Virus record (IMG/VR): IMGVR_UViG_3300042451_001241
Location: 27,802 to 91,801 of that record
Origin: a virus
Strand: one strand, 5' to 3'
DNA length: 64,000 nt
The position numbers and the translations under genes are program-made. Below the pieces are notes generated by a model that saw only the letters and a program-made list of their open reading frames with translations, ran no database searches and was not told the origin of the DNA. Shown one piece after another: positions 1 to 64,000 of the stretch (position 1 is its first letter; each line of letters opens with the position of its first letter).

Positions 1-825
1 TATGTTCCTGAGATTAAAGAAAAACTTATTAAAAATATAGGTAAGGTTGCAATTGTTATACCCACAAAAGGTAAAATTGAAATGTTATTCGATTGCATCA
101 ATTCTTTCTACGAACATTGTAATAAAAATATATTCAGTATTTTTATTGCCGATACAGGGTCAAGTGAAGAAGAAAAAACAAAAATTAAAAATTTTATTTC
201 TTCGCACGATAATATAAATTTAATAGAATATGATTACTATAACTTCGCTAAAATAAATAATGATGTTGTTAAAAATCATATTAGTAACGAATACGAATTT
301 ATCCTATTTTCAAATAACGACATTAAAGTTATGAATAACATTATCTATGGTATGTTAAAAATTTTTAAGGAAAATGTTAAAGTTGGAACCGTTGGGTGTA
401 GATTACATTATGAAAATAACACCATACAACATAATGGAATCTACGGAATTATAAATAAAAATAAAATATTTGGAGTTTCTCACATAGGACTTAATTGTTA
501 CTATAATTTTGATTTATCCATAAAAAAAGTTTTAGGTAATACCGGCGGATTATTAATGATTCGTAAAAATATTTTTGAAAAGTGTAATTTTTTTAATGAA
601 AAATATGTTAGCTGTTTTGAGGATGTTGAACTTAATATGTCTTGTATATTAAATGGTTTAGAAAATTATACTGATGGTAATTTGGTTGCGTACCATTACG
701 AATCTGTAAGTAGAAACGAGGACTCTGAAAATATAAATAAATTACACTATGATTATAAAAATAATCTATTACCTTTTGTTGTAAGTAATATCGAAAAATT
801 AAAAGATAAACTTCATTTCGAGTAA
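1..825 (+). CDS. Family 2 (GT-A) glycosyltransferase, 5' end cut by the window
   Basis: The reading frame is open from the first base, so the gene starts outside the window; the first ATG at 82 is internal. The visible N-terminus holds the GT2 signature VAIVIPTKG, then the acidic strand IADTGSSEE, an FSNNDIKV segment in the place of the DxD metal/nucleotide-sugar site, and a TGGLLMIRKN...FEDVELN region typical of the GT2 acceptor/catalytic part. It probably transfers a sugar from a nucleotide sugar in the cytoplasm. With two more glycosyltransferases nearby it may glycosylate virion proteins or modified bases; the substrate is not readable. No close promoter is visible. Confidence 0.8.
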   Translation, partial: YVPEIKEKLIKNIGKVAIVIPTKGKIEMLFDCINSFYEHCNKNIFSIFIADTGSSEEEKTKIKNFISSHDNINLIEYDYYNFAKINNDVVKNHISNEYEFILFSNNDIKVMNNIIYGMLKIFKENVKVGTVGCRLHYENNTIQHNGIYGIINKNKIFGVSHIGLNCYYNFDLSIKKVLGNTGGLLMIRKNIFEKCNFFNEKYVSCFEDVELNMSCILNGLENYTDGNLVAYHYESVSRNEDSENINKLHYDYKNNLLPFVVSNIEKLKDKLHFE

Positions 826-835
826 AAAATAATAT

Positions 836-1564
836 ATGACTCAAAAGAAAAAACCAAGTGTTCAAAACGATGAACAAAAAATTTATAAAACAAAAAAAGA
901 AATTATTTGTGAAATTGTAAAAAAGAAAACTAAACAAAAATTTTTAACTGAAAATCAAAAGAAATACTATGACACTCTATTAGACAATGAAATAACCATT
1001 TGCTCAGGTCCTGCGGGTACAGGTAAAAGTTACATTTCTATGAAGGCGGCTATTGATTTATTAGGTGACCCAACAACACCATATGAAAAGATAATAATTA
1101 TTAGACCCGTTGTTGAGGGTGGGGACTCCCGTTTAGGAAGTCTTCCCGGTACTTACGAGGAAAAAATGGAGCCTTATATTTTACCATCCTATTACTTATT
1201 AAATAAAATTATAGGTAAAGAATCGAGGGAAAAATTAAAAGATGCTGGTTTTATTGAGGTTCTATCTATTTCATACCTTAGAGGGTTTAACATAGACAAT
1301 GCGATTTGTGTGGTTGAGGAAAGTCAGAATACAACCCCGTTAGAAATGAAATTGATATTAACAAGGATTGGTTTTAATAGCAAATTTTTCATATCAGGAG
1401 ATATTGAACAATCGGACAAATTTAAAGATAAGGAGAAATCGGGTCTATATGACGCGATAAAACGACTTAATAATGTAAGAGGTATTGGAATCAGTACTTT
1501 TACTGATAGTGATGTCGTTAGAAATCCAATAATTAAAGAAATAATTAAACGTTACAACGATTAA
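836..1564 (+). CDS. phoH: PhoH-like P-loop ATPase
   Basis: A 242-residue protein of the PhoH family, common in T4-like phages of aquatic bacteria. The Walker A motif SGPAGTGKSYIS lies near residues 57-68. The Walker B segment reads AICVVEESQNT, with Glu where most family members have Asp (DEAQN). The C-terminal half keeps FFISGDIEQSD and the arginine-rich end expected of PhoH. The biochemical role of phage PhoH is unsettled; the family is linked to phosphate stress and to RNA helicase/RNase partners. It lies 10 nt after the glycosyltransferase and overlaps the convergent endonuclease gene by 4 nt at the stops. Confidence 0.9.
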   Translation: MTQKKKPSVQNDEQKIYKTKKEIICEIVKKKTKQKFLTENQKKYYDTLLDNEITICSGPAGTGKSYISMKAAIDLLGDPTTPYEKIIIIRPVVEGGDSRLGSLPGTYEEKMEPYILPSYYLLNKIIGKESREKLKDAGFIEVLSISYLRGFNIDNAICVVEESQNTTPLEMKLILTRIGFNSKFFISGDIEQSDKFKDKEKSGLYDAIKRLNNVRGIGISTFTDSDVVRNPIIKEIIKRYND

Positions 1565-2559
1565 TTTTTAATTCTTTTTAGGTTGTTCAATAAATATTCT
1601 AATTTATTTTTCTTAACATACAGATAAGTGCCACGATCTTTAGTGATTAATTCATTAAGATATTGGTACATATTTATTTTTTCAATTACTTCGTTTAATT
1701 CTCGTTTTTTCCTTCTACAACACATATGTTTGGTTAATTCGTCAATTAAACCCAATTTTGATATTTTAACATATACTGATTGTTCATTTTTATAAAAATC
1801 TTTAAAAGAGTTGTAGGATTTGGTAATTCTAATTAAATCGTCTATATCATATATTTTAGAATATGGATTATCTATGATAATATCATTAATTTCATTAACA
1901 GAAGTTTTTATTTTTAAATTTTCAATATTAAAAATTAATTGATTTTTAATGTCCGACTCATAATCTCTATTATTTTCGGTTATAGTTATTAATAAAATGT
2001 TATTTAATAAAGATAATTCATTTTTTAATTTATCTCTTACATTATCGATGTGCCACCCTTTACCGTTATACTCAAACCCAAGATTATAATCAGGTAAATA
2101 CACATCGATTTCGTAAGGATTTAATGTTTTTTTATCGTTATAAATTACATTATCGGTTTTATATAATTTAGAAACAATATCTTTAAGTATTAATTGTGGA
2201 ATACTAAATGATTTAGAAATCATATGAGAACAAATTTCATCCAAAATACCCTTTCTTCTTGAAGTTGAGTACGCTGCGGGGTCATTCTTTTGGAATTCTG
2301 ATCTGGTTTTATATTTTTTAGCGATTAATAACAACATATCATTATCCAAATCTCTACCAACCATTTTATTTCTCTTAGAAATACATTTTGATTTGTGTAT
2401 TTTTGATTTTAATAATCCTAATTTATTGGCCTTTAAATAAATAGATTGTTCAGTTCTACGTAAAACTTCACACAATTCGTAATTAAACATATCTGAATAA
2501 TTTTTCTTTAAAAAAATAATTTCTTCTTCAGACCAAATCTTTTTTTTATTTTCTTCCAT
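1561..2559 (-). CDS. Free-standing EDxHD (Vsr-fold) homing endonuclease
   Basis: A 332-residue protein. The N-terminus WSEEEIIFLKKNYSD resembles a SANT/Myb-type DNA-binding module. A central nuclease core carries NPYEIDVYLPDYNLGFEYNGKGWH (shown here as EIDVYLP and FEYNGKGWH), the conserved arrangement of EDxHD homing endonucleases with the very-short-patch-repair fold. Repeated helical DNA-binding units (VYVKISKLGL, TYLYVKKNKL) follow. It sits against the run of the surrounding plus-strand genes, tail to tail with phoH, as expected for a mobile endonuclease that cuts intron-less or endonuclease-less alleles. No flanking intron is evident. Target site unknown. Confidence 0.75.
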   Translation of the reverse strand: MEENKKKIWSEEEIIFLKKNYSDMFNYELCEVLRRTEQSIYLKANKLGLLKSKIHKSKCISKRNKMVGRDLDNDMLLLIAKKYKTRSEFQKNDPAAYSTSRRKGILDEICSHMISKSFSIPQLILKDIVSKLYKTDNVIYNDKKTLNPYEIDVYLPDYNLGFEYNGKGWHIDNVRDKLKNELSLLNNILLITITENNRDYESDIKNQLIFNIENLKIKTSVNEINDIIIDNPYSKIYDIDDLIRITKSYNSFKDFYKNEQSVYVKISKLGLIDELTKHMCCRRKKRELNEVIEKINMYQYLNELITKDRGTYLYVKKNKLEYLLNNLKRIKN

Positions 2560-2645
2560 ATATTAAATAAATATCCTAATTATTCTTTTTTTTCTAAAAT
2601 TAACAAAAAACTTTACATTTTTTTGTTAAACAATATAATTTGTTT

Positions 2646-3245
2646 ATGAGAATAGGAGTTGATGTTAATGGTGTATTAAGAAACACTATGGATAAAATCA
2701 CTCAGACATATCAAAAATTCCTAATAGACAAAACTGAAGGAATCGAGTCTGAAGAAGATTTTAAATATGAAATTAAATTACCAATTGAGTCTTTAGACTT
2801 GAAAGAACATTTTAATTTTAGAAATGATGAAGAATTATTTTCATTTCTTTATGAAGAATTTCCGATGGAAATATTTGGACATTCTCAATCAACAGAATAT
2901 TCATCATTTAATGATTTAAATCAAATTTATCTTAATATGAGAGATGATCACGATTTTGTCATTATATCAGATGAGATTGGTAAATCAAAACCGGCCACTT
3001 TATTTTTCCTATCTAAGTTCGGTTGTCTATTTGAAAAGGTAAAATTTTATAGTAATTACACAATTAATTCTATGTGGGAGGAAATTGATGTTTTACTTAC
3101 ATCAAATCCTTCCTTATTATTAGACTATCCGTCAGACAAAATTGTTATAAAATTTGAGACTGACTACAATAAACAAATTCAAAATCAAAATACGATTACA
3201 ACTATTAAAGATTTTGAAAACAAATTAAAAGAAGTAATATGTTAA
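2646..3245 (+). CDS. HAD-like phosphatase/nucleotidase
   Basis: 199 residues from ATG 2646; an upstream in-frame TTG at 2640 would add two residues but is the weaker start. The N-terminus RIGVDVNGVLRNT is a HAD-superfamily motif I of the DxNGxL type, with the nucleophile Asp in DVNG. A later VIISDEIGKSKPATLFFL segment fits motifs II/III (Ser/Thr and Lys). Family members dephosphorylate nucleotides or protein-linked phosphates; the substrate here is unknown. A T-rich promoter-like stretch lies upstream (2611-2645). The gene overlaps the next by 7 nt. Confidence 0.65.
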   Translation: MRIGVDVNGVLRNTMDKITQTYQKFLIDKTEGIESEEDFKYEIKLPIESLDLKEHFNFRNDEELFSFLYEEFPMEIFGHSQSTEYSSFNDLNQIYLNMRDDHDFVIISDEIGKSKPATLFFLSKFGCLFEKVKFYSNYTINSMWEEIDVLLTSNPSLLLDYPSDKIVIKFETDYNKQIQNQNTITTIKDFENKLKEVIC

Positions 3246-3514
3246 AAATTTTAGGTGACCACTACTATTTCGATTTAGATGAAATTGAGGATTTCATAAA
3301 TGTAGACCCTATAGAAAGCGAATTTTCGGGAGACACTACAAACCAAATATCTGTGGTTAAATATGAGATGGTAAAAATGTTAATTGATACGGTTTTAACT
3401 GAAGACGCTGAGGTGGATGAAACGTTAGGTTTAAAAGGAACTAACGATTTATCAATACCTTTTAAATTATCATTTAACTCTTTATTAAATAAAAAATTAA
3501 TAAACAAATATTAA
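3239..3514 (+). CDS. Small acidic hypothetical protein
   Basis: 91 residues, acidic in the first two thirds (YFDLDEIEDF, TEDAEVDETL) with a basic end. No recognisable domain. The 7-nt overlap with the HAD-like gene and the 3-nt gap to the glycosyltransferase gene show cotranscription and translational coupling. Reality as a gene is supported by this tight packing rather than by homology. Confidence 0.6.
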   Translation: MLKILGDHYYFDLDEIEDFINVDPIESEFSGDTTNQISVVKYEMVKMLIDTVLTEDAEVDETLGLKGTNDLSIPFKLSFNSLLNKKLINKY

Positions 3515-3517
3515 ATT

Positions 3518-4582
3518 ATGAATCAAGAACAAACATCAAAACTGGAATTATCAGTTAAAAATTTAAAAGAAAAAAAATCGAGAATTTATCTTTTGGTTCA
3601 GGACACAAAAGGTAATGCGAAAGCCTCAATTGGTTACATTTACAATTTAGGTATGTCGTTATTAAAATCGGGTTACAATGTTATTATGTTACACGAAAAA
3701 CCTGATTATACTGGAGTATCTGGGTGGTTAGGGTCTGAATATATGGAAAAATTACCTCATAAAGCTATTGAGGGACAAAATTTGGAAGTTGCACCTGAAG
3801 ACTTTATTATTATCCCCGAATTATTTGGATTTGTAATGAGTCAGATAGCAAATTTACCTTGTGGTAAGATTATTTTGTGTCAAGCGTACGACCATATGTT
3901 AGAAACATTACAACCAGGTCAAACTTGGACTCAACACGGATTTTATAAATGTATTACAACTTCTGAGATTCAAAAAGAATATCTTGAAAGTGTTATGAGA
4001 AACGTTTCTTATGATGTTTTAAAACCTTTTATTTCTGAACATTTTGTTCCAAGTAATTATCCTGCAAAACCAATTATCGCAATCCACTCAAGAGAACAAA
4101 GAGATACTTCAAACTTTATTAAGACTTTTTATATTAAATTCCCTCAATACAGATGGATTACATTTAAAGATATGAGAGGGTTGTCTCAAAAAGAATTTGC
4201 AAAAAATTTAAAAGATTGTTTTGTTTCAATATGGGTTGACGAGACAAGTGCTTATGGAACATTTCCTTTAGAATCTATGAAGTCAGGAGTTCCTGTTATT
4301 GGATTAGTACCTAATTTAGTACCTAGTTGGATGAATGAAGATAATGGATTATGGATTAATAATAAAAATCAATTGGTTGATTTTACTTCCCAATTTTTAC
4401 AGAATTGGTTAGAAGATAATGTTAGTGAAGGTTTATTCGAAGGGATGAAAAAGACCGTATCTGAGTTACCGACAGAACAAGAATTTTATTCAAAATCGGT
4501 AGAATTATTTGAATCATATATTAACAAAAGATTAGAATCTTTTGAAGAACAATTAAATAAACTTCAAGCAGTAGAACAATAA
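3518..4582 (+). CDS. GT-B fold glycosyltransferase (family 4-like)
   Basis: 354 residues. The first half has a Rossmann-type beginning (RIYLLVQDTKGNAKASIG...NLGMSLLKSGYNVIMLHE) typical of GT-B enzymes. The second half contains the donor-binding signature YGTFPLESMKSGVPVIG followed by NGLWINNKNQLVDF, the usual GT4 E-x7-E-like region. It overlaps by one base (ATG/TAA sharing) with the GT2 gene downstream, so the two probably act on one glycan. Target may be virion glycoprotein, lipid or DNA; not decided by sequence. Confidence 0.75.
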   Translation: MNQEQTSKLELSVKNLKEKKSRIYLLVQDTKGNAKASIGYIYNLGMSLLKSGYNVIMLHEKPDYTGVSGWLGSEYMEKLPHKAIEGQNLEVAPEDFIIIPELFGFVMSQIANLPCGKIILCQAYDHMLETLQPGQTWTQHGFYKCITTSEIQKEYLESVMRNVSYDVLKPFISEHFVPSNYPAKPIIAIHSREQRDTSNFIKTFYIKFPQYRWITFKDMRGLSQKEFAKNLKDCFVSIWVDETSAYGTFPLESMKSGVPVIGLVPNLVPSWMNEDNGLWINNKNQLVDFTSQFLQNWLEDNVSEGLFEGMKKTVSELPTEQEFYSKSVELFESYINKRLESFEEQLNKLQAVEQ

Positions 4583-5385
4583 TGGAAAAATTTGACGTAT
4601 CGGTAGTATTACCAATTAAATCTTCATCAAACGTATGGTTTGAAGATTACTTTAAAAAATGTATAGAATCTTTAAAACAACAAGTTATAGGGATTAATGA
4701 ACTAATTATAGTTCACACTAATGAAACTTCACTAGTCGAATATCTTAACCAATTTGATTTTGGTGATATCAATGTTGTAAAAATTGAATGGACTAAAGAA
4801 CCTAATTATTCAGGACAAGTTAACTTTGGAGTTAGAAGTGCCAAATCTAAATGGGTATCATTATTTGAATTTGACGATGAGTATTCTAAAATTTGGTTCA
4901 AAAACGTTAAAAAGTTTTCAGAATCTTACCCTGATGTTGACGCGTTTTTACCGATTGTTATTGATACAGATAATAAAGAATCATTTGCAGGATTTACAAA
5001 TGAGGCGACATTTGCACTTAACATTTCTTCTGAAATGGGTTTATTAACAAACGAAACATTACAAAATTATCAAAACTTCCAAACATCAGGAATGGTTATT
5101 AAAAAATCGTCTTTCGTTGATTTTGGACTTTTTAAACCTTCATTTAAATTAACATTTGGTTATGAGTTCTTTCTAAGAATGACTCATAATTCTGTTAAAT
5201 TTTTGACAATACCAAGAATTGGATACAAACATACTAATTTAAGAGAAGGTTCTATATTCTGGAACTACAAAAATGGTGACAATATTTTGACTGATAGTGA
5301 GGTTAAATTTTGGATTGACTCGGCAAAAAAAGAATATTTCTTTATTAATGATAGAGCCATAAAATACGAACCTAGTGAAGTTTAA
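4582..5385 (+). CDS. Family 2 (GT-A) glycosyltransferase
   Basis: 267 residues. The N-terminal VSVVLPIKSSS strand, ELIIVHTNETS, NFGVRSAKSKWVSLFEFDDEYS with the acidic metal site FDDE, and the TSGMVIKKSSFVDFGLFKPSF acceptor region are in the normal GT2 order. Start overlaps the GT-B gene stop and its own stop overlaps the sigma gene start, so all three are translated as one operon. Acceptor unknown. Confidence 0.8.
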   Translation: MEKFDVSVVLPIKSSSNVWFEDYFKKCIESLKQQVIGINELIIVHTNETSLVEYLNQFDFGDINVVKIEWTKEPNYSGQVNFGVRSAKSKWVSLFEFDDEYSKIWFKNVKKFSESYPDVDAFLPIVIDTDNKESFAGFTNEATFALNISSEMGLLTNETLQNYQNFQTSGMVIKKSSFVDFGLFKPSFKLTFGYEFFLRMTHNSVKFLTIPRIGYKHTNLREGSIFWNYKNGDNILTDSEVKFWIDSAKKEYFFINDRAIKYEPSEV

Positions 5386-6134
5386 TGTCAGAAAATACTC
5401 CACAAATATTAGAAACTGGTTTCGAAGTTAAGAAGAAAGGTCGAAAACCAACTCAAACTAATTATTTTGATGTCCGAGAGGAAATGGCCGTTATAAGATT
5501 CTTAGAGGCCACTTCCTTAGAGGATAGAAATAAAATATATAATGAGTTTTTAAGAAAACCTTTAGACAAAATGATATCTTCAATTATTAGAAGATATAAA
5601 TTATATAGAAAAGATATGGATTTTTATGAAATCCATATAGATACTCACTCCTTCCTTATGACAAAACTTGAGAAGTTTAAACCGTCAAAAGAGAAAAAAG
5701 CGTATTCTTATTTTGGTACGATATGTAAGAATTACCTTATGGGTCAAATAATAAAAGACCAAAAAGAAACTAATCGTAAAATATCTTACGAAGACATTTC
5801 ATCTGATTTAGAAAACAATGAAGAATTCTCATATACTATAGATAGGGAACATATGGACTCTGAATTAGTAATTAAAAATTTTTTAAAGGAACTTGATTTA
5901 TTTTTGATTAAAAAAGATTTAACCGAAAATGAAGTTAAATTGGGTAAGGCGTTATATGATATATTTGAAGATTATGATGATATTTTTATCGGTAATGATA
6001 ATAATAAATTTAATAAAAATATTATTTTATTATCAATAAGAGAAATGACTAATCTAAGTACCAAAGAAATTAGGAATTCAATGAAAAAATATAAAATAAT
6101 ATATGAGAACCTAATTCAAAATATGGTAAAATAA
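5385..6134 (+). CDS. gp55-like RNA polymerase sigma factor for late transcription
   Basis: 249 residues. Residues about 55-130 match the T4 gp55-type minimal sigma region 2: LDKMISSIIRRYKLYRKDMDFYEI, then HSFLMTKLEKFKPSKEKKAYSYFGTICKNYLMGQII (cited in parts), with the aromatic/basic helix that opens the -10 element. The C-terminus ends in a helical segment (LSTKEIRNSMKKYKIIYENL). In T4 this factor works with a sliding clamp to drive late promoters. The ATATTTAT boxes found before structural genes here are its obvious candidate targets. Encoded at the end of the glycosyltransferase operon. Confidence 0.75.
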   Translation: MSENTPQILETGFEVKKKGRKPTQTNYFDVREEMAVIRFLEATSLEDRNKIYNEFLRKPLDKMISSIIRRYKLYRKDMDFYEIHIDTHSFLMTKLEKFKPSKEKKAYSYFGTICKNYLMGQIIKDQKETNRKISYEDISSDLENNEEFSYTIDREHMDSELVIKNFLKELDLFLIKKDLTENEVKLGKALYDIFEDYDDIFIGNDNNKFNKNIILLSIREMTNLSTKEIRNSMKKYKIIYENLIQNMVK

Positions 6135-6141
6135 TATTTAT
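6134..6141 (+). promoter_or_regulatory. ATATTTAT box, candidate late promoter
   Basis: Coding-strand ATATTTAT 5 nt before the ATG of the 6147 gene, overlapping the stop of the sigma gene. Confidence 0.5.
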
Positions 6142-6146
6142 ACATT

Positions 6147-6518
6147 ATGGGAAGACCTCCAAAAAAAGAAATAAATTTAACTAAAGAATCTATTTTATCT
6201 CTAATGCAAGAGATTTATAATGAATTGGTAGAACAAAGAACTACCGCCATTAGGATTCAAAATAAAATGTTGGCGATGATGAAAGAACCTGAAGATATGA
6301 CCCTAATAGGCCCTGTAATCGAGAAACAACAAAAAATAGTGAATGATTGTGTCGATAAAAAATTGGCACTTTCTAAACTACAATCCAGTATTTGGGAGAA
6401 AACGAATTCAACCCAAGAATCGTTTTCTCTATCTGATTTAGATGTTGACGATAACATATTATCAGAGTTAATTAACAAAGACGTTGATAACAATACACCT
6501 TTTAAAATGAAAAAATAA
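6147..6518 (+). CDS. Hypothetical helical protein, probable virion/packaging operon member
   Basis: 123 residues, mostly predicted helix and coiled-coil-like (ESILSLMQEIYNELVEQRTTAIRIQNKMLAMM). No family recognised. Its size and helical centre would also fit a small terminase subunit, but no defining motif supports that. It starts a run of plus-strand structural genes right after an ATATTTAT box and shares its stop with the next start. Confidence 0.55.
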   Translation: MGRPPKKEINLTKESILSLMQEIYNELVEQRTTAIRIQNKMLAMMKEPEDMTLIGPVIEKQQKIVNDCVDKKLALSKLQSSIWEKTNSTQESFSLSDLDVDDNILSELINKDVDNNTPFKMKK

Positions 6519-8434
6519 TGTCTTTAGATTTAGAAAATGATTATAAAAAGGCTAAGGATAAGGTTAAATCTATAAAAAATTATAAAGATTTACAGAATCA
6601 GTATTCTAAACTTAAAAAAAAGGCGGTCAATTCTTTTGAGGAAAGTAAGGTTAAAACAAACAAAAAACTTTCAAATACAAAAAAAAACGCCGATGACATA
6701 ACTCAAAAGTCAAAAAAATTTAAAAAAAATCTTAAAACTCAATTTGAACATTTATTAGAAGTATTAACACTAACAAATGAAAATGGTGGTAATACATACA
6801 ATTATATTAAGAGAACTTTTTTAAAGGCTTTAAATAATATTGAACCTAAAGTTTTAGATATTCTATATAAAGAAATTTTTAAGGTGGTTGGTTGTGATCA
6901 GCAACAAGCGTTCAATCAAAACACTACCGTTTATATTAAAGTTAAATCTATCGATTTATCCGATTTATTAAAAATAGACCCTAACGATATTGAGGGTAAA
7001 TGTTTATATGAAAAAAGAACATTAGCCCCTAACGACAGACCAAACTCAACTAATAAAGAGTTATATAACAGAATACAATTTCCTGGTGTTAGTTTTAATT
7101 CACAATACGGGACTGATTATTTAGGTAAATCAAATCAACCATTATTCGATATAACATTTTTAGAATCGCATCCAGTTACAGGAGAAGGTGGAGGGTGGTA
7201 TAAAGTAGATATTAGAAATAGAGGAGGTAGGTTTTTAATTTCTGAGTTTTTATTAGATTATTTCAAAACTATTAAAGTTGTTGAATTTGAGAATATTGTT
7301 GCGTCAATTATGGAACAACTTACCGGAATGATTTCTATCAGTATTGGTGCGGGGCAGTTTCAAATTGAAGATATGACAAAATTCCAAATAATATTACAAA
7401 GAATTTTAGGTTTATGTTTTGATGAAGATAAAGAAATAAATGTTAGTGGGAACGCTAAAGTTAGTGAGTTGGATGGGGCTGACGATTCGTTTTTTGAATT
7501 TACGGATAATGATTTATCCACAATTGAGGAAAGAGTTGCGAATATAAGAAATGGTGTTGTTAAATTTTTGGAATGTGACTATGTGGATATTCCTGTTGAC
7601 TCAAATGCAATTATAAATTCCTTAAATAATTTAGTATTTGTTGAGGGTAATAATTTAATTGACGAGGCCGATAATCTAACTAATCAAGTAAACAATGACC
7701 CACAATTTAATGGGTTCGATATACAGGCAACTTTAAATGTTAATTTTGTAAAACTTATGTCCCAAGGACTAATAGTTTCGTTATTATCTCCTAAAGTGTT
7801 ACTACCTATTTATATCGCATTTAAAGGTTTGGGTAATGATATTGTGGACATCATTGATTCATTTGTACAATTCACAAGACAATTCTACGGATTAGTTGTT
7901 AATTTGGTCTCTAAGGTAGGAGCACTTTTTATTGAGGAATTATTTGAATTAATTAAAAAAGATATTAAAGTACTAGTTCAACAAGTTATTTCGGATATTC
8001 TTAAAGAAAGTAACAATAAAAAACTCAAAATGATTGCTAAATTAACCGAGATATTAATAGTTGTTGCTAACCTAATTCAGGACTGGAGAAAGTGTAAAAG
8101 TGTTATAGATGATATTTTATCCTTATTAAAATTAATACCAAATAATCCGAACGGAGTTCCATTACCATTATTAATACTTTCAAAATTTTTAGATGGGTAT
8201 TCCGAGACAAGAGCATTTATAGGGATGATAGACGAATTTCAAAGTTTGGGAATTCCAACAGGGACTTTACCTGATGGTAGTCCTAATTTAGATTTATTGT
8301 CTCGTTTTGGACAGATGAAGGCTATGGCAAGTGAAGAAGCGGAAAACGGTAGAACAGATATACCAATACCATCATTAATTGTTGCACCAACATTAGTTAC
8401 CTTTCCCTTAACGACATCAGGTAAAAAGTTTTAA
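6518..8434 (+). CDS. Putative virion structural protein
   Basis: 638 residues. The first ~80 are lysine-rich and coiled-coil-like (KKAKDKVKSIKNYKDLQNQY). A beta-rich middle follows (TVYIKVKSIDLSDLL, FPGVSFNSQYGTDYL). Residues about 415-520 are unusually hydrophobic helices (LIVSLLSPKVLLPIYIAF, LVVNLVSKVGALFIEELF), compatible with a tail-interior or membrane-interacting part. Position between a helical protein and the gp5-like baseplate gene suggests a tail/baseplate component. No homolog is recognised with certainty. Confidence 0.6.
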   Translation: MSLDLENDYKKAKDKVKSIKNYKDLQNQYSKLKKKAVNSFEESKVKTNKKLSNTKKNADDITQKSKKFKKNLKTQFEHLLEVLTLTNENGGNTYNYIKRTFLKALNNIEPKVLDILYKEIFKVVGCDQQQAFNQNTTVYIKVKSIDLSDLLKIDPNDIEGKCLYEKRTLAPNDRPNSTNKELYNRIQFPGVSFNSQYGTDYLGKSNQPLFDITFLESHPVTGEGGGWYKVDIRNRGGRFLISEFLLDYFKTIKVVEFENIVASIMEQLTGMISISIGAGQFQIEDMTKFQIILQRILGLCFDEDKEINVSGNAKVSELDGADDSFFEFTDNDLSTIEERVANIRNGVVKFLECDYVDIPVDSNAIINSLNNLVFVEGNNLIDEADNLTNQVNNDPQFNGFDIQATLNVNFVKLMSQGLIVSLLSPKVLLPIYIAFKGLGNDIVDIIDSFVQFTRQFYGLVVNLVSKVGALFIEELFELIKKDIKVLVQQVISDILKESNNKKLKMIAKLTEILIVVANLIQDWRKCKSVIDDILSLLKLIPNNPNGVPLPLLILSKFLDGYSETRAFIGMIDEFQSLGIPTGTLPDGSPNLDLLSRFGQMKAMASEEAENGRTDIPIPSLIVAPTLVTFPLTTSGKKF

Positions 8435-8436
8435 TT

Positions 8437-8655
8437 ATGACAAAAAAAGAACAGGCAGAAAAAGTTTTAAAAATTGTTAAAGATTATAAATCATCTAATA
8501 ACAAAGATTTAATATTTGCGTTAGACTTTATAAAAGAGGATTTTGAGGAAACCAAATCAAATTTAATCAGAATGACAAATCATTTAGATAAATTAGAAAA
8601 CACTTATAATTTAATTCTTAAAGAATACGAAGAAAGGACTAAGACTAATGAATAA
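8437..8655 (+). CDS. Small coiled-coil hypothetical protein
   Basis: 72 residues, highly charged, entirely helix-compatible with heptad-like leucines (LIRMTNHLDKLENTYNLILKEY). It starts 2 nt after the previous stop and overlaps the next gene by 8 nt. Function unknown; a small baseplate or chaperone-like partner of the neighbouring virion proteins is plausible. Confidence 0.55.
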   Translation: MTKKEQAEKVLKIVKDYKSSNNKDLIFALDFIKEDFEETKSNLIRMTNHLDKLENTYNLILKEYEERTKTNE

Positions 8656-10234
8656 ACCGGATAACTCTTTAATTAGGGAAGTTGTTGACCAATACATTCA
8701 AGAAAAACAAATAACTCAAGTTTTGTTTCCGGGTAAAGTTATTAGTAACGATGACCCAAGAAAGTTAGGTAGATTAAGAATTGAGATTGAGGGTATGGTT
8801 GAAAGTGCGATTAATGCTGCGAAACCAGAATATAGAGAATGGGATGTCGATGACCCAAAATTATTTCTACCCCTATTACCCTACACAATTAATCCTATAC
8901 CTTTAAAAGACGAATACGTTAATGTAATTTATTACGATAAAAATTATAAATTTAAAAATCAATTTTACATTTCTAATGTTTTAACTGATGTAAGAAATAT
9001 TAAAAAAGAAAACTATCAAAACGCTAAATCATTATTGGCTCAAGGAACTCAATTTTCTTTACCTAACATAGTGGTTTACACAGGTAGTAGTGCCGGTATT
9101 TTTCCTGACCCCGGAGATAATTCATTATTAGGTCGAGGTAATTCTGATGTTATTGTTAAAAAAAATGAAGTACTACTTAGATCAGGTAAATACAACGGAG
9201 AATTAGATACTACATTAACCCCAACATCAAATATTAATAGGTCATTTATTCAGCTATCACATTTTGACACTAAAAAAGAAGAGGGTAATACGGAAACTAT
9301 AATATCCACAAAAGAAAAGTCGCAAGAAATTAAGAAGATGGTTATTTGGACAATAATCAATTTAGAAAACGACCAAGACTCCTTTACGGGACAAATCGCT
9401 TTATATGATGTGATAAATAGTCAAATAACAACAACGACCGCCGACAGACAGACAATCACAAAATATAATGAAGGAATTGACTATAAAATAATTAATGAAA
9501 GTTTGGCATCATTTAGTGGTTCGTCATTTGTTGATACGGTAAATCTGATAAATTTATATATTTATGGTGTTTTAAAGAATAAGATTAATTTACCTGGACT
9601 ACCGGGATATAGCTCGCCCTTAACTTATGAAATAACCGATCAATTCCCATTTTTGGTAACTCCAAACAAAATAACTTATTTGAAAGGTAGTAAATTTAAT
9701 TTAACAGATTTGTCGGTAGATACTAAAGAATTTGCCAATTTTTCAAAATTCTCAACCGAAATATCTTTAAATAAACAAAAAGGTTTTTTTATTGTTTCAG
9801 GGTTAAATAAGGATAAACCTATTTTTGGACCTCAAAAAGAAATAAAAACAACTGAAATAACTCCGTCAAAATATACTCCAACACCAACAAGTTATGGAGT
9901 TATGGGTGCTCAAAAATTATATTTATTATCTCAAGATTCTATAGGACCTAAAGGAGGGATAAATTTAAATGAAACTTTATATGGTATCCCTCAAGATAAA
10001 TTTGTGGGTAACGAAAATAGTATTCAAAATTTAACATATTCATCTGTAAGAGGGGAAGAATTATTATCTTTAATTAGAATTATGTTTGTATTTTTACGAG
10101 ACCACGTACACCCAATAGCATTTATGTCTCCTTGTAAACAAAGTGAGGGTAGTGGAGTTACGATTCAAACAATCGAGGAATTATTATCTAATGCAGAAAA
10201 TACAATTCTAAATCAAAATATCCGAATTAATTGA
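8648..10234 (+). CDS. Baseplate central-spike protein with gp5-type OB fold
   Basis: 528 residues. Residues about 25-100 match the N-terminal OB domain of T4 gp5 and VgrG proteins: FPGKVISNDDPRKLGRLRI, then FLPLLPYTINPIPLKDEYVNV (cited in parts), i.e. the DP-x-K-x-GR and P-x-x-GD-V type landmarks. The C-terminus contains a HVHPIAFMSPC segment seen in phage baseplate hub proteins. No lysozyme domain is visible, unlike T4 gp5; cell-wall cleavage may be supplied by the separate multidomain lysin at 49184. Overlaps the small upstream gene by 8 nt. Confidence 0.7.
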   Translation: MNKPDNSLIREVVDQYIQEKQITQVLFPGKVISNDDPRKLGRLRIEIEGMVESAINAAKPEYREWDVDDPKLFLPLLPYTINPIPLKDEYVNVIYYDKNYKFKNQFYISNVLTDVRNIKKENYQNAKSLLAQGTQFSLPNIVVYTGSSAGIFPDPGDNSLLGRGNSDVIVKKNEVLLRSGKYNGELDTTLTPTSNINRSFIQLSHFDTKKEEGNTETIISTKEKSQEIKKMVIWTIINLENDQDSFTGQIALYDVINSQITTTTADRQTITKYNEGIDYKIINESLASFSGSSFVDTVNLINLYIYGVLKNKINLPGLPGYSSPLTYEITDQFPFLVTPNKITYLKGSKFNLTDLSVDTKEFANFSKFSTEISLNKQKGFFIVSGLNKDKPIFGPQKEIKTTEITPSKYTPTPTSYGVMGAQKLYLLSQDSIGPKGGINLNETLYGIPQDKFVGNENSIQNLTYSSVRGEELLSLIRIMFVFLRDHVHPIAFMSPCKQSEGSGVTIQTIEELLSNAENTILNQNIRIN

Positions 10235-10241
10235 TATTTAT
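10234..10241 (+). promoter_or_regulatory. ATATTTAT box, candidate late promoter
   Basis: Coding-strand ATATTTAT 18 nt before the ATG at 10260; its first base is the last base of the gp5-like gene. Confidence 0.5.
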
Positions 10242-10259
10242 AAGTTAAACAACTTTATA

Positions 10260-11726
10260 ATGTCAATTAATAATTCTTACTTTAGTAAAAATAATACATT
10301 AATATCAAATAGTTTTACTAATACAGGTAGAAACCCTGTCACCGAACTATTTTTTGGAACACCTATTTCGACTCAGTATCCTACTGGTTTTAGTAGATTC
10401 ATCTTTAATTTAGATTTAACTTTATTAAAAAATAAAGTAATTGACGGAACTATTTCAAATGATTGTGTTAATAATATGAAACACATTTTAAGAATGACTA
10501 ATACATCAACATTTGATTTAGAATTCTTAAATACCTCAACTTCGCAAGGAAGGAAAAGAGCAACCTCGTTTGATTTAGAATTATTTAGAATACCTTTTAT
10601 TGATTACAACCCTGACACACCCCAAATTTGGGATGAGGGTGTTGGGTATGATTTCGCCGATTTACAATACACAATTTCCGATTCGGATAAAAATTTTTCC
10701 GATAGACCGTCAAATTGGTATCAAACGACAACTATTGGAGTTTGGGATGAACCTGGATTATATAACAATAATAACGAAGGGTTTTATCCTTATAGCGCGT
10801 TAACAAAAATTGCAGAGCAACATTTTGAATTTGGTAATGAAAATATTGAATTTGATATGACAAATGAAATCAATCAGGTTCTTGATGGTACATTAGATAA
10901 TGTTTCAGGTTGGGTAATTGCTTTTAAACCTCAATTAGAAAATTTATCAGGATTAAGTGAATCTTACGAAGTTCAATTTTTTACAAGACATACACAAACA
11001 TTTTACGAACCTTTTCTTGAAACAATTTATAACGATTTAATCGATGATGACAGAAATCTTTTTACTTTAGGTAAAGTAAATAAATTATATCTATATGTTT
11101 ACGATAATGGAATTCCTGTTAATTTGGATTATACTCCCGAAGTTAACATACTGGATAATTCAGGTGAACCTATTGCGGGTTTAACAGGTTTAACAAGTTG
11201 TAGGAGAACAAAAGGTGTTTATGAAGTTACAATACCACCATTATTAGGTTATAAAACTCCTTGCACATTTACAGATAAATGGACTAATATAACATTAAAT
11301 GGTTTTTCTTTACCGGATATTTTTAACGAATTTACATTATTACCATTGAAAAGTTCATTACAGATTGGAACTAATTCAGTAGAACCAAAACTTTATGGAT
11401 TTGATTTTTATGGTATTAAACAAGACGAGAAAATTTTCAATACCGATATTAGAAAAGTTGGTGTTATAATTAAACAGGCCTACACAACAAACAAATTATT
11501 AAATAAAGTTCATGCCGAATATAGAATTTATGTTAGAGAAGGTCAAACGGAAGTTCAAGTTCAAGATTGGACTCAAATAAATAGAACTCCAAACGAGTAT
11601 TATTTTATCTTTGACACTAGGGACAAAATTCCAAACGAATATTATATTGATATTAAAGTGGAAAGTTCGGGTGAAATAAGTATCTATAAAAAACAAATAA
11701 AATTTCAAATAGTTAACTATAAATAA
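10260..11726 (+). CDS. Beta-rich virion protein with DNRLRE-like domain
   Basis: 488 residues, beta-rich and poor in charge clusters. Residues about 190-265 (IEFDMTNEINQVLDG, SGWVIAFKP, VQFFTRHTQTFYEPFLET) resemble the DNRLRE/carbohydrate-binding fold: Asp-Thr start, GW-hI strand, and R...PxLE end. The remainder looks like Ig-like modules (DYTPEVNILDNSGEPIAGL). Likely a tail or fibre-attachment protein. Followed immediately (1-base overlap) by a small protein and then the fibre gene. Confidence 0.55.
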   Translation: MSINNSYFSKNNTLISNSFTNTGRNPVTELFFGTPISTQYPTGFSRFIFNLDLTLLKNKVIDGTISNDCVNNMKHILRMTNTSTFDLEFLNTSTSQGRKRATSFDLELFRIPFIDYNPDTPQIWDEGVGYDFADLQYTISDSDKNFSDRPSNWYQTTTIGVWDEPGLYNNNNEGFYPYSALTKIAEQHFEFGNENIEFDMTNEINQVLDGTLDNVSGWVIAFKPQLENLSGLSESYEVQFFTRHTQTFYEPFLETIYNDLIDDDRNLFTLGKVNKLYLYVYDNGIPVNLDYTPEVNILDNSGEPIAGLTGLTSCRRTKGVYEVTIPPLLGYKTPCTFTDKWTNITLNGFSLPDIFNEFTLLPLKSSLQIGTNSVEPKLYGFDFYGIKQDEKIFNTDIRKVGVIIKQAYTTNKLLNKVHAEYRIYVREGQTEVQVQDWTQINRTPNEYYFIFDTRDKIPNEYYIDIKVESSGEISIYKKQIKFQIVNYK

Positions 11727-11965
11727 TGAGTGATCAAACAGGTGTAATATGTACAACTTGTATCAAAAAATCAGTTTTTAGATTGGTTACTGAGAATTAT
11801 AAACCAATAATTACTCAAGATACTCGATATTATATTGGGGATAGTACCACTATTTATACTTTAGTTAAAATAAACCCACCAAAACCAACTTGGACAAATT
11901 CTTATGGTATTGAAGTACTATTAAAAGACGCTGTTTTAATTGGAGGTAATGGATTAAATGGATAA
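11726..11965 (+). CDS. Small fibre-operon protein with YG...GGNGLN tail
   Basis: 79 residues. Contains a CTTC pair near the N-terminus and ends in PPKPTWTNSYGIEVLL...LIGGNGLNG. The end is clearly related to the end of the 130-residue protein at 15978 (HPVWTDGYGKPI...LGGPNGLNS). The two genes bracket the two fibre genes, so they may be paralogous assembly/attachment proteins. No known family assigned. Confidence 0.6.
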   Translation: MSDQTGVICTTCIKKSVFRLVTENYKPIITQDTRYYIGDSTTIYTLVKINPPKPTWTNSYGIEVLLKDAVLIGGNGLNG

Positions 11966-11967
11966 AA

Positions 11968-14907
11968 ATGGAAGATATTAGAATTTCAGATTTACCTTAC
12001 GTTGGTTACACAGGATATACTCCTGGTGACTTATTTGTAAACGTAAGTTATTTAGGTGTTTTGGGAGAAACAAAACATACAACATTAAACGACCTTAAAA
12101 CTTATATACTAAGCGGGTCTTCAGGCTCGAGTGGAGTTACCGAAGTTACGTATTCAGAATTAACCAGTTTAATTGGTTCATCAAGTTTAACTGAAGGTTC
12201 TTATTATTTAATAACAGATTTCCAAACGTGTTATGACCAACCAAACTACGATAATACCAAAAACCCTATTACTACAGGTAATTATAAAACAGGAACAACA
12301 GAGCCTATATTATTATTGGCGATATCTACAACAGATTTTTCGCCTACCATATATTCCGCATTATACCCTAATGATAAAATAACATACGATATAACTTGGA
12401 ATACTACTGAAATCACGAGTAGTCCTGCGAAAGGTAGAATCACTGAAAGAATTGATAACTTTAACAATAGAACTGATTATGACCATAGAAGTATTTTATT
12501 TAAGAGATATCGTGGATATTCATATGATGAAAATAATCCACTAGCGGGACTTATAGGAATAAGTGGCATTACAGGAACTACAGGTGTATTATACGGTAAC
12601 ACAGGTACTACATTTAATTCTAATATCTCAAGTGAGTCAATTATTGCAATACCAAATTTAAATCCTGCGTTTTTCGAAGTTATATCAGTTACTAGTGATT
12701 CTATAGCAATTATATCAGGTGTAACAATAAATGAAACTACAGATTCACCTTATTATTTTGGAAATGATGATGGTATAATGAGTTATTATCAACCTAATAT
12801 AAGACAAAATCAAGTTTACGAATACACAACATTTGGTGATGCTATTGATGATGGTGGCGCGGTTAATAACTATATTGGTAACTATTCTAATTTACATTTA
12901 GAATTTGGTACTGGAGATTTTTTACTTGCAAATAATGTATTATTAAATGGTTCATTTAGAAACAACACCATTGGTAACGGTTCTTATAATAACACATTTA
13001 ACGATGATTGTGATAATAATCAAATAGGTGATAGTTTTTATAACAACTCAACAAATGATGACTTTGACGGTAACATAATTGGGGAAAATTTTAGGAACAA
13101 TTACATCACATCAAATTTCTATAATAATAGAATTGGTAGTGATTTTTATGGTAACACTTTACTAGGTAGTGATTTTTATAGAAACAATATTGGAAATAAT
13201 TTTAATAATAATGTTTGGACTAATAATGATTTTCAAAATAATGAAATAGGAAATCAGTTTAATGATAATAAAATTTATGATAACTTCTATAATAACGATA
13301 TTGGTAATGGATATAATAACAATGAAAGTTATTCACAATTTTATCGTAATTTAATCGGGAACGGATATAATGGTAATACCATATATTCAGATTTCTACGA
13401 AAATAATATTGAATTCGTTTTTGAAAATAATACTATCGGGACCAATTTAACTATTGGGTCATATGATTTTAGTGGAAATAAGATTGGTAATAATTTTAAC
13501 CAAAATGTCGTACTAGGAGATCTTCAATATAATGTAATTGGAGACGATTTTAATAATAATACGGTTGGTGATAAGTTCTCATATAACCAAATTGGAAATT
13601 TATTTAGTAACAATACTATTGCACCTGATTTTGGATTTGGTGGTTCATCTAATCAAGGTAATAGGATCGGGAATTATTTTTATAATAATATTATTGGTGA
13701 ATACTTCTACAATAATACAATTCCTGATAACTTTTACAATAACACAATTGGGGAATTCTTCCAATGGAATATCGTTGACACATATGTAAATAATGTTGAT
13801 TTTACAACAAATTACGGTATTATAACTGCGTTTACATATAATGCTTTAGGTACTGGAGCAACCGATGGTATTTACACTAATTTAACCGGAACAACAAACG
13901 GTAACGGTATTAATGCGTCTTTTGATGTTGAAGTTTCGGGGAATACTGTAATAGGTGTCAGTGGTAATACATCAGGTAAGTTATACCAAGTAGGTGATAC
14001 AATAACAATACCAGGAACTGAAATTGGCGGTTCTTCGGGCACTATAAATGGGTTTTCAATTAATAACAAACTAAGTGTTAAAATTTATAAACCTGCCGAT
14101 TCAACATATACTTACCCAAGTAATGAAACAGAAATGGATTATCTAATAAATAATAGTCCTCTTTTTGATACATACAATTCTCCTAATATTCAGGGCGTTT
14201 CATATTCAACACAAACAGGTGTTGATCAAAGTGACTATGGAATGGTAATTGAAGGTATTATAAACATTCCTTCCAACAATACATACTATTTTGGATTAAG
14301 TAGTGATGATGGTTCAGACGCATTCATTAATGGAATTAAAGTTGCTGATTGGTATGGGGCGCATGGTGATAGTGGAAATCTTCCGAGCGGAAATCAGTAT
14401 CCTATAACATTAACAGGTGGAACATATCCTATCAAAGTTAGAATGCAAGAAAGAAGTGGTGGTGACATTGTAATTTTACTATATAGTTTAGATGGTATTT
14501 CTTGGAATGTTATACCTAATAATTGGTTTGTGAGTAGTGTAACAGGTGTCACAGGTTCATACCCTAATATATTTGCACAAGGGACTGGTGGTGAAAACGC
14601 AACATTTAATGTTGAGGTTGTTGACGGATTAGTTGATAGTGTAGTATTAAATCAGGGTGGTACTGGATATACAGTTGGAGAAATATTAACAATAACCGGA
14701 TCTGTATTTGGTGGTACGGAAGATATATCGATAACGGTAGATTCAGTTTATTCTAATGGTGTTATTGTTACCGTTACGGGTGTTAGTCAAACACCATCTG
14801 TTTATGAATTATACACTTGTCAGATTTTTAAAAATTCATCATTAACAAATAGGTTATCATACTATGACGAATCAGATGTATTAACAATAAAAAATATAAA
14901 TGAATAA
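11968..14907 (+). CDS. Tail fibre: beta-solenoid repeats plus PA14-like domain
   Basis: 979 residues. The N-terminus (ISDLPYVGYTGYTPGDLFV) matches the start of the fibre at 63801 (ISYLPYVGPTGYTIQDLLV), a shared virion-attachment module. Residues about 320-600 are Asn/Gly-rich units of roughly 9-10 residues (NNTIGNGSYNN, FYNNRIGSDFYGN) that alternate regularly and should form a beta-solenoid. Residues about 700-850 look like a PA14 lectin-type domain (YYFGLSSDDGSDAFINGIKV, YPIKVRMQERSGGD). The C-terminus has Gly-rich beta modules. It probably binds a host glycan. Confidence 0.8.
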   Translation: MEDIRISDLPYVGYTGYTPGDLFVNVSYLGVLGETKHTTLNDLKTYILSGSSGSSGVTEVTYSELTSLIGSSSLTEGSYYLITDFQTCYDQPNYDNTKNPITTGNYKTGTTEPILLLAISTTDFSPTIYSALYPNDKITYDITWNTTEITSSPAKGRITERIDNFNNRTDYDHRSILFKRYRGYSYDENNPLAGLIGISGITGTTGVLYGNTGTTFNSNISSESIIAIPNLNPAFFEVISVTSDSIAIISGVTINETTDSPYYFGNDDGIMSYYQPNIRQNQVYEYTTFGDAIDDGGAVNNYIGNYSNLHLEFGTGDFLLANNVLLNGSFRNNTIGNGSYNNTFNDDCDNNQIGDSFYNNSTNDDFDGNIIGENFRNNYITSNFYNNRIGSDFYGNTLLGSDFYRNNIGNNFNNNVWTNNDFQNNEIGNQFNDNKIYDNFYNNDIGNGYNNNESYSQFYRNLIGNGYNGNTIYSDFYENNIEFVFENNTIGTNLTIGSYDFSGNKIGNNFNQNVVLGDLQYNVIGDDFNNNTVGDKFSYNQIGNLFSNNTIAPDFGFGGSSNQGNRIGNYFYNNIIGEYFYNNTIPDNFYNNTIGEFFQWNIVDTYVNNVDFTTNYGIITAFTYNALGTGATDGIYTNLTGTTNGNGINASFDVEVSGNTVIGVSGNTSGKLYQVGDTITIPGTEIGGSSGTINGFSINNKLSVKIYKPADSTYTYPSNETEMDYLINNSPLFDTYNSPNIQGVSYSTQTGVDQSDYGMVIEGIINIPSNNTYYFGLSSDDGSDAFINGIKVADWYGAHGDSGNLPSGNQYPITLTGGTYPIKVRMQERSGGDIVILLYSLDGISWNVIPNNWFVSSVTGVTGSYPNIFAQGTGGENATFNVEVVDGLVDSVVLNQGGTGYTVGEILTITGSVFGGTEDISITVDSVYSNGVIVTVTGVSQTPSVYELYTCQIFKNSSLTNRLSYYDESDVLTIKNINE

Positions 14908-14909
14908 AA

Positions 14910-15917
14910 ATGTCAATAACAAAATACATAGTAAATAATTTATCAGGACAAACAATATCTGAAATAAATTCAACAACAATTATTACAGATACAATTTCTG
15001 CTAACACTTATTCAAATTTACCAATCCCAACTTCTATAAGTAGTGGGCCAACGGCACCTGGAACTGCCGTTGTTGCAAACGAAACAGATGTTGACATTAA
15101 CTTCTCCGATGGAATCGGAACTGCCTGGAGTTTTTCTTCGACAGGTCTAACTTTTCCTGATGACACCATACAAACAACCGCTTATACAGGTGGGACTGAT
15201 TCTGGAGTGACTATATTAAATAATGTAAACAACAGAATAATTACGGCAACAGGAAACGTTGGCGAATTAAACGCAGAATCACTTATTACTTTTGATGGTG
15301 CTAAATTAAGTCTTTTGTTTCAATCAGGGGATGAAGGAGGTGAGATTTTATTAGGGAAAGCGGCAACCAACACGTCACTTTCGGGCGATGGTATAACAAT
15401 TGATGTTTATCAAAATAGATTAAGAATCTTTGAGCAGGGTGGTAATGCTAGAGGTGGGTATTTTGATTTGACTACTTTAGGGAATAGTGTATCCACAAAT
15501 CTTGTACCAACTCTTTATTTACTTGAAGCAACAACTGAGGATATAACTTATAACTTACCGGGTTCATTTACTGAAGATCCTTGTAGATATAGTATTGTAA
15601 GTAATTCGGTTAATGTATCAAGTAGTTGGTTTAATACATCTAATTATACATTTACACCGCAAAAGGTAGGTTATTGGGAAATTACTGCGTCGTATGATGT
15701 TTATAGAAATACTGAAGCGAGTATGGCAATTAAGAAAAATAATGTAATTGTTGCTGCCGCGGGTTCTTTTAACTCGGTGGCTCAAACAATAACAAAAATT
15801 GTATATCTAAACGGATCAACTGATTTCATAAACATTGTAAATGTTGGTGGAGCATCAAATTCAAGAAGTCAATTCGCGTCAAGGTCTTGGTTCCAAGCAA
15901 GATGGGTAGGCGAATAA
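14910..15917 (+). CDS. Tail fibre with C1q/TNF-like C-terminal knob
   Basis: 335 residues. The N-terminal part is Thr/Ser-rich and fibrous (ISEINSTTIITDTISANTY). A middle segment has SLLFQSGDEGGEILLGKA. The last ~120 residues (NYTFTPQKVGYWEITASYDV, MAIKKNNVIVAAAGSFN, DFINIVNVGG, SWFQARWVGE) have the strand order and sequence style of a C1q-like trimeric jelly roll often found at phage fibre tips. Starts 2 nt after the larger fibre stop; the two likely assemble together. Confidence 0.7.
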   Translation: MSITKYIVNNLSGQTISEINSTTIITDTISANTYSNLPIPTSISSGPTAPGTAVVANETDVDINFSDGIGTAWSFSSTGLTFPDDTIQTTAYTGGTDSGVTILNNVNNRIITATGNVGELNAESLITFDGAKLSLLFQSGDEGGEILLGKAATNTSLSGDGITIDVYQNRLRIFEQGGNARGGYFDLTTLGNSVSTNLVPTLYLLEATTEDITYNLPGSFTEDPCRYSIVSNSVNVSSSWFNTSNYTFTPQKVGYWEITASYDVYRNTEASMAIKKNNVIVAAAGSFNSVAQTITKIVYLNGSTDFINIVNVGGASNSRSQFASRSWFQARWVGE

Positions 15918-15956
15918 AAATATAAATAATTTAAAATAAAATTACAAATAAATTAG

Positions 15957-15964
15957 ATATTTAT
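15957..15964 (+). promoter_or_regulatory. ATATTTAT box, candidate late promoter
   Basis: Coding-strand ATATTTAT 13 nt before the ATG at 15978, in the 60-bp gap after the C1q-like fibre gene. Confidence 0.5.
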
Positions 15965-15977
15965 AATATAAAAAACT

Positions 15978-16370
15978 ATGGCATCTTACTACATTTATAA
16001 AGATTGTGATACTAATTTTGAATATTCCTCATCAACAATTGTTGATGATTCTCTAACAATTAATGGTGTTTACCAATTAGAGATTACCGATGGAGGGATT
16101 CCTATTACATCTTGTTTCACAATTTTAACCGGAGACTCTGGAAGTTATTCATCAATAACATTATCAGAATCTTTTGATGTTTGTTTTAATTGTTTAATTA
16201 ACCTACCAAAAAGTGCAAATACCGAAACCATAGTATGTGTTGAGACTTGTACTACCGGAACTTTCACCGAAATAGTTCCTCCTCATCCTGTTTGGACTGA
16301 CGGATACGGAAAACCTATAACTCAATTAAACGCAATAACTTTAGGAGGTCCTAACGGATTAAACTCTTAA
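15978..16370 (+). CDS. Small virion-associated protein with YG...GGPNGLN tail
   Basis: 130 residues, beta-rich, with four or five Cys (CDTN, CFTIL, CFNCL, CVETC). The C-terminus HPVWTDGYGKPI...LGGPNGLNS is shared with the 79-residue protein at 11726. Role unknown; the shared tail and flanking of fibre genes suggest a fibre-related docking peptide. Confidence 0.6.
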   Translation: MASYYIYKDCDTNFEYSSSTIVDDSLTINGVYQLEITDGGIPITSCFTILTGDSGSYSSITLSESFDVCFNCLINLPKSANTETIVCVETCTTGTFTEIVPPHPVWTDGYGKPITQLNAITLGGPNGLNS

Positions 16371-16376
16371 AATAAT

Positions 16377-16384
16377 ATATTTAT
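16377..16384 (+). promoter_or_regulatory. ATATTTAT box, candidate late promoter
   Basis: Coding-strand ATATTTAT only 4 nt before the ATG at 16389. Confidence 0.5.
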
Positions 16385-16388
16385 TAAT

Positions 16389-16775
16389 ATGAAAACGTCA
16401 GTTAAAATAACGGAAAAACAATTACAAAAATTGGTAAATGAAGTTAATAACCCAAATTTAAATGAAGATTTATTTGGGGGTGTTAAAGATATTTATCAAG
16501 GTGTTAAGGGATTTACTAGAGGTGAAGGTTATTCTTATTTTAAACATCTTAGTAACCTACAAAGATTATTATCGAAATTAAAAAAATTAGATGAACCTAA
16601 CCATAAAATAATGTTAGATTTAAACACTTTAAAAAATAATATTTCGGCTTCTAAAATGTCGGCACAAAAAAAATTCGACTTAATAAATCATATTGATGAT
16701 GCTATCAATTACTTCGATTATTATACTCAAGAAATAAATAAAATAGAAACATTGTCAAAACAAACATTAAATTAA
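16389..16775 (+). CDS. Putative packaged protein with capsid-targeting-like leader
   Basis: 128 residues. The first 20 (MKTSVKITEKQLQKLVNE) form a basic amphipathic helix ending in LVNE|V, the (L/I)xE pattern cut by T4-type prohead proteases. The rest is helical (LSNLQRLLSKLKKLD, IDDAINYFDYYTQEI) with no known domain. First of three consecutive genes with related leaders; follows an ATATTTAT box, consistent with late expression and packaging. Activity unknown. Confidence 0.6.
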   Translation: MKTSVKITEKQLQKLVNEVNNPNLNEDLFGGVKDIYQGVKGFTRGEGYSYFKHLSNLQRLLSKLKKLDEPNHKIMLDLNTLKNNISASKMSAQKKFDLINHIDDAINYFDYYTQEINKIETLSKQTLN

Positions 16776-16776
16776 T

Positions 16777-17079
16777 ATGAAAAAAATTGTTAAACTTACT
16801 GAATCAGATTTAGAACAAATCGTAAAAAGAGTAATCAAAGAAAGTGAAGATGAAACTCCTTATGAGAAAGGACCTAGAGGTATTAGATCGTCAAGATCAA
16901 GAGCGGATTATGAATCAACACCAAAAGAAGATGAAATTGCGACTTTATTTGGAAAGTATTCTGACGATGTTCCTCCTATTGTTATTAGATATTTAAGGAA
17001 GTTAGGTAGAAAAACTTTAACCAAACGTTTATTGGATTTAAATATGTTGGATAAAACTATGTTAAAAGACGAAGAATAA
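16777..17079 (+). CDS. Putative packaged protein with capsid-targeting-like leader
   Basis: 100 residues. Leader MKKIVKLTESDLEQIVKRVIKE|S closely resembles its neighbours' leaders and ends in IKE. A charged, Arg/Ser-rich linker (GIRSSRSRADYEST) and a short helical C-terminus (VIRYLRKLGRKTLTKRLLDL) follow. No enzymatic motif seen. Starts 1 nt after the previous stop; overlaps the next gene by one base. Confidence 0.6.
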   Translation: MKKIVKLTESDLEQIVKRVIKESEDETPYEKGPRGIRSSRSRADYESTPKEDEIATLFGKYSDDVPPIVIRYLRKLGRKTLTKRLLDLNMLDKTMLKDEE

Positions 17080-17558
17080 TGAGAGTCATTAAACTAAAAG
17101 AATCGGACTTAACTAAGATAGTTCAAAGAGTTCTAAATGAGACTCACGATGATGATTCATCTCGATATATGTTCTTTTCAAATTTAGAACAAATGAAAAG
17201 ACAATGTGAATTGTTATTAAATTTGGATAAAAATGAAGTTACTGAGTTATTGGAAAATGGTCACGATTGGGCTCAAGATCACATAGCAGAATCCAAAAAT
17301 AACCTTGACCAAGTTTTTGACTTCATTATGAATGAAACAAAACGTTATCATAAAATGGAAGATGAGGTTATGGTTCCTTCTGAACCCGAAATGATGGAAG
17401 AAGGTAAAAAGAAAAAAAATGTACCAACAAACCCGAAATTATGGTCTCAATGCTTATCTTGGGCTAAATCAAGATACAAAGTATGTCCAAGTGCTTATTG
17501 TAATGGTGCCGCCGCAAAAAGATATAAAGAAAAGGGTGGTAAATGGAAGAAAAAATAA
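17079..17558 (+). CDS. Putative packaged protein with KVxPSAYxN-type basic domain
   Basis: 159 residues. The leader MRVIKLKESDLTKIVQRVLNE|T matches the neighbouring leaders. The C-terminal ~45 residues (LWSQCLSWAKSRYKVCPSAY, AAAKRYKEKGGKWKKK) form a small, very basic conserved domain seen in phages and large viruses, here with Cys at CPSAYC. Its charge suggests DNA or RNA binding. An internal acidic helix (HKMEDEVMVPSEPEMMEEG) separates the two parts. Likely enters the capsid with DNA if the leader works as proposed. Confidence 0.65.
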   Translation: MRVIKLKESDLTKIVQRVLNETHDDDSSRYMFFSNLEQMKRQCELLLNLDKNEVTELLENGHDWAQDHIAESKNNLDQVFDFIMNETKRYHKMEDEVMVPSEPEMMEEGKKKKNVPTNPKLWSQCLSWAKSRYKVCPSAYCNGAAAKRYKEKGGKWKKK

Positions 17559-17569
17559 TTTAATTTTTT

Positions 17570-17600
17570 TTTGTAGTTTCTAAAAAAAGTTGTATCTTTG
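17570..17600 (+). promoter_or_regulatory. Bacteroidota-type promoter, -7 box 4 nt from ATG
   Basis: A -33-like TTTG near 17571 and the -7 box TATCTTTG at 17593-17600, about 19 nt apart. The box is followed by TATT and then the ATG at 17605, leaving little or no room for a 5' leader. Confidence 0.75.
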
Positions 17601-17604
17601 TATT

Positions 17605-18018
17605 ATGAAACACAAAATAAAGAGGTTCTTCCAAAAAGTAGGGATTACCTTCATAAAAAAAACAACCCCCAAAGAAGAGTATGTTAAATCAGAGTATGAG
17701 TATGAATGTATCGGCATTTGTAAGAACCTGATTAACAAGGAATCCACAAAATTACTAATTTCCCCAATCTCAGGAAAAAGGTATATTAAGAGTTATGATG
17801 ACCAAATCTTTATTATTATGGATAAAAGAGTCATCACCATCGTAAATCACAATTATAGTTATACAATCGAACTAACACCTAAAACAAGTGATAGGTTATA
17901 CAATTCATTTGATAATGAGGTAGAAACTCGTAGAAAGAAAATGGAAGACGAAATCAGGTCTAACGTAAAACATTCATTAAGTAACATTTTTAAAAACATC
18001 ACAAATGAACAAATTTGA
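17605..18018 (+). CDS. Hypothetical protein from a leaderless-type promoter
   Basis: 137 residues from ATG 17605; the in-frame TTG at 17590 lies in the promoter and is not the start. The N-terminus is basic (MKHKIKRFFQKVGITFIKK). The middle is beta-rich (KLLISPISGKRYIKSYDDQI), and the C-terminus is a charged helix (VETRRKKMEDEIRSNVKHSL). No family recognised. The host-type promoter suggests early expression. It overlaps the membrane protein gene by 14 nt. Confidence 0.6.
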   Translation: MKHKIKRFFQKVGITFIKKTTPKEEYVKSEYEYECIGICKNLINKESTKLLISPISGKRYIKSYDDQIFIIMDKRVITIVNHNYSYTIELTPKTSDRLYNSFDNEVETRRKKMEDEIRSNVKHSLSNIFKNITNEQI

Positions 18019-18268
18019 TAAGATATTCTTAACAGGATTAACATTAATTGGTACACCTATTTTGCTTATAATTTTAATGTCGACACTCAGTATAATAGGT
18101 CCTAAAAAAGATAAAGATTACACCAGTGTTGATAAAAAAGTGGTATATGATACCGTTAAAGTTAAAAAAATTTTTTATGACACAATTCGTGTTAATGAAA
18201 AAAAACCAAAAAAAACTGAAGTAAAAGAAGAAGTTAGAGTAGAGGAAACAAAGAAAGATAGTTTATAA
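18005..18268 (+). CDS. Small single-pass membrane protein
   Basis: 87 residues. One strong hydrophobic segment (residues about 8-30: LTGLTLIGTPILLIILMSTL) is followed by a Lys/Val/Glu-rich tail with repeating VKKxFYDTIRV-like units. This suggests inner-membrane insertion with a charged soluble tail; orientation is unclear. Overlap with the preceding gene implies cotranscription. Function unknown; superinfection exclusion or membrane takeover are possibilities only. Confidence 0.5.
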   Translation: MNKFDKIFLTGLTLIGTPILLIILMSTLSIIGPKKDKDYTSVDKKVVYDTVKVKKIFYDTIRVNEKKPKKTEVKEEVRVEETKKDSL

Positions 18269-19048
18269 TTATTTCTTTCTAGGTTTGTAACTTACCATTT
18301 TAGGTTTGTTTCCTGTACCTGGTTTAGGGTTTGATTTTTCAGCCCTTCTTTTTTGATTACACGCCGCTCTCTTTTGAGAATCTGACATTTTACCTGCCAC
18401 ACCAGCTGCCCTACATTTAGGATACGATTTATCAGTTGCTTCAGGTCTACCACAAGGTGGATGTTTACCATCAACCTTTTTACATATATTAACCCAAGGA
18501 CCTTTAGGTTGTGAACTACCTTTAGGTTTCTTTTTAGTACCAAACCAAACGGCTAAATCTTCTTTTATGGTATGAACAGGGTGGGTATCAATATCATAAG
18601 TACCATCTTTACCTTTTTCCCACATTCCCACTTCTCTTTCTATATTATTCTTAGTGGTACTCTTAACCTTCTTATGATTGTGTTCTGTATCAACAAACTC
18701 ATAAAAAGGTCCTAATTCACTTTTAGACCACTTTTTTATACCTAACTCTATAGGACCACTATATTCACCGGCAGACACGGAAGAATCCGATTCTAAAATA
18801 TTTTTAACTATTCTATCAATATCGGTTTCAGATAATCTTTTATTTTTTGTTTTTGTTAAATCACCATCCAAACTATCCCAATATTTTTCGGCGTTATCTA
18901 TTTCAGATAATTCTTCGGTAAAAGGTTTTAATTCATTTTTTTTAAATTTTCTTAAACCAGGTTGTAATGGAAGTACATACGATCCTCTCGCACCTGTACT
19001 ATCAGATGTCGCTTCTCTCAATATTTGTTTTATTAAATCTCTTAACAT
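18269..19048 (-). CDS. Putative packaged protein with duplicated leader module and basic Cys domain
   Basis: 259 residues. Starts with leader MLRDLIKQILRE|A. Near residues 85-102 a second leader-like helix (LSETDIDRIVKNILES) occurs, and both are followed by a similar ~25-residue unit (LPLQPGLRKFKKNELKPF versus PIELGIKKWSKSELGPF), i.e. an internal duplication. The C-terminal ~75 residues (PWVNICKKVDGKHPPCGR, YPKCRAAGVAGKMSDSQK) are a basic Cys-containing domain conserved in phages. No catalytic site recognised. Convergent with the 18005 gene, stop to stop. Confidence 0.6.
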   Translation of the reverse strand: MLRDLIKQILREATSDSTGARGSYVLPLQPGLRKFKKNELKPFTEELSEIDNAEKYWDSLDGDLTKTKNKRLSETDIDRIVKNILESDSSVSAGEYSGPIELGIKKWSKSELGPFYEFVDTEHNHKKVKSTTKNNIEREVGMWEKGKDGTYDIDTHPVHTIKEDLAVWFGTKKKPKGSSQPKGPWVNICKKVDGKHPPCGRPEATDKSYPKCRAAGVAGKMSDSQKRAACNQKRRAEKSNPKPGTGNKPKMVSYKPRKK

Positions 19049-19071
19049 TTAAATAAAAAGTTCTTATTATT

Positions 19072-19079
19072 ATAAATAT
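19072..19079 (-). promoter_or_regulatory. ATATTTAT box, candidate late promoter
   Basis: Minus-strand ATATTTAT 23 nt before the start of the 19048 gene; it lies in the 46-bp divergent gap to the 19095 gene. Confidence 0.45.
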
Positions 19080-19094
19080 AACAAACTATATAAA

Positions 19095-19319
19095 ATGGAA
19101 GAAGAAAAAGTCTACGGAAAGTTATTTAATTCAATACCCTTATTAAGTGAAGACCATTTTGAAACATTATATGAGAATATGAATGAAGAGTTTTCAAAAT
19201 ACATACTCATACAAGCGGTAAAACATGCCTATCATTCAGGAGCATTTTCAATTGGAGAAACAGAAATTATTTCTAAATCTATAAGGGTTTTATCCAAAAC
19301 AAAAGAAGATAACCAATAA
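19095..19319 (+). CDS. Small hypothetical protein
   Basis: 74 residues, helical and acidic at the start (MEEEKVYGKLFNSIPLL), with HFETLYENMNEEFSKYILIQAVKHAYHSG in the centre (cited in part). No family assigned. Stands alone between two minus-strand genes and its stop lies inside a hairpin that could end transcription. Confidence 0.5.
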   Translation: MEEEKVYGKLFNSIPLLSEDHFETLYENMNEEFSKYILIQAVKHAYHSGAFSIGETEIISKSIRVLSKTKEDNQ

Positions 19320-19332
19320 GATTATCTTCTTT
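19302..19332 (+). terminator. Hairpin over the end of the 19095 gene
   Basis: 11-bp perfect stem AAAGAAGATAA / TTATCTTCTTT with a 9-nt loop, overlapping the stop codon and followed by T/A-rich sequence. Probably a terminator working for both converging genes. Confidence 0.55.
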
Positions 19333-19354
19333 AAATTTATATTTTTATATTAAT

Positions 19355-20383
19355 TTAAGAAATTCTATCAATTTCTTTAGGTGCCATAGTTTCAGGTTTT
19401 ACGTTTGATAAAATTGACCAAGTTTTTTTACCTACAATACCATCTGATTTAAGTCCATTTTTACTTTGGAATGATTTAACGGCGTCATACGTTGCTTTAT
19501 CAAAAGTCCCTGTTGGAGTAACAGATTCATCGGCAGAAATTAAATTATTTTGAACTTGTTTAACTAAACTATTAGAATCATTCAATGTCAAATAACCTTT
19601 ACCTTGTAATAAATCTTCACTTGTTTCTGGAACAACTCTTTGTTTTGGAGTTACATCGGGGTTTGCCGCTGTTTTACCGTCCAATGAAATTTGTTTACCA
19701 TTACATTTGAAAGTTCCTTTTGTCCCTTTTACGGTATTTTTATACTCACCATTCACATAATATGCGATATCACCAATTTGATAATAAAATCCGCCATTAC
19801 CTGATGTGTATTTTGTTTCTTTACCACCCATCACACAAGGATATTTTGTGCTAAAAATGTAATTAAAATTTTTAGTAACTTCTTCAGGCGTTTTTTTAGT
19901 TTGATCAGGATTCGCAACTCCACTTGTATTAGTTGGTAGATTTTTGAAAACGTAGTCGTCATACCCCAATCTATCTGTATTAATTCCTATTTTTTTTAGG
20001 CGAGGTTCTAATACTTTATACGTATCATATTGGTCGTAATCATAATCCATCGCATCTGCAATTACACTATCCAAACCAGTATATTTAGACCCCATCATTT
20101 TAAAAACATTCTTTAATTCGTTATTAATTTTAACAAATGTATTTTTGTCTTTTATTTTAAGAATTTCCTTAACTAATTTAGTCTCATCAATATCAGATAC
20201 ATTGTGAACAAGATTAAAAATACTTTGGGTGATCGGATCTTCAGAATCAAATTTAATATTTCTTCCACTATATTGGTCGCCAGTTATTTTGGCTTCACCT
20301 AAATATTGTTTTTTAGTCGCATTTTCGTGAAGACCTAAAATTCTTTTTCTCTCATCTTCGTTTATTATAAATAAATTTTTCAT
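19355..20383 (-). CDS. Leader-bearing protein with C-terminal peptidoglycan-binding domain
   Basis: 342 residues. The N-terminus (IINEDERKRILGLHEN...YLGE|A) is a variant of the leader family. The centre is unknown, partly beta-rich with paired Cys (YPCVMGG, GTFKCNG). The last ~75 residues are a PG_binding_1-type three-helix domain: LVKQVQNNLI, PTGTFDKATYDAVKSFQ, GLKSDGIVGKKTWSIL. It should bind peptidoglycan. If packaged, it could act on the cell wall at entry; alternatively it is a lysis accessory. An ATATTTAT box precedes it. Confidence 0.7.
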   Translation of the reverse strand: MKNLFIINEDERKRILGLHENATKKQYLGEAKITGDQYSGRNIKFDSEDPITQSIFNLVHNVSDIDETKLVKEILKIKDKNTFVKINNELKNVFKMMGSKYTGLDSVIADAMDYDYDQYDTYKVLEPRLKKIGINTDRLGYDDYVFKNLPTNTSGVANPDQTKKTPEEVTKNFNYIFSTKYPCVMGGKETKYTSGNGGFYYQIGDIAYYVNGEYKNTVKGTKGTFKCNGKQISLDGKTAANPDVTPKQRVVPETSEDLLQGKGYLTLNDSNSLVKQVQNNLISADESVTPTGTFDKATYDAVKSFQSKNGLKSDGIVGKKTWSILSNVKPETMAPKEIDRIS

Positions 20384-20401
20384 ATTAAAATAGTTTTATA
20401 T

Positions 20402-20409
20402 ATAAATAT
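20402..20409 (-). promoter_or_regulatory. ATATTTAT box, candidate late promoter (divergent pair)
   Basis: Minus-strand ATATTTAT 18 nt before the 20383 start; forms a near-perfect inverted pair with the plus-strand box at 20413. Confidence 0.5.
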
Positions 20410-20412
20410 CCG

Positions 20413-20420
20413 ATATTTAT
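20413..20420 (+). promoter_or_regulatory. ATATTTAT box, candidate late promoter (divergent pair)
   Basis: Plus-strand ATATTTAT 6 nt before the ATG at 20427, three bases from the divergent minus-strand box. Confidence 0.5.
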
Positions 20421-20426
20421 AAAAAA

Positions 20427-20780
20427 ATGACAGAAAAAGAAAGATACGAAAAGACATTAAACATCATTTTAAAAAAACAATATCCGTTTTTTGAAAATAT
20501 ATATGTTACAAGATATAGAGAAGATTTTTCTCATCTTCAGGTGGATGTTACAATAACCCTTGGCGATGATTTTATATCAAAACATATTGACAGAACTTGT
20601 TACGACCAAATGGATGATTTTCATTTGTCAAACTACTCATTTGAACATTGTTCTGATGTTAAATTTAATCACAAAGAATTTGAATTTGAATTAAAAAATT
20701 ATCTTATTATGACAAATACAAATCTTAATATGGGAAAAAATACTTATATTAACATTCAAATTTATTTTATTGAAGATTAG
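20427..20780 (+). CDS. Hypothetical protein
   Basis: 117 residues, mixed alpha/beta, rich in aromatic and acidic residues (HLQVDVTITLGDDFISKHID, MDDFHLSNYSFEHCSDVKF). No family recognised. The ATATTTAT box 6 nt upstream suggests late expression. Confidence 0.5.
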   Translation: MTEKERYEKTLNIILKKQYPFFENIYVTRYREDFSHLQVDVTITLGDDFISKHIDRTCYDQMDDFHLSNYSFEHCSDVKFNHKEFEFELKNYLIMTNTNLNMGKNTYINIQIYFIED

Positions 20781-20800
20781 GAATAATCAAAAAAAGTTTG

Positions 20801-20808
20801 TATATTTG
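20801..20808 (+). promoter_or_regulatory. Bacteroidota-type -7 box of a small RNA
   Basis: TATATTTG, identical to the boxes of the tmRNA and archaemetzincin genes. The only ORF directly downstream is ATG AAA AAG GGT TGA (four codons), so the transcript is non-coding. Confidence 0.7.
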
Positions 20809-20812
20809 TATA

Positions 20813-21004
20813 ATGAAAAAGGGTTGAACCGAGATTACCCTAACAACTCGGCGGAATGAGTGACGATCAACTCAAGGTGTGGTAAACCTCAATCGTTAAG
20901 ATGGAATAATTTGAAGGTACCTTTGTTCATTACGCGGATAACCGATTAGATCACAAGCTCAGACAAAAATTTCAAAACCAAAGGGGACGATTGTCCCCTT
21001 TTTT
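20813..21004 (+). ncRNA. Unidentified structured small RNA (~190 nt)
   Basis: The gap between 20780 and 21003 contains a promoter (20801-20808), a body noticeably richer in G+C than its surroundings, and a strong intrinsic terminator (20981-21004), but no ORF. Local pairings visible by eye include CCGAG/CTCGG (20829-20856 region), AGGT...ACCT, AAGGTACCTT and CGGataaCCG. I do not recognise 6S, RNase P, SRP, a tRNA or an intron in it. It is likely an abundant phage regulatory or structural RNA transcribed by host polymerase. Confidence 0.7.
20981..21004 (+). terminator. Intrinsic terminator of the small RNA
   Basis: Perfect 8-bp stem AAGGGGAC / GTCCCCTT with loop GATT, followed directly by a T run. 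It overlaps the stop of the minus-strand gene ending at 21003. Confidence 0.85.
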
Positions 21005-21425
21005 ATTTCTCAATGATTACTTGACCTTCAAATGTTTTTAATTTGTGAATATTACTTTCCCTCCAAACGGTTAAAACGACCAATTTCCAATTAGTCCCTG
21101 CGTTATGAATTGGTTTAAGAGGAATTGCCAAACCTTTTGATGAACTTCTAATAACAAAAGGTTCTTCATTTTTAATTTCCCCTGTTAATATTTTTTCCGC
21201 AATATCTCTTTTAAAAAGGTCGATGAAGTATCTGATTTCCATATTGGTTACAGGTCTCATATCGTAGTCCTCAATTTTTTCCCTACCAATACCCATAGAC
21301 CTTTGTTCTGCATGACCCATATGTTTGATTAAATCGAAGGACATAGTTACTTCAAGAGTATCTACCAACTGACCTATTCTTTTTTCTAATAATAAATGTT
21401 CTCTAATTAATTGTTTGAGTTTCAT
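21003..21425 (-). CDS. Putative leader-bearing hypothetical protein
   Basis: 140 residues. The N-terminus MKLKQLIREHLLLEKRIGQL is amphipathic and basic with LIRE/LLLE cleavage-like sites. The rest is alpha/beta: DLIKHMGHAEQRSMGIGREK, EIRYFIDLFKRDIAEKIL, PFVIRSSSKGLAIPLKP, WKLVVLTVWRES. No family assigned; the C-terminal strand-rich half resembles a small nuclease-like or toxin-like fold only superficially. ATATTTAT box 6 nt upstream. Confidence 0.55.
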   Translation of the reverse strand: MKLKQLIREHLLLEKRIGQLVDTLEVTMSFDLIKHMGHAEQRSMGIGREKIEDYDMRPVTNMEIRYFIDLFKRDIAEKILTGEIKNEEPFVIRSSSKGLAIPLKPIHNAGTNWKLVVLTVWRESNIHKLKTFEGQVIIEK

Positions 21426-21431
21426 ATAGTT

Positions 21432-21439
21432 ATAAATAT
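21432..21439 (-). promoter_or_regulatory. ATATTTAT box, candidate late promoter
   Basis: Minus-strand ATATTTAT 6 nt before the 21425 start, back to back with the host-type promoter of the archaemetzincin gene. Confidence 0.5.
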
Positions 21440-21481
21440 GTTTTTTTTAGTAAAAAAATAGGTCAGTTTAAATAAAATCAC

Positions 21482-21489
21482 TATATTTG
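21482..21489 (+). promoter_or_regulatory. Leaderless-type promoter -7 box
   Basis: TATATTTG followed by TATT and the ATG at 21494; same 4-nt spacing as the other leaderless candidates. Confidence 0.75.
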
Positions 21490-21493
21490 TATT

Positions 21494-22039
21494 ATGAAAA
21501 AGTTAATCATAACCATAACATTTTTATTAACATTTATTAATTCGTATTCACAAGAATATGGTGAAATTGTTAAAGATTCGTCAGTTAAAATGAGAATTAT
21601 TGGTCTTAATAAATTTGATTCATTAACATTACAAAAAACAAAAGATTTATTAACAGAATATTTTGGATTTGAAACCACAATATCGAATGACACATTTAAT
21701 GTTGAAAACTTATTTTTTAACGCTGAGAATGTTATAAATTTAGATAAATTTGAACAAACCGTATATAATAGTATTCCGACTCTATACATAACAAACTATC
21801 CAATGATTGACGGAAACTATGAAAGTCAGGCATTAGGTGCTACAATTAAAAATTTCTTATCAATTATGATTGATGGTTCTCATCCTTGGGAAGATTTAAA
21901 AATTGGTATTATTCACGAAGTTGGTCATTTATATGGGTTGAGTCATTGCGAAAACGAGTATTGTATTATGAACAAAAAATCTGTAAACAATAAGAATTTA
22001 AAATTCTGTAATAAATGTGTTATGACAATATATAAATAG
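21494..22039 (+). CDS. Secreted archaemetzincin-like zinc metallopeptidase
   Basis: 181 residues. A signal peptide occupies about residues 1-20 (KKLIITITFLLTFINSYS). The catalytic region has the archaemetzincin (family M54) pattern: HEVGHLYGLSH at 141-151 (three zinc His, catalytic Glu142), then C152...C157, Met in CIM, and FCNKC near 171-175, i.e. the extra four-Cys zinc site unique to the family. The N-terminal part (DSLTLQKTKDLLTEYFGFE) also fits. Expected to act in the periplasm or outside the cell. The promoter suggests early expression. Substrate unknown. Confidence 0.85.
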   Translation: MKKLIITITFLLTFINSYSQEYGEIVKDSSVKMRIIGLNKFDSLTLQKTKDLLTEYFGFETTISNDTFNVENLFFNAENVINLDKFEQTVYNSIPTLYITNYPMIDGNYESQALGATIKNFLSIMIDGSHPWEDLKIGIIHEVGHLYGLSHCENEYCIMNKKSVNNKNLKFCNKCVMTIYK

Positions 22040-22042
22040 AGT

Positions 22043-22050
22043 ATATTTAT
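22043..22050 (+). promoter_or_regulatory. ATATTTAT box, candidate late promoter
   Basis: Plus-strand ATATTTAT 5 nt before the ATG at 22056, immediately after the archaemetzincin stop. Confidence 0.5.
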
Positions 22051-22055
22051 TACAT

Positions 22056-23168
22056 ATGAATATTATTAATGAATTAAACAGAATGAAATACCTTTTCAAT
22101 TATGAAAAGGGTAAGGTTATTTCCGAACAAAAAACAACAACCGTAACGAAACAGGGGGTTGAAGGGGGTACAAAAACAACAGAAACAACAACCCAATCCA
22201 TATCAATACCTTATTCTCAAGATGTTGTTTATTCGACAGGTTCAAATACATTAACACCGGAATCTTATAAATCATTTACTGAAGGAATTTTAACATCAAT
22301 AAATTCTAACCCTGAATCAAAAAAAATGTTAGAAGATAAAAATATAAAATTAACCAACATATCGGTTATGGGTTCGGCCAGTAATAGTTGGGGAAATAAG
22401 GCGACAGGGTATGATTTAGAAAATGATAGAACCACAAAAAATCCAAAAACACCAAATGATAATGGTTACAGAAATAATTTAAATTTGGCAAAACAAAGAG
22501 CTGACATATTTTTACCACAATTAACAACTTATTTAAAGAGTATTGGAGTTTCTGTCGATGATTCAGTCCCAAAGGTAACCTCATCTGTAGTTATCAATAC
22601 GAGTGGATTTACTGACAATTCCCCAAATAGACCGGCAAATTTAAGGCCAGGTCAATTTATATCGGTTAATTTAACTTTTAATTACATAAAAACTGATGTT
22701 AAGGAAACATTTGAACCTAGATTTGACCCAAAATATATTGTTCAAGGTAGTTATTTTTGTAATTCAAAAAATGGCGCTGGACAACTTTCGTCAAATGTAA
22801 CCCCATTAAGATGTAAAGACGGTACCGGTAAATTCCAAACACCCGATAAAAACTATGGGAATTATATCGCGATTTACGAAATAAAATATAACGATATACT
22901 ATCAACCGATTTGGCAAAAAAGAAAAAACAATTTTCGACTGAAGTATATCCCGCGATTAGATGGAATTTTTATTGGGAGGGTGGTAAAATAGGTAGAATT
23001 TCGTTAGAGATTAATAATAAGGAAACTAATAAAAACCTTGAAAAAAATCCGGCCGGACTGGAACAACTTAAAACCTATATGAATCTTCCAAAATATTCTC
23101 CCGACACAGGAAGCTATTCAAAAGGAAATAATTCATTTGAACTATTGGTTTCAAATTATTTGAAATGA
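22056..23168 (+). CDS. Leader-bearing protein with OmpA-like region
   Basis: 370 residues. The N-terminus MNIINELNRMKYLFNYEK...VISE|Q is a leader variant, not a signal peptide. Residues about 50-200 resemble an OmpA/MotB peptidoglycan-associating fold: VVYSTGSNTLTPESYKSF, then NLNLAKQRADIFLPQLTTYL (the usual N..L...RA..V...L helix), and TSSVVINTSGFTDNSP. The C-terminal 170 residues are beta-rich with two Cys and have no assignment. It may bind peptidoglycan or be packaged. Confidence 0.55.
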   Translation: MNIINELNRMKYLFNYEKGKVISEQKTTTVTKQGVEGGTKTTETTTQSISIPYSQDVVYSTGSNTLTPESYKSFTEGILTSINSNPESKKMLEDKNIKLTNISVMGSASNSWGNKATGYDLENDRTTKNPKTPNDNGYRNNLNLAKQRADIFLPQLTTYLKSIGVSVDDSVPKVTSSVVINTSGFTDNSPNRPANLRPGQFISVNLTFNYIKTDVKETFEPRFDPKYIVQGSYFCNSKNGAGQLSSNVTPLRCKDGTGKFQTPDKNYGNYIAIYEIKYNDILSTDLAKKKKQFSTEVYPAIRWNFYWEGGKIGRISLEINNKETNKNLEKNPAGLEQLKTYMNLPKYSPDTGSYSKGNNSFELLVSNYLK

Positions 23169-23169
23169 T

Positions 23170-23721
23170 TTAATGTATAGTAAAAACACTAATATCTATA
23201 AAATCAAAGGTGACGTAATACCCTTCTTTACCTTTTTTTATAAATGATGAACATAATCCATTATAAAGGGGGGTGTGTAATATTTCCTTATGTTTTTGTG
23301 AATTTATCCATCCATTTAAAAAATACTCAACCATTTCATCATAATTATTAAATGTTTTACTCGTAAAGGCGGAAATTTCAGCATATGTGATAAAGTCATC
23401 CTCGGGATATTCTCTCTTCAAATTAAATGTCTTATAATAATATATAAATAATGACTCACCAATTTTCCTACCATCATAAAAATTAACATTAGGGTGGTAA
23501 CATAACGATTTACTAACCATTTTATTGACATTAACTTTTGAAATTAATTCTTCAGAATCCTTGGAATAAATTAACGTATCAATATTATTTTTTTTACGAT
23601 ACTCATTAATTTTTTTATATAACTTTTCATTGAATACCTCGACCTTAAAATTACTAATTTGCCCTAACAAAGTAATTGAATTTAAACAAATTAAACCGAT
23701 TATTAAAATTAATTTTTTCAT
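23170..23721 (-). CDS. Secreted CAP-domain protein (copy 1)
   Basis: 183 residues. Signal peptide about residues 1-20 (KKLILIIGLICLNSITLLG). The rest is a CAP/SCP-family domain: KKINEYRKKNNIDTLIYS, SLCYHPNVNFYDGRKIGES, FNNYDEMVEYFLNGWINSQ, KHKEIL. Bacterial CAP proteins are secreted and of varied, mostly unknown function. It is about 60-70% identical by eye to the gene directly upstream, so a recent tandem duplicate; 15 nt separates them, implying one transcript. Confidence 0.75.
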   Translation of the reverse strand: MKKLILIIGLICLNSITLLGQISNFKVEVFNEKLYKKINEYRKKNNIDTLIYSKDSEELISKVNVNKMVSKSLCYHPNVNFYDGRKIGESLFIYYYKTFNLKREYPEDDFITYAEISAFTSKTFNNYDEMVEYFLNGWINSQKHKEILHTPLYNGLCSSFIKKGKEGYYVTFDFIDISVFTIH

Positions 23722-23736
23722 ATCATTTAAAATGAT

Positions 23737-24294
23737 TTAATTATTGGTAATAACGGTCATACCCATAAAATTAAACGATGCGTAATAACCTTCTTTACCT
23801 TTCTTAACATATGTCGAACAAATACCTGAGTGAGACAATTTAAAGTTGGTGTTTAAAATTTCTTTATGTTTTGGTGAGTTTATCCATCCATTTAAAAAAT
23901 ACTCAGCCATTTCATCATAATTATTAAATGTTTTACTTGTGAAAGCCGAGATTTCGGCGTACCAAACAGAATCAAATTCTGGATATTCCCTCTTCAAATT
24001 CAATTTTTTATAATACTCAATAAACAATGATTCACCAATTTTTCTACCATCATAAAAATTAACATCAGGATGATAACATAATGATTTTTCAACCATTTTA
24101 TTAACATTAATTTTGGAAACCAATTCTTCAGAAACATTAGAATAAATTAATGTATCGATATTGTTCTTTTTCCTATAATCGTTAATTTTTTGGTATAATT
24201 TTTTGTTAAAAATGTGAACATTAAAGTTTTTTTCAGTAAATGTCTGTGAATTAAGTGTTAAACTAATTAACAATAAAATTATCAATATTCTCAT
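23737..24294 (-). CDS. Secreted CAP-domain protein (copy 2)
   Basis: 185 residues from ATG 24294; an in-frame TTG at 24309 lies inside the promoter. Signal peptide MRILIILLLISLTLNSQ. CAP landmarks as in its neighbour: INDYRKKNNIDTLIYS, SLCYHPDVNFYDGRK, YFLNGWINSPKHKEIL, CSTYVKKGKEGYYASFNF. It keeps the canonical W-x-x-SPxH helix, where copy 1 has SQKH. First gene of a two-gene operon with a leaderless-type promoter, thus probably early and exported. Confidence 0.75.
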   Translation of the reverse strand: MRILIILLLISLTLNSQTFTEKNFNVHIFNKKLYQKINDYRKKNNIDTLIYSNVSEELVSKINVNKMVEKSLCYHPDVNFYDGRKIGESLFIEYYKKLNLKREYPEFDSVWYAEISAFTSKTFNNYDEMAEYFLNGWINSPKHKEILNTNFKLSHSGICSTYVKKGKEGYYASFNFMGMTVITNN

Positions 24295-24298
24295 AATA

Positions 24299-24306
24299 CA
24301 AATATA
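24299..24306 (-). promoter_or_regulatory. Leaderless-type promoter -7 box
   Basis: Minus-strand TATATTTG, then TATT, then the ATG at 24294; same sequence context as 21482-21494. Confidence 0.75.
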
Positions 24307-24342
24307 CAAAAATAATTTGATTTTAAAAAAATAAATTATTAA

Positions 24343-26034
24343 CTACTTGATAATCAGTTTATATTTAAATAAACCGCAATCCCATATTTTTTCATAACCC
24401 AATTCTTTAGTTAACTCATTTTCAGATTTTGTGAAATCTAAGTCAGGATGTCTCTTCTTTAAATTATTTTTACCGAATGAAAATTTATGAAATCTTTTAT
24501 ATCTTGATACGGAAGAATTATAATAGTAGTATGATGGTTTTAAAATTGAATTTAACTCAAATCCTAAACTAATATATAAATTTTTATTTCCATCTATAGT
24601 CCATCTTCTATCGGCAAAACTAATAATACTATTAGGTTTATATTCGTTAATAAAATATTTTAAGAATTTAGATGCCATTCCTGAAACAACATATCCCGAC
24701 TTAACAGAAAATCTACTTAATTCATATTCATCATCGTTATTTTTTGTCATATTTCTTTTAGAGTTAAATGTCATAACCCCAATTAAGATATCTTTATAAA
24801 AAGCCCCATAAAATATATTTGATTTATCATTACCTTGAATATGGTTGATTTTTAAAAAAATAGATTTTTGTTCCTTATTTATTTTAATAATTTTAGTTTC
24901 TCTTGCACCAATTTTAATCCCATTATTAAAACCTAAAATATGTTTTAGTTTTTCTTTAACCAAATCTTTATTAGTCATCCATTCATCCTCAAAAACTTGG
25001 ATTAGTTTATACCCATTAATATTACTTTCTAAGGTTTTATTTAAATGATATGATGAGTTTTTACCCATTTTTTCGGTGTGAAAATACAATCCGTTATATT
25101 CAATACCTATTTTCTTTTCAGGGATTAATATATCAATTTCTTTACCCTCAAGTAATTTTCTATTTTTACCTTTTTCAGTTTTTAAACCTAAATTTTCTAT
25201 AAATTCTTTAATCTCATTTTCACCTTTAGATGTCCAAGTAGGGCTTTGATTTAGATTAATCTCTTTAATGTTTTTAGTATAAATTTCTGAAACTCTATCA
25301 CATACAATTTTTGAATTTGGGTATTTTAATTTATATTCTTCTACCGAAATATTATGTTTATTCATTAAATGAGTATTAGTGATTGTTTTCATTTTTTCAC
25401 CACATATTTCACATTTAATAAAATTTTTTTTAGATATAAATTCTATTTCTTTTTTTTCTTTTTCTAAATAAGACTTATGTAGTTTTTTTTCATCCTTAAA
25501 CTTATCTAAATAATCTGAAATTTTAATATTATGAAAATTTAAAATGTGTCGCTCAAAACACCCGGTTTTATTTTCTAAATCAGTTGTCGACCATTCACAT
25601 AGACCACATTTTCTTTTTTTTTCTTTTTCCCTTTTAACGATATCAAAAAATTCCTCAAACCATTTTTTACCATTTTTATTTTCATATTTTTTTCTTTGGT
25701 AATTATTTTTAGGAATGTTAATATCCCCATATAAACTTATAATATGTTTAGTTAATTTACCTGATAGGTTATTGGGGTCGTTTATAATTTCTCCCGTTTT
25801 TTTACATACAGCAATTAAGTCATATTCGCTCGAATCATACCTAATCGTTTTTCCAATTTCAATCTCCTTACTATTACCTATTTTAACTTGCCCACCTTTT
25901 TTTCTTATGACAATATTATTTTCTTTTAAAATTTGGCTTATTTTTTTGTGACCCATTTTAAACATTTCACCCAATTTATGAGTGGAATAGTTATTTGTTG
26001 TATATAATGTAATAATTTTATTAATATCATTCAT
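24343..26034 (-). CDS. EDxHD homing endonuclease with zinc-finger N-terminus
   Basis: 563 residues. The N-terminus has a helix-turn-helix-like region (YSTHKLGEMFKMGHKKISQI). Two Cys/His knuckles follow (CGLCEWSTTDLENKTGCFERH, cited here as CGLC...H; CEICGEKMK...H). The nuclease core is LEGKEIDILIPEKKIGIEYNG followed by FHTEKMG and VFEDEW. The C-terminal half (GARETKIIKINKEQKSIFL, NHIQGNDKS, GVMTFNSKR) is the accessory domain commonly attached to this family in T4-like phages. It lies directly downstream of the major capsid gene, a classic insertion neighbourhood. Confidence 0.8.
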   Translation of the reverse strand: MNDINKIITLYTTNNYSTHKLGEMFKMGHKKISQILKENNIVIRKKGGQVKIGNSKEIEIGKTIRYDSSEYDLIAVCKKTGEIINDPNNLSGKLTKHIISLYGDINIPKNNYQRKKYENKNGKKWFEEFFDIVKREKEKKRKCGLCEWSTTDLENKTGCFERHILNFHNIKISDYLDKFKDEKKLHKSYLEKEKKEIEFISKKNFIKCEICGEKMKTITNTHLMNKHNISVEEYKLKYPNSKIVCDRVSEIYTKNIKEINLNQSPTWTSKGENEIKEFIENLGLKTEKGKNRKLLEGKEIDILIPEKKIGIEYNGLYFHTEKMGKNSSYHLNKTLESNINGYKLIQVFEDEWMTNKDLVKEKLKHILGFNNGIKIGARETKIIKINKEQKSIFLKINHIQGNDKSNIFYGAFYKDILIGVMTFNSKRNMTKNNDDEYELSRFSVKSGYVVSGMASKFLKYFINEYKPNSIISFADRRWTIDGNKNLYISLGFELNSILKPSYYYYNSSVSRYKRFHKFSFGKNNLKKRHPDLDFTKSENELTKELGYEKIWDCGLFKYKLIIK

Positions 26035-26052
26035 ATTATAAATCTATATAAT

Positions 26053-26060
26053 ATAAATAT
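26053..26060 (-). promoter_or_regulatory. ATATTTAT box, candidate late promoter
   Basis: Minus-strand ATATTTAT 18 nt before the 26034 endonuclease start and downstream of the capsid-gene terminator, so the endonuclease has its own box. Confidence 0.45.
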
Positions 26061-26086
26061 ATTAATCAAGCCATTTATTTTTAACC

Positions 26087-26118
26087 CAAAAAAAAAAGGT
26101 CAGATTTCTCTGACCTTT
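26087..26118 (-). terminator. Intrinsic terminator after the major capsid gene
   Basis: Perfect 10-bp stem AAAGGTCAGA / TCTGACCTTT, 4-nt loop, followed on the minus strand by a T run. It sits 21 nt after the capsid stop. Confidence 0.85.
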
Positions 26119-26139
26119 TATATATCATTAAGATATTGA

Positions 26140-27939
26140 TTATCTCAATTCTCTTAAATCAAACGTACGAACACCATCAACGGTTATTTTCGCGTAGAAA
26201 CGATTGTTAACCATCTTTTTCGCGTATCTTGTCATAATACCTTTAATTGGTGTAAAATTAAACGGATTATACATTGTAGGTGTTAATTGAAGTGGAACGT
26301 ACGGTGCGTAGATGTAACCAGTATCAAGTAACGATGTTCCTTTATGACCCAACAAAATTGTGTTTGGTGGGAAGTAAGGGTCACGATACACTTGGTAACG
26401 ACCTGCTAAAGTACCTACTCTTTCAATACCCATATTATACTGATCTTGCTCAGGAGATGCGTTAGATACGTGGAAGTATTCTAAATCATCGAAGATTGCA
26501 GAAATCTCACTTGATACAACGATCCAGTTAGCACCACCACGAAGAGTTGACTTGTGGATTTGAGCTGACAATTGGTTAATTGCAGTAATCAAAGTTTGAT
26601 TCCAATCTTTCTGAGTATAAGAAGTTGATAATCCTGTAACTCTTCTCCATCCGTTGTAATCCCAACGTAATGACCAAGCTGCACCTTTACGTAAATCACG
26701 TAAAATTTCACGGTCGATTTCAGCCGCAACTTGTTCAGATAATAATGCCGTTAATTCGGCTTCAGCGTCGATGTTGTGGAATGCCGCAACGTCTTGTGCT
26801 AATTCAGGAGACCATTGTGCTCTTAATTTTCTTTCAGTAACAGAAACGGTAACTGAATCTAAATCAAAAGAAACTTCACCAATTTTATCTTCAAATTCTA
26901 ATTCACGGTATCTTTTAAATACTGCAACGAATGAAGTAGTTGTTGCCGCAGAAACTATAGTTGTTCCTGTGTAACCATCTAATGTATCGGCACCACAACC
27001 AACACAAGCCGGACAAGATAAGTCAACTTCTAAATAAATGTAACCTTCAGCGTCACAAATATCTTTAAATGAACCACCATTTCCTTCTGCCCAGTTAACA
27101 GTTGTAGTTTTACCGTACTGAACAATTCCTTTACCGTATTGTTGTGTAACAACTCTAAATAATAATGGAGTGTTATCTGCAACTTCACAAGCAGAATCTT
27201 CATCAACACTTAAACCAGCGCCTTTAGTGATAACTAAATCAGATAAGAAAGTTTCAGTATCGATTTCATTACCATCAGGTCCGATTAATTTACCAGCTCC
27301 TGAATTTGAGAAACCTGACATTTTGATGATAACTTTTCTTACTGTTTCACTATCTAATTCAGTAGTTTCGTCAATTAATTCTGAACCTGACCATACTTGA
27401 ACTCTTGTTGATGCTGTAACCGCTGTGAATTGACCTTTAGAATAATCAAATAACCCTGCCGGATTCAATCCTGGTTCAGAACCTTCATAGAATAAATCGT
27501 AAAGATTTTTATTTCCGTAAGTACTACCAGCACCGTAACCATCACCAACGTTAGCTCCATTAGGTGCTCCTACTGGTGCAAAGTGTTCATTACCGGTATT
27601 ATAACCTTGAATTTTAGGTACAAAGTAGAATAATTTACCGATAGGTAAGTTCATAGCTTGTACTGATACGATGTCGTTCGCTAATAATTTAGAGAAAACA
27701 CGTCTTACGATTGGAAACACAACTGTTTCAAACGCTCCGTTTGAACCTTCTGATGTCGCCTCATTAATTAGGAAAGATGCTTGGTTCTCATATAATTGAG
27801 CCACGTTCTCTTTTAAATGTCCTTTAAGACCTTCTAGGAATCCTAATTTATCCCATTTGTTAATTGTATCTTCTTTAATAACTTTAAGGTGTTTTAACCC
27901 GATGTTACCAACAAGACCTGATTCTAATAATGCTCCCAT
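26140..27939 (-). CDS. Major capsid protein, gp23-like
   Basis: 599 residues. The N-terminal 60 residues form a propeptide (NKWDKLGFLEGLKGHLKE...SFLINE|A) aligned to the T4 gp23 propeptide, with the likely prohead-protease cut after Glu60. The mature part starts with FETVVFPIVRRVFSKLLAND and SVQAMNLPIGKLFYFVPKI, the gp23 HK97-fold N-arm/E-loop region. The C-terminus (SSEISAIFDDLEYFH, YAPYVPLQLTPTMYNPFNF, KGIMTRYAKKMVNNRFYAKI) is also gp23-like. Forms the capsid shell. Last gene of the head operon; preceded by the scaffold gene as in T4. Codon use looks more G+C-rich than neighbours, fitting high expression. Confidence 0.93.
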   Translation of the reverse strand: MGALLESGLVGNIGLKHLKVIKEDTINKWDKLGFLEGLKGHLKENVAQLYENQASFLINEATSEGSNGAFETVVFPIVRRVFSKLLANDIVSVQAMNLPIGKLFYFVPKIQGYNTGNEHFAPVGAPNGANVGDGYGAGSTYGNKNLYDLFYEGSEPGLNPAGLFDYSKGQFTAVTASTRVQVWSGSELIDETTELDSETVRKVIIKMSGFSNSGAGKLIGPDGNEIDTETFLSDLVITKGAGLSVDEDSACEVADNTPLLFRVVTQQYGKGIVQYGKTTTVNWAEGNGGSFKDICDAEGYIYLEVDLSCPACVGCGADTLDGYTGTTIVSAATTTSFVAVFKRYRELEFEDKIGEVSFDLDSVTVSVTERKLRAQWSPELAQDVAAFHNIDAEAELTALLSEQVAAEIDREILRDLRKGAAWSLRWDYNGWRRVTGLSTSYTQKDWNQTLITAINQLSAQIHKSTLRGGANWIVVSSEISAIFDDLEYFHVSNASPEQDQYNMGIERVGTLAGRYQVYRDPYFPPNTILLGHKGTSLLDTGYIYAPYVPLQLTPTMYNPFNFTPIKGIMTRYAKKMVNNRFYAKITVDGVRTFDLRELR

Positions 27940-27966
27940 TTTTTTTGTTTTTTATTTTTTTTATTT

Positions 27967-29358
27967 TTATTTTATTTTTCCCATTAAATCTTTCATTCTC
28001 AAGAACTGAGGATTTTCATAAGTTTTTGATTCAATTAAAGTTGTTGCCGAACCTGTAGTAGGCGTACTTTCAATAATTCTTTCAACTGACTCATTTATAC
28101 TTTTTCCTTTGTCTGTGGACAATTCATTTTTAATGGTTTGATATAAACTCTTAGATTCTTTTAACGATTCAACAGAATCAAATCTTCTTAAAATATTTAT
28201 TTTTTCTTGTTTTGAAGTTGAGTGTTCTGTGAACAAACGTGTAGCGTAAGCTAAGTTTGAATTGAAAACTGCCACTTCATTTAACTTATTTCTAAATACG
28301 TTAAGTGCTTTTCTGTATTCTTCATTTTTCTCTCTAAGAAGTTTAACTTCAACATCCGTAGACTCAACTTGAATGTGTCTCGGAGCTGCTTTTGGTTTGG
28401 GTAATCCTTTTCTTCCAAACTTTCTTCCCGCACCTAAAGTACGTGAAGCTTCTTTTGTTTCGGTTTTTTTGATGGTAACTTTCTTCATTTTTCCATCCAT
28501 GTTTTCACCTTCTTTGTATTCAAATTCAGCTTTACCTGTACCAACTGACTTAGGACCTTGTTTCATTTTTTCTTTAAATCCTCCAGTCATGTTTGGTTTT
28601 GAGGAATATTTGAATTTTGGGCCATTACCAACCTTACCTTTTGCTTTTATTTTCATTTTGGATTCCATTAAAGATTCGTCCATTTCCATTTCTTCATCTT
28701 CTTTGTAAGATTCTTCCATTTCCATTTCTTCATCTTCTTCCTCTTCATCGTCAAAAGAAATTTCATAAACGATTTCTTCATCTTCTTCTAAATAAGATTC
28801 GTCCATTTCCATTTCTTCATCTTCTTTGTAAGATTCTTCCATTTCCATTTCTGTTTCCTCCATCATTTCATCAGAGTCCGTATCCATAACTTCTTCTTCT
28901 TCAGATTCTTGCACAATCATGTATTCTTTCTCACCATCTTTAAGATTGATGTTTCCTGAGTCGTCTTTTGTAACAATAACATTGTCATTAGGACCCATTA
29001 ATTGGAATACACGAAGAACTTCTTCGTCAGATTTTCCCGTTAAGTCGATAGGTTCTTCTTCATCTGAAGGTATTTCCATGTCTGGGAAATCCATATCTTC
29101 TTCGTTATCAGTTTCCATATCATCATCCATTTCATCACCTTCATCATCAGATTCAGGTTCTTCAATTTCAGAATCCATTTCAACATCATCAACCTCTTCT
29201 TCCTCTTCTTCTTGTTCGGATAGAGATTCTTTTACCAGTTCTTTGATTTCTTGCTTCATTGTAGACGCAAGTATTCCTTTTGCATTTTCAGCGACTGTTT
29301 CTTCTAAATTTTTCATTTGAAGTATCGCTTCTTCAACTACTGATTTTTCTTTTGCCAT
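27967..29358 (-). CDS. Prohead core scaffold, gp22-like
   Basis: 463 residues. The first half is extremely acidic, with long Glu/Asp/Met/Ser repeats (EEEVDDVEMDSEIEEPESD, EDEEMEMEESYKEDEEMEMD) that recur as near-identical units. The middle is basic (RTLGAGRKFGRKGLPKPK). The C-terminus is helical (LREKNEEYRKALNVFRNKL, TRLFTEHSTSKQEKINILRR). Position directly upstream of gp23 and downstream of gp21 is the T4 order for gp22, the internal scaffold degraded by gp21. Short Glu-containing sites abound for cleavage. Confidence 0.8.
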   Translation of the reverse strand: MAKEKSVVEEAILQMKNLEETVAENAKGILASTMKQEIKELVKESLSEQEEEEEEVDDVEMDSEIEEPESDDEGDEMDDDMETDNEEDMDFPDMEIPSDEEEPIDLTGKSDEEVLRVFQLMGPNDNVIVTKDDSGNINLKDGEKEYMIVQESEEEEVMDTDSDEMMEETEMEMEESYKEDEEMEMDESYLEEDEEIVYEISFDDEEEEDEEMEMEESYKEDEEMEMDESLMESKMKIKAKGKVGNGPKFKYSSKPNMTGGFKEKMKQGPKSVGTGKAEFEYKEGENMDGKMKKVTIKKTETKEASRTLGAGRKFGRKGLPKPKAAPRHIQVESTDVEVKLLREKNEEYRKALNVFRNKLNEVAVFNSNLAYATRLFTEHSTSKQEKINILRRFDSVESLKESKSLYQTIKNELSTDKGKSINESVERIIESTPTTGSATTLIESKTYENPQFLRMKDLMGKIK

Positions 29359-29392
29359 AGTTTTTGGTTATAATTTATTAATATAAATATGT

Positions 29393-29400
29393 GTGATTAT
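29393..29400 (-). promoter_or_regulatory. ATATTTAT box, candidate late promoter
   Basis: Minus-strand ATATTTAT 34 nt before the scaffold start; would drive gp22-gp23. Confidence 0.5.
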
Positions 29401-29440
29401 TAAAAAATTCTTATTTTTAATAATTTCCTATCTATTTTTT

Positions 29441-30418
29441 TTATTGACTCGTTTTAAGATTTTCTAATTCTTTAGCGATTAATTTATCGATAAGTTCTCT
29501 TTTCTTAATTAAATTATCTAATTTTTTGTTAGATGTTTTGAATATATCTTTAACTTTTTTCTGTTTTTTAATATTTTTTGTTTGTCTATATACTCTCTCT
29601 TCAGGTTCACTACCTAATTCTAAATTATCCGATATTAATAAAGGGTTTTCTAAAAATAATGTTTTTTGATTTCCTGAAGTTTGAATATTGGATTTTATAT
29701 TTTGAAATAATACGTATTCTCCCTTATCAAAATTAACAAAGAAGAAAAACTGAACATTTGTTTCTGAGTATTTTTCGTGATTAAAATATGCCTTAACCAT
29801 ATAAAATTCTTTACCTGTTTCAGGTTCGTACATATGTTTAACACTTTCAAACGATTTAACTTGCGCGAACATAACATCGCCTTCAGATTCTATCGCAATA
29901 TCCATACCCATTCTGGTATCTCTTTTATCACCTGAACAAAATCTTTTAATATTTGAGTTAGGGAATTCGGTTTTTAAAACATCAATCGCGAATTGCTCAT
30001 TTCTATTCCCTTTATCTACGGTTGATTTATTTAAATCAACTAATTCTTGAGTATATTCACCATCAAATAATTTTTCTTTATTTTCTAATAACCATTTAAT
30101 AAATTCTTCATTATTAAAATTAGAATTATTTGTGTCCTTAGTATAAATTTCTTTTAACCTATTTCTAACTAAACTATTTGTATCGAATCTATTTAAGATT
30201 GACCAATTATCAATTCCTTCTAAATGAGGGTACACACCAATAACTCCTTCACCTGTTTCACAATTATTATCAGGTTCATTAATCACTCCCCATTTTCCTT
30301 TTGGTTGATAAACTAATTTAAGACTCTCTCTAATAGCGGTCGCGATTTTATCCTCTTCTCTTTTTTTGAAAGCTTCTTGTAAAATTTGATATTGTTCTTT
30401 TGTAATTACAATTTTCAT
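29441..30418 (-). CDS. Leader-bearing PD-(D/E)xK-like nuclease
   Basis: 325 residues from ATG 30418; the in-frame TTG at 30424 would begin inside the ATATTTAT box. The leader MKIVITKEQYQILQE|A ends in a prohead-protease-like site. The centre has the layout of a restriction-like nuclease: GNRNEQFAIDVLKTEF (helix with Glu), MGMDIAI (metal Asp), FAQVKSFE (QxK, the D...(E/Q)xK half). The C-terminus is a basic coiled-coil-like helix (IKKRELIDKLIAKELENL). If packaged, it would be an injected nuclease. It lies within the head operon between the scaffold gene and a small protein. Confidence 0.6.
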   Translation of the reverse strand: MKIVITKEQYQILQEAFKKREEDKIATAIRESLKLVYQPKGKWGVINEPDNNCETGEGVIGVYPHLEGIDNWSILNRFDTNSLVRNRLKEIYTKDTNNSNFNNEEFIKWLLENKEKLFDGEYTQELVDLNKSTVDKGNRNEQFAIDVLKTEFPNSNIKRFCSGDKRDTRMGMDIAIESEGDVMFAQVKSFESVKHMYEPETGKEFYMVKAYFNHEKYSETNVQFFFFVNFDKGEYVLFQNIKSNIQTSGNQKTLFLENPLLISDNLELGSEPEERVYRQTKNIKKQKKVKDIFKTSNKKLDNLIKKRELIDKLIAKELENLKTSQ

Positions 30419-30423
30419 TAACA

Positions 30424-30431
30424 ATAAATAT
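30424..30431 (-). promoter_or_regulatory. ATATTTAT box, candidate late promoter
   Basis: Minus-strand ATATTTAT 5 nt before ATG 30418; its position decides that start over the upstream TTG. Confidence 0.5.
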
Positions 30432-30439
30432 ATGGAAAA

Positions 30440-30465
30440 TAAAAAAGGAGGGATAATTCCCTCCT
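30440..30465 (-). terminator. Intrinsic terminator
   Basis: Perfect stem AGGAGGGA / TCCCTCCT extended by A/T pairs, loop TAAT, with T run on the minus strand; lies 26 nt after the 30491 gene's stop, before the nuclease gene's own box. Confidence 0.85.
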
Positions 30466-30490
30466 TTTTATTAATTGTAATTAAAATTAA

Positions 30491-30700
30491 TTATTCCACC
30501 ACTTCATCAATTTTACTTTCAACAATTGCTGTAATTCTCCAATCTTGAGTAAACGACTCAAAAAGTTTTGTTACTTTCGCCTCAACATCTGTCGGACTAA
30601 AAGCCTTAACCAATTTTTCCTCTTTTTGTTTTTTTAATTTTCCTGATTCAGCATCTACCATATCAATGGTTACTCTTGCCACAAAATATTTTTCATCCAT
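30491..30700 (-). CDS. DUF4494-like small protein
   Basis: 69 residues: YFVARVTIDMVDAESGKLKK, EEKLVKAFSPTDVEAKVTKL, DWRITAIVESKIDEV. This strand-strand-helix-strand plan with A(F/L)SxT(D/E)xEA matches the DUF4494 family found almost only in Bacteroidota and their phages. Function unknown. Last gene of the transcript ended by the terminator at 30440. Confidence 0.6.
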   Translation of the reverse strand: MDEKYFVARVTIDMVDAESGKLKKQKEEKLVKAFSPTDVEAKVTKLFESFTQDWRITAIVESKIDEVVE

Positions 30701-30757
30701 AGTTTTTAGTTTTTATAATTATCTGTAAATTTATTTAATAAGTCAATAGGTTATCTC

Positions 30758-31513
30758 TTAAAATATTTCTCTAATCCTATTATTAGAGAAATTGACTTGT
30801 TGTTCACTAATCTCACTTCCAATAAAACCTCTATCTATTTTTTTACAAGCAACCCCAGTAGTCCCCGTTCCCATAAAAGGATCGTAAACCAAATCGTTTT
30901 CATCTGAATATACATTTAATAACTTTTCACATAATTCAGTTGAAAATGTTGCTTTATTTAAATCATTACTACCATCGTTATTTTTGGCGGAAATAAAATT
31001 ATCAACTATCTCATAATATTTTTGACCCTTTTCAGAGACTTTTACAACTTTTTTAAAACAATCAAAAGTTTTAATTTCATTTTTTCTTACAAAAACAAAA
31101 ACAAATTCTATAATTCTATTTAATCTATTGTAAGAAGCTGGATGGGGAATCGAATTTGATTTTTTCCATATAATTGTGTCTGCTATTGTAAAATTTGTTT
31201 CACTATTAATCTTTGAAACCAACAAATACGGTAATACAGGATTTTCTATTGAATATGAAAAATTATAAAGTATTACTTTATTTTTTTTTAAAACCCTATC
31301 TATATTTTTAAATATATTAACTGACCAATTTAAATATTCTTCATCGGTTTTCCAATCAGAATATGTGTCATATCTTTTTTGTTTATCCGCATATCCTCCT
31401 TTTCTTTTTGTCATATTATATGGGGGAGATGTTAATACAACATCAATAAATTCGTTTGGCATTTTTGACATTGTTAATAAACAATCTTCATTATAAAATT
31501 TGTTTATTTCCAT
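30758..31513 (-). CDS. DNA methyltransferase, beta class (SPPY type)
   Basis: 251 residues. Catalytic motif IV TSPPYNM is near residues 28-34, and SAM-binding motif I (VYDPFMGTGTTGVACK) lies at the C-terminus; this order defines the beta class. SPPY is most common in N4-cytosine enzymes but also occurs in N6-adenine ones. The Trp-rich target region (LYNFSYSIENPVLPYLL, IIWKKSNSIPHPASYNR) is typical. Its start overlaps the stop of the endonuclease gene by 10 nt, forming a type II restriction-modification pair. Confidence 0.88.
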   Translation of the reverse strand: MEINKFYNEDCLLTMSKMPNEFIDVVLTSPPYNMTKRKGGYADKQKRYDTYSDWKTDEEYLNWSVNIFKNIDRVLKKNKVILYNFSYSIENPVLPYLLVSKINSETNFTIADTIIWKKSNSIPHPASYNRLNRIIEFVFVFVRKNEIKTFDCFKKVVKVSEKGQKYYEIVDNFISAKNNDGSNDLNKATFSTELCEKLLNVYSDENDLVYDPFMGTGTTGVACKKIDRGFIGSEISEQQVNFSNNRIREIF

Positions 31514-32082
31514 TTTAATGATTCTTTAAATTTTTTACAATCATACCAATAACATCCTTCACACCCAATTTCCTTTTCATAGTTTTCATCCCCCACTAAA
31601 AAAGAAAAACTAAAACTTAGTTTTTTAGCGTCAAATCTTTTATTTGTTTCTTTACAAACTTTACATATTTGACGCTTAAATAAGTTCTCTCTTAACGTTA
31701 ATGGTTGAAAATCATCAAGTATTTGAGTTTCAACATCAAGCACTGATGTTTTATCATATCTACCATTTTTATGGTCAGGGATTATATAGTCGTTTGAAGT
31801 TCCGGGTAAACCTGAATGACAAGATGATTGTGAACAAATTAATTTTCGTATTTTTTTTGAGATGGGTCTTGAATCGTTTTTTTTAAAACCAACTAATCTA
31901 ACTTTCCAAATTTTATTTTCTTTTTTAGTCTCATATAGGTAATTAAAACTCCGTATCCAAGGACATCCATTGTTAAAGTCTAAAGATTTAAATTCGTCAA
32001 TGAATTCATTTTTACTTACCCATCTAGAAATACCAAAATCATCAGGTCGAGATAATTTTAGGAATAATTCTTTTTTAGTCAT
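31504..32082 (-). CDS. Type II restriction endonuclease, HNH family
   Basis: 192 residues. The N-terminus (KKELFLKLSRPDDFGISRWV, NEFIDEFKSLDFNNGCPWIR) is the specificity-like half. The HNH (beta-beta-alpha metal) core is DYIIPDHKNGRYD, with His and Asn/Asp ligands, followed by FQPLTLRENLFKRQICKVC. A four-Cys zinc site is formed by CKVC and CEGC. Size and the adjacent methyltransferase support a restriction enzyme of about 200 residues. Recognition site unknown. Inserted between the prohead protease gene and the DUF4494-like gene. Confidence 0.75.
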   Translation of the reverse strand: MTKKELFLKLSRPDDFGISRWVSKNEFIDEFKSLDFNNGCPWIRSFNYLYETKKENKIWKVRLVGFKKNDSRPISKKIRKLICSQSSCHSGLPGTSNDYIIPDHKNGRYDKTSVLDVETQILDDFQPLTLRENLFKRQICKVCKETNKRFDAKKLSFSFSFLVGDENYEKEIGCEGCYWYDCKKFKESLKWK

Positions 32083-32091
32083 TTAACTTAA

Positions 32092-32808
32092 TTATTTATC
32101 CAAAAAATGGGATAATTTTTTCATTAAGTCAATTGTTTTGTCGTTTACTCCAAGATTTTTTGTATCTCTTAATTTTTGTTCTTCTTCAATATTCTCTTCA
32201 AATTTAAATCTATCATTCTTATCCAAGAATAAATAAGCTCCAGGTGTTGATGGAGATGAAACCAAATCAAAACAGATTAATTCAAAATCATCTTGAACTT
32301 CGTTTTGCTCTCCAACTTTTTTAAGTGAACCAACCCCTCTTGAAGAAATCCCAAGTGTTACTCCTTGTCTTAGGTAATTGGCCGCCATATCCCCTTTAGT
32401 TGATACAATTCCTCTTTCGTGAAATCCTGGTGATGTTAAAAGTTTTAATTTACCCATAAGAACAGGTCCATCCCACCATACTTCAGTAATTATGTGAGAC
32501 ACTCTATCCAAGTCAATTAAAGATGATTCAGGATGGTTTAACTCCGATAAAGAAGTTCCTTTCTCAATCATCTTTTTATAATTTTCCGCTTCTCTTTTTA
32601 ATATTTTCTCAGGATAAATTCTACCATTTCTATTTGGAGTATTGTACTTTTGTAAAACAGCGTAAAATTCAAATGGTTTTGAATGATCCAACATCTGTTT
32701 AGACTCCATAATATATTTATTATTTACGTCATTAGGTGAGATGTATCCGGCATCGGCCTCAATAAGAATTAATTTTTTACCTAATTCATTTTTTGTATTT
32801 ATGTGCAT
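32092..32808 (-). CDS. Prohead core protease, gp21-like
   Basis: 238 residues. Matches the T4 gp21 prohead protease: NTPNRNGRIYPEKIL, SLSELNHPESSLIDLDRVSH (catalytic His about residue 92), VLMGKLKLLTSPGFHERG, TLGISSRGVGSLKKV (catalytic Ser about 155) and SSPSTPGAYLF. It should self-process and then cut capsid, scaffold and leader-bearing proteins after (L/I/F)xxE or (L/I)xE. Upstream a box variant ATATTTATAG-like (GTATTTAT at about 32838-32846, minus strand) is seen. Confidence 0.88.
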   Translation of the reverse strand: MHINTKNELGKKLILIEADAGYISPNDVNNKYIMESKQMLDHSKPFEFYAVLQKYNTPNRNGRIYPEKILKREAENYKKMIEKGTSLSELNHPESSLIDLDRVSHIITEVWWDGPVLMGKLKLLTSPGFHERGIVSTKGDMAANYLRQGVTLGISSRGVGSLKKVGEQNEVQDDFELICFDLVSSPSTPGAYLFLDKNDRFKFEENIEEEQKLRDTKNLGVNDKTIDLMKKLSHFLDK

Positions 32809-32855
32809 GATTTAAACTTTTTTAAAGTTAATATACTATATAAATACTTGATAGT

Positions 32856-33311
32856 TTAACTTTGTTTAATTAATTCTTTTTTTGATTTGGAAAGACTATA
32901 TTCAAAGTAATCTGTTTTTGAAAATACAAAATTATTAATATCTTTTGACATTTTCTTAAAGTAGTTTTTAAAGTAAGATGATTTAAAATCTAATTCTGTT
33001 TTTTTAAGGTAAAAATTAATTTCTAAACTCATAAAAGATTTTTTTCCTTGTGTTATACCGCTAGACCTTAAATCTAAATCGACAATAAAACTCTCTTCAA
33101 ATACATCTCTATCGAGTAACTCAAAAATTAAATGTTTTATTTGTCTTGACATATTTAAGACGATCCTTGACCAATTTTCACTTTCTTTTATTGGTGTTAC
33201 CCAAGTTTGAATGTTTAGATAGATGGATTTAAAATTAACAGAGTCAACGGTTCCGTACATAACCTTCATACTCTTAAACCCCTGAATTTTTGAGGTTTTC
33301 CCTTTTTTCAT
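32856..33311 (-). CDS. Hypothetical protein of the head operon
   Basis: 151 residues, basic ends, beta-rich first half (MKVMYGTVDSVNFKSIYLNI) with WSRIVLNMSRQIKHLIFELL and DLRSSGITQGKKSFMSLEI. Located between the portal/core genes and the gp21 protease. No family assigned; a conserved T4-like accessory head or packaging protein is likely from position alone. Confidence 0.5.
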   Translation of the reverse strand: MKKGKTSKIQGFKSMKVMYGTVDSVNFKSIYLNIQTWVTPIKESENWSRIVLNMSRQIKHLIFELLDRDVFEESFIVDLDLRSSGITQGKKSFMSLEINFYLKKTELDFKSSYFKNYFKKMSKDINNFVFSKTDYFEYSLSKSKKELIKQS

Positions 33312-33406
33312 TCGTTTTCATTTTTTTTAGTTTATTTTAAAAAATAATAAGTATATTTAATACCATAGTCAAAAAAAAATCAAACAAACAAGATATATAT
33401 AACAAT

Positions 33407-33598
33407 ATGATAATTGTAAAATTAAATAATAACATGCCATTAGAGAAGGCGTTAAAAATTTACAAGAGTAAAGTAATTAAGACAAGACAACAATCAGAAC
33501 TAATTGACAGAAAAGAACACAAAAAAAAATCTGTCCACATTAGAGAACAGATTAAGAAAGCTCAGTACGTTCAGAAAAAATTTAAATCAAACGATTAA
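33407..33598 (+). CDS. rpsU: Phage-encoded ribosomal protein bS21 homolog
   Basis: 63 residues. MIIVKLNNNMPLEKALKIYK, then KVIKTRQQSELIDRKEHKKK and a Lys/Arg-rich end: the start, length and basic helical plan are those of bS21. In Bacteroidota ribosomes bS21 helps cover the anti-Shine-Dalgarno, so a phage copy could retune initiation. It stands alone on the plus strand inside the minus-strand head operon, overlapping the 33595 gene end by 4 nt. A TATATTTA near-match to the -7 box lies about 45 nt upstream. No Shine-Dalgarno is visible. Confidence 0.75.
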   Translation: MIIVKLNNNMPLEKALKIYKSKVIKTRQQSELIDRKEHKKKSVHIREQIKKAQYVQKKFKSND

Positions 33599-34311
33599 AG
33601 ATTTTCTTTTAAAGATTTTAATCTAACGTAATTAATTTTACTATACTTTTCGGAATTAACCTTTTCTATAGTTTCATCAATTTTTGTTACTACCGATTCA
33701 TCGTTTTCGGTAGACTTCAATTCATTTAATTTTTCTATTAGAGATTCTTTAATTAAATCGTATTTTAATGATAAAGAATCATCACTTTCTTGTATTAATG
33801 ATTTAAATTCTTTTTGTTCCGATTCATTTAAAGACTCAACGTAATTTGCGAATGCTTTGTTTGCAATATTAATCATCGATCTTAAAGGAATATTTAAAAC
33901 TTCTTTGGATTTTTCTTCAGTCTTTGTAAGACCCTCAACAATAATGTTTTTACTTTTAATGTTTGATTCTAAATTGAGAATGCTAATATTGAAAATATTA
34001 TCAATATTTTCATATTCATTATTTGTTTTTACATTATTAACCCATTCATTAATTTTAATAAAATCACTTTCTTTTATTTTATTTAAAGTGTTTTCATAAA
34101 TTTTAATAGATTCATTAATATAATCTTTAGCAACGTTTTCAGTCAGTCCTTTATTTGAACTTAAATCATCATATAAATAAAAAAGTTTACTTATATTTTT
34201 ATTTTCTAATACTAAAGAATTAAATTTTTTAATTTCTTCTTTAAAAGTGTTTTTTGAATATGACTCTAATAACACTTTTTCTATTTTTGATTTTATAATT
34301 CCGAATCTCAT
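33595..34311 (-). CDS. Putative prohead core/internal protein with leader
   Basis: 238 residues, almost entirely helical and highly charged. The N-terminus MRFGIIKSKIEKVLLE|S fits the leader pattern. Several further LxE sites occur (SLVLE, IIVEG, SLIQE). Placement between portal (gp20) and protease (gp21) is where T4 carries the small core proteins gp67/gp68, so a prohead core role is likely though sequence similarity is not evident. Confidence 0.55.
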   Translation of the reverse strand: MRFGIIKSKIEKVLLESYSKNTFKEEIKKFNSLVLENKNISKLFYLYDDLSSNKGLTENVAKDYINESIKIYENTLNKIKESDFIKINEWVNNVKTNNEYENIDNIFNISILNLESNIKSKNIIVEGLTKTEEKSKEVLNIPLRSMINIANKAFANYVESLNESEQKEFKSLIQESDDSLSLKYDLIKESLIEKLNELKSTENDESVVTKIDETIEKVNSEKYSKINYVRLKSLKENL

Positions 34312-34327
34312 TTTATTATTTTTTATT

Positions 34328-34335
34328 ATAAATAT
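34328..34335 (-). promoter_or_regulatory. ATATTTAT box, candidate late promoter
   Basis: Minus-strand ATATTTAT 16 nt before the 34311 start, touching the portal stop codon. Confidence 0.5.
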
Positions 34336-36146
34336 CAGTCTCTAAGTATATTTTTTAATTGTTCTTCCATTTCTCCTAAAGAATTTCTCGCTTTTGATAA
34401 ATCAATAAAAGAATCGTCACCTATTAATGAATCACTCTCTAATAAAATATTTAAATTACTTTTAGATTTTGACTCCGGGGCTAATCCAGGTCCTCCTCCA
34501 GCTTCTGGTGGTGGCGGTGGAGCTCCTCCACCCATTTCTCCTCCTTCTTCAGGTGGCGGTGGAGGTGTTGCGGTAGAAGATGTTGATCCTGTAACTTGTT
34601 TATATAATTTATCGACATTATCGAATATACCTGTGTGAGTTATTATTGTTGCGGAATTTAATAACTCAGCACCAACAGCTCTCTCAATTCTTTGTTGTTG
34701 TAAATCAAGTTTAATTTCTTCATCCGAAAATCCTAAAATATGTTTCTTAGCCCAAGAGAACGATACCGGTGCAATACCTGATTGATCTGCGGTTACTGCG
34801 TCCTTATACGCTAATATTTTTTCTTTCCAAATTTCAACCGATAATAAATCGGCTTGTTTTGATGGATTTGTAAGTCCTAACATAAAATTAGATAACTCAT
34901 CTTCAAAACCTAGTAAAAATAAATGAATAATTGCAACTTTGTTTAATTCGGATATTATAGACTTTTGAATTCTATTTATTGTTCTAGCAAATCTAATGTC
35001 CATTAAAGATAAATTTTTACCATCACCAACAGGTTCTTCAAACCCTAAGAAGGCTTTAGGAACACGTAATGCGGTTAATAATTTCTTTTGAATGTATTCA
35101 ATATCGGCAATTTCTCCTAAATTTTGAGCTCCCGGTAATGTTTCAATAGGGTTTGGACTGGTCGGGTCTCTAACAGGAATAAAATAATCTTGGTCAACCG
35201 CCATTTGATTGAACCTCATATCAACATTACCCGTATTTTTATCTACAACTTGGTCTCTTTTGAATTTATTCGCAACACGTTGTACATACGGCTCAACATC
35301 TTTGTCGTCCATATTACCAACAAATACTTTAAATACACGTCTTTCAGGGGCTCTCGATGTTCTATAAATTAACATAGCATCTTCAGATAACAATAATTGT
35401 TTCCAGATACGTCTAGCCTTTTCCAGCATTGATGTTCCATATGGAAGTTTTCTATCATCACCTAATAATCTAAAATGAGCAATTTCCCAAGAATTAAATT
35501 CCATATCTTTAGTTTTCCATTTAAATCTCAATCCTTTATTTTCTTGGGGTTCTTCCATTCTCGCGGACTTCGCAGGCATTCCTCTTTCTAAACGTTCAAT
35601 CTCAATATTTGGTAATTGCATACAACCAATTATTCCTTTTTCAGGGTCTAGTTTAAGATAAACAAAATTATCACCATACTTACAAGTGTTTCTAATCCAC
35701 ATTGGTAAGTTGGTATTAAGATCTAAAACATTATTAAATAAGTCGGCTAATATGGATTTAATTCTTTTTGATTCAGAATATATCTGTAACATATAACCAT
35801 TTTGGTTAACGGTTGTAGATTCCTCAGCGTAAATATCTAAAGCTGCTGATATTTCCGGAGTATATTCCATACTTTCATAGTCGTAAAATGATGCTAATCT
35901 CGTTGGTTCGTAATAAACCGCTTGAGTGTATAAGTTACTCTCAATTTTTGCCCATTGATTTGATAGAAAGAAGGTTTGTTGAGCTTCTAACTTTTCTCTT
36001 TCGTATTCTTGCTTTGACGTTGTTTTAAGTAATTGTTCTTTGTCGAACTTATATACAGGGTAATCCTGATTTAACAAAGCATTAGGACCCATAGCCCTTT
36101 GTAATCTTTGCCAAACCGTTAAATTTTGATTATTGTTATTCTCCAT
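34335..36146 (-). CDS. Portal vertex protein, gp20-like
   Basis: 603 residues. T4-type portal signatures: SFYDYESMEYTPEISAALDI, YAEESTTVNQNG, MWIRNTCKYGDNFVYLKLD, then HFRLLGDDRKLPYGTSMLEK, APERRVFKVFVGNMDD and the KRDQVVDKNTGNVDMRFNQM region. The tail end carries a Pro/Gly-rich insert (PPPPPEEGGEMGGGAPPPPP) absent from T4 and then a short charged helix. It forms the dodecameric DNA channel and nucleates the prohead. Confidence 0.92.
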   Translation of the reverse strand: MENNNNQNLTVWQRLQRAMGPNALLNQDYPVYKFDKEQLLKTTSKQEYEREKLEAQQTFFLSNQWAKIESNLYTQAVYYEPTRLASFYDYESMEYTPEISAALDIYAEESTTVNQNGYMLQIYSESKRIKSILADLFNNVLDLNTNLPMWIRNTCKYGDNFVYLKLDPEKGIIGCMQLPNIEIERLERGMPAKSARMEEPQENKGLRFKWKTKDMEFNSWEIAHFRLLGDDRKLPYGTSMLEKARRIWKQLLLSEDAMLIYRTSRAPERRVFKVFVGNMDDKDVEPYVQRVANKFKRDQVVDKNTGNVDMRFNQMAVDQDYFIPVRDPTSPNPIETLPGAQNLGEIADIEYIQKKLLTALRVPKAFLGFEEPVGDGKNLSLMDIRFARTINRIQKSIISELNKVAIIHLFLLGFEDELSNFMLGLTNPSKQADLLSVEIWKEKILAYKDAVTADQSGIAPVSFSWAKKHILGFSDEEIKLDLQQQRIERAVGAELLNSATIITHTGIFDNVDKLYKQVTGSTSSTATPPPPPEEGGEMGGGAPPPPPEAGGGPGLAPESKSKSNLNILLESDSLIGDDSFIDLSKARNSLGEMEEQLKNILRD

Positions 36147-36161
36147 GCAGTAATTTTAATT

Positions 36162-36169
36162 ATAAATAC
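36162..36169 (-). promoter_or_regulatory. Late-box variant GTATTTAT before the portal gene
   Basis: Minus strand reads GTATTTATAATT 15 nt before the portal start; one mismatch to ATATTTAT. Confidence 0.4.
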
Positions 36170-36211
36170 CCATAATTAAATAGTTTTATAGGATAGGTTT
36201 CAAATAGAATA

Positions 36212-36364
36212 TTATTTTAACGTATATCCACTTCTAATGTACCCAAAATAAAACTCTTCGGTTTCAATCTCATCTCTAAGATTGTAATATACAACTTTTT
36301 GTTTATTTAGAACGCCCAATTCAGGGTGATTTACACTATAATTTATTATTTCGTATGTTCCCAT
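36212..36364 (-). CDS. Small hypothetical protein (50 residues)
   Basis: ATG at 36364, stop at 36212, with MGTYEIINYSVNHPELGVLN at the start and a YYNLRDEIETEEFYFGYIRS middle. It fills the gap between fibre and portal genes and starts 11 nt after the fibre stop. Amino-acid use is ordinary (no long homopolymers), supporting a real gene; no family known. Confidence 0.5.
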   Translation of the reverse strand: MGTYEIINYSVNHPELGVLNKQKVVYYNLRDEIETEEFYFGYIRSGYTLK

Positions 36365-36374
36365 ATTATATTTT

Positions 36375-39290
36375 TTAATAACTTAATACTACATTTATCA
36401 TTTGTCTAACGGCAGTCGGATTTGTAGCCCAAACAGGTGTGACCCATCTAACTTCAATTTTATCGTTTTTGGTTACGGTTAAAGGACTTGAGAGTGTGTA
36501 ATTAATATTACTATCACCACTATGCGTCGCACCGGTTGTAATTGTACTTGAAGTTCCAGAAGTGACATTATTTATTGTAAAAGTCGATAACTCACCAGAA
36601 CCCAAAGTACCTCCAATTGTGGTCATAATTCCAACATCTGTAATTGTACCACTTCTTTGTACCGTAACTCTTCTACTATCTTGTGAAGACGTTACTGGTG
36701 CTAAAACAAATAAACTACCAATATAATACGTATTACTATCTGTAGGACTCACAGAATCGTGACCTAAAAGATAAGTCATAGATCTTACAGGTGCTTGCCA
36801 AGCTCCATTACCACTTGAGTCTGAGGTTAAAATATATCCTGTTGTCGCACCTGATGTTACTTGTAAAGTCGTTGTTTTTGTTTTACCACTAACCTCCAAT
36901 TTTTCTGAAGGTATTGAGGTACCTATACCGACATTTACATTATCACCAAGGATTAATGTATTACTTTGACTTATTTTTGTGTTGTATCCTATTGCGGTAG
37001 AATTTGTAATCCCAGTTGTTGTGGAGTCAGTTCCATTACCGATAAATGTGTTATTACCACCAGTTGTATGGGTTTTACCAGCTTGATGACCTAACGCGGT
37101 ATTATTATTATCGGTTGAAATCCTTAATGATTCATGGCCAACGGCAACATTCCCAACTCCACTTGTATTAAGATATAGTGTCGCCCAACCTATAGCGACC
37201 GAACCACTAACCCCATTTTGGTTTTGTAAAGAATAACCACCAATCGCTATATTTTGATTACCATTAGTATTCGTGTATAATGTGCCAGAACCTGAACCTC
37301 CACCAATTGCAACATTATTAGTCCCTATGGTATTATTATATAATGAATATCTACCTATACCAACATTACTGTTACCACTAGTATTAAATATTAATACATC
37401 AGAACCTATCGCGGTGTTATCATCACCATTGTTATTTTTTAATGTCTCGTAACCAATCGAAGTATTACCATTACCTATAATATTTGAATTATTTGAATAA
37501 TATCCAATTGAAGTGTTTCTTGTTCCTCCAGTGTTATTATATAAAGTATTATTACCTAGTGCAACATTAAATATTGAATTTCCACCGCCACGACCAATTA
37601 CTAAACTATTAATAATTGAGTCACCATTTACTTCTAATTTAGCAGTTGGACTATTTGTCCCAATACCAACATTACCATCATTTCTAACATAAAATAAACT
37701 TGTACTTGCACTATTATCAACTTTTAAAGCATAGTCTGAAGATAGTGTATTGATGCCTTCTACGTGTAGTCTTGCAGTAGGAGTTTGATTTTGTTTACCT
37801 ACACCTACATTTGTGTTTTCTGTAACCACCAAACCTATAAGACTACCACCAAAGTTGTAAACTCCTAATATTTTATCAGTAGGAATAGCCCCTGATTGAC
37901 CTTGTATATTTACTCGGTAAGTGGCGGATGGCAAATCACCAATTCCTAATCTTGTTCTTTGAGTAAACGCAGAATCCCCATTTCCTTTTATAAAAAATAA
38001 ATCATCACCTGTTACATTTTGTCTAACTTTAATTCCGTAACTTGTTACTAAATTATCAGGAGTTAATACTGATAATTTCGCTGTTGGTGACGATTCTCCA
38101 ACGCCAACGTTACCATCATTTCTAACAACCAAATTATCTGTACCACCGCTATTTTGAACTTTTAATCCGTAGTTTGATTGTGAAGAATCTTGACCTTTAA
38201 TATGTAATGAAGATGTTGGAGAAAATCCATCATCGCCAATTCCAATATACCCAGTAGAACCGTCCATAAATAAATGAGATTTATTATCTAGTAAAGTTCG
38301 TACAGACCAAAAGTTTTTAACTTTTGTAATATAATATCCTGAATATTCTTGAGTTTGAGAACCTAGTACGTTATTTGTGAAATAATCAAATAATGAACCA
38401 TACCCTATATTACCATAATATCCTGTTCTTATACCCCCTGATGTCGTTGAAAATATAAAATTGTTATTACCTGAACTTTCTCCATCCAATATACTATTAA
38501 ATGTGTGTATACCATTATTTTTAATGGTTAATAAATCTGTATTTCCACTATTTTTAACGGTTAAACCATTTGACGAATTATCACTTGTTCTACCTGTAAT
38601 ATTTAAACCAACATTACTATTCCAATCTCCATTAATATCTGTTATTAATTCTGTAAGACCACTCGTATAGATTGTATTTGCACTTAAAACTGAAATACCA
38701 CCACCTACCGCGGTCACATTTGTTCCACTATAATTTAATAATATTTTGTTGTCTCTTGTTTGAACGGTTTCCGTATTTAGTGTTGTTGCGGTACCAATAA
38801 CATTAACATTTCCAAAAACATCGACATCACCTTGTATTGTTGCTTTTCCATTAACGTGAAGTGTTGTTAGAGGAGTACTTGTTCCAATACCGACATTGCC
38901 GATTGAATTTACATATAATCTATTAATATTATTTGTTGAAATTCCTACAGCCGTAGAAGCGTTTAAAGTTAAATAAGACCAACCATTAACAAATAAACTA
39001 TCACCACTATTATATATATTGTGATTGGCATTACCAAAATATATTGGGTACGTTGACCCTAAAGATATACCTGAACCAGGTGCAGAACTACCAATCCCTA
39101 AAGATTCGGATATGTAAGTTTTACCACTAACAAATAATTTTTCAGTTGGTGAATTTGTTCCAATACCAACATTACCACCATCTTTTATTGTGAATGTGGT
39201 TGTCCCACTACTATCATATGTGTCAAGTGTTGAGGAACTATTTGTTGTTCCACTACCATACACCTTAATTGAATCAAAAATTTTTGACAT
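36375..39290 (-). CDS. Tail fibre with GIGTxSPTxKLxVxG and YadA-head-like repeats
   Basis: 971 residues. Repeats of the type VGIGTNSPTEKLFVSGKT occur through the length, as in Bacteroidota surface/fibre proteins that often end in chaperone domains. A run from about residue 580 to 780 has NTSIGYYSNN, NTAIGSDVL, NVAIG units of the trimeric YadA-head type. The C-terminus (TSSQDSRRVTVQRSGTITDV...VRQMINVVLSY) is a beta-sandwich tip rather than an S74 peptidase. The N-terminus IFDSIKVYGSGTTNSSST differs from the other fibres. Likely trimeric receptor-binding or whisker protein. Confidence 0.75.
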   Translation of the reverse strand: MSKIFDSIKVYGSGTTNSSSTLDTYDSSGTTTFTIKDGGNVGIGTNSPTEKLFVSGKTYISESLGIGSSAPGSGISLGSTYPIYFGNANHNIYNSGDSLFVNGWSYLTLNASTAVGISTNNINRLYVNSIGNVGIGTSTPLTTLHVNGKATIQGDVDVFGNVNVIGTATTLNTETVQTRDNKILLNYSGTNVTAVGGGISVLSANTIYTSGLTELITDINGDWNSNVGLNITGRTSDNSSNGLTVKNSGNTDLLTIKNNGIHTFNSILDGESSGNNNFIFSTTSGGIRTGYYGNIGYGSLFDYFTNNVLGSQTQEYSGYYITKVKNFWSVRTLLDNKSHLFMDGSTGYIGIGDDGFSPTSSLHIKGQDSSQSNYGLKVQNSGGTDNLVVRNDGNVGVGESSPTAKLSVLTPDNLVTSYGIKVRQNVTGDDLFFIKGNGDSAFTQRTRLGIGDLPSATYRVNIQGQSGAIPTDKILGVYNFGGSLIGLVVTENTNVGVGKQNQTPTARLHVEGINTLSSDYALKVDNSASTSLFYVRNDGNVGIGTNSPTAKLEVNGDSIINSLVIGRGGGNSIFNVALGNNTLYNNTGGTRNTSIGYYSNNSNIIGNGNTSIGYETLKNNNGDDNTAIGSDVLIFNTSGNSNVGIGRYSLYNNTIGTNNVAIGGGSGSGTLYTNTNGNQNIAIGGYSLQNQNGVSGSVAIGWATLYLNTSGVGNVAVGHESLRISTDNNNTALGHQAGKTHTTGGNNTFIGNGTDSTTTGITNSTAIGYNTKISQSNTLILGDNVNVGIGTSIPSEKLEVSGKTKTTTLQVTSGATTGYILTSDSSGNGAWQAPVRSMTYLLGHDSVSPTDSNTYYIGSLFVLAPVTSSQDSRRVTVQRSGTITDVGIMTTIGGTLGSGELSTFTINNVTSGTSSTITTGATHSGDSNINYTLSSPLTVTKNDKIEVRWVTPVWATNPTAVRQMINVVLSY

Positions 39291-39303
39291 ATCTTTTTAA
39301 TTT

Positions 39304-39311
39304 ATAAATAT
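39304..39311 (-). promoter_or_regulatory. ATATTTAT box, candidate late promoter
   Basis: Minus-strand ATATTTAT 13 nt before the 39290 fibre start. Confidence 0.5.
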
Positions 39312-39312
39312 T

Positions 39313-42300
39313 TTATCCTATTATAACCACTCTAACATTTTCACCAGGTGATGTTGAAAATACGACATCAACTGAATTTGTTTGTCTATTTGTCACTCTC
39401 GCATTTGTTAAATCACCAGTTGTTACCAACCATAATGAAACTTGAATATCGGTTGTACCCAAACTATGTGTTATTGTATATGTTCCACCTGATGGACTTG
39501 TTAAAGTTTCAGAATATTTTTTTACCGACCCTGTTAACCCACTAACTGGTGACCAAGTTACATTACCCGTACCATCTGAGTCAGTTAATACGTAACCAGC
39601 GGTTGACGCTCCCGATGTTACTTGTAGATTTGTTGTTATTGTTTTTCCAGAAACATTAACTATTCCGTTTGACCCAGTACCACCAACAAATAATAAATTA
39701 CGTCTGTTTAAATTATCGTCACCATTACCAACAATAAACGAACCTTCAGTTGTTGCGGTTAAATTAAATTTACCCGATACGTGTTGGTAGTCTCCTAATG
39801 CAATTGTACCCACACCTTCAGAGTGAGAATAGATACCTAATGTGGTTGTTTGATATCCTTCCGAGTGAGACCCTTCACCAATCGAGGTTGTTTCATTACC
39901 TTCCGTATGAGAATAATCACCTACAGCGTCCGTATAAATACCTTCTGAATGAGAACCTTCTCCGTTAGAAAATGTAAATTGCCCTTCAGCGTGAGAATTT
40001 GACCCTCCAGCAATTGTTTCATAACCTTCAGAATGGGAAGAATCACCTATTGTAGTGGTCTTAATTCCTTCAGAATGAGAATAATTAGAAGATAGTCTTT
40101 CTCCATTAAACGGTACTCTATTACTTTCATGAAATACATATGAAATAGCTGGTAATGATGTGGTGGATGTCCTTATCTCAAACTTAGAAGTACCGGAATA
40201 AAAAGTGGTTCCAGTTATAGTCACTTTCATCCATTTACTAATATATGTTGGAAATTCTGGGATTGTCTTAACAAATAAACTCCCAAAACCATATATTTCA
40301 TTACTTAAATCTACGTTAGTATTAATTAATATTGTAGTATTATTAGCACTAAAAACAGAAAACACGAATACACCAGACGTTGTATCCCTCCCTTCAGAAT
40401 GTGAACCATCACCGACCGAGTATGTAAATTCCCCCTCAGAATGAGACCCTTGTCCAATAGAGAATGTTCCACTACCTTCAGAGTGTGAATAACCACCTAT
40501 AGATTGGGTTCCAAACCCTTCGGAATGGTGAGCTATTTCACCGCCAGATATATTTACCCATTTACTAGTACCACCAGCAATTGTTTCATAACCTTCAGCG
40601 TGAGACGCGTTAGAAAAGGCGTTAGTATAATACCCCTCAACGTGAGAATTTTCACCAACCGCGTTAGTATTATTACCTTCCGAGTGAGTAGCCGAACCTA
40701 TCGACTTGGTAAAGATACCCTCTGAGTGAGACCTAAAACCACCTAAAACAATGTTTGCATTTTGGTCGTTTAACTTATCTATGGACGAGATTATAGGGTT
40801 AGAATAATTTATTGATTTATATGTTGTTATTATTGTTTGTCCACTACTAAATGTTAAATTTTTAATTAATATTGGTTGTGAGTTGGCATATAAACCATTT
40901 GTTGAAATCACCAAATACTGGTTAGTGGTAAATGCACTGGTAACATTTCCATAAGACGGAGATAATTTAAAAACTCCACCTGAAGTATCACCAGAAACTT
41001 GAAATCCTCTAAAAGATGTTGTAGTGCCAAATCCTTCAGCGTGAGACGCTTCACCATTAGCTGTTGTACCACTACCTTCAGCGTGTGACGCATATCCACT
41101 CGCTGTTGTACCATCACCACCAGCATGACTAGCTTCACCACTAGCTGTTGTATTTCTACCTTCAGCGTGTGAATTGTTTCCTGATGCTGTTGTACCACCA
41201 CCTTCAGCGTGTGAATAGTTTCCTGATGCTGTTGTTGTATTACCTTCAGCGTGTGAATTGTTTCCACTTGCTGTTGTACTTTCACCTTCAGCGTGTGAAG
41301 CATATCCTGATGCTGTTGTACTATCACCTTCAGTATGCGAAGCTTCTCCAGATGCTGTTGTATATCTACCTTCAGCATGACTAGTTTCACCAATAGCTTT
41401 AGTTCCAAGTCCTTCAGAATGACTATAATTACCACTAGATATGGTTTCACAACCTTCAGCGTGAGACCCATCACCATTTGTGATTGTTTGGACACCTTCA
41501 GCGTGATTTGAATAACCAAGTGTCATGGTACCACTACCTTCAGCGTGTGATTGACCACCAATCGGATAATTAGCTAATTCACTAAAATAGTTATATTTAC
41601 CAACAATAGCAGGTACATAAGTATTGAATCCGGTGTCATTTAATGTTATTATTGTATTTACGCCATTAAATGTGATAGCACTATATCCATAAAACAATTG
41701 ACCGTAAGGTAACAACACTTCATTATAACCATTTAATATTTCACCAACAACATTACCAAGCCATGGACTTAAAGTGATAACACCGTTAACAACACTATCA
41801 ACACTAAACCCCATAATACCAGCCTTACTTTCAACACCTTCAGCGTGACTATATTCTCCATTTGCGACTGAAAACCCACCCTCCGCGTGACTGCCGAACC
41901 CACCTGATATTGTTCCACGTCCTTCAGCGTGAGATGCTTCACCACTAGCTGCAGTTCCAGAACCTTCAGCATGTGAATGATTACCAAACGCGGAAACACC
42001 ATCCCCAAACGCGAAAGATGTTATTCCTGTTGATTGAGAACCGACCGATTGTACCGAATCGTGAATTGTTATTGGTGAACAACCGTATACGTTTGATACC
42101 CATAAATCTGTTATGCAATCACCAGAAGTGTTACCTGTAAAAGATGGTAAATTATAATATGTGTCTGCCGAAATACTCGTCGCACTTAATCCCCCATTTA
42201 TAGTTAATCCTGTAAAAGTATTTAATGTAACACCACTACTTTGACCATTACTTTGTGATAATGTTATTGTGTTTGCATCATCATATGTAAAACCTGTAAC

Positions 42301-42666
42301 ATAGGTATCGGTAAACCCTGTAATTGTTATTGGAGATCCGCTACTACTATCTAAAGTTAATGTTTCCGTATTTTTATCGAAAGTACCGCCTGTTATAAAG
42401 ATATCTCCAGGTAAACCTAAATAAGTTGTTGCAGATAAAGTATTCGTAATAACATTATTTAATATTGTATTTCCTGAAACATTTAAATCTCCACTAACTG
42501 ATAAATTTGTAAAAGTATATGAAGAAAGTGAATCAAAAACTTGACCTATAGTCGCTTTATATGATGAACCTGCAGGATTTTGTGATTGGTCACTTGTTAT
42601 AACTATATGAATTAAATCATCTAATGTTACTCCTGAAGCTTGAATTCTACTTGTTAATATTGCCAT
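39313..42666 (-). CDS. Giant tail fibre with SHAEG...ASG head repeats
   Basis: 1117 residues. After an N-terminal attachment-like part (RIQASGVTLDDLIHIVITSD, FTNLSVSGDLNVSGN), dozens of units SHAEGxxTTASGxx follow with a 14-residue period (42 bp). This is the left-handed beta-roll repeat of YadA/Hia-type trimeric adhesin heads. Non-repeat islands of 40-90 residues interrupt the array. The C-terminus (TYTITHSLGTTDIQVSLWLV, NVRVVIIG) is a small beta tip typical of phage fibre ends. The related fibre at 61303 shares the repeat and the CxTDLWVSN/YGCSPITI-type segment. Confidence 0.8.
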   Translation of the reverse strand: MAILTSRIQASGVTLDDLIHIVITSDQSQNPAGSSYKATIGQVFDSLSSYTFTNLSVSGDLNVSGNTILNNVITNTLSATTYLGLPGDIFITGGTFDKNTETLTLDSSSGSPITITGFTDTYVTGFTYDDANTITLSQSNGQSSGVTLNTFTGLTINGGLSATSISADTYYNLPSFTGNTSGDCITDLWVSNVYGCSPITIHDSVQSVGSQSTGITSFAFGDGVSAFGNHSHAEGSGTAASGEASHAEGRGTISGGFGSHAEGGFSVANGEYSHAEGVESKAGIMGFSVDSVVNGVITLSPWLGNVVGEILNGYNEVLLPYGQLFYGYSAITFNGVNTIITLNDTGFNTYVPAIVGKYNYFSELANYPIGGQSHAEGSGTMTLGYSNHAEGVQTITNGDGSHAEGCETISSGNYSHSEGLGTKAIGETSHAEGRYTTASGEASHTEGDSTTASGYASHAEGESTTASGNNSHAEGNTTTASGNYSHAEGGGTTASGNNSHAEGRNTTASGEASHAGGDGTTASGYASHAEGSGTTANGEASHAEGFGTTTSFRGFQVSGDTSGGVFKLSPSYGNVTSAFTTNQYLVISTNGLYANSQPILIKNLTFSSGQTIITTYKSINYSNPIISSIDKLNDQNANIVLGGFRSHSEGIFTKSIGSATHSEGNNTNAVGENSHVEGYYTNAFSNASHAEGYETIAGGTSKWVNISGGEIAHHSEGFGTQSIGGYSHSEGSGTFSIGQGSHSEGEFTYSVGDGSHSEGRDTTSGVFVFSVFSANNTTILINTNVDLSNEIYGFGSLFVKTIPEFPTYISKWMKVTITGTTFYSGTSKFEIRTSTTSLPAISYVFHESNRVPFNGERLSSNYSHSEGIKTTTIGDSSHSEGYETIAGGSNSHAEGQFTFSNGEGSHSEGIYTDAVGDYSHTEGNETTSIGEGSHSEGYQTTTLGIYSHSEGVGTIALGDYQHVSGKFNLTATTEGSFIVGNGDDNLNRRNLLFVGGTGSNGIVNVSGKTITTNLQVTSGASTAGYVLTDSDGTGNVTWSPVSGLTGSVKKYSETLTSPSGGTYTITHSLGTTDIQVSLWLVTTGDLTNARVTNRQTNSVDVVFSTSPGENVRVVIIG
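41030..41560 (-). repeat. In-frame 42-bp tandem repeats in the fibre gene
   Basis: The most regular part of the SHAEG array: successive 42-bp units encoding SHAEGxxTTASGxx with third-position variation. Coding repeats like this can expand or contract by recombination and change fibre length. Confidence 0.8.
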
Positions 42667-42681
42667 TTTAAAGTTTTATTG

Positions 42682-42689
42682 ATAAATAT
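42682..42689 (-). promoter_or_regulatory. ATATTTAT box, candidate late promoter
   Basis: Minus-strand ATATTTAT 15 nt before the giant fibre start. Confidence 0.5.
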
Positions 42690-42690
42690 T

Positions 42691-42957
42691 TTAATTTTGG
42701 AAATCATATTGTTCCCCATCCATAAATTCAAAAAATACATAATCTTGGAATTGTTTATAGTCAACCACAGGTATTGTAGTTGTGGTTGTTGTAGTTTCAG
42801 GTTTTGGTCTTGAATGAGATTTGGTTTTATCCTGAGGACCCACAGGTTCTTTATCGTTATCGATTAATTTAACACTAAAAATACCTTGTCCGGGTACATT
42901 TAATTTACTACCACCGATAAATCTATCGGGGCTTCTTTTTCTTCTTGATAATCCCAT
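42691..42957 (-). CDS. Small hypothetical protein with poly-Thr linker
   Basis: 88 residues. Basic N-terminus (MGLSRRKRSPDRFIGGSKL), a short strand-rich part (GIFSVKLIDND), a Pro/Lys/Thr linker with seven consecutive Thr, and an aromatic, acidic end (QDYVFFEFMDGEQYDFQ). No family known. It lies between terminase and fibre genes with an ATATTTAT box 8 nt upstream. Confidence 0.5.
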   Translation of the reverse strand: MGLSRRKRSPDRFIGGSKLNVPGQGIFSVKLIDNDKEPVGPQDKTKSHSRPKPETTTTTTTIPVVDYKQFQDYVFFEFMDGEQYDFQN

Positions 42958-42965
42958 AATATTAT

Positions 42966-42973
42966 ATAAATAT
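42966..42973 (-). promoter_or_regulatory. ATATTTAT box, candidate late promoter
   Basis: Minus-strand ATATTTAT 8 nt before the 42957 start, touching the terminase stop. Confidence 0.5.
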
Positions 42974-44736
42974 TATCTACGACCAAATAACCAAGAATAT
43001 TTTAAATAATCGTCTTTACTTATTTGTTCGTTTCTAAGATTTGACCTATCAGTATTAACAGGTATAACGGGATTGAATGATATTTGTTCTGTAATTGTGT
43101 CATTATTACTTACCGCCCAAGATTCAATCATAACTTTAGCTTGTTCTGAAACTTTAGTTAAATTACTAAAAGAAGATTCGGCAACGTATGTTGCCATAGA
43201 AATTGACATTATTAAGTCATCGTGATGACCTTTCTGATGGTCGGGTCTTCCGTTTATATAAATAAATGTATTCATTTCATTGAATAATCTATTACTATAA
43301 ATTTTAAAATCGTGTCTTAATGCCTCTTCATATGAAGCGATTATTTGAACCCGTTTGTTGTTAAAATTAATTCCTGGTATTTTTTCTGCAGATTTTGGAA
43401 CGTATTTCCATTTATTTGTTATATCAACACCATCAACATATAAATCTTTATATCCCATCTCTTGTAGTTTTCTAGATGTGGATACACCCATCCCACCCGT
43501 TATATCGACAACTATATATGCGGAATACATATTAGCCCATTTAAAACAAATTTCCGCCATATTATCAGGAGGTAATTTTCCGATATATTCAGCAACTTGT
43601 TCTCTTTCATCAAAATCGATAATTTGAAAACAACTAAAATCTTCGCTATCTCCTCTACTAACATCAACACCCATAACATATCTATGACCCATAATAGGTT
43701 CTTTCCATATCCATAGAGAATTACCTATCATTCTATTAACAGGTTCTTTAACATATGTCTCGTGTATTTTTTGTAATAATTTTGAATCAAATACGTTATC
43801 ACCTGAACCTAAGAAATTACACTCTAACTCTTGCGATACTTTACGTTTGTCAAATTTTAATTTTTTAACCATCCTCTCAAACCAATCAGAACAAGGTTTA
43901 AAACCTTCACTCATTAGTTTTTTAGCGTCTTCAAAATTTCGATCGTCAAAATCAATATTTGACCAATTAACAACTTCATTATTTTTATAGTCTTCTTTAT
44001 TTAAAAGATAATGAACAATATCGTCAGTTTTAACAAAATATAAATCTTTAGTATATCTTGGGTCTCTAAACCAAAACATTTCAGAAATTTTGAAGTCATT
44101 CATACTTCTTAAAGCTTGGTCATAAATTTCGTAGTAAATTGGGTCAAACCCATTTGGTGTGGAAATAACAATAACTTTACCACCAGTAGAAAGTGATGCC
44201 ATACAAGCCGCCCAAAAATCACTATCGGCATCGATAAATGCTGCCTCGTCAAATATAAGTATTGTTGGTGTAAAACCCCTTAAAGCATCCTTTGATGTTG
44301 CAACCGCCTTAACTTCACAATTATTTGTTAATTTGTAATGTTTTTGGGAGTTTTTTTCCGGAGAAAAATCAATACCCGTCCAAGAAGGCCATTGAGAAAC
44401 GAATGTCCTTATTTTATTAGCCATCTCTTGAGATGTGTCTAATTTGTTTGCTATTATAAGTATTTTCTCAGGTTTTGTTTTTTGTGCTAAAACTAATTTT
44501 TTAGACGCCCAAGCCGCGGTAACCGTAGATACTCCGGCTTGTCTATATTTTAACGCAATATTTTCATTGTATTTCTCAAAATCTTCAAGTAATGAAATTT
44601 GGTCAGGGAATAGTTCTAATGGAACGTATTTTGATACGGTATTATCGTAGGTTTGTAAATAAGTGCGAAGTGCGTAAGGGGTGTCCTTTACGCACTTCAC
44701 GTATTCTAATAAAACTTGTTCTTTAGTTAAAGACAT
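42973..44736 (-). CDS. Terminase large subunit, gp17-like
   Basis: 587 residues. ATPase: the Walker A-like KYRQAGVSTVTAAWAS near residues 62-77 lacks the usual GKT but keeps the gp17 R-Q-x-G-x-ST form. Walker B with catalytic Glu is ILIFDEAAFID, and the coupling motif is VISTPNG. Nuclease (RNase H-like): VMGVDVSRGDSEDFS with metal Asp, VVDITGGMGV and the final HHDDLIMSISMA. It powers DNA packaging and cuts concatemers. A long inverted repeat lies in codons about 13-23. It overlaps no neighbour; 2 nt separates it from the upstream gene. Confidence 0.93.
   Translation of the reverse strand: MSLTKEQVLLEYVKCVKDTPYALRTYLQTYDNTVSKYVPLELFPDQISLLEDFEKYNENIALKYRQAGVSTVTAAWASKKLVLAQKTKPEKILIIANKLDTSQEMANKIRTFVSQWPSWTGIDFSPEKNSQKHYKLTNNCEVKAVATSKDALRGFTPTILIFDEAAFIDADSDFWAACMASLSTGGKVIVISTPNGFDPIYYEIYDQALRSMNDFKISEMFWFRDPRYTKDLYFVKTDDIVHYLLNKEDYKNNEVVNWSNIDFDDRNFEDAKKLMSEGFKPCSDWFERMVKKLKFDKRKVSQELECNFLGSGDNVFDSKLLQKIHETYVKEPVNRMIGNSLWIWKEPIMGHRYVMGVDVSRGDSEDFSCFQIIDFDEREQVAEYIGKLPPDNMAEICFKWANMYSAYIVVDITGGMGVSTSRKLQEMGYKDLYVDGVDITNKWKYVPKSAEKIPGINFNNKRVQIIASYEEALRHDFKIYSNRLFNEMNTFIYINGRPDHQKGHHDDLIMSISMATYVAESSFSNLTKVSEQAKVMIESWAVSNNDTITEQISFNPVIPVNTDRSNLRNEQISKDDYLKYSWLFGRR
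44667..44698. repeat. 14-bp inverted repeat inside the terminase start
   Basis: Arms GAAGTGCGTAAGGG (44667-44680) and CCTTTACGCACTTC (44685-44698) with a 4-nt loop; one G/T mismatch. The mRNA would form a long hairpin around codons 13-23. Far stronger than needed for coding and unlike nearby sequence. Confidence 0.6.
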
Positions 44737-44738
44737 AT

Positions 44739-46376
44739 TTAATTTTCATCATCCAACCAACTCATATCCTCATCCCAACTATCCTCATCTTCTTCACCAT
44801 CTTTTTTAGGTGGTTCAGGAGATTTATATTGTTTCTTTTCAAGATAAGAAGGGTTTTGACCCATAGTTTTCATTAATTTTCTTGATTTTTCAACCAAACT
44901 TTCAATATAACTTTTTGCAAAATCTGAAGATAAACCTAAAGTAAATAAAGATTTCGTTAATTCTAATAATTTTTCGTATTTTTCTTCAGAGATAAATTTT
45001 AACACAAATGGAGTTAAATCTCTTTGTTCTTGAACATCGGGAACAATTTCTTTAAATAAATTATAAAATTCTTCATAAAATTTTTCACTATAAGTTAAAT
45101 CATAAGCCTCAGTTTCTAATGAGGTTGCTTGTTTTTTAGCTAATTGACCTTTTTCATTATCTGTTCCGCCCGCGGAAGTAAAGAACATAATGACACCTTT
45201 AATTAATTCGTGAACAATTAAAGGAAATGTCATAGCTCTTGCTCTAATAACGAATGGTCCTTGAGGTTGTTGTGATCCTTGTGGTGTTTCAGGTTTTTTA
45301 GGTTGTTCTTCTTCATCTTCCTCATCGTCTTCACTTTGACTTGATGATTGACTCGGGGGAACAACTTGTATTTGACCAATTTGACCTCCACCTGAAGAAC
45401 CTATAGAACCAATGTCAGAAAATAACCAATATAAATGAACCATTATTGGTTGTATTATATTTGAGATTTGTAATAATCTTTCTCCATCAGGTAATGCTAA
45501 TATTTTGTCTTTACATATTTCATAAGCATTATCATAATAAATTGACATTCCTCGTCTAAATAAATTAATAATCATCCTTCTTGAAACTTCGTCAGAAAAT
45601 TCTTTCTTAGCCTCTTTTTTTGTTTCATCTGACATTTTAAAAGTTGAGTCGATGGCTTCTTTAGCTTTCGATTCATCAAAATCTGCACCCATCTCCTCAA
45701 AATCTTTTTTAAGTTGTTCTAACTTTTCTTTTTTCTCTTTATCTATATTAGCAAATTTATTTAAAATCTCATCTTCCGATACATTTTCAACTCTATTTTT
45801 CATTCCTTCAAGTTTACTTAGAAAACCTGAAAATTTACCATCTAATTTTAATTTCTTATCAAAAAAAGTTCTGTCAATACCCATCGCCTTTTCAACCGCT
45901 TCGGTAGCAATTTCTTCTAATTCTGTTTGGTATTGATATTGTAAACTTGTTAATTCATTTAATAGTTCTCCCACTAATGAATATAATGAAGAAAATGCGG
46001 TTTGAGCATCTTTTTTAAGATTTCTATTGGCCGTACTTAAAGACCTTTCTACACCTGAATAATTACCTAACAAAGATTCCATTTTCTTTATTGAGGATTT
46101 AAACGCCTCAGAAGTGAAAAAATCAACTTGTTCTTGAGTTAGACCTAATTGACTTAAAGGAGTTTTCCCTCCCTCTATTTTATTTTGAACTCCTCTACTA
46201 GGTCTTGCTCCGCCAACTTCTTCAGGATCAAAACTCATAGGGACATCTTCAGATAAGAATTGTCTAATTTCATTTAAAACATTCTTTTCAATTTTAGTTA
46301 AACCCTCATTGTTTAATTTTTTTTCTAAAGTTTTTCCAACTTTTTTAATTTCACTAATTTTAGTATTTAAATTCAT
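44739..46376 (-). CDS. Large helical virion/internal protein, unknown
   Basis: 545 residues, mostly helical and charged. The N-terminus has helix breaks at LNEIRQFLSE|D, compatible with protease sites. Coiled-coil-like stretches (KEKLEQLKKDFEEMGADFDE) are followed by an acidic, Gln/Pro-rich linker (SEDDEEDEEEQPKKPETPQ) and a hydrophobic segment (FPLIVHELIKGVIMFFTSAG). The C-terminus is acidic (EEDEDSWDEDMSWLDDEN). It directly precedes terL in the transcript. Function unknown; internal head/core protein or packaging factor are options. Confidence 0.5.
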   Translation of the reverse strand: MNLNTKISEIKKVGKTLEKKLNNEGLTKIEKNVLNEIRQFLSEDVPMSFDPEEVGGARPSRGVQNKIEGGKTPLSQLGLTQEQVDFFTSEAFKSSIKKMESLLGNYSGVERSLSTANRNLKKDAQTAFSSLYSLVGELLNELTSLQYQYQTELEEIATEAVEKAMGIDRTFFDKKLKLDGKFSGFLSKLEGMKNRVENVSEDEILNKFANIDKEKKEKLEQLKKDFEEMGADFDESKAKEAIDSTFKMSDETKKEAKKEFSDEVSRRMIINLFRRGMSIYYDNAYEICKDKILALPDGERLLQISNIIQPIMVHLYWLFSDIGSIGSSGGGQIGQIQVVPPSQSSSQSEDDEEDEEEQPKKPETPQGSQQPQGPFVIRARAMTFPLIVHELIKGVIMFFTSAGGTDNEKGQLAKKQATSLETEAYDLTYSEKFYEEFYNLFKEIVPDVQEQRDLTPFVLKFISEEKYEKLLELTKSLFTLGLSSDFAKSYIESLVEKSRKLMKTMGQNPSYLEKKQYKSPEPPKKDGEEDEDSWDEDMSWLDDEN

Positions 46377-46389
46377 CTCAATATAAATT

Positions 46390-47250
46390 TTAATTTCTTA
46401 TTAATCCCATATCTTTAGCCATTGATACAAAAAAATCTTTTCCTTCGGCCTCAGGGTCATCTTTAGTATCAGGATTTGTAAAAGGATCGAAATCAGGGTT
46501 AATCTCAGGTTTAGTATCAGGTTTACTTGGTTTTGTAATTGTTTCTTCTTCAGTATCGGGTTGTAAAGGATTGTTCTCTCTAATCAATTTAATTAAATCT
46601 TTTTTACTCATTTTAGGATGTAACGTAGATTCTATAATGTCGTTAATATCTTTTTCTAGCTTAGATTCAAAAGTTACATTAATTGGTAAGTCATTCATTT
46701 TTTCAGACATATTTTTATAGTAAGCGTTTGATACGGCATCAAAATAACCCTCTTTAGTTTCTTTTCTTTTTGGTAAACCTTTATGTTTTGTTGACGCAAA
46801 ATCTTTAACGTCTTTTTTTGACATTTCATCGGCAGCTTCACCGGCTTTACCTTTTTTAGGTAATTTACCTTTTTGTATAGCTCTTACAACTCCAAAAAAT
46901 TCTTGCTGTTTTTGGGAAACCGCCTTTTCTTCCAATGAAGTAGTTACTTTACCATCAGCACTTAAATTAATTCCCTTTTGTTTAGCCTTTTCAATATCTC
47001 CCGGTACTTTAGGGTCGTAAGTTATTTGAGCTTCTTTAGTCTCTTTTTTTTGTTTACCGCAATCACATTTTTTACATTCAGGACCACATTTACAAGTATC
47101 TTTATCACACCCACAAGCACACTTTTCTCCTGTTTTAGATTCAACAATTCTTTTATATAAAGAGTTAACCTGACCTTCATTTAGATCAGTTACCAAATTA
47201 ATACTTAAACCATTTTTAATAAGGAATAATTTTTTTTCGTTATTTTTCAT
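46390..47250 (-). CDS. Leader-bearing protein with Cys cluster and DUF3008-like domain
   Basis: 286 residues. N-terminus LNEGQVNSLYKRIVES is leader-like. Residues about 42-67 hold nine Cys in metallothionein-like CxC and CxxC spacing, likely a metal cluster. Residues about 115-160 (QKQQEFFGVVRAIQKGKLPK, SKKDVKDFASTKHKGLPKRK) match the DUF3008 family of phage proteins. A second helical site motif (MSKKDLIKLIREN) follows. The end has the PDFDPFTNPDTKDDPEAEG tag shared with the 47653 protein. Overlaps the upstream gene by 11 nt. Confidence 0.6.
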   Translation of the reverse strand: MKNNEKKLFLIKNGLSINLVTDLNEGQVNSLYKRIVESKTGEKCACGCDKDTCKCGPECKKCDCGKQKKETKEAQITYDPKVPGDIEKAKQKGINLSADGKVTTSLEEKAVSQKQQEFFGVVRAIQKGKLPKKGKAGEAADEMSKKDVKDFASTKHKGLPKRKETKEGYFDAVSNAYYKNMSEKMNDLPINVTFESKLEKDINDIIESTLHPKMSKKDLIKLIRENNPLQPDTEEETITKPSKPDTKPEINPDFDPFTNPDTKDDPEAEGKDFFVSMAKDMGLIRN

Positions 47251-47656
47251 ATACTACTTTTTTTTCAAATTCAAGAACAATATCTCGTTCATACAATTTA
47301 TTTTTAACAGATTCCTCAGTTTCACCAAAATGGAATACCAATCTCTTAACGTGGTCAAAATTAACACTTGTTTCGTTATCGTCATTTTCCCAAGATAAGG
47401 CAATCACATTATCAATTGAGTCGACCATTGAAAACCAATCTGATTTCTGAATTACTGACAAAGTTAATGAATTATTTTTTAATACTCCAACTTTTTTTAT
47501 ATGTTCTAAATCAGGAGGTGATGGATAACCATTTGCCGGTTTTGATTCCCAAGAATCTCCCCAGACACCTTCCAAATTATCAGAGAAAATAAATTCATAT
47601 ATATTATCTCCTTTATAATTAGGACCTAATTCATTAACATAAATTAAGTGATTCAT
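47240..47656 (-). CDS. Conserved hypothetical phage protein
   Basis: 138 residues, alpha/beta: NHLIYVNELGPNYKGDNIYE, WGDSWESKPANGYPSPPDL, LSVIQKSDWFSMVDSIDNVI, HFGETEESVKNKLYERDI. The WGxxWxxxP and SWENDD elements look conserved-family-like, but I cannot name the family. It is coupled by overlaps on both sides (11 nt and 4 nt) within the head/packaging transcript. Confidence 0.55.
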   Translation of the reverse strand: MNHLIYVNELGPNYKGDNIYEFIFSDNLEGVWGDSWESKPANGYPSPPDLEHIKKVGVLKNNSLTLSVIQKSDWFSMVDSIDNVIALSWENDDNETSVNFDHVKRLVFHFGETEESVKNKLYERDIVLEFEKKVVYEK

Positions 47657-49104
47657 ATTGTATTCCCGTCAGGTGAAATTTTTACTTCTTTATTACCAAC
47701 TTTAACAACTATATTATTTTTATTAGTTTTACCTAATAATTTTGTATTTTTATTTTCAGTTAATAATTTTGTTACCGCAACCTCTTGAACAATGTTTTCA
47801 GATAATTGTTTAATTTTCTTAATCAATTCTTTTTTATTCGGTTGTTTTTGTTCTTGTAACATTTTTTTCTCCTTTTCATCTATTTTAAAATATTTTTTTA
47901 AAATAGAATCGACTTTAGACTCCGAAAACAATGAATCAGATTCCATTTCATCGTCAAACATTTTATAATTATGTCTATTTCTTCTGCTACGCATTCTAGC
48001 TTCAGGATCATCTTTAGGGTCAGGATTTTTAAAAGGATCGAAATCAGGGTCTATATCGATATCAGGTCTAGTTACTGGTTTAGGTTTTGTTAAAATATCG
48101 TCTTCATCATCACCATATTCTTTATGTCCTGAATTTTTCAAGAATCTATAAAATCTATCGTCCTCAAAGTTCTCATCTTCACTAAAAACATCCATCAATT
48201 TTTTCTCAACATCTTCAGTTTCTTCACCCATTTCTTCAGGTGCAGGTTCTTCTGAAGGTGGTTGAGGTTCTTCCACAGAAACTTCTTCGTCACCCATATC
48301 TTCCACGTTATTGTCTACGTTGTCCTCATTACCCAAATCCTCACTTTCAAATTTGGACATAATTTGTTCTTTATCTTCATCTTCCAATTTATCTAAATCT
48401 AAAGCGGATAATATTGAATTTATCACATATTTAACATCATTAGATGACATTTCTTGTTCTTCATCTGAAGATAGTACTCTTAATTTTTGACCTAATTTTC
48501 CTGTTAATTTCTGTATGGTTTTAAATGTAACTTTTTCTTCAGGTTTATCTTCTCCTTCAGTATCAGGTTCAGGAACATCTTCCGTATCCATAGGTTCTTC
48601 TACAGGAGGCTCCTCAACAGGAGGTTCTTCCGAAGGTGATGGTGCGGGTACAGGAGCTGGCGCCGGTGCCGGAGCGGGTGCCACGTTAGGGTCAGCCTGT
48701 TCTTTAGTGTCTAATTTAAGGTAATATTTAGTTTCTTTTTCATCTAGTTCACTTTCGTTAAATAATGAAACATTTTTTTTATTACCTGTTAAAGAATTAA
48801 CTTCTTTAATAATTAAATTTAATCTTTTTAACGCTTGGGAATACGAAGAATAGTACTTTCTATTTTTCATTGGTTCTACATAGTCAGAAACATTTTCAGA
48901 TATTTGTTTTTTAATAACATATCCGTTTTTTTCTTTAACTATCTCATACTTATTACCATCAGGTAACACTTTACTATATTCGTTAGATGATGTTTCATTA
49001 ATAGGGGTCGGCTTGTTTTCTTTATATCTAGCAATTTCCATTATCCTATTTATTTTATCCATTCCTTGAAGTTTTTCACTTCCAATTGGCTTTAAATTTC
49101 CCAT
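47653..49104 (-). CDS. Acidic Pro-rich putative prohead core protein
   Basis: 483 residues. An N-terminal basic part with GNKYEIVKEKNGYVIKKQI is followed by an Ala/Pro then Pro/Glu linker (PAPAPAPVPAPSPSEE, PPVEEPPVEEP) and acidic repeats (EDLGNEDNVDNNVEDMGDEE). The tag DPDFDPFKNPDPKDDPEA is shared with the 46390 protein, and a helical C-terminus carries LIKKIKQLSENIVQE. The composition (acid-rich, disordered, with LxE sites) suggests a core or internal head protein cleaved during maturation. Confidence 0.55.
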   Translation of the reverse strand: MGNLKPIGSEKLQGMDKINRIMEIARYKENKPTPINETSSNEYSKVLPDGNKYEIVKEKNGYVIKKQISENVSDYVEPMKNRKYYSSYSQALKRLNLIIKEVNSLTGNKKNVSLFNESELDEKETKYYLKLDTKEQADPNVAPAPAPAPAPVPAPSPSEEPPVEEPPVEEPMDTEDVPEPDTEGEDKPEEKVTFKTIQKLTGKLGQKLRVLSSDEEQEMSSNDVKYVINSILSALDLDKLEDEDKEQIMSKFESEDLGNEDNVDNNVEDMGDEEVSVEEPQPPSEEPAPEEMGEETEDVEKKLMDVFSEDENFEDDRFYRFLKNSGHKEYGDDEDDILTKPKPVTRPDIDIDPDFDPFKNPDPKDDPEARMRSRRNRHNYKMFDDEMESDSLFSESKVDSILKKYFKIDEKEKKMLQEQKQPNKKELIKKIKQLSENIVQEVAVTKLLTENKNTKLLGKTNKNNIVVKVGNKEVKISPDGNTI

Positions 49105-49135
49105 TTTTGTTTAATTTTAAAAAAATTATTTTTAT

Positions 49136-49143
49136 ATAAATAT
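49136..49143 (-). promoter_or_regulatory. ATATTTAT box, candidate late promoter
   Basis: Minus-strand ATATTTAT 31 nt before the 49104 start. Confidence 0.45.
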
Positions 49144-49183
49144 ATTAGAATATTAAATAATTTAAAAATTTATTAATTTATGA

Positions 49184-51454
49184 TTACGCAATCTCAAACC
49201 TATCTCCTGATTCTTTGGCTTTACCTAAAGCCCAACTTGATTGTCCTCCAGCGTTTATATCAGAAAAATATTTAATCGATTCGTCTTTATTGTTAAAATT
49301 TGGTATCTCAGACACAGATTTATTTTTAGTAAAATATGATACCGCAGCTTTTGCGGCGACTTTGGGGTCTTCCAATAATTCCGGATTTGAAACTAAATCA
49401 ATACCAACAGCATCTCCGTATTTTTTATAATTGGACTTTCCAGTGATCCCATTAAATCCTCTACCAATATATTTCCATCCATCACCTGGCCGGTTATTAC
49501 CTAACTTAACACCTGAATCTTTACCATATACAAGGTCAAAAAATTTACTATCATCTTTTTTAATATCATTTAATTCAGAATCACTATATTTTGAAACTCT
49601 ATTTCCAAATATTTGTCTTATTCTTGAATTTGATGTATTTGAATATGACATTTCTTTAAAGGATTTAAAATCGCTTTCCTTACCAATTACAGATAATATA
49701 CCAATTTGTGTGTAGGGGTTAGTTATTCCCTTATTTTTTATCTCATCAATTATTAAGTTAATATTACCTATTTGAGTAGAATTAAATCCGGCTTTACTAA
49801 AATCTACATCACCATTGATTGTTGTTTCAGAATCATATTTTAATTCACCTAATTCAACATCTTTAAAACCTTTTAATAATAATAAGGAAATTATATATTT
49901 AATATCTTCACCATCTACCTTACCATCATTTTTTAAACCATATTTTTTTTCAAAATCTTTAACCGCTTTTTCAGTTTCAGGACCGAATAACCCATCAATT
50001 CCCCATTTAGGTAATGAGAAACCTAAAAATTGTAAAGCCTCTTGAATTTTTTTAACGGGTTCTTTGAATTTAGGTCTACCTGTTTTTGATTCATTCTCAA
50101 ACGTTCCTCCATTTGATAATATATCAATAAAAGATTTAATAAATTTAGATTCGTCAAATCTCTTAATGATTTCGTCATTAGTGATATCTTTAAATTCAGG
50201 TACTTCGTTTTTTAATTTAACAATTATCTGACTAACACTAATATTGTCTGAATCTCCTACGTGGTCGTCAGTACTATCTTCTCTACTTTTTCCATTAAAA
50301 ATTTGTTCGGAATTTTTAAGCAAATCTTTTAAATCATTTCCATACGGTAAACCAATATGAACGTGTGTTGCAGATTGATTATCTAACCAATCAGAAACTT
50401 CACCTATTCTATCACCAACTTTAATTTCTTGACCCTGTTGTAAATTTACATTTTGTAAGTGAGTATAAAATATTTCGGGAAAATTATCAGAGCCTTTAAT
50501 CGTTACTTGAGTTCCGTATATTTTACCTGATTTTTTATCACTATATTTAACTTTACTGACAACACCATCAGTATAAGAATTAACAACGGTTCCAGCAGGA
50601 GCAAAAACATCCCAAGCGTTGTCCGATTGCCAATTACCTAAAGGTCTTTTTGAATGATTTGTCGGACCATTTTCTACATCCGTTTTGAATAATCCTCCTA
50701 TGTTGGTTGTCGCTTCTTTTAAGGTCAGTTTATCATCCATATTTTTATTGTCAAAATCGAATAATTTTTCAATATATCCGTTTCTTCTTAGGACTTTAAA
50801 AACCAAATTTTCGTTAGAAAATTCTCCACCTTTTTCTAAACCACAACTTCTATATTTCTTTAATTTTTCTTTATATTTACCGATCATTTTTTTGGCGTCT
50901 TCCAAATTTTCATCTTTAGCCGCTTTAATAACAGAATCAATAATATCCATCCATTGTTTAGATTTATCTTTAATCAACTCCTTATTAACTTTGAATTCTT
51001 CTTTTTTTGGTTCAACCACCCATTCATCGTTTAGTACAGAATAAATTCCAGTACTCGTGTGAGATTCTGTATCATCTTGAACATATAGCTCAACATCATA
51101 ACCATAAATTTTAATATCGTGTTTATCATTAAACACCGCCTTTTTTAATTTAAAAAGTTCTTCATAAAGTGGTAATGTTTTTTTAGGGAATTGACCGAAA
51201 TCCGCCATTATATGTAAATCAATGTCAGAAAATTTAGACCAATTATAATTAGAAATTGAACCCGTTATTATGATATCAGACACAACAATATCTACTTTTA
51301 GAAATTCTATGAATTGGTGAGCAATTTCTAATAATCTTTTCCTTATTTCGGGATTTAATTTGGTTGTTTCATCTTTTTCAGATTTTTTCCAAAATTTAGG
51401 ATTTAAATTATCTTGAATATTGAAACTTTTAAGTATTGAGTTAAAATCGTTCAT
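49184..51454 (-). CDS. Multidomain lysin: nucleotidyltransferase, M23-like, PG-binding, GH19
   Basis: 756 residues. About 45-160: nucleotidyltransferase fold, IITGSISNYNWSKFSDIDLH (GS...DxD) and YDVELYV. About 255-390: M23/LytM-like, with YTHL and THVHIGL zinc motifs. The first HxxxD is DNAWD, so one ligand is changed. About 465-520: PG_binding_1 (IQEALQFLGF, IDGLFGPETEKAVKDFEKKY). About 560-756: GH19-type muramidase/chitinase with GKESDFKSFKEMSYSNT (catalytic Glu), YIGRGFNGITG and NYKKYG. It probably degrades peptidoglycan. The fused nucleotidyltransferase is unusual. Confidence 0.82.
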   Translation of the reverse strand: MNDFNSILKSFNIQDNLNPKFWKKSEKDETTKLNPEIRKRLLEIAHQFIEFLKVDIVVSDIIITGSISNYNWSKFSDIDLHIMADFGQFPKKTLPLYEELFKLKKAVFNDKHDIKIYGYDVELYVQDDTESHTSTGIYSVLNDEWVVEPKKEEFKVNKELIKDKSKQWMDIIDSVIKAAKDENLEDAKKMIGKYKEKLKKYRSCGLEKGGEFSNENLVFKVLRRNGYIEKLFDFDNKNMDDKLTLKEATTNIGGLFKTDVENGPTNHSKRPLGNWQSDNAWDVFAPAGTVVNSYTDGVVSKVKYSDKKSGKIYGTQVTIKGSDNFPEIFYTHLQNVNLQQGQEIKVGDRIGEVSDWLDNQSATHVHIGLPYGNDLKDLLKNSEQIFNGKSREDSTDDHVGDSDNISVSQIIVKLKNEVPEFKDITNDEIIKRFDESKFIKSFIDILSNGGTFENESKTGRPKFKEPVKKIQEALQFLGFSLPKWGIDGLFGPETEKAVKDFEKKYGLKNDGKVDGEDIKYIISLLLLKGFKDVELGELKYDSETTINGDVDFSKAGFNSTQIGNINLIIDEIKNKGITNPYTQIGILSVIGKESDFKSFKEMSYSNTSNSRIRQIFGNRVSKYSDSELNDIKKDDSKFFDLVYGKDSGVKLGNNRPGDGWKYIGRGFNGITGKSNYKKYGDAVGIDLVSNPELLEDPKVAAKAAVSYFTKNKSVSEIPNFNNKDESIKYFSDINAGGQSSWALGKAKESGDRFEIA

Positions 51455-51458
51455 ACAA

Positions 51459-51466
51459 ATAAATAT
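51459..51466 (-). promoter_or_regulatory. ATATTTAT box, candidate late promoter
   Basis: Minus-strand ATATTTAT 4 nt before the lysin start. Confidence 0.5.
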
Positions 51467-51471
51467 GTCAA

Positions 51472-51717
51472 TTATGTCAATTTTCTATATTTGAAAGTTT
51501 TCGATATCTTACTTGAGAAAAATTTCCCTTGGGACTCTGACATCCTAAATTGAGTGTACAATTGGTGGGGAATCTCATCGTACTCATATTTTAACCCACT
51601 TTTAAATTCAACTATTAATTTTTTTGTTTCAGTATCGTATTCGGTTTTTGAGAGATTACTAGATTCTATCTCATTAATAATTTTACTTCCCGATATAATT
51701 TCTTTTTTTATTCCCAT
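51472..51717 (-). CDS. KTSC-domain protein
   Basis: 81 residues, nearly all a KTSC domain: SNLSKTEYDTETKKLIVEFK, SGLKYEYDEIPHQLYTQF and SQGKFFSSKISKTF (cited in parts), with the conserved Y, D, F-SG-Y-Y, VP-like IP and S-x-G-x-FF positions. KTSC domains occur singly or fused to lysyl-tRNA synthetase-like and other proteins; the role is unknown, RNA or ribosome binding has been suggested. It precedes the lysin gene. Confidence 0.8.
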   Translation of the reverse strand: MGIKKEIISGSKIINEIESSNLSKTEYDTETKKLIVEFKSGLKYEYDEIPHQLYTQFRMSESQGKFFSSKISKTFKYRKLT

Positions 51718-51736
51718 ATTTTTTTCTTTTAAAAGT

Positions 51737-51769
51737 AATAAACCCCCGAACTTTGTCGAGGGTTTATTT
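51737..51769 (-). terminator. Hairpin terminator after the UVR-motif gene
   Basis: Stem AATAAACCC..CGA / TCG..GGGTTTATT with one bulge, ATTT-rich on both sides, right after the stop at 51770. Confidence 0.65.
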
Positions 51770-52237
51770 TTATTTTTCCAATTTTTTAATCTTATCTCTA
51801 AGTTTTATTGAATCTTCAAAGTTTTCGTTCTTAATTGAATCTTCGAGTTCTTTTCTAAGTTTTTCAATTTCGGATTTATTAGTTTCCAGTTTTTTAATTT
51901 GGTCTCTAACTTCACAAGCCTTTTCAAAGTCTTGGTTCTTGATTAATGAATCAAGTTCTTTTTTAAGTGTTAATGTTTTTTTAGATTCCGTTTTTAAATT
52001 AGATTCTGAAGTTACATTAGTTTCAGAATCATTGGTGAATCTAATAAAACTAACAGAAGAGTATGTTCCGTCAGGTGTTTGGTAAGTAGTTTTAGTCCAT
52101 TCACCATTTTCATCGACACCACTTTCAGTTTTAGTTTCGCCCATAATATTATTCAAAGGGTAAGTTTGACTAGTGTAATTTGTAAAGAAATCTCTCATCA
52201 TTTCATCTAAGTTTTTTAAGTAATTAAATTTTTTCAT
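51770..52237 (-). CDS. UVR-motif protein, candidate Clp adaptor
   Basis: 155 residues. The N-terminus has FNYLKNLDEMMRDFFTNYTS and a beta-rich region. The C-terminal half holds two UVR motifs: LKKELDSLIKNQDFEKACEV RDQIKKLE and LRKELEDSIKNENFEDSIKL RDKIKKLE. UVR motifs mediate contacts between UvrB and UvrC, and in McsA contacts with ClpC. The gene is divergent from a ClpC-like ATPase gene, so an adaptor role is favoured over DNA repair. No zinc CxxC motif as in McsA is seen. Confidence 0.65.
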   Translation of the reverse strand: MKKFNYLKNLDEMMRDFFTNYTSQTYPLNNIMGETKTESGVDENGEWTKTTYQTPDGTYSSVSFIRFTNDSETNVTSESNLKTESKKTLTLKKELDSLIKNQDFEKACEVRDQIKKLETNKSEIEKLRKELEDSIKNENFEDSIKLRDKIKKLEK

Positions 52238-52314
52238 TTTTGTTTTTTTTTATTTTATTTATTTTTTTTGCTCGACACTACTAAATATATGCCAAAACAT
52301 TTAATTGTAAATTA

Positions 52315-52352
52315 TATGACAAAATGTCATAATAAAATTTGTAAATATGACA
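52315..52352. promoter_or_regulatory. TATGACA operator-like repeats upstream of clp gene
   Basis: TATGACA (52315-52321), its inverse TGTCATA (52325-52331) three bases later, and a third copy TATGACA (52346-52352). A TAAAATTTG promoter-like box sits between them (52333-52341). Looks like a binding site for a dimeric repressor in the divergent control region. Confidence 0.5.
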
Positions 52353-52409
52353 TATTATCAAATATTGAAAATGAAATATAAATTACTATAATTATAAAAA
52401 AATAAAGAT

Positions 52410-54440
52410 ATGATTGAATCTGCGGAAAATAGTGGTAAGAATAAAGGTAAAGGTGAAGGTACTTCTAGCACACCTGTATTAGATAACTTTAGTAGGGATT
52501 TAATAAAATTAGCGGAAGAAGGTAAATTAGACCCTGTTATTGGTAGGGAAAGAGAGATTAATAGAATTGCTCAAATCCTATCAAGAAGAAAGAAAAATAA
52601 CCCAATTATTATTGGTGAGCCAGGTTGTGGTAAAACCGCTATAATTGAAGGGTTAGCGATTAAAATCCAAAATGGAGATTGTCCTAGAAACCTAATGGAT
52701 AAAAAAATTGTTTCATTGGATATGACATCAATTGTTGCGGGGACAAAATATAGAGGTCAGTTTGAAGAAAGGATGAAAGTGATTATTGAAGAACTTCAGG
52801 CGAATCCTAACATTATAGTTTTCATTGATGAGATACATACAATTGTTGGGGCGGGAAATACATCAGGTTCATTAGACGCTTCAAACATATTTAAACCCGC
52901 ATTAGCAAGAGGAGAAATACAATGTGTTGGTGCAACTACTCTTGATGAATACAGAAAGAATTTTGAAAAAGATGGTGCTTTGGAAAGAAGATTCCAAAAA
53001 GTAATTGTTGACGCAGCGACTAAAGAAGAGACATTACAAATCTTACAAAATGCTAAAGAAAAATATGAATCTTACCATAATGTTTACTATACTGATGAAA
53101 TATTAAAATTATGTGTGGAATTGGCGGAAAGATATATTACAGATAGAGAATTTCCTGATAAGGCGTTCGATATTATTGATGAAGTTGGTGCGAGAAGTCA
53201 GGTAGATATTAAATTACCTGAAATTATTGAGAAGTTAAAATTGGAGGCTCAAGACGTTAAACTTGAAAAATTGGATGTTGTTAAAAAACAAAATTATGAA
53301 TTGGCCGCATCTTTAAGAGATAAAGAAAGAAAGATTTTAGATAAATTAGAGGCGGAGAAAAAGAAGTTTGAAACAGAGTTACAGATTCAGAAAAAAGAAG
53401 TGACTGATGATTTGGTTTATGACGTGGTTTCAAATATGACTAAAATACCTATCACTAAATTAAACTCAGATGAGACAAAAAATTTAATTAGTTTGGCGGA
53501 TAATATTAATAGTAAAGTTATTGGTCAGTCTGAAGCGGTTTTAAAAATTGCAAAATCTATCAGAAGAAATAGATTAGGTATTAGAGAACCAAATAAACCA
53601 ATCGGGTCATTTATATTCTTGGGATCAACAGGTGTAGGTAAAACTCATTTAGCAAAACAACTGGCCAAAGAAATTTTTGGTAGTGAAGAAAACTTAATTA
53701 GGGTTGATATGAGTGAATATCAAGAAAAACACACCATAACAAGATTAATCGGAGCACCTCCTTCTTATGTTGGGTATGAAGATGGTGGACAATTAACGGA
53801 AATGGTTAAAAATAAACCTTATTCAGTTATTCTTTTCGATGAGGTTGAGAAGGCCCACAAAGATATTTTCTCAGTATTACTACAATTATTGGATGATGGT
53901 CATATTACAGATAGTCTTGGTAGAAAAATTAACTTTAAAAATTGTTTGATTATTATGACATCAAACTTGGGGGTTAAAAAACTACAGGATTTCGGAACAG
54001 GGGTAGGGTTTAAATCTTCTACATCAACATATGTTCAAGAAGAACAGAAAAAAGACATTCTTAAAAAAGAATTACAAAAGTTTTTCTCTCCTGAATTTTT
54101 AAATCGTATTGATGAAATAATTGTGTTTAATCAATTAAATAAAGAGGATATTGGTAAGATTGTTGATATTGAAATTAAAAAACTAATATCAAGATTATCT
54201 AATTTAAAATACAAATTCTCATATGATAAATCATTGGTAGATTTAATTTCTGAAGTTGGTTTTGATGAGTTGTATGGGGCAAGACCATTAAAAAGAGCTT
54301 TACAAGATAAAGTAGAGGACTATATCTCGGAAGAAGTATTAAAAGGTGAAATTTCTGAAAATAAAGAGTATGAAATTTATGTTGACGAGAAAGAGGTTAA
54401 GATAAAAGAGAAAAAGAAGAGAAAAAAGAAAGGGGATTAA
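52410..54440 (+). CDS. clpC: ClpC/ClpA-like double AAA+ unfoldase lacking the N-domain
   Basis: 676 residues. The usual ~150-residue N-domain is missing; after a Lys/Gly-rich 20-residue start the D1 module begins (NFSRDLIKLAEEGKLDPVIG). D1: Walker A GEPGCGKTA (69-77), Walker B VFIDEIH. A short UVR-like M region (KLDVVKKQNYELAASLRDKE) precedes D2: GSTGVGKTH, ILFDEVEKAH, MTSNLG. GTGVGFKSST carries the VGF tripeptide at the place of the ClpP-docking loop of ClpC. It should therefore feed host ClpP. It lies beside an UVR adaptor candidate and a tmRNA/SmpB pair. Confidence 0.88.
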   Translation: MIESAENSGKNKGKGEGTSSTPVLDNFSRDLIKLAEEGKLDPVIGREREINRIAQILSRRKKNNPIIIGEPGCGKTAIIEGLAIKIQNGDCPRNLMDKKIVSLDMTSIVAGTKYRGQFEERMKVIIEELQANPNIIVFIDEIHTIVGAGNTSGSLDASNIFKPALARGEIQCVGATTLDEYRKNFEKDGALERRFQKVIVDAATKEETLQILQNAKEKYESYHNVYYTDEILKLCVELAERYITDREFPDKAFDIIDEVGARSQVDIKLPEIIEKLKLEAQDVKLEKLDVVKKQNYELAASLRDKERKILDKLEAEKKKFETELQIQKKEVTDDLVYDVVSNMTKIPITKLNSDETKNLISLADNINSKVIGQSEAVLKIAKSIRRNRLGIREPNKPIGSFIFLGSTGVGKTHLAKQLAKEIFGSEENLIRVDMSEYQEKHTITRLIGAPPSYVGYEDGGQLTEMVKNKPYSVILFDEVEKAHKDIFSVLLQLLDDGHITDSLGRKINFKNCLIIMTSNLGVKKLQDFGTGVGFKSSTSTYVQEEQKKDILKKELQKFFSPEFLNRIDEIIVFNQLNKEDIGKIVDIEIKKLISRLSNLKYKFSYDKSLVDLISEVGFDELYGARPLKRALQDKVEDYISEEVLKGEISENKEYEIYVDEKEVKIKEKKKRKKKGD

Positions 54441-54454
54441 AATCCCCTTTTTTT
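54429..54454. terminator. Bidirectional terminator between clp and peptidase genes
   Basis: Perfect 10-bp stem AAAGGGGATT / AATCCCCTTT with a 2-nt loop and T runs on both strands; includes the clp stop codon and precedes the convergent peptidase stop. Confidence 0.85.
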
Positions 54455-55265
54455 ATAACCAACCTTTTTGATTTGATATTTTTTTGTATTTTTTATAACC
54501 CAATTTTTCTATCATTTTTTTACCGGTGTCAATCCCGTTATAAACATCTTCAATCACAACATACTCATTTTTTCTATGATAGTTATAATAACCAATAGCA
54601 AAATTAATACAAGAGAAATCGAATTTAGTTTTTAACGCGTAAACATCTGTATATGGATGAGAATAATACTTATTTCTATTATCAAAACTTTCAGTTAATA
54701 TCTCATCACAAGATTTAAAGAATTCGTCTTCTCTATCAAACAATTGAACCCCCATACAATATTCCGTAACCATTGAATTTCCTGGTGCATCAAACTGAAT
54801 ACAATAACCAACATCTTTAAAGAAATTTGGGTCGGCCTTTCTTGAACCGTGACATCCTGTTTCCTCAGACACAAAGAACGCCGATTTCAAATTTGGAAGT
54901 TCTTTTAATAGTTCCAAACAAGCGTAAACCCCGCACTTATCATCTCCACCAATTCCTGTTTGTTCTCCATCATCATTTATCGCGGTTAAAGATTCCTTTA
55001 AAACCTTTTGTTCATTTGGTAACATCTTCTCAATAATGTTAATAGTATCTATGTCGTGTACGGTGTCAGTATGAGCAACCACACAAGGATAATAATCAAC
55101 ATTATCCGTTTTCTTTGTTGCGTAAATGTTATTATTAGAATCTTTATAAAATGGTATATTGTTGGTGGTTAACCAATTGACAATAAAATCAACCATTTTG
55201 CCTTCGTTATAGGTTACCGTTGGTATTGATAGGACTTCTTTAAGTAGGTTATAATCGCGTTTCAT
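54453..55265 (-). CDS. M20/M42-like zinc aminopeptidase
   Basis: 270 residues, short for the family. Ligand motifs are present in order: AHTDTVHD (metal His/Asp), IGGDDKCG (bridging Asp), SEETGCHGS (catalytic Glu pair), QFDAPG (Asp) and NYHRKNEYV (final His). Resembles peptidase T/M20-M42 enzymes without the dimerisation domain. Cytoplasmic, would trim peptides to amino acids. The -7 box TACATTTG lies 4 nt from the ATG, and it is convergent with the clp gene, so it could finish peptides released by Clp proteolysis (inference). Confidence 0.78.
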   Translation of the reverse strand: MKRDYNLLKEVLSIPTVTYNEGKMVDFIVNWLTTNNIPFYKDSNNNIYATKKTDNVDYYPCVVAHTDTVHDIDTINIIEKMLPNEQKVLKESLTAINDDGEQTGIGGDDKCGVYACLELLKELPNLKSAFFVSEETGCHGSRKADPNFFKDVGYCIQFDAPGNSMVTEYCMGVQLFDREDEFFKSCDEILTESFDNRNKYYSHPYTDVYALKTKFDFSCINFAIGYYNYHRKNEYVVIEDVYNGIDTGKKMIEKLGYKKYKKISNQKGWL

Positions 55266-55268
55266 ACA

Positions 55269-56729
55269 TCAAATGTAACGCTTTTTTCCTTTGTTAACAA
55301 CTTTTCTCTCAAAAAGTTCTCTATTATGTAAAAAATCAATAAAAGATTCGTAATTATAAGACCTAGTTTCCATAGGTTTGAATTGGGCGGGAGTATAATG
55401 AACTATCACAACTTGTTTTTCAGGGTCATACTTATAAATCCTAAATTTTCTTTCTTTAGTATTTGGGTCGTGAGGTAATTGATACCATTCTCCTAATTTA
55501 TATTTATTAAAAACATTATCTTTAAAATTAATGAATTCTTGACTTGTAAATTTTTCATCTGTCGATATTTCCTCTAATATGTCGTCAAGTTTTGAAGAGA
55601 CATAATTATTAAATCTTTTAGAAAAAATTTCATTGTGTTGGTCATTACAATAAGTTTCATAAGCGTATTCATAATAATTAGGGTCTAAATGAATACTTTC
55701 TTTATTTATTTTTTGAAGTAACTCATATACAGACATATGTTTTGCATCATATAATTCAAATAAGGTTGTAAGTATTTTAACGCTAGTTCTATATGACCAA
55801 AAACAATTATTATCTTTTACAAAGATTCCGTAATTTGAAAATACATCACAAAATTCTCCGTTAATTAGGTCAACGGTTGTATCGTATTTACATTCATTAA
55901 TTAATTCATTATATTCTGAAATAATATTATCCACTTCACTTGAAAAATATTTATCTAAATCTCTTGCAATAATTTCACTATGTTCTTCTAAATTTTCCAT
56001 AGTAATTCTTTCCGCAGTATTTAAATAACTATAAATTTCAATAATCTTTTGTTTATTTTCCGCTGTAAAATGATATAACATATAACCATCTTTCCATTCA
56101 TAGTGAGAAGTATCCCAAGGCTCAAATTCATAACCACTTCTTCCATTACCAATAGTGGTTAAAAACCAAACCTCATCGTCATTATCTGTAAAAATTTTAA
56201 AAAAATCACTTACCTCATCAAATCTTAATATAATTTGACTAGCACCCGGCTTTGTAGGACTATATTTAATATCATAAATTAATTGATCAAAATCAGAAAT
56301 ATCAATATCATTTACAATATCAGAACCCTTTTTTATATTTAATAAAATATTATAAATAGAATTACTCATTAGTTCCAAATACTTGTCGTAAATTGAGGGA
56401 AAATTACTTTTAATATATTCGTCAGGATTTTCAATATCATCATTTTCTTTATCAACTATACTAAAACCATTATAATTAACATCTTTACCAGTTTTTTTTC
56501 TTAGTAATGTAATACAAAATTTTTCAGAGGTAGGATTTTTGGTTTTATCAATTATAAAATATATATCATAATATTGAAATTTTTTAGAATAAGCGTCTTT
56601 AATGAATTTAGGTCCAAAATATGATACTGAATCATAACCATTCGATTTAAGAAAGGTTAATTTTTCATTATCTTCAATTATCTCACTCTGTTTATAAGCT
56701 ACTCTTCTTAAATTACCGTCAGATTCCAT
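55269..56729 (-). CDS. Large hypothetical protein
   Basis: 486 residues, acidic, alpha/beta with many aromatic residues (SVSYFGPKFIKDAYSKKFQY, HYEWKDGYMLYHFTAENKQK, FWSYRTSVKILTTLFELYDA). No motif or family recognised. Starts after a late-box variant (AAGTATTTATTA, minus strand, near 56745-56756) and ends against the peptidase promoter. Adjacent on the other side is the tmRNA promoter. Confidence 0.55.
   Translation of the reverse strand: MESDGNLRRVAYKQSEIIEDNEKLTFLKSNGYDSVSYFGPKFIKDAYSKKFQYYDIYFIIDKTKNPTSEKFCITLLRKKTGKDVNYNGFSIVDKENDDIENPDEYIKSNFPSIYDKYLELMSNSIYNILLNIKKGSDIVNDIDISDFDQLIYDIKYSPTKPGASQIILRFDEVSDFFKIFTDNDDEVWFLTTIGNGRSGYEFEPWDTSHYEWKDGYMLYHFTAENKQKIIEIYSYLNTAERITMENLEEHSEIIARDLDKYFSSEVDNIISEYNELINECKYDTTVDLINGEFCDVFSNYGIFVKDNNCFWSYRTSVKILTTLFELYDAKHMSVYELLQKINKESIHLDPNYYEYAYETYCNDQHNEIFSKRFNNYVSSKLDDILEEISTDEKFTSQEFINFKDNVFNKYKLGEWYQLPHDPNTKERKFRIYKYDPEKQVVIVHYTPAQFKPMETRSYNYESFIDFLHNRELFERKVVNKGKKRYI
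55270..55277 (-). promoter_or_regulatory. Leaderless-type promoter -7 box
   Basis: Minus-strand TACATTTG, spacer ATGT, then the ATG of the peptidase at 55265; the box overlaps the end of the upstream gene. Confidence 0.6.
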
Positions 56730-56788
56730 TAAAATAAAATATTTATATAATAAATACTTAAAAAGTTTAATTAATTAAAATTTATTTG

Positions 56789-56796
56789 TATATTTG
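56789..56796 (+). promoter_or_regulatory. Bacteroidota-type -7 box of the tmRNA gene
   Basis: TATATTTG in the context TTTGTATATTTGTATTG, the same 15-base context as the leaderless protein genes; about 26 nt before the mature tmRNA 5' end. Confidence 0.75.
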
Positions 56797-56822
56797 TATT
56801 GTAAAAGTTCATTGAAAATATT

Positions 56823-57206
56823 GGGGGTAAAAATGGTATTGACTGGCATTGTTAATTGTTCGGGGCACGCAGTGAGAAGATTCCTATCACTTAAATCTAC
56901 GGATTCAAATTTTAGACGGCAACGTACTAGACAAAATGGCGACTATCGGTTTAATCCGTGAAAACGCTGAAGTTGTAGCTTAATAGTTAAGAAACAACAA
57001 CGGGTCGGTGAGTGTATAACCCAGGAACAGAAGCTCTTTAGGGGTTGAAAAATGACTGAACCCTAAATCGAGTCGTCCATTGGTTGTTAGTTTACGATGG
57101 TGAAGAACAAACTAAATATTTTGGAATGTTAGAAAACATTATCCTAAGCGTGTAGTCCTTAATAGTTAAGGTGAACAACACGGCGGTTCGACCCCGCCTA
57201 CCTCCA
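56823..57206 (+). ncRNA. ssrA: tmRNA (transfer-messenger RNA)
   Basis: Acceptor stem 5' GGGGGTA (56823-56829) pairs with TACCTCC (57199-57205), discriminator A 57206; CCA is not encoded. T arm GGCGG-TTCGACC-CCGCC (57182-57198). The 5' domain contains TGGTATTGACTGGCATT-type D-arm sequence. The tag frame most likely resumes at GGC 56918, after TAGAC as in other tmRNAs, and stops at TAA 56981 followed by TAG. The tag would start GNVLDKM and end ENAEVVA. Length 384 nt is normal. SmpB is encoded 90 nt away, convergently. Confidence 0.92.
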
Positions 57207-57210
57207 CTTT

Positions 57211-57240
57211 AAACCCTTACCTCCACAGGTAGGGGTTTTT
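57211..57240 (+). terminator. Intrinsic terminator of the tmRNA
   Basis: 12-bp stem AAACCCTTACCT / AGGTAGGGGTTT (one G/T pair) with a short CCAC loop and a T run, four bases after the tmRNA end. Confidence 0.9.
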
Positions 57241-57259
57241 TATTTGACGTTATAATAAA

Positions 57260-57282
57260 TAAAAAAACCACCCGAAGGTGGT
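57260..57282 (-). terminator. Intrinsic terminator of smpB
   Basis: ACCACC-loop-GGTGGT hairpin (57267-57282) with a T run on the minus strand, 15 nt after the smpB stop. Confidence 0.8.
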
Positions 57283-57296
57283 CTGTTATCTGAACT

Positions 57297-57731
57297 TTAA
57301 ATATTTCTTTTCATATCCCGATCAATGTCTCGATTTTTAATTGATTCTCTTTTATCGTAAAGTTTCTTACCTCGACCTAATACAATTTCTACTTTAATCA
57401 AACCTCTGTCATTAATGAAAATTCTATACGGAATAATCGCCAATCCTTTTATTAATTGATTCTCCAATTTTCTTAGTTCTTTCTTCTTGAGTAATAGTTT
57501 TCTATCCCTATTGGTTTCGTGGAAAGTTCCATACCCATAATCTGAAATAGTCATTCCTTTAACGAATAATTCACCATTACTAAAATAACAATAACTCTCT
57601 GAAATTGAGGCTTTATTTTCCCTAATAGATTTTACCTCAGACCCAATTAATTGAATTCCAGCAATTTCTGTTTGGATAAATTCGTATTCAAACTTTACTT
57701 TTTTATTAACAATATTAACCGAATGTTTCAT
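57297..57731 (-). CDS. smpB: SsrA-binding protein SmpB
   Basis: 144 residues, the normal length. Family signatures in order: KFEYEFIQTEIAGIQLIGSE-VKSIRENKA, SYCYFSNGELFVKGMTISDY, RDRKLLLKKKELRKLENQL, KGLAIIPYRIFINDRGLIKV and the C-terminal GRGKKLYDKRESIKNRD tail that enters the decoding centre. It binds the tmRNA tRNA-like domain and brings it to stalled ribosomes. The -7 box TATCTTTG is 4 nt from its ATG. The tmRNA gene is next door, facing it. Confidence 0.93.
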   Translation of the reverse strand: MKHSVNIVNKKVKFEYEFIQTEIAGIQLIGSEVKSIRENKASISESYCYFSNGELFVKGMTISDYGYGTFHETNRDRKLLLKKKELRKLENQLIKGLAIIPYRIFINDRGLIKVEIVLGRGKKLYDKRESIKNRDIDRDMKRNI

Positions 57732-57735
57732 TAAA

Positions 57736-57743
57736 CAAAGATA
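57736..57743 (-). promoter_or_regulatory. Leaderless-type promoter -7 box of smpB
   Basis: Minus-strand TATCTTTG, spacer TTTA, then ATG 57731. Confidence 0.75.
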
Positions 57744-57779
57744 AGAATTTTTTTTATATGTTATTTGATTTTTTTTTAA

Positions 57780-57826
57780 ATAAAAAAAGAGGGAAGAATT
57801 GATGGCTACTCAAATTCTTCCCTCTT
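57780..57826 (-). terminator. Strong intrinsic terminator of the giant RNA transcript
   Basis: Perfect 14-bp stem AAGAGGGAAGAATT / AATTCTTCCCTCTT (57787-57800 and 57813-57826) with a 12-nt loop and seven T on the minus strand. It closes the gene-free region. Confidence 0.9.
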
Positions 57827-58233
57827 AGCCGTGAACTCTGTCATTCAGTAAGTTCGACCTGATAATCCAATGAGTGAGATAGGATTGACACTTTGACGTT
57901 AGTGATGACCAGTATACTTTAGAACGTTTGTGTTTTTATCGGATTTTTATCATCACTTGAAAAAACCCCTGTGGTTATCACAAAAAATCCACACCTTAAA
58001 AAAACATAGTTTTAGTCTTTTTCATCCATTCACCCATTGATTAGTCATACTAAGGACTTTTTATTGGGGTTCGTTTGTTTTTTATGGTTTCAAATCTCAG
58101 TTAGAAACTTGGTGAACAAATACGAATCTAAATCATACACACATTAAAGAACTGAACCTATTTTTTTGATGTCATAACTTTAAACTCATTCACATCGAGT
58201 GTATTGGTTAAACACTACTTAACTGGAGTCACT

Positions 58234-58308
58234 TGGTAGCGAGCGATGGAATCGAACCATCCGTCTTTAGGTTATGAGCCTAACGAGTTACCATTTCTCC
58301 GGCTCGCA
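58234..58308 (-). tRNA. tRNA-Met (CAT), initiator-like
   Basis: 75 nt including encoded CCA. Acceptor TGCGAGC / GCTCGCT with an unpaired U1-U72, D arm GAG...CTC with A11-U24, anticodon stem TTAGG-CTCATAA-CCTAA with anticodon CAT, variable AGACG, T arm GATGG-TTCGATT-CCATC. An unpaired 1-72 end and A11-U24 are hallmarks of bacterial initiator tRNA. Of the three initiator G-C pairs in the anticodon stem, two are kept and the third is A-U. It is embedded in the giant RNA transcript, so it must be excised. Confidence 0.88.
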
Positions 58309-59166
58309 CTATAATTTAGGCTGAGATTACACCTATTTGTGAGAACCTTTACAAGTATTATTGTTTCCCTTGTTATCCACTCTCTTTTGAAGAGTATTTC
58401 TCAATGACGGTCTTTTAAGTTTACCACTCTTTGAGGTATCAATTACTCTCTCATTACTCAACTCTCTTCGAGGACGCCTCCCCAACACATTCTTGCGGAA
58501 TTAGAGGTTTTTGGTAAGAATACACTCAGACTTGGGGTCTTTGTGTGCAATGAACGGCTCATTACTATGTAGTCACCTTTCATTGATACCTGATAGACAC
58601 TTTTCCTTTGAACAAATTTTTAGTTTATTTAAGTACGTGTCGTGGATGTGTCGAAGTAGTGGTCTATCGTAAGCTCAGTCATCTTTTGAACAACCGAATA
58701 CTTGACTACTCCGTGAGATGTCCCCATCTCCATTTTTTAAGTTTACTTCATACCACAACCTTGGTTGATTGTTAGTAAGGATAGTAGCGACACCACTCGT
58801 TCTTTATCTTACCTTTCGGTTTTAAGTCCACTCTTAAATTGGAACCCGTAATTATATGATTAGATAATCACACTTCTTACTTGATTCCTATGGGTTATTC
58901 TTATTGTTCTTCCGAACTCAACCAAACAATCCACATTGCTTGGTCATTAAACCACTTTCCCTAAAGCGTCGCCCTCAGTACTAAAGGTCTAATGATATCC
59001 CACTTGTATACTCGAGCTCAGTTTCCCAAGCCGCAGAACCACTAACACAAGTGACCCCACTTTATCCTACTTTCGTAGTTTATTTAACGACCATATACGG
59101 CCGATTATCGTTTCTCGAGTTATCATCACTCCGAAGAGTTACTTTCACCCGATGGATAATTCACTA

Positions 59167-59490
59167 TTTCAAAGAACCTATCGGACATTCCCGATTTGTT
59201 TCACAAAGTTAAGAAGAATTTTTTAATTTGTCAAATTTTTCTTAAACTTTTTTTGAGAGTTGTATCTTAATCGTTCTCATTCTCATTTCCTTTACAAAGA
59301 TAAGAAGAATTTTTCAGTTTTCCAAATTTTTCTCAAACTTTTTTCAAAGAACCCATCAGATATTTCTGATTTCTTTTACAAAGATAGGTATTTTTTTTCA
59401 AACCACCAAATCTTTTTTTCACTTTTTTAAAGAACCATTTGGGAAAATATAAATATATGTCTTTTCTCAAATGTTTTACAAAGATACAAA
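59167..59490 (-). promoter_or_regulatory. Four tandem promoters with boxA-like repeats
   Basis: Minus-strand -7 boxes TATCTTTG at 59479-59486, 59379-59386, 59295-59302 and TAACTTTG at 59204-59211, spaced 84-100 nt. Three are followed by GGTTCTTTGAAA-like sequence (59425-59436, 59342-59353, 59167-59178), resembling the boxA antitermination element of Bacteroidota rRNA operons. The units between are direct repeats (GAAAAATTTGG/GAC... AAAAATTCTTCTTA). No ORF. This is the layout of an rRNA promoter region. Confidence 0.75.
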
Positions 59491-59595
59491 AAATATTTAA
59501 TTAAACAACATTTTCATAAAAAAATATATATTTTGTTGACTTCTTTGGGTTTTATAACTATTTATTTGACATATAATAAACAAATAAAAAAAACT

Positions 59596-59781
59596 ATGAA
59601 AAAATTAATTTTATCTTTATCGATTTTAACGTTAACATTAACATCTTGTGGTGGTGGAAAAACTGAAGAAGTTCCTGCGGTTGATTCAACTATTGTTGTA
59701 GCTGTTGATACTACTAAAGTTTCTGTTGATACTGCAGTTGTTGAAACGTCAACCGTTGTTGCTACTGAAGTTACAAAATAA
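59596..59781 (+). CDS. Small lipoprotein
   Basis: 61 residues from ATG 59596, preferred to the upstream in-frame ATG at 59533 because it starts the signal peptide. KKLILSLSILTLTLTSCGGG is a clear lipoprotein signal with lipobox LTSC. The mature part is a Val/Thr/Asp/Ala-rich flexible peptide (VDSTIVVAVDTTKVSVDT). It should be lipidated in the envelope. Function unknown; superinfection exclusion lipoproteins are one precedent. Confidence 0.75.
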   Translation: MKKLILSLSILTLTLTSCGGGKTEEVPAVDSTIVVAVDTTKVSVDTAVVETSTVVATEVTK

Positions 59782-59807
59782 TGGAATATATTTTCTATTA
59801 GAAACTG

Positions 59808-59840
59808 AAAATCCCTCGTTTGGAGGGATTTTTTTATTTT
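59808..59840 (+). terminator. Intrinsic terminator after the lipoprotein gene
   Basis: AAATCCCTC-GTTT-GGAGGGATTT hairpin with a long T run; also overlaps the end of the convergent gene at 59834. Confidence 0.85.
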
Positions 59841-60475
59841 AACAACATTTTAATTCTATCGATTTCTTCTTTTAATTTCACATTTTCAGAAGTCTCTTCT
59901 TTTTCTTTTTTATCGGGATTCCCCTTAAACGCCATTGTACCCAACTTAAATAATTCGGAAGGTACACCCACTAACCAATCTTTAGCGATACTATCAGTAT
60001 TAGATGAACGGATATTTGTATTATTTTCAACATTACCTTTATCTTCCTTATCTTTCTTATTTTCTTTTTTATCCACCCCCTTGTCTTTATCATTAGATAA
60101 CGATAAAAAAGAATCTACCATAACTTCATTTGAATTATCGTCCAATATTGTATAATAAGCGCTCTTATCATCTGAGACATCACCAATAACATCTCCTTTC
60201 GATATATTTATTTGTGAGTTAGCTGATATGTAAAACGGATCTTTATTAACATTACAAATAACCGAATAAAAATATTTACCACCTACCCTATGTCTTATTA
60301 TAAATCTATTATCCTTTTCACTACCACAAATTGAAATTTTGTCATCATCGATGATTGTACCGTTATATGGTGAAACAACTTTATTAGAATCTGTTGGAGT
60401 TAATTTAACGGTTTTTGTTGACGTTTCTTTAACTTTTGATTTTGGTATGGGGTTTATGAAATTGTCTTTTGACAT
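59834..60475 (-). CDS. Hypothetical protein with lipoyl/M23-like beta domain
   Basis: 213 residues. Residues about 30-110 (KVVSPYNGTIIDDDKISICG, FIIRHRVGGKYFYSVICNV, NISKGDVIGDVSDDKSAYY) have the beta-sandwich plan of LytM-adjacent or biotinyl-lipoyl-like folds. No M23 zinc motif is present, so no peptidase activity is claimed. A highly charged linker follows, ending in EEIDRIKMLLK, shared with the upstream gene. Stop/start overlap with it. Confidence 0.5.
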   Translation of the reverse strand: MSKDNFINPIPKSKVKETSTKTVKLTPTDSNKVVSPYNGTIIDDDKISICGSEKDNRFIIRHRVGGKYFYSVICNVNKDPFYISANSQINISKGDVIGDVSDDKSAYYTILDDNSNEVMVDSFLSLSNDKDKGVDKKENKKDKEDKGNVENNTNIRSSNTDSIAKDWLVGVPSELFKLGTMAFKGNPDKKEKEETSENVKLKEEIDRIKMLLK

Positions 60476-60891
60476 TATAATAAATTTTTAATTCTTTTTA
60501 TTTCTTCATCAACTGAACCATAAACAACGCCTTTTAAAAGGTCCGCAGCAAAGTTACTACCTGAAGTAGATGTTCCCGTGGTATTTGTACCTGATAGCCC
60601 GGATAAACTAATAGTATTTTGTTTATTATTTGGGTAGTATTTGCCATTAAATTTTTTTTGAAATTCACTCACAAAAGAATTATTATTTTCATTAGAATAT
60701 ATAGGATTAAATTTAAATTCCAATGTATTATTTTTATCTGAATTCAGCAGTAAATTGGTGGCCATATTCTTAATATCATTAATTGTTTTGCTGGTGACAT
60801 TAATTATAGTAACACCTGTAGTTGTTGCCGAGAATACTGGTAAATCATCAATAGTTTGTTCGTTTAGATTAAAGAAATTATTTAATTTCAT
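60475..60891 (-). CDS. Hypothetical protein with shared EEIKRIKNLL end
   Basis: 138 residues. The N-terminus KLNNFFNLNE|QT has a leader-like cut site. The centre (VTIINVTSKTINDIKNMATN) resembles a short alpha/beta unit. A Gly/Thr/Ser-rich linker precedes VDEEIKRIKNLL, which matches the C-terminus of the 59834 protein. Unknown function; overlaps both neighbours by one base. Confidence 0.5.
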   Translation of the reverse strand: MKLNNFFNLNEQTIDDLPVFSATTTGVTIINVTSKTINDIKNMATNLLLNSDKNNTLEFKFNPIYSNENNNSFVSEFQKKFNGKYYPNNKQNTISLSGLSGTNTTGTSTSGSNFAADLLKGVVYGSVDEEIKRIKNLL

Positions 60892-61223
60892 TATTTAGCC
60901 ATTCGTAAAAATTTATTCTCTTCTTTAAGTTTTTCATTGTCTTTTCTTAAAAAATCTACTTCAACCTCTAGTTTTGATACTTGCGCGGTAAGGGCTAAAA
61001 TACTTTCTCTCATTGTGTCTTTCTCTCTCGATGATTCTAATAATAATGTTTCTAATTTTAATACTCTATCCTTTAAATCATCTCTGAACATTCTTCCGTC
61101 TTTCGAATCATCTTCCTCTTTTTTCGCTTTTAATAACATTCTTTTTTCATAGAATTTCCAAGCCGCGGTTGATGTTAGTACGGTTATTAATGTAATAAAT
61201 ATTGTATAAATTTGTTGTTCCAT
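60891..61223 (-). CDS. Membrane-anchored coiled-coil protein (spanin/holin-like candidate)
   Basis: 110 residues. One N-terminal transmembrane helix (IYTIFITLITVLTSTAAW), a basic stop-transfer KFYEKRMLLKAKK and then a long heptad coiled coil to the end (LKLETLLLESSREKD, KLEVEVDFLRKDNEKLKEEN). This is the plan of an inner-membrane spanin or lysis accessory, but no outer-membrane partner is seen next to it. Precedes two small proteins in one operon. Confidence 0.5.
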   Translation of the reverse strand: MEQQIYTIFITLITVLTSTAAWKFYEKRMLLKAKKEEDDSKDGRMFRDDLKDRVLKLETLLLESSREKDTMRESILALTAQVSKLEVEVDFLRKDNEKLKEENKFLRMAK

Positions 61224-61256
61224 TAATATGTTTTTTAATATGAATTTATGTATTAT

Positions 61257-61264
61257 ATAAATAT
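61257..61264 (-). promoter_or_regulatory. ATATTTAT box, candidate late promoter
   Basis: Minus-strand ATATTTAT 33 nt before the 61223 start. Confidence 0.45.
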
Positions 61265-61302
61265 TTACTTTTAGATAAAAAACCTTATATAAAAAATATT
61301 AA

Positions 61303-63801
61303 TTAAGGTCCAATTTTCGCCCAATCTGTTGAAGTATTTCCTGTATAACCCCACCAACCTTTTGATGTTATGTAAGCGCCAGTACCACCTGTAATATAAA
61401 CTATTAAACCCTCAACCGCAGATATCGATTCCGCGTCAGTCGCACTCATTCTTGGTGGTAAAAACCCTTGAGTTGTTGAGTCTATTTGTATTGCTGCTGA
61501 AGATACTATTCCTGTTGTTCCAACCCCTAATTGTCCTGTAATTGTAACCGCACTACTTGCTGCAAATAATAAATTACTTCTGTTTACATCACTAGTTCCG
61601 TTACCTATAATAAACGCACCGTCTGTAGTATCACCAGTTAAGTTATATAAACCTGAAACGTGTTGATAATTTCCATACGCAATTGTTCCCCTACCTTCTG
61701 TATGTGAAAATTCACCAATAGATTTTGTACTACTGCCTTCCGCATGAGAACCATAACCCAAAGAAACGCTACCTTCCCCCTCGGCGTGAGAAACATTACC
61801 TAAAGAGTAAGTGCCAGATCCTTCTGCGTGTGAATATTTTCCTGACGATTTTGTTTGGTCACCTTCCGCGTGAGAATAATCTCCAGGAATAAATAAATCA
61901 CCATTCCAATCTTTAATATCTATTGACGGATCACCGACATACCAAGTGTTTGTAGAATTTAAAGATGTGTTATATAGTTGTATTTGTGTAAATGTTCCAT
62001 TATAAGTTACCGCACTTATTTGTTCAGAATAAGTGTTATTAAAATCAATATTATACATATACAAATACTGACTTGGTTGGAAATCCGCAGTCGCGTTTCC
62101 GTAACTACTTGATAAACTTGCTAATCCTGCGGTAATTCCTGTGACTAAATAAGCATTTCTTAATCCTGTTAATGTGTCATATCCCTCTGAGTGAGAAAAG
62201 AATCCTAATGATGTTGTATTATCTCCTTCAGCATGTGACCCATATCCTGTTGATGTTGTACCACTACCTTCTGAATGTGAATAATAACCTACGGAATAGG
62301 TATTACTACCTTCAGAGTGAGAATACGAACTTTCATAAAAGGTATTATTTGGGTTATATAAATCTGTCAATTTTGTAATTGAAGTTAATTTATTTGATTG
62401 ACAAAATGGAGGAAGTTCTTCGGGTAGATCTAAATTAATTGTTGTTTTATCTGTTCCCGAATCATACGTTATGCTTAATATAGAGCAAAGTTTACCTTCA
62501 AGTAATACCTGTGGTTGCGTTAATATTGAAGTATAATCTCCATCTATAGTTGCAACAGAAGTACATTCATTAAATCGACAACTAATCCCAATATAACCAG
62601 AATAGGTACTATTACCTTCAGAGTGTGAGTATTTACCGTAAGATATTGTGTCAACCCCTTCAGCGTGGGAAGACGATCCTATTGAAGTAGTATAAAACCC
62701 TTCTGAATGAGAACTTGCTCCTGATGCGGTAGTATTATTACCTTCAGCGTGAGAGTATTCTTGTAAAGCTTTAGTTTGATATCCTTCTGAATGAGAACTT
62801 TCTCCTGATGCGGTAGTATTACTACCTTCAGAGTGAGAACCCACCCCTACTGATGTTGTAAGAAATCCTTCTGAATGTGAAAATATTCCATAACTTATTG
62901 TAGACGCTCCTTCCGAATGTGATCCAGTACCAAAAGAATTATTACCTACCGCCGACACAAATGGAGGTTTTCCAAAAACTCCACCTCCTTCAGAGTGAGA
63001 ATAATTACCAAGAGCTTTATTATAACCACCTTCAGAGTGAGAATAATTATTTGTATAAGTATTTGCTGATAAACTAAATAAATTATTTGTGTCGACAACA
63101 GAAAAAACACCCTCAAGATATAAAGTATTATCTAATAAATCAATTTGAAAATTTGGAGTTGTAAAACTTGTTGAGGTATATTGTTCTATAGCAACAATAC
63201 TTCCTAAACTATCTATAATATAAACATAACTACCCGTAAATTCTGTTGAGTAATTAGTCCCCCCTGTTAATATTATCACACCATTTTCAATAGTATTTGC
63301 CGAAACATATCCGAATGATCTTAAACCGGCAATTGTTTGATATCCTTCAGCATGAGAACTTTCACCTAAAGATTCTGTTTGATATCCTTCTGCGTGAGAA
63401 TAGTCACCTGAAGCCGTAACTCCATAACCAAAAGCAAAACTAAGAGTTCCTGAGGCCGTTGACCCATTTGATTGGACTTCATCCCATATTGTTATTGGAC
63501 TACATCCGTGAACGTTTGTCACATAAAAATCTAAAAAACAATTACCTGAAGAACTTCCAGGTAAATTATAATAAGTTGTTGCAGATATTGTATTAGCACT
63601 TAATCCTCCCGTAAAGTTAGTTGGTCCCGGTACGGTACCGCCCGTAAATGCAAAATAATTTTTAAGGTCAGTTAAGTAAGTGTTTTTTGTTACACCTGTA
63701 AAAGGAGAATCATTATGATTAACTATAACTAAAAGGTCTTGAATAGTATATCCCGTTGGTCCTACATACGGTAAATAACTAATTGGTATAGGTATTGGCA
63801 T
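61303..63801 (-). CDS. Tail fibre with SHAEG/SHSEG head repeats
   Basis: 832 residues. The N-terminus ISYLPYVGPTGYTIQDLLVI is the same attachment module as in the 11968 fibre. NVHGCSPITIWDEVQS then matches NVYGCSPITIHDSVQS in the 39313 fibre. Many YSHAEG/SHSEG...ASG repeats of 14 residues follow with three non-repeat inserts. The C-terminus (QIDSTTQGFLPPRMSATDAE, GLIVYITGGTGAYI, GWWGYTGNTSTDW) is a common Bacteroidota phage fibre end. Probable trimeric fibre. Confidence 0.8.
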   Translation of the reverse strand: MPIPIPISYLPYVGPTGYTIQDLLVIVNHNDSPFTGVTKNTYLTDLKNYFAFTGGTVPGPTNFTGGLSANTISATTYYNLPGSSSGNCFLDFYVTNVHGCSPITIWDEVQSNGSTASGTLSFAFGYGVTASGDYSHAEGYQTESLGESSHAEGYQTIAGLRSFGYVSANTIENGVIILTGGTNYSTEFTGSYVYIIDSLGSIVAIEQYTSTSFTTPNFQIDLLDNTLYLEGVFSVVDTNNLFSLSANTYTNNYSHSEGGYNKALGNYSHSEGGGVFGKPPFVSAVGNNSFGTGSHSEGASTISYGIFSHSEGFLTTSVGVGSHSEGSNTTASGESSHSEGYQTKALQEYSHAEGNNTTASGASSHSEGFYTTSIGSSSHAEGVDTISYGKYSHSEGNSTYSGYIGISCRFNECTSVATIDGDYTSILTQPQVLLEGKLCSILSITYDSGTDKTTINLDLPEELPPFCQSNKLTSITKLTDLYNPNNTFYESSYSHSEGSNTYSVGYYSHSEGSGTTSTGYGSHAEGDNTTSLGFFSHSEGYDTLTGLRNAYLVTGITAGLASLSSSYGNATADFQPSQYLYMYNIDFNNTYSEQISAVTYNGTFTQIQLYNTSLNSTNTWYVGDPSIDIKDWNGDLFIPGDYSHAEGDQTKSSGKYSHAEGSGTYSLGNVSHAEGEGSVSLGYGSHAEGSSTKSIGEFSHTEGRGTIAYGNYQHVSGLYNLTGDTTDGAFIIGNGTSDVNRSNLLFAASSAVTITGQLGVGTTGIVSSAAIQIDSTTQGFLPPRMSATDAESISAVEGLIVYITGGTGAYITSKGWWGYTGNTSTDWAKIGP

Positions 63802-63815
63802 ATAAATATTTTACC

Positions 63816-63823
63816 ATAAATAT
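63816..63823 (-). promoter_or_regulatory. ATATTTAT box, candidate late promoter
   Basis: Minus-strand ATATTTAT 14 nt before the 63801 start; a second copy (63802-63809) touches the ATG itself. Confidence 0.5.
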
Positions 63824-63851
63824 ATGGTTAGTTACTTATATGTGAATAAAA

Positions 63852-64000
63852 TTATAGTTTTTTGAATTCAGGTTTTATTAATTTCCATATATAAGATGAA
63901 TAATCTTTTTTATCATACATCTTAAATAATATTGGTCTTAAATGTTCAGGTTGTAATTGAACCCACATCGCATAGTCTTTTTTGGGCACATCGGCGTAGT
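63852..64000 (-). CDS. C-terminal end of an unidentified gene, cut by the window
   Basis: 48 codons and a stop, open through the window end: starts YADVPKKDYAMWVQLQPEHL and ends WKLIKPEFKKL. Aromatic and basic, ordinary codon use. The phrase ILFKMYDKKDY...IWKLIKP resembles ends of phage RNA-ligase-type proteins, but 48 residues are too few to claim it. Confidence 0.5.
   Translation of the reverse strand, partial: YADVPKKDYAMWVQLQPEHLRPILFKMYDKKDYSSYIWKLIKPEFKKL

Follow-up and report, generated by a model that had tools for sequence, protein, structure and literature searches.

The window analysed here, a stretch of 64,000 nucleotides, corresponds to positions 27802-91801 of an IMG/VR phage record (IMGVR_UViG_3300042451_001241) of 91,801 bases, itself partial, and it encodes T4-like head genes recognized by Pfam (Gp23, Gp20 and a T4-type terminase). 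It also carries a tmRNA gene, with genes for a ClpC-like unfoldase, a peptidase-like protein and a 486-aa protein on one side and smpB, which encodes the tmRNA partner protein, on the other (Table 1). The Rfam model RF00023 matches this tmRNA over its full length (model positions 1-374 of 374) at 65.3 bits, above the gathering cut-off of 47 (E 3e-23); the PK2-PK4 region falls within the alignment, with a posterior that is low in places. ARAGORN, which is in wide use as a tmRNA finder, reported no tmRNA in the window and overlooks this phage gene at 56823-57209. The hairpin around the stop codons resembles helix 5 of other tmRNAs. Directly 3' of the tmRNA, a terminator-like hairpin (57210-57242, plus strand; CCCTTACCTCCACAGGTAGGGG followed by T's) copies part of the tmRNA 3' end (TACCTCCAC). 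Elsewhere in the window, 39313-42666 and 61303-63801, both on the minus strand, encode very long proteins with many SHAEG/SHSEG repeats, which are like trimeric adhesin head repeats and possibly belong to tail fibres.

Table 1 Features of the phage tmRNA locus, in coordinates of the window
Feature	Position	Strand	Evidence and details
ClpC-like unfoldase (D1-M-D2, VGF ClpP-docking loop, N-terminal domain absent)	52410..54440	+	PDB, Pfam
Peptidase-like protein (M20/M42 type)	54453..55265	-	PHROG 4191 'peptidase' 5.9e-42; weak Pfam M20/M42
486-aa protein, immediate tmRNA neighbour	55269..56729	-	In 48/55 clpC loci
Match to the Bacteroidota -7 promoter box TAnnTTTG	56789..56796	+	TATATTTG
tmRNA (ssrA)	56823..57209	+	Rfam RF00023
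Acceptor stem	56823-56829/57199-57205	+	7/7 pairs, G3.U70 alanine identity pair
Pseudoknot PK1	56871..56906	+	AGUGA/UCACU (stem 1, 56871-56875/56887-56891) and GAUUCC/GGAUUC (stem 2, 56879-56884/56901-56906), one U-U mismatch
Tag frame	56918..56986	+	GGC resume codon 56918-56920; GNVLDKMATIGLIRENAEVVA, 21 codons (56918-56980), then TAA (56981-56983) and TAG (56984-56986)
Hairpin around the stop codons	56972..56998	+	GUUGU...ACAAC, inner CUUA/UAAG; sequence inspection
T arm	57182-57198	+	TTCGA loop
SmpB	57297..57731	-	Pfam PF01668 1.9e-46

Conservation of the tmRNA and reading frame of the tag

CCA is not encoded in the window tmRNA. All seven acceptor pairs and G3.U70 are found in each of 46 relatives, for whose extraction a G start, at least 6/7 acceptor pairs and at least 4/5 T-stem pairs were demanded, G3.U70 being left free. 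PK1 is likewise present in 46/46, with compensatory changes in its stem (AGUCG/CGACU, AGGAG/CUCCU, CGGAG/CUCCG). The sequence TAnnTTTG, which is the -7 consensus of Bacteroidota (PMC7366714), occurs within 70 nt upstream of the phage tmRNA in 40 of the 46, compared with 10% in shuffled sequence, and because of this enrichment the enzyme that transcribes the tmRNA gene is probably an RNA polymerase of Bacteroidota type.

The initial annotation had read a tag of about 21 residues from the GGC at 56918 up to tandem TAA-TAG stops, and had named beforehand a structure-based alignment as what might move the resume codon into another frame. Placement by structure leads to the same codon and the same frame. 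PK1 is separated from GGC by 11 nt (AAAUUUUAGAC), and an 11-nt spacer (AAAAAAUAGUC) also precedes the coding sequence of E. coli, where mutation of A86, at position -4, destroys activity (PMC2481249). Across the 46 relatives this gap measures 9-12 nt, and the base at -4 is A in the window and in every one of them. Furthermore, a close relative (L003) encodes the identical peptide with the synonymous change GUACUA to GUUUUA, and the pN/pS of frame 0 across the family is 0.47 for the 21-aa set and 0.39 for the 22-aa set, as against 0.75 and 0.99 (21-aa set) and 0.66 and 1.88 (22-aa set) in the other two frames. The synonymous changes in L003 and the constraint on frame 0 together exclude a chance origin of the tag frame, which is under purifying selection. 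Synonymous codons are used within the tags at L12 (TTA/CTT/CTA), R14 (CGT/AGA/CGC) and the last A (GCT/GCC/GCG), a pattern of codon change that preserves the peptide rather than the RNA. A shorter tag, resuming at 56933 after a second TAGAC at 56928, had also been proposed and does not hold up: that position is not conserved, the relatives having TTTTAAAC or TTTTGCT, its distance from PK1 would be 26 nt, and the preceding codons (GNVL) show conservation at the protein level.

A family of long phage tags

Searching IMG/VR with SmpB gave 12 relatives, ten of which have smpB beside a tmRNA. Nine of these tmRNAs were recognized by Rfam close to smpB and the tenth, that of L003, was read by eye (Rfam gives 61.5 bits in the whole record); the tags of all ten are of the same kind as the window tag. 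The tag, written as a degenerate DNA pattern, then retrieved from IMG/VR, after deduplication, at least 93 distinct tmRNA contexts with at least 44 tag peptides, and a looser motif, restricted to full-length tmRNAs of IMG/VR phages, at least 80 distinct sequences with at least 46 distinct tags. The initial motif allowed only M as residue 7 and overlooked the L-type members; nine Rfam tmRNAs near clpC that it had missed share the layout, which constitutes a partly independent check. A PDB sequence search with the tag gave no match, and no DNA-level relative of the tmRNA was found in the INPHARED phage set. In one relative (L188:10732-11333) a group I intron sits within the T-loop of the tmRNA (Intron_gpI in Rfam, 98 bits at 11080-11307), and the 3' exon continues after it as CGAATCCCTCCACCTCCACCA.

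Among the matches listed, all family members have tags of 21 or 22 aa, of the form GN[VT][LF]xK[ML]xxxGLx[RK]...xVA. In 46 tags, G at position 1, K at 6, G at 11 and L at 12 are invariant, position 7 is M or L and position 14 is mostly R, a fixity that is owed partly to the search motif. The terminal residue is A in 45/46 and V occupies -2 in 28/46; none ends in LAA or MAA. The window tag ends VVA, and positions -2 to -4 vary across the family (VVA, TVA, VGA, VKA, VEA, VTI). The tags of L189 and L201 end in VTI and not in xVA (GNTFAKLAALGLTKEEAVVTI, GNTFAKLSALGLTREEAVVTI), which means that the terminal alanine is not absolute.

The tags of Bacteroidota are different. In 13/13 Bacteroidota tmRNAs the tag has 9 aa and ends in A[LM]AA (e.g. 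GENNYALAA, GESNYALAA, GNTQYAMAA, GDNRFALAA), and 12/13 resume at Gly (GGC). Conservation is strongest at the C-terminus in these 13 host tags and inside the tag in the phages. The phage tag is thus non-standard, longer than and unlike those of Bacteroidota, as the initial annotation had maintained. The possibility it had named against itself, that the host has the same tag, finds no support in the 13 host tmRNAs, and in 395 genomes from the class of a Flavobacterium the phage motif occurs at chance level (7 matches versus 3 in the reversed control). In genome contigs the tag pattern matched at least 119 stretches, none of them in a tmRNA context among the matches listed. A host origin of the tag was discarded on these grounds.

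The unfoldase gene and its neighbourhood

The clpC gene lies 2.4 kb upstream of the tmRNA, with the genes for the peptidase-like and the 486-aa proteins in between. The six best PDB matches of its product are all ClpC, the best being 6em9 (query 6-665 to chain 146-803, 1.8e-214), and its Pfam matches are AAA_2 and ClpB_D2-small. The D1-M-D2 architecture and the ClpP-docking loop are common to the phage protein and to this bacterial ClpC; the latter, however, has an N-terminal part of about 145 residues that the former lacks. No Pfam match to Clp_N was obtained in the phage ClpCs, which mostly have 39-45 residues before PVIGR. In bacterial ClpC, the N-domain binds adaptors. The ClpP loop, of the form [VIM]GF, is present in 67/67 phage ClpCs in which the loop is readable.

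We also picked clpC loci from IMG/VR by ClpC similarity alone. Of those with at least 4 kb downstream, 52/54 have a tmRNA of the tag family downstream of clpC, at a median distance of 2.7 kb; L211, whose tag starts with D (DNTLSKMATLGLTREAVVVAA), is apparently a 53rd, and L144 is the remaining exception. The peptidase-like gene accompanies clpC in 55/55 loci. The 486-aa protein has no Pfam or PHROG match. On the other side of the tmRNA, near smpB, a GOLLD RNA (58318-58713, minus strand, 308 bits) abuts a tRNA-Met(CAT) gene (58237-58308, minus strand), and most of the SmpB relatives likewise have GOLLD close to smpB.

Large relatives were searched for the remaining components of the pathway. 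G001 and G003 encode tmRNA, SmpB, ClpC and ClpP, and G004 encodes ClpC and ClpP, with SmpB not detected. ClpP was not detected in G005-G010, nor in the window's own partial record, and consequently host ClpP would be needed here unless a clpP gene lies in the stretch of genome that the record lacks. The assumption that a phage tmRNA is always accompanied by SmpB proved false, as several relatives are without it. The Lak megaphages MK250029 and MK250024, whose host belongs to Bacteroidota, resemble G001 and G003 in uniting tmRNA, SmpB and ClpP in one phage, but they have ClpX in place of ClpC, no relative of the latter having been found in them, and tags of 10 aa (DDEIDFRMAA and DDEIEFRMAA). 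The 636-kb phage LR756504 encodes ClpC, a ClpX-like protein and ClpP, with the tag DNVNSFEQSILNELFAPVEMAVAA. A perfect match between tag type and unfoldase type is broken by G002, which has a long tag (GEKNVWDVINSFGTPSSKVSYTVAA) and in which no ClpC relative was detected. Tag type tends to go with unfoldase type in these few lineages, imperfectly. Among the Lak phages, the ClpX gene of Prevotella phage Lak-C1 (MK250029; L390:821-2437, minus strand) is apparently split by an intein-like insert, and that of Lak-B5 (L389) is uninterrupted, with a product of 418 aa. In the huge phages LR745206 and LR756502 (W04 and W06), which encode SmpB, ClpC and ClpP, the tmRNA model matched tRNA-sized fragments only, and a tmRNA of divergent or permuted form may have escaped detection.

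Distances between tags, compared over 57 loci, follow those between ClpCs (correlation 0.48) more closely than those between peptidases (0.25), with a bootstrap interval of 0.07-0.41 for the difference. Linked genes share ancestry, and long conserved proteins keep time better than short ones. For the tmRNA body the tendency is alike but weaker (0.41 versus 0.29), and the tag-specific excess over it is small (0.11, interval 0.00-0.23). The co-variation of tag and ClpC is suggestive only.

Discussion

The phage tmRNA very probably works and, together with phage or host SmpB, adds A-GNVLDKMATIGLIRENAEVVA to unfinished proteins, its alanine-charged tRNA-like end entering stalled ribosomes and the tag being appended to the unfinished chain. 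We propose that the tag would then serve as a degron, read mainly by the phage ClpC devoid of N-domain, which would dock via its VGF loop on ClpP, that of the phage where present and otherwise that of the host, while the adjacent peptidase may aid the recycling of peptides. Specificity would reside mainly in the internal K-[ML]-x3-G-L-x-[RK], with a smaller share for the C-terminal alanine. As a benefit, ribosomes would be rescued during infection and the phage would choose the protease for the tagged chains. In our estimation, the whole account, including the reading of the tag as a degron for phage ClpC, stands evenly poised between right and wrong. On its side we count the identity and frame of the tmRNA, the tag family and the selection on it, the unlikeness of the tag to host tags, the linkage to clpC, the ClpP loop, the gene sets of G001 and G003, the contrast with the Lak phages and the co-variation; against it we count that ClpP is missing from the window record and from G005-G010 and SmpB from several relatives, as well as G002, the small excess of the co-variation over that of the tmRNA body, and the absent adaptor-binding N-domain.

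Several other readings were weighed against this one. The silence of ARAGORN and a CCA that is not encoded might raise the suspicion of a non-functional gene, decayed or carried as a passenger, yet the full-length Rfam match, the fixed G3.U70, the compensatory changes in PK1, the selection on the tag, the promoter box and the co-encoded SmpB all speak against it; this reading is already contradicted by the comparative data, and we give it hardly any credence. More serious, though still rather unlikely in our view, is a tag that host ClpXP reads as an ordinary degron, with xVA acting like LVA. On this view the longer N-terminal part would do something else or play no part in proteolysis, and the link to ClpC would come from the common ancestry of neighbouring genes. 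The frequent alanine at the end and valine at -2 would fit it, and so would E. coli, in which LVA-ended tags are well degraded and grouped with LAA among the less stable (PMC9097571). It accounts poorly, however, for a tag that varies at -2 to -4 and is fixed internally, the opposite of what the 13 host tags show. The same E. coli data bear on the initial annotation, which had taken the changed end as something that could redirect tagged proteins from host ClpXP to the phage Clp unfoldase or else stabilise them. Since LVA ends belong to the less stable group, the VVA end by itself is weak evidence for redirection, and stabilisation by the changed end is not supported; to judge from the comparison of tags, the internal K[ML]...GL.[RK] is the more unusual feature. 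Redirection to the phage Clp is nevertheless the best reading, because an unfoldase gene lies nearby, its product has the ClpP loop, and the gene is conserved together with the tmRNA.

Two further readings concern what becomes of the tagged chain, and we consider both improbable. The tag might be non-degradative, so that ribosomes are freed and the product is spared from host ClpXP or marked for another purpose; every member of the family departs from A[LM]AA and the conserved internal sequence is long, as such a role would allow, but the hydrophobic end with its terminal A has been kept, and the tmRNA has an unfoldase gene and a peptidase gene as conserved neighbours. To a similarly small degree we credit the view that the internal motif is read by another host protease (host ClpC or Lon), or by an adaptor of phage or host, and not by phage ClpC directly. 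In its favour, Lon is the protease that reads the tag of Mollicutes (PMC9382460), the phage ClpC is without an N-domain, and the 486-aa neighbour matches no Pfam or PHROG family. Against this stand the conserved linkage with phage ClpC and a co-variation that is better than with other neighbours. In its broadest form, reading by phage ClpC would amount to an orthogonal trans-translation pathway in a widespread lineage of Bacteroidota-type phages, with an internal-motif tag, a dedicated ClpC, ClpP and the peptidase, in which host ClpXP is bypassed and tag and unfoldase co-evolve; we advance this generalization tentatively, as a possibility that we hold to be less probable than the account of the tag itself.

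Why phages carry tmRNA is a question to which a selected, host-unlike tag travelling with an unfoldase gene brings one directly testable answer, namely that the phage tag hands stalled proteins to a phage protease. If true, this would offer a new degron with its own unfoldase, usable as an orthogonal degradation tool, and dozens of natural pairs in which to compare tag and protease.

Phage-encoded ssrA is known from the mycobacteriophage Bxz1 group, Bacillus phage G, phage Melnitz and huge phages, the last of which also carry SmpB (PMC4131195, PMC9004378, PMC7162821), and the latest tmRNA database, which covers RefSeq viruses, gives 10 aa as the commonest tag length (PMC11915505). In the literature searched, we found no report of a conserved phage tag family, of the internal motif or of a link to an N-domain-less phage ClpC, and within that literature these would be what is new relative to the known phage tmRNAs. 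With Bacteroidota ssrA, the phage tmRNA shares the one-piece form, the Gly resume codon, the same upstream spacing region and a similar -7 promoter type; it differs in its tag, which has 21-22 aa, keeps K[ML]...GL fixed in its interior and finishes in xVA, where the host tag has 9 aa and finishes in A[LM]AA. The closest precedent for a protease-switching tag is that of Mollicutes (Mesoplasma), whose ssrA tag is read by Lon (PMC9382460, PMC9097571). Like the phage tag, it is long and has a changed end, and a different protease handles it; its sequence, which ends NYAFA, is unrelated, and the candidate reader in the phage is the phage ClpC. Should this candidate prove right, viruses would have an equivalent of the Mollicute switch from tag to Lon.
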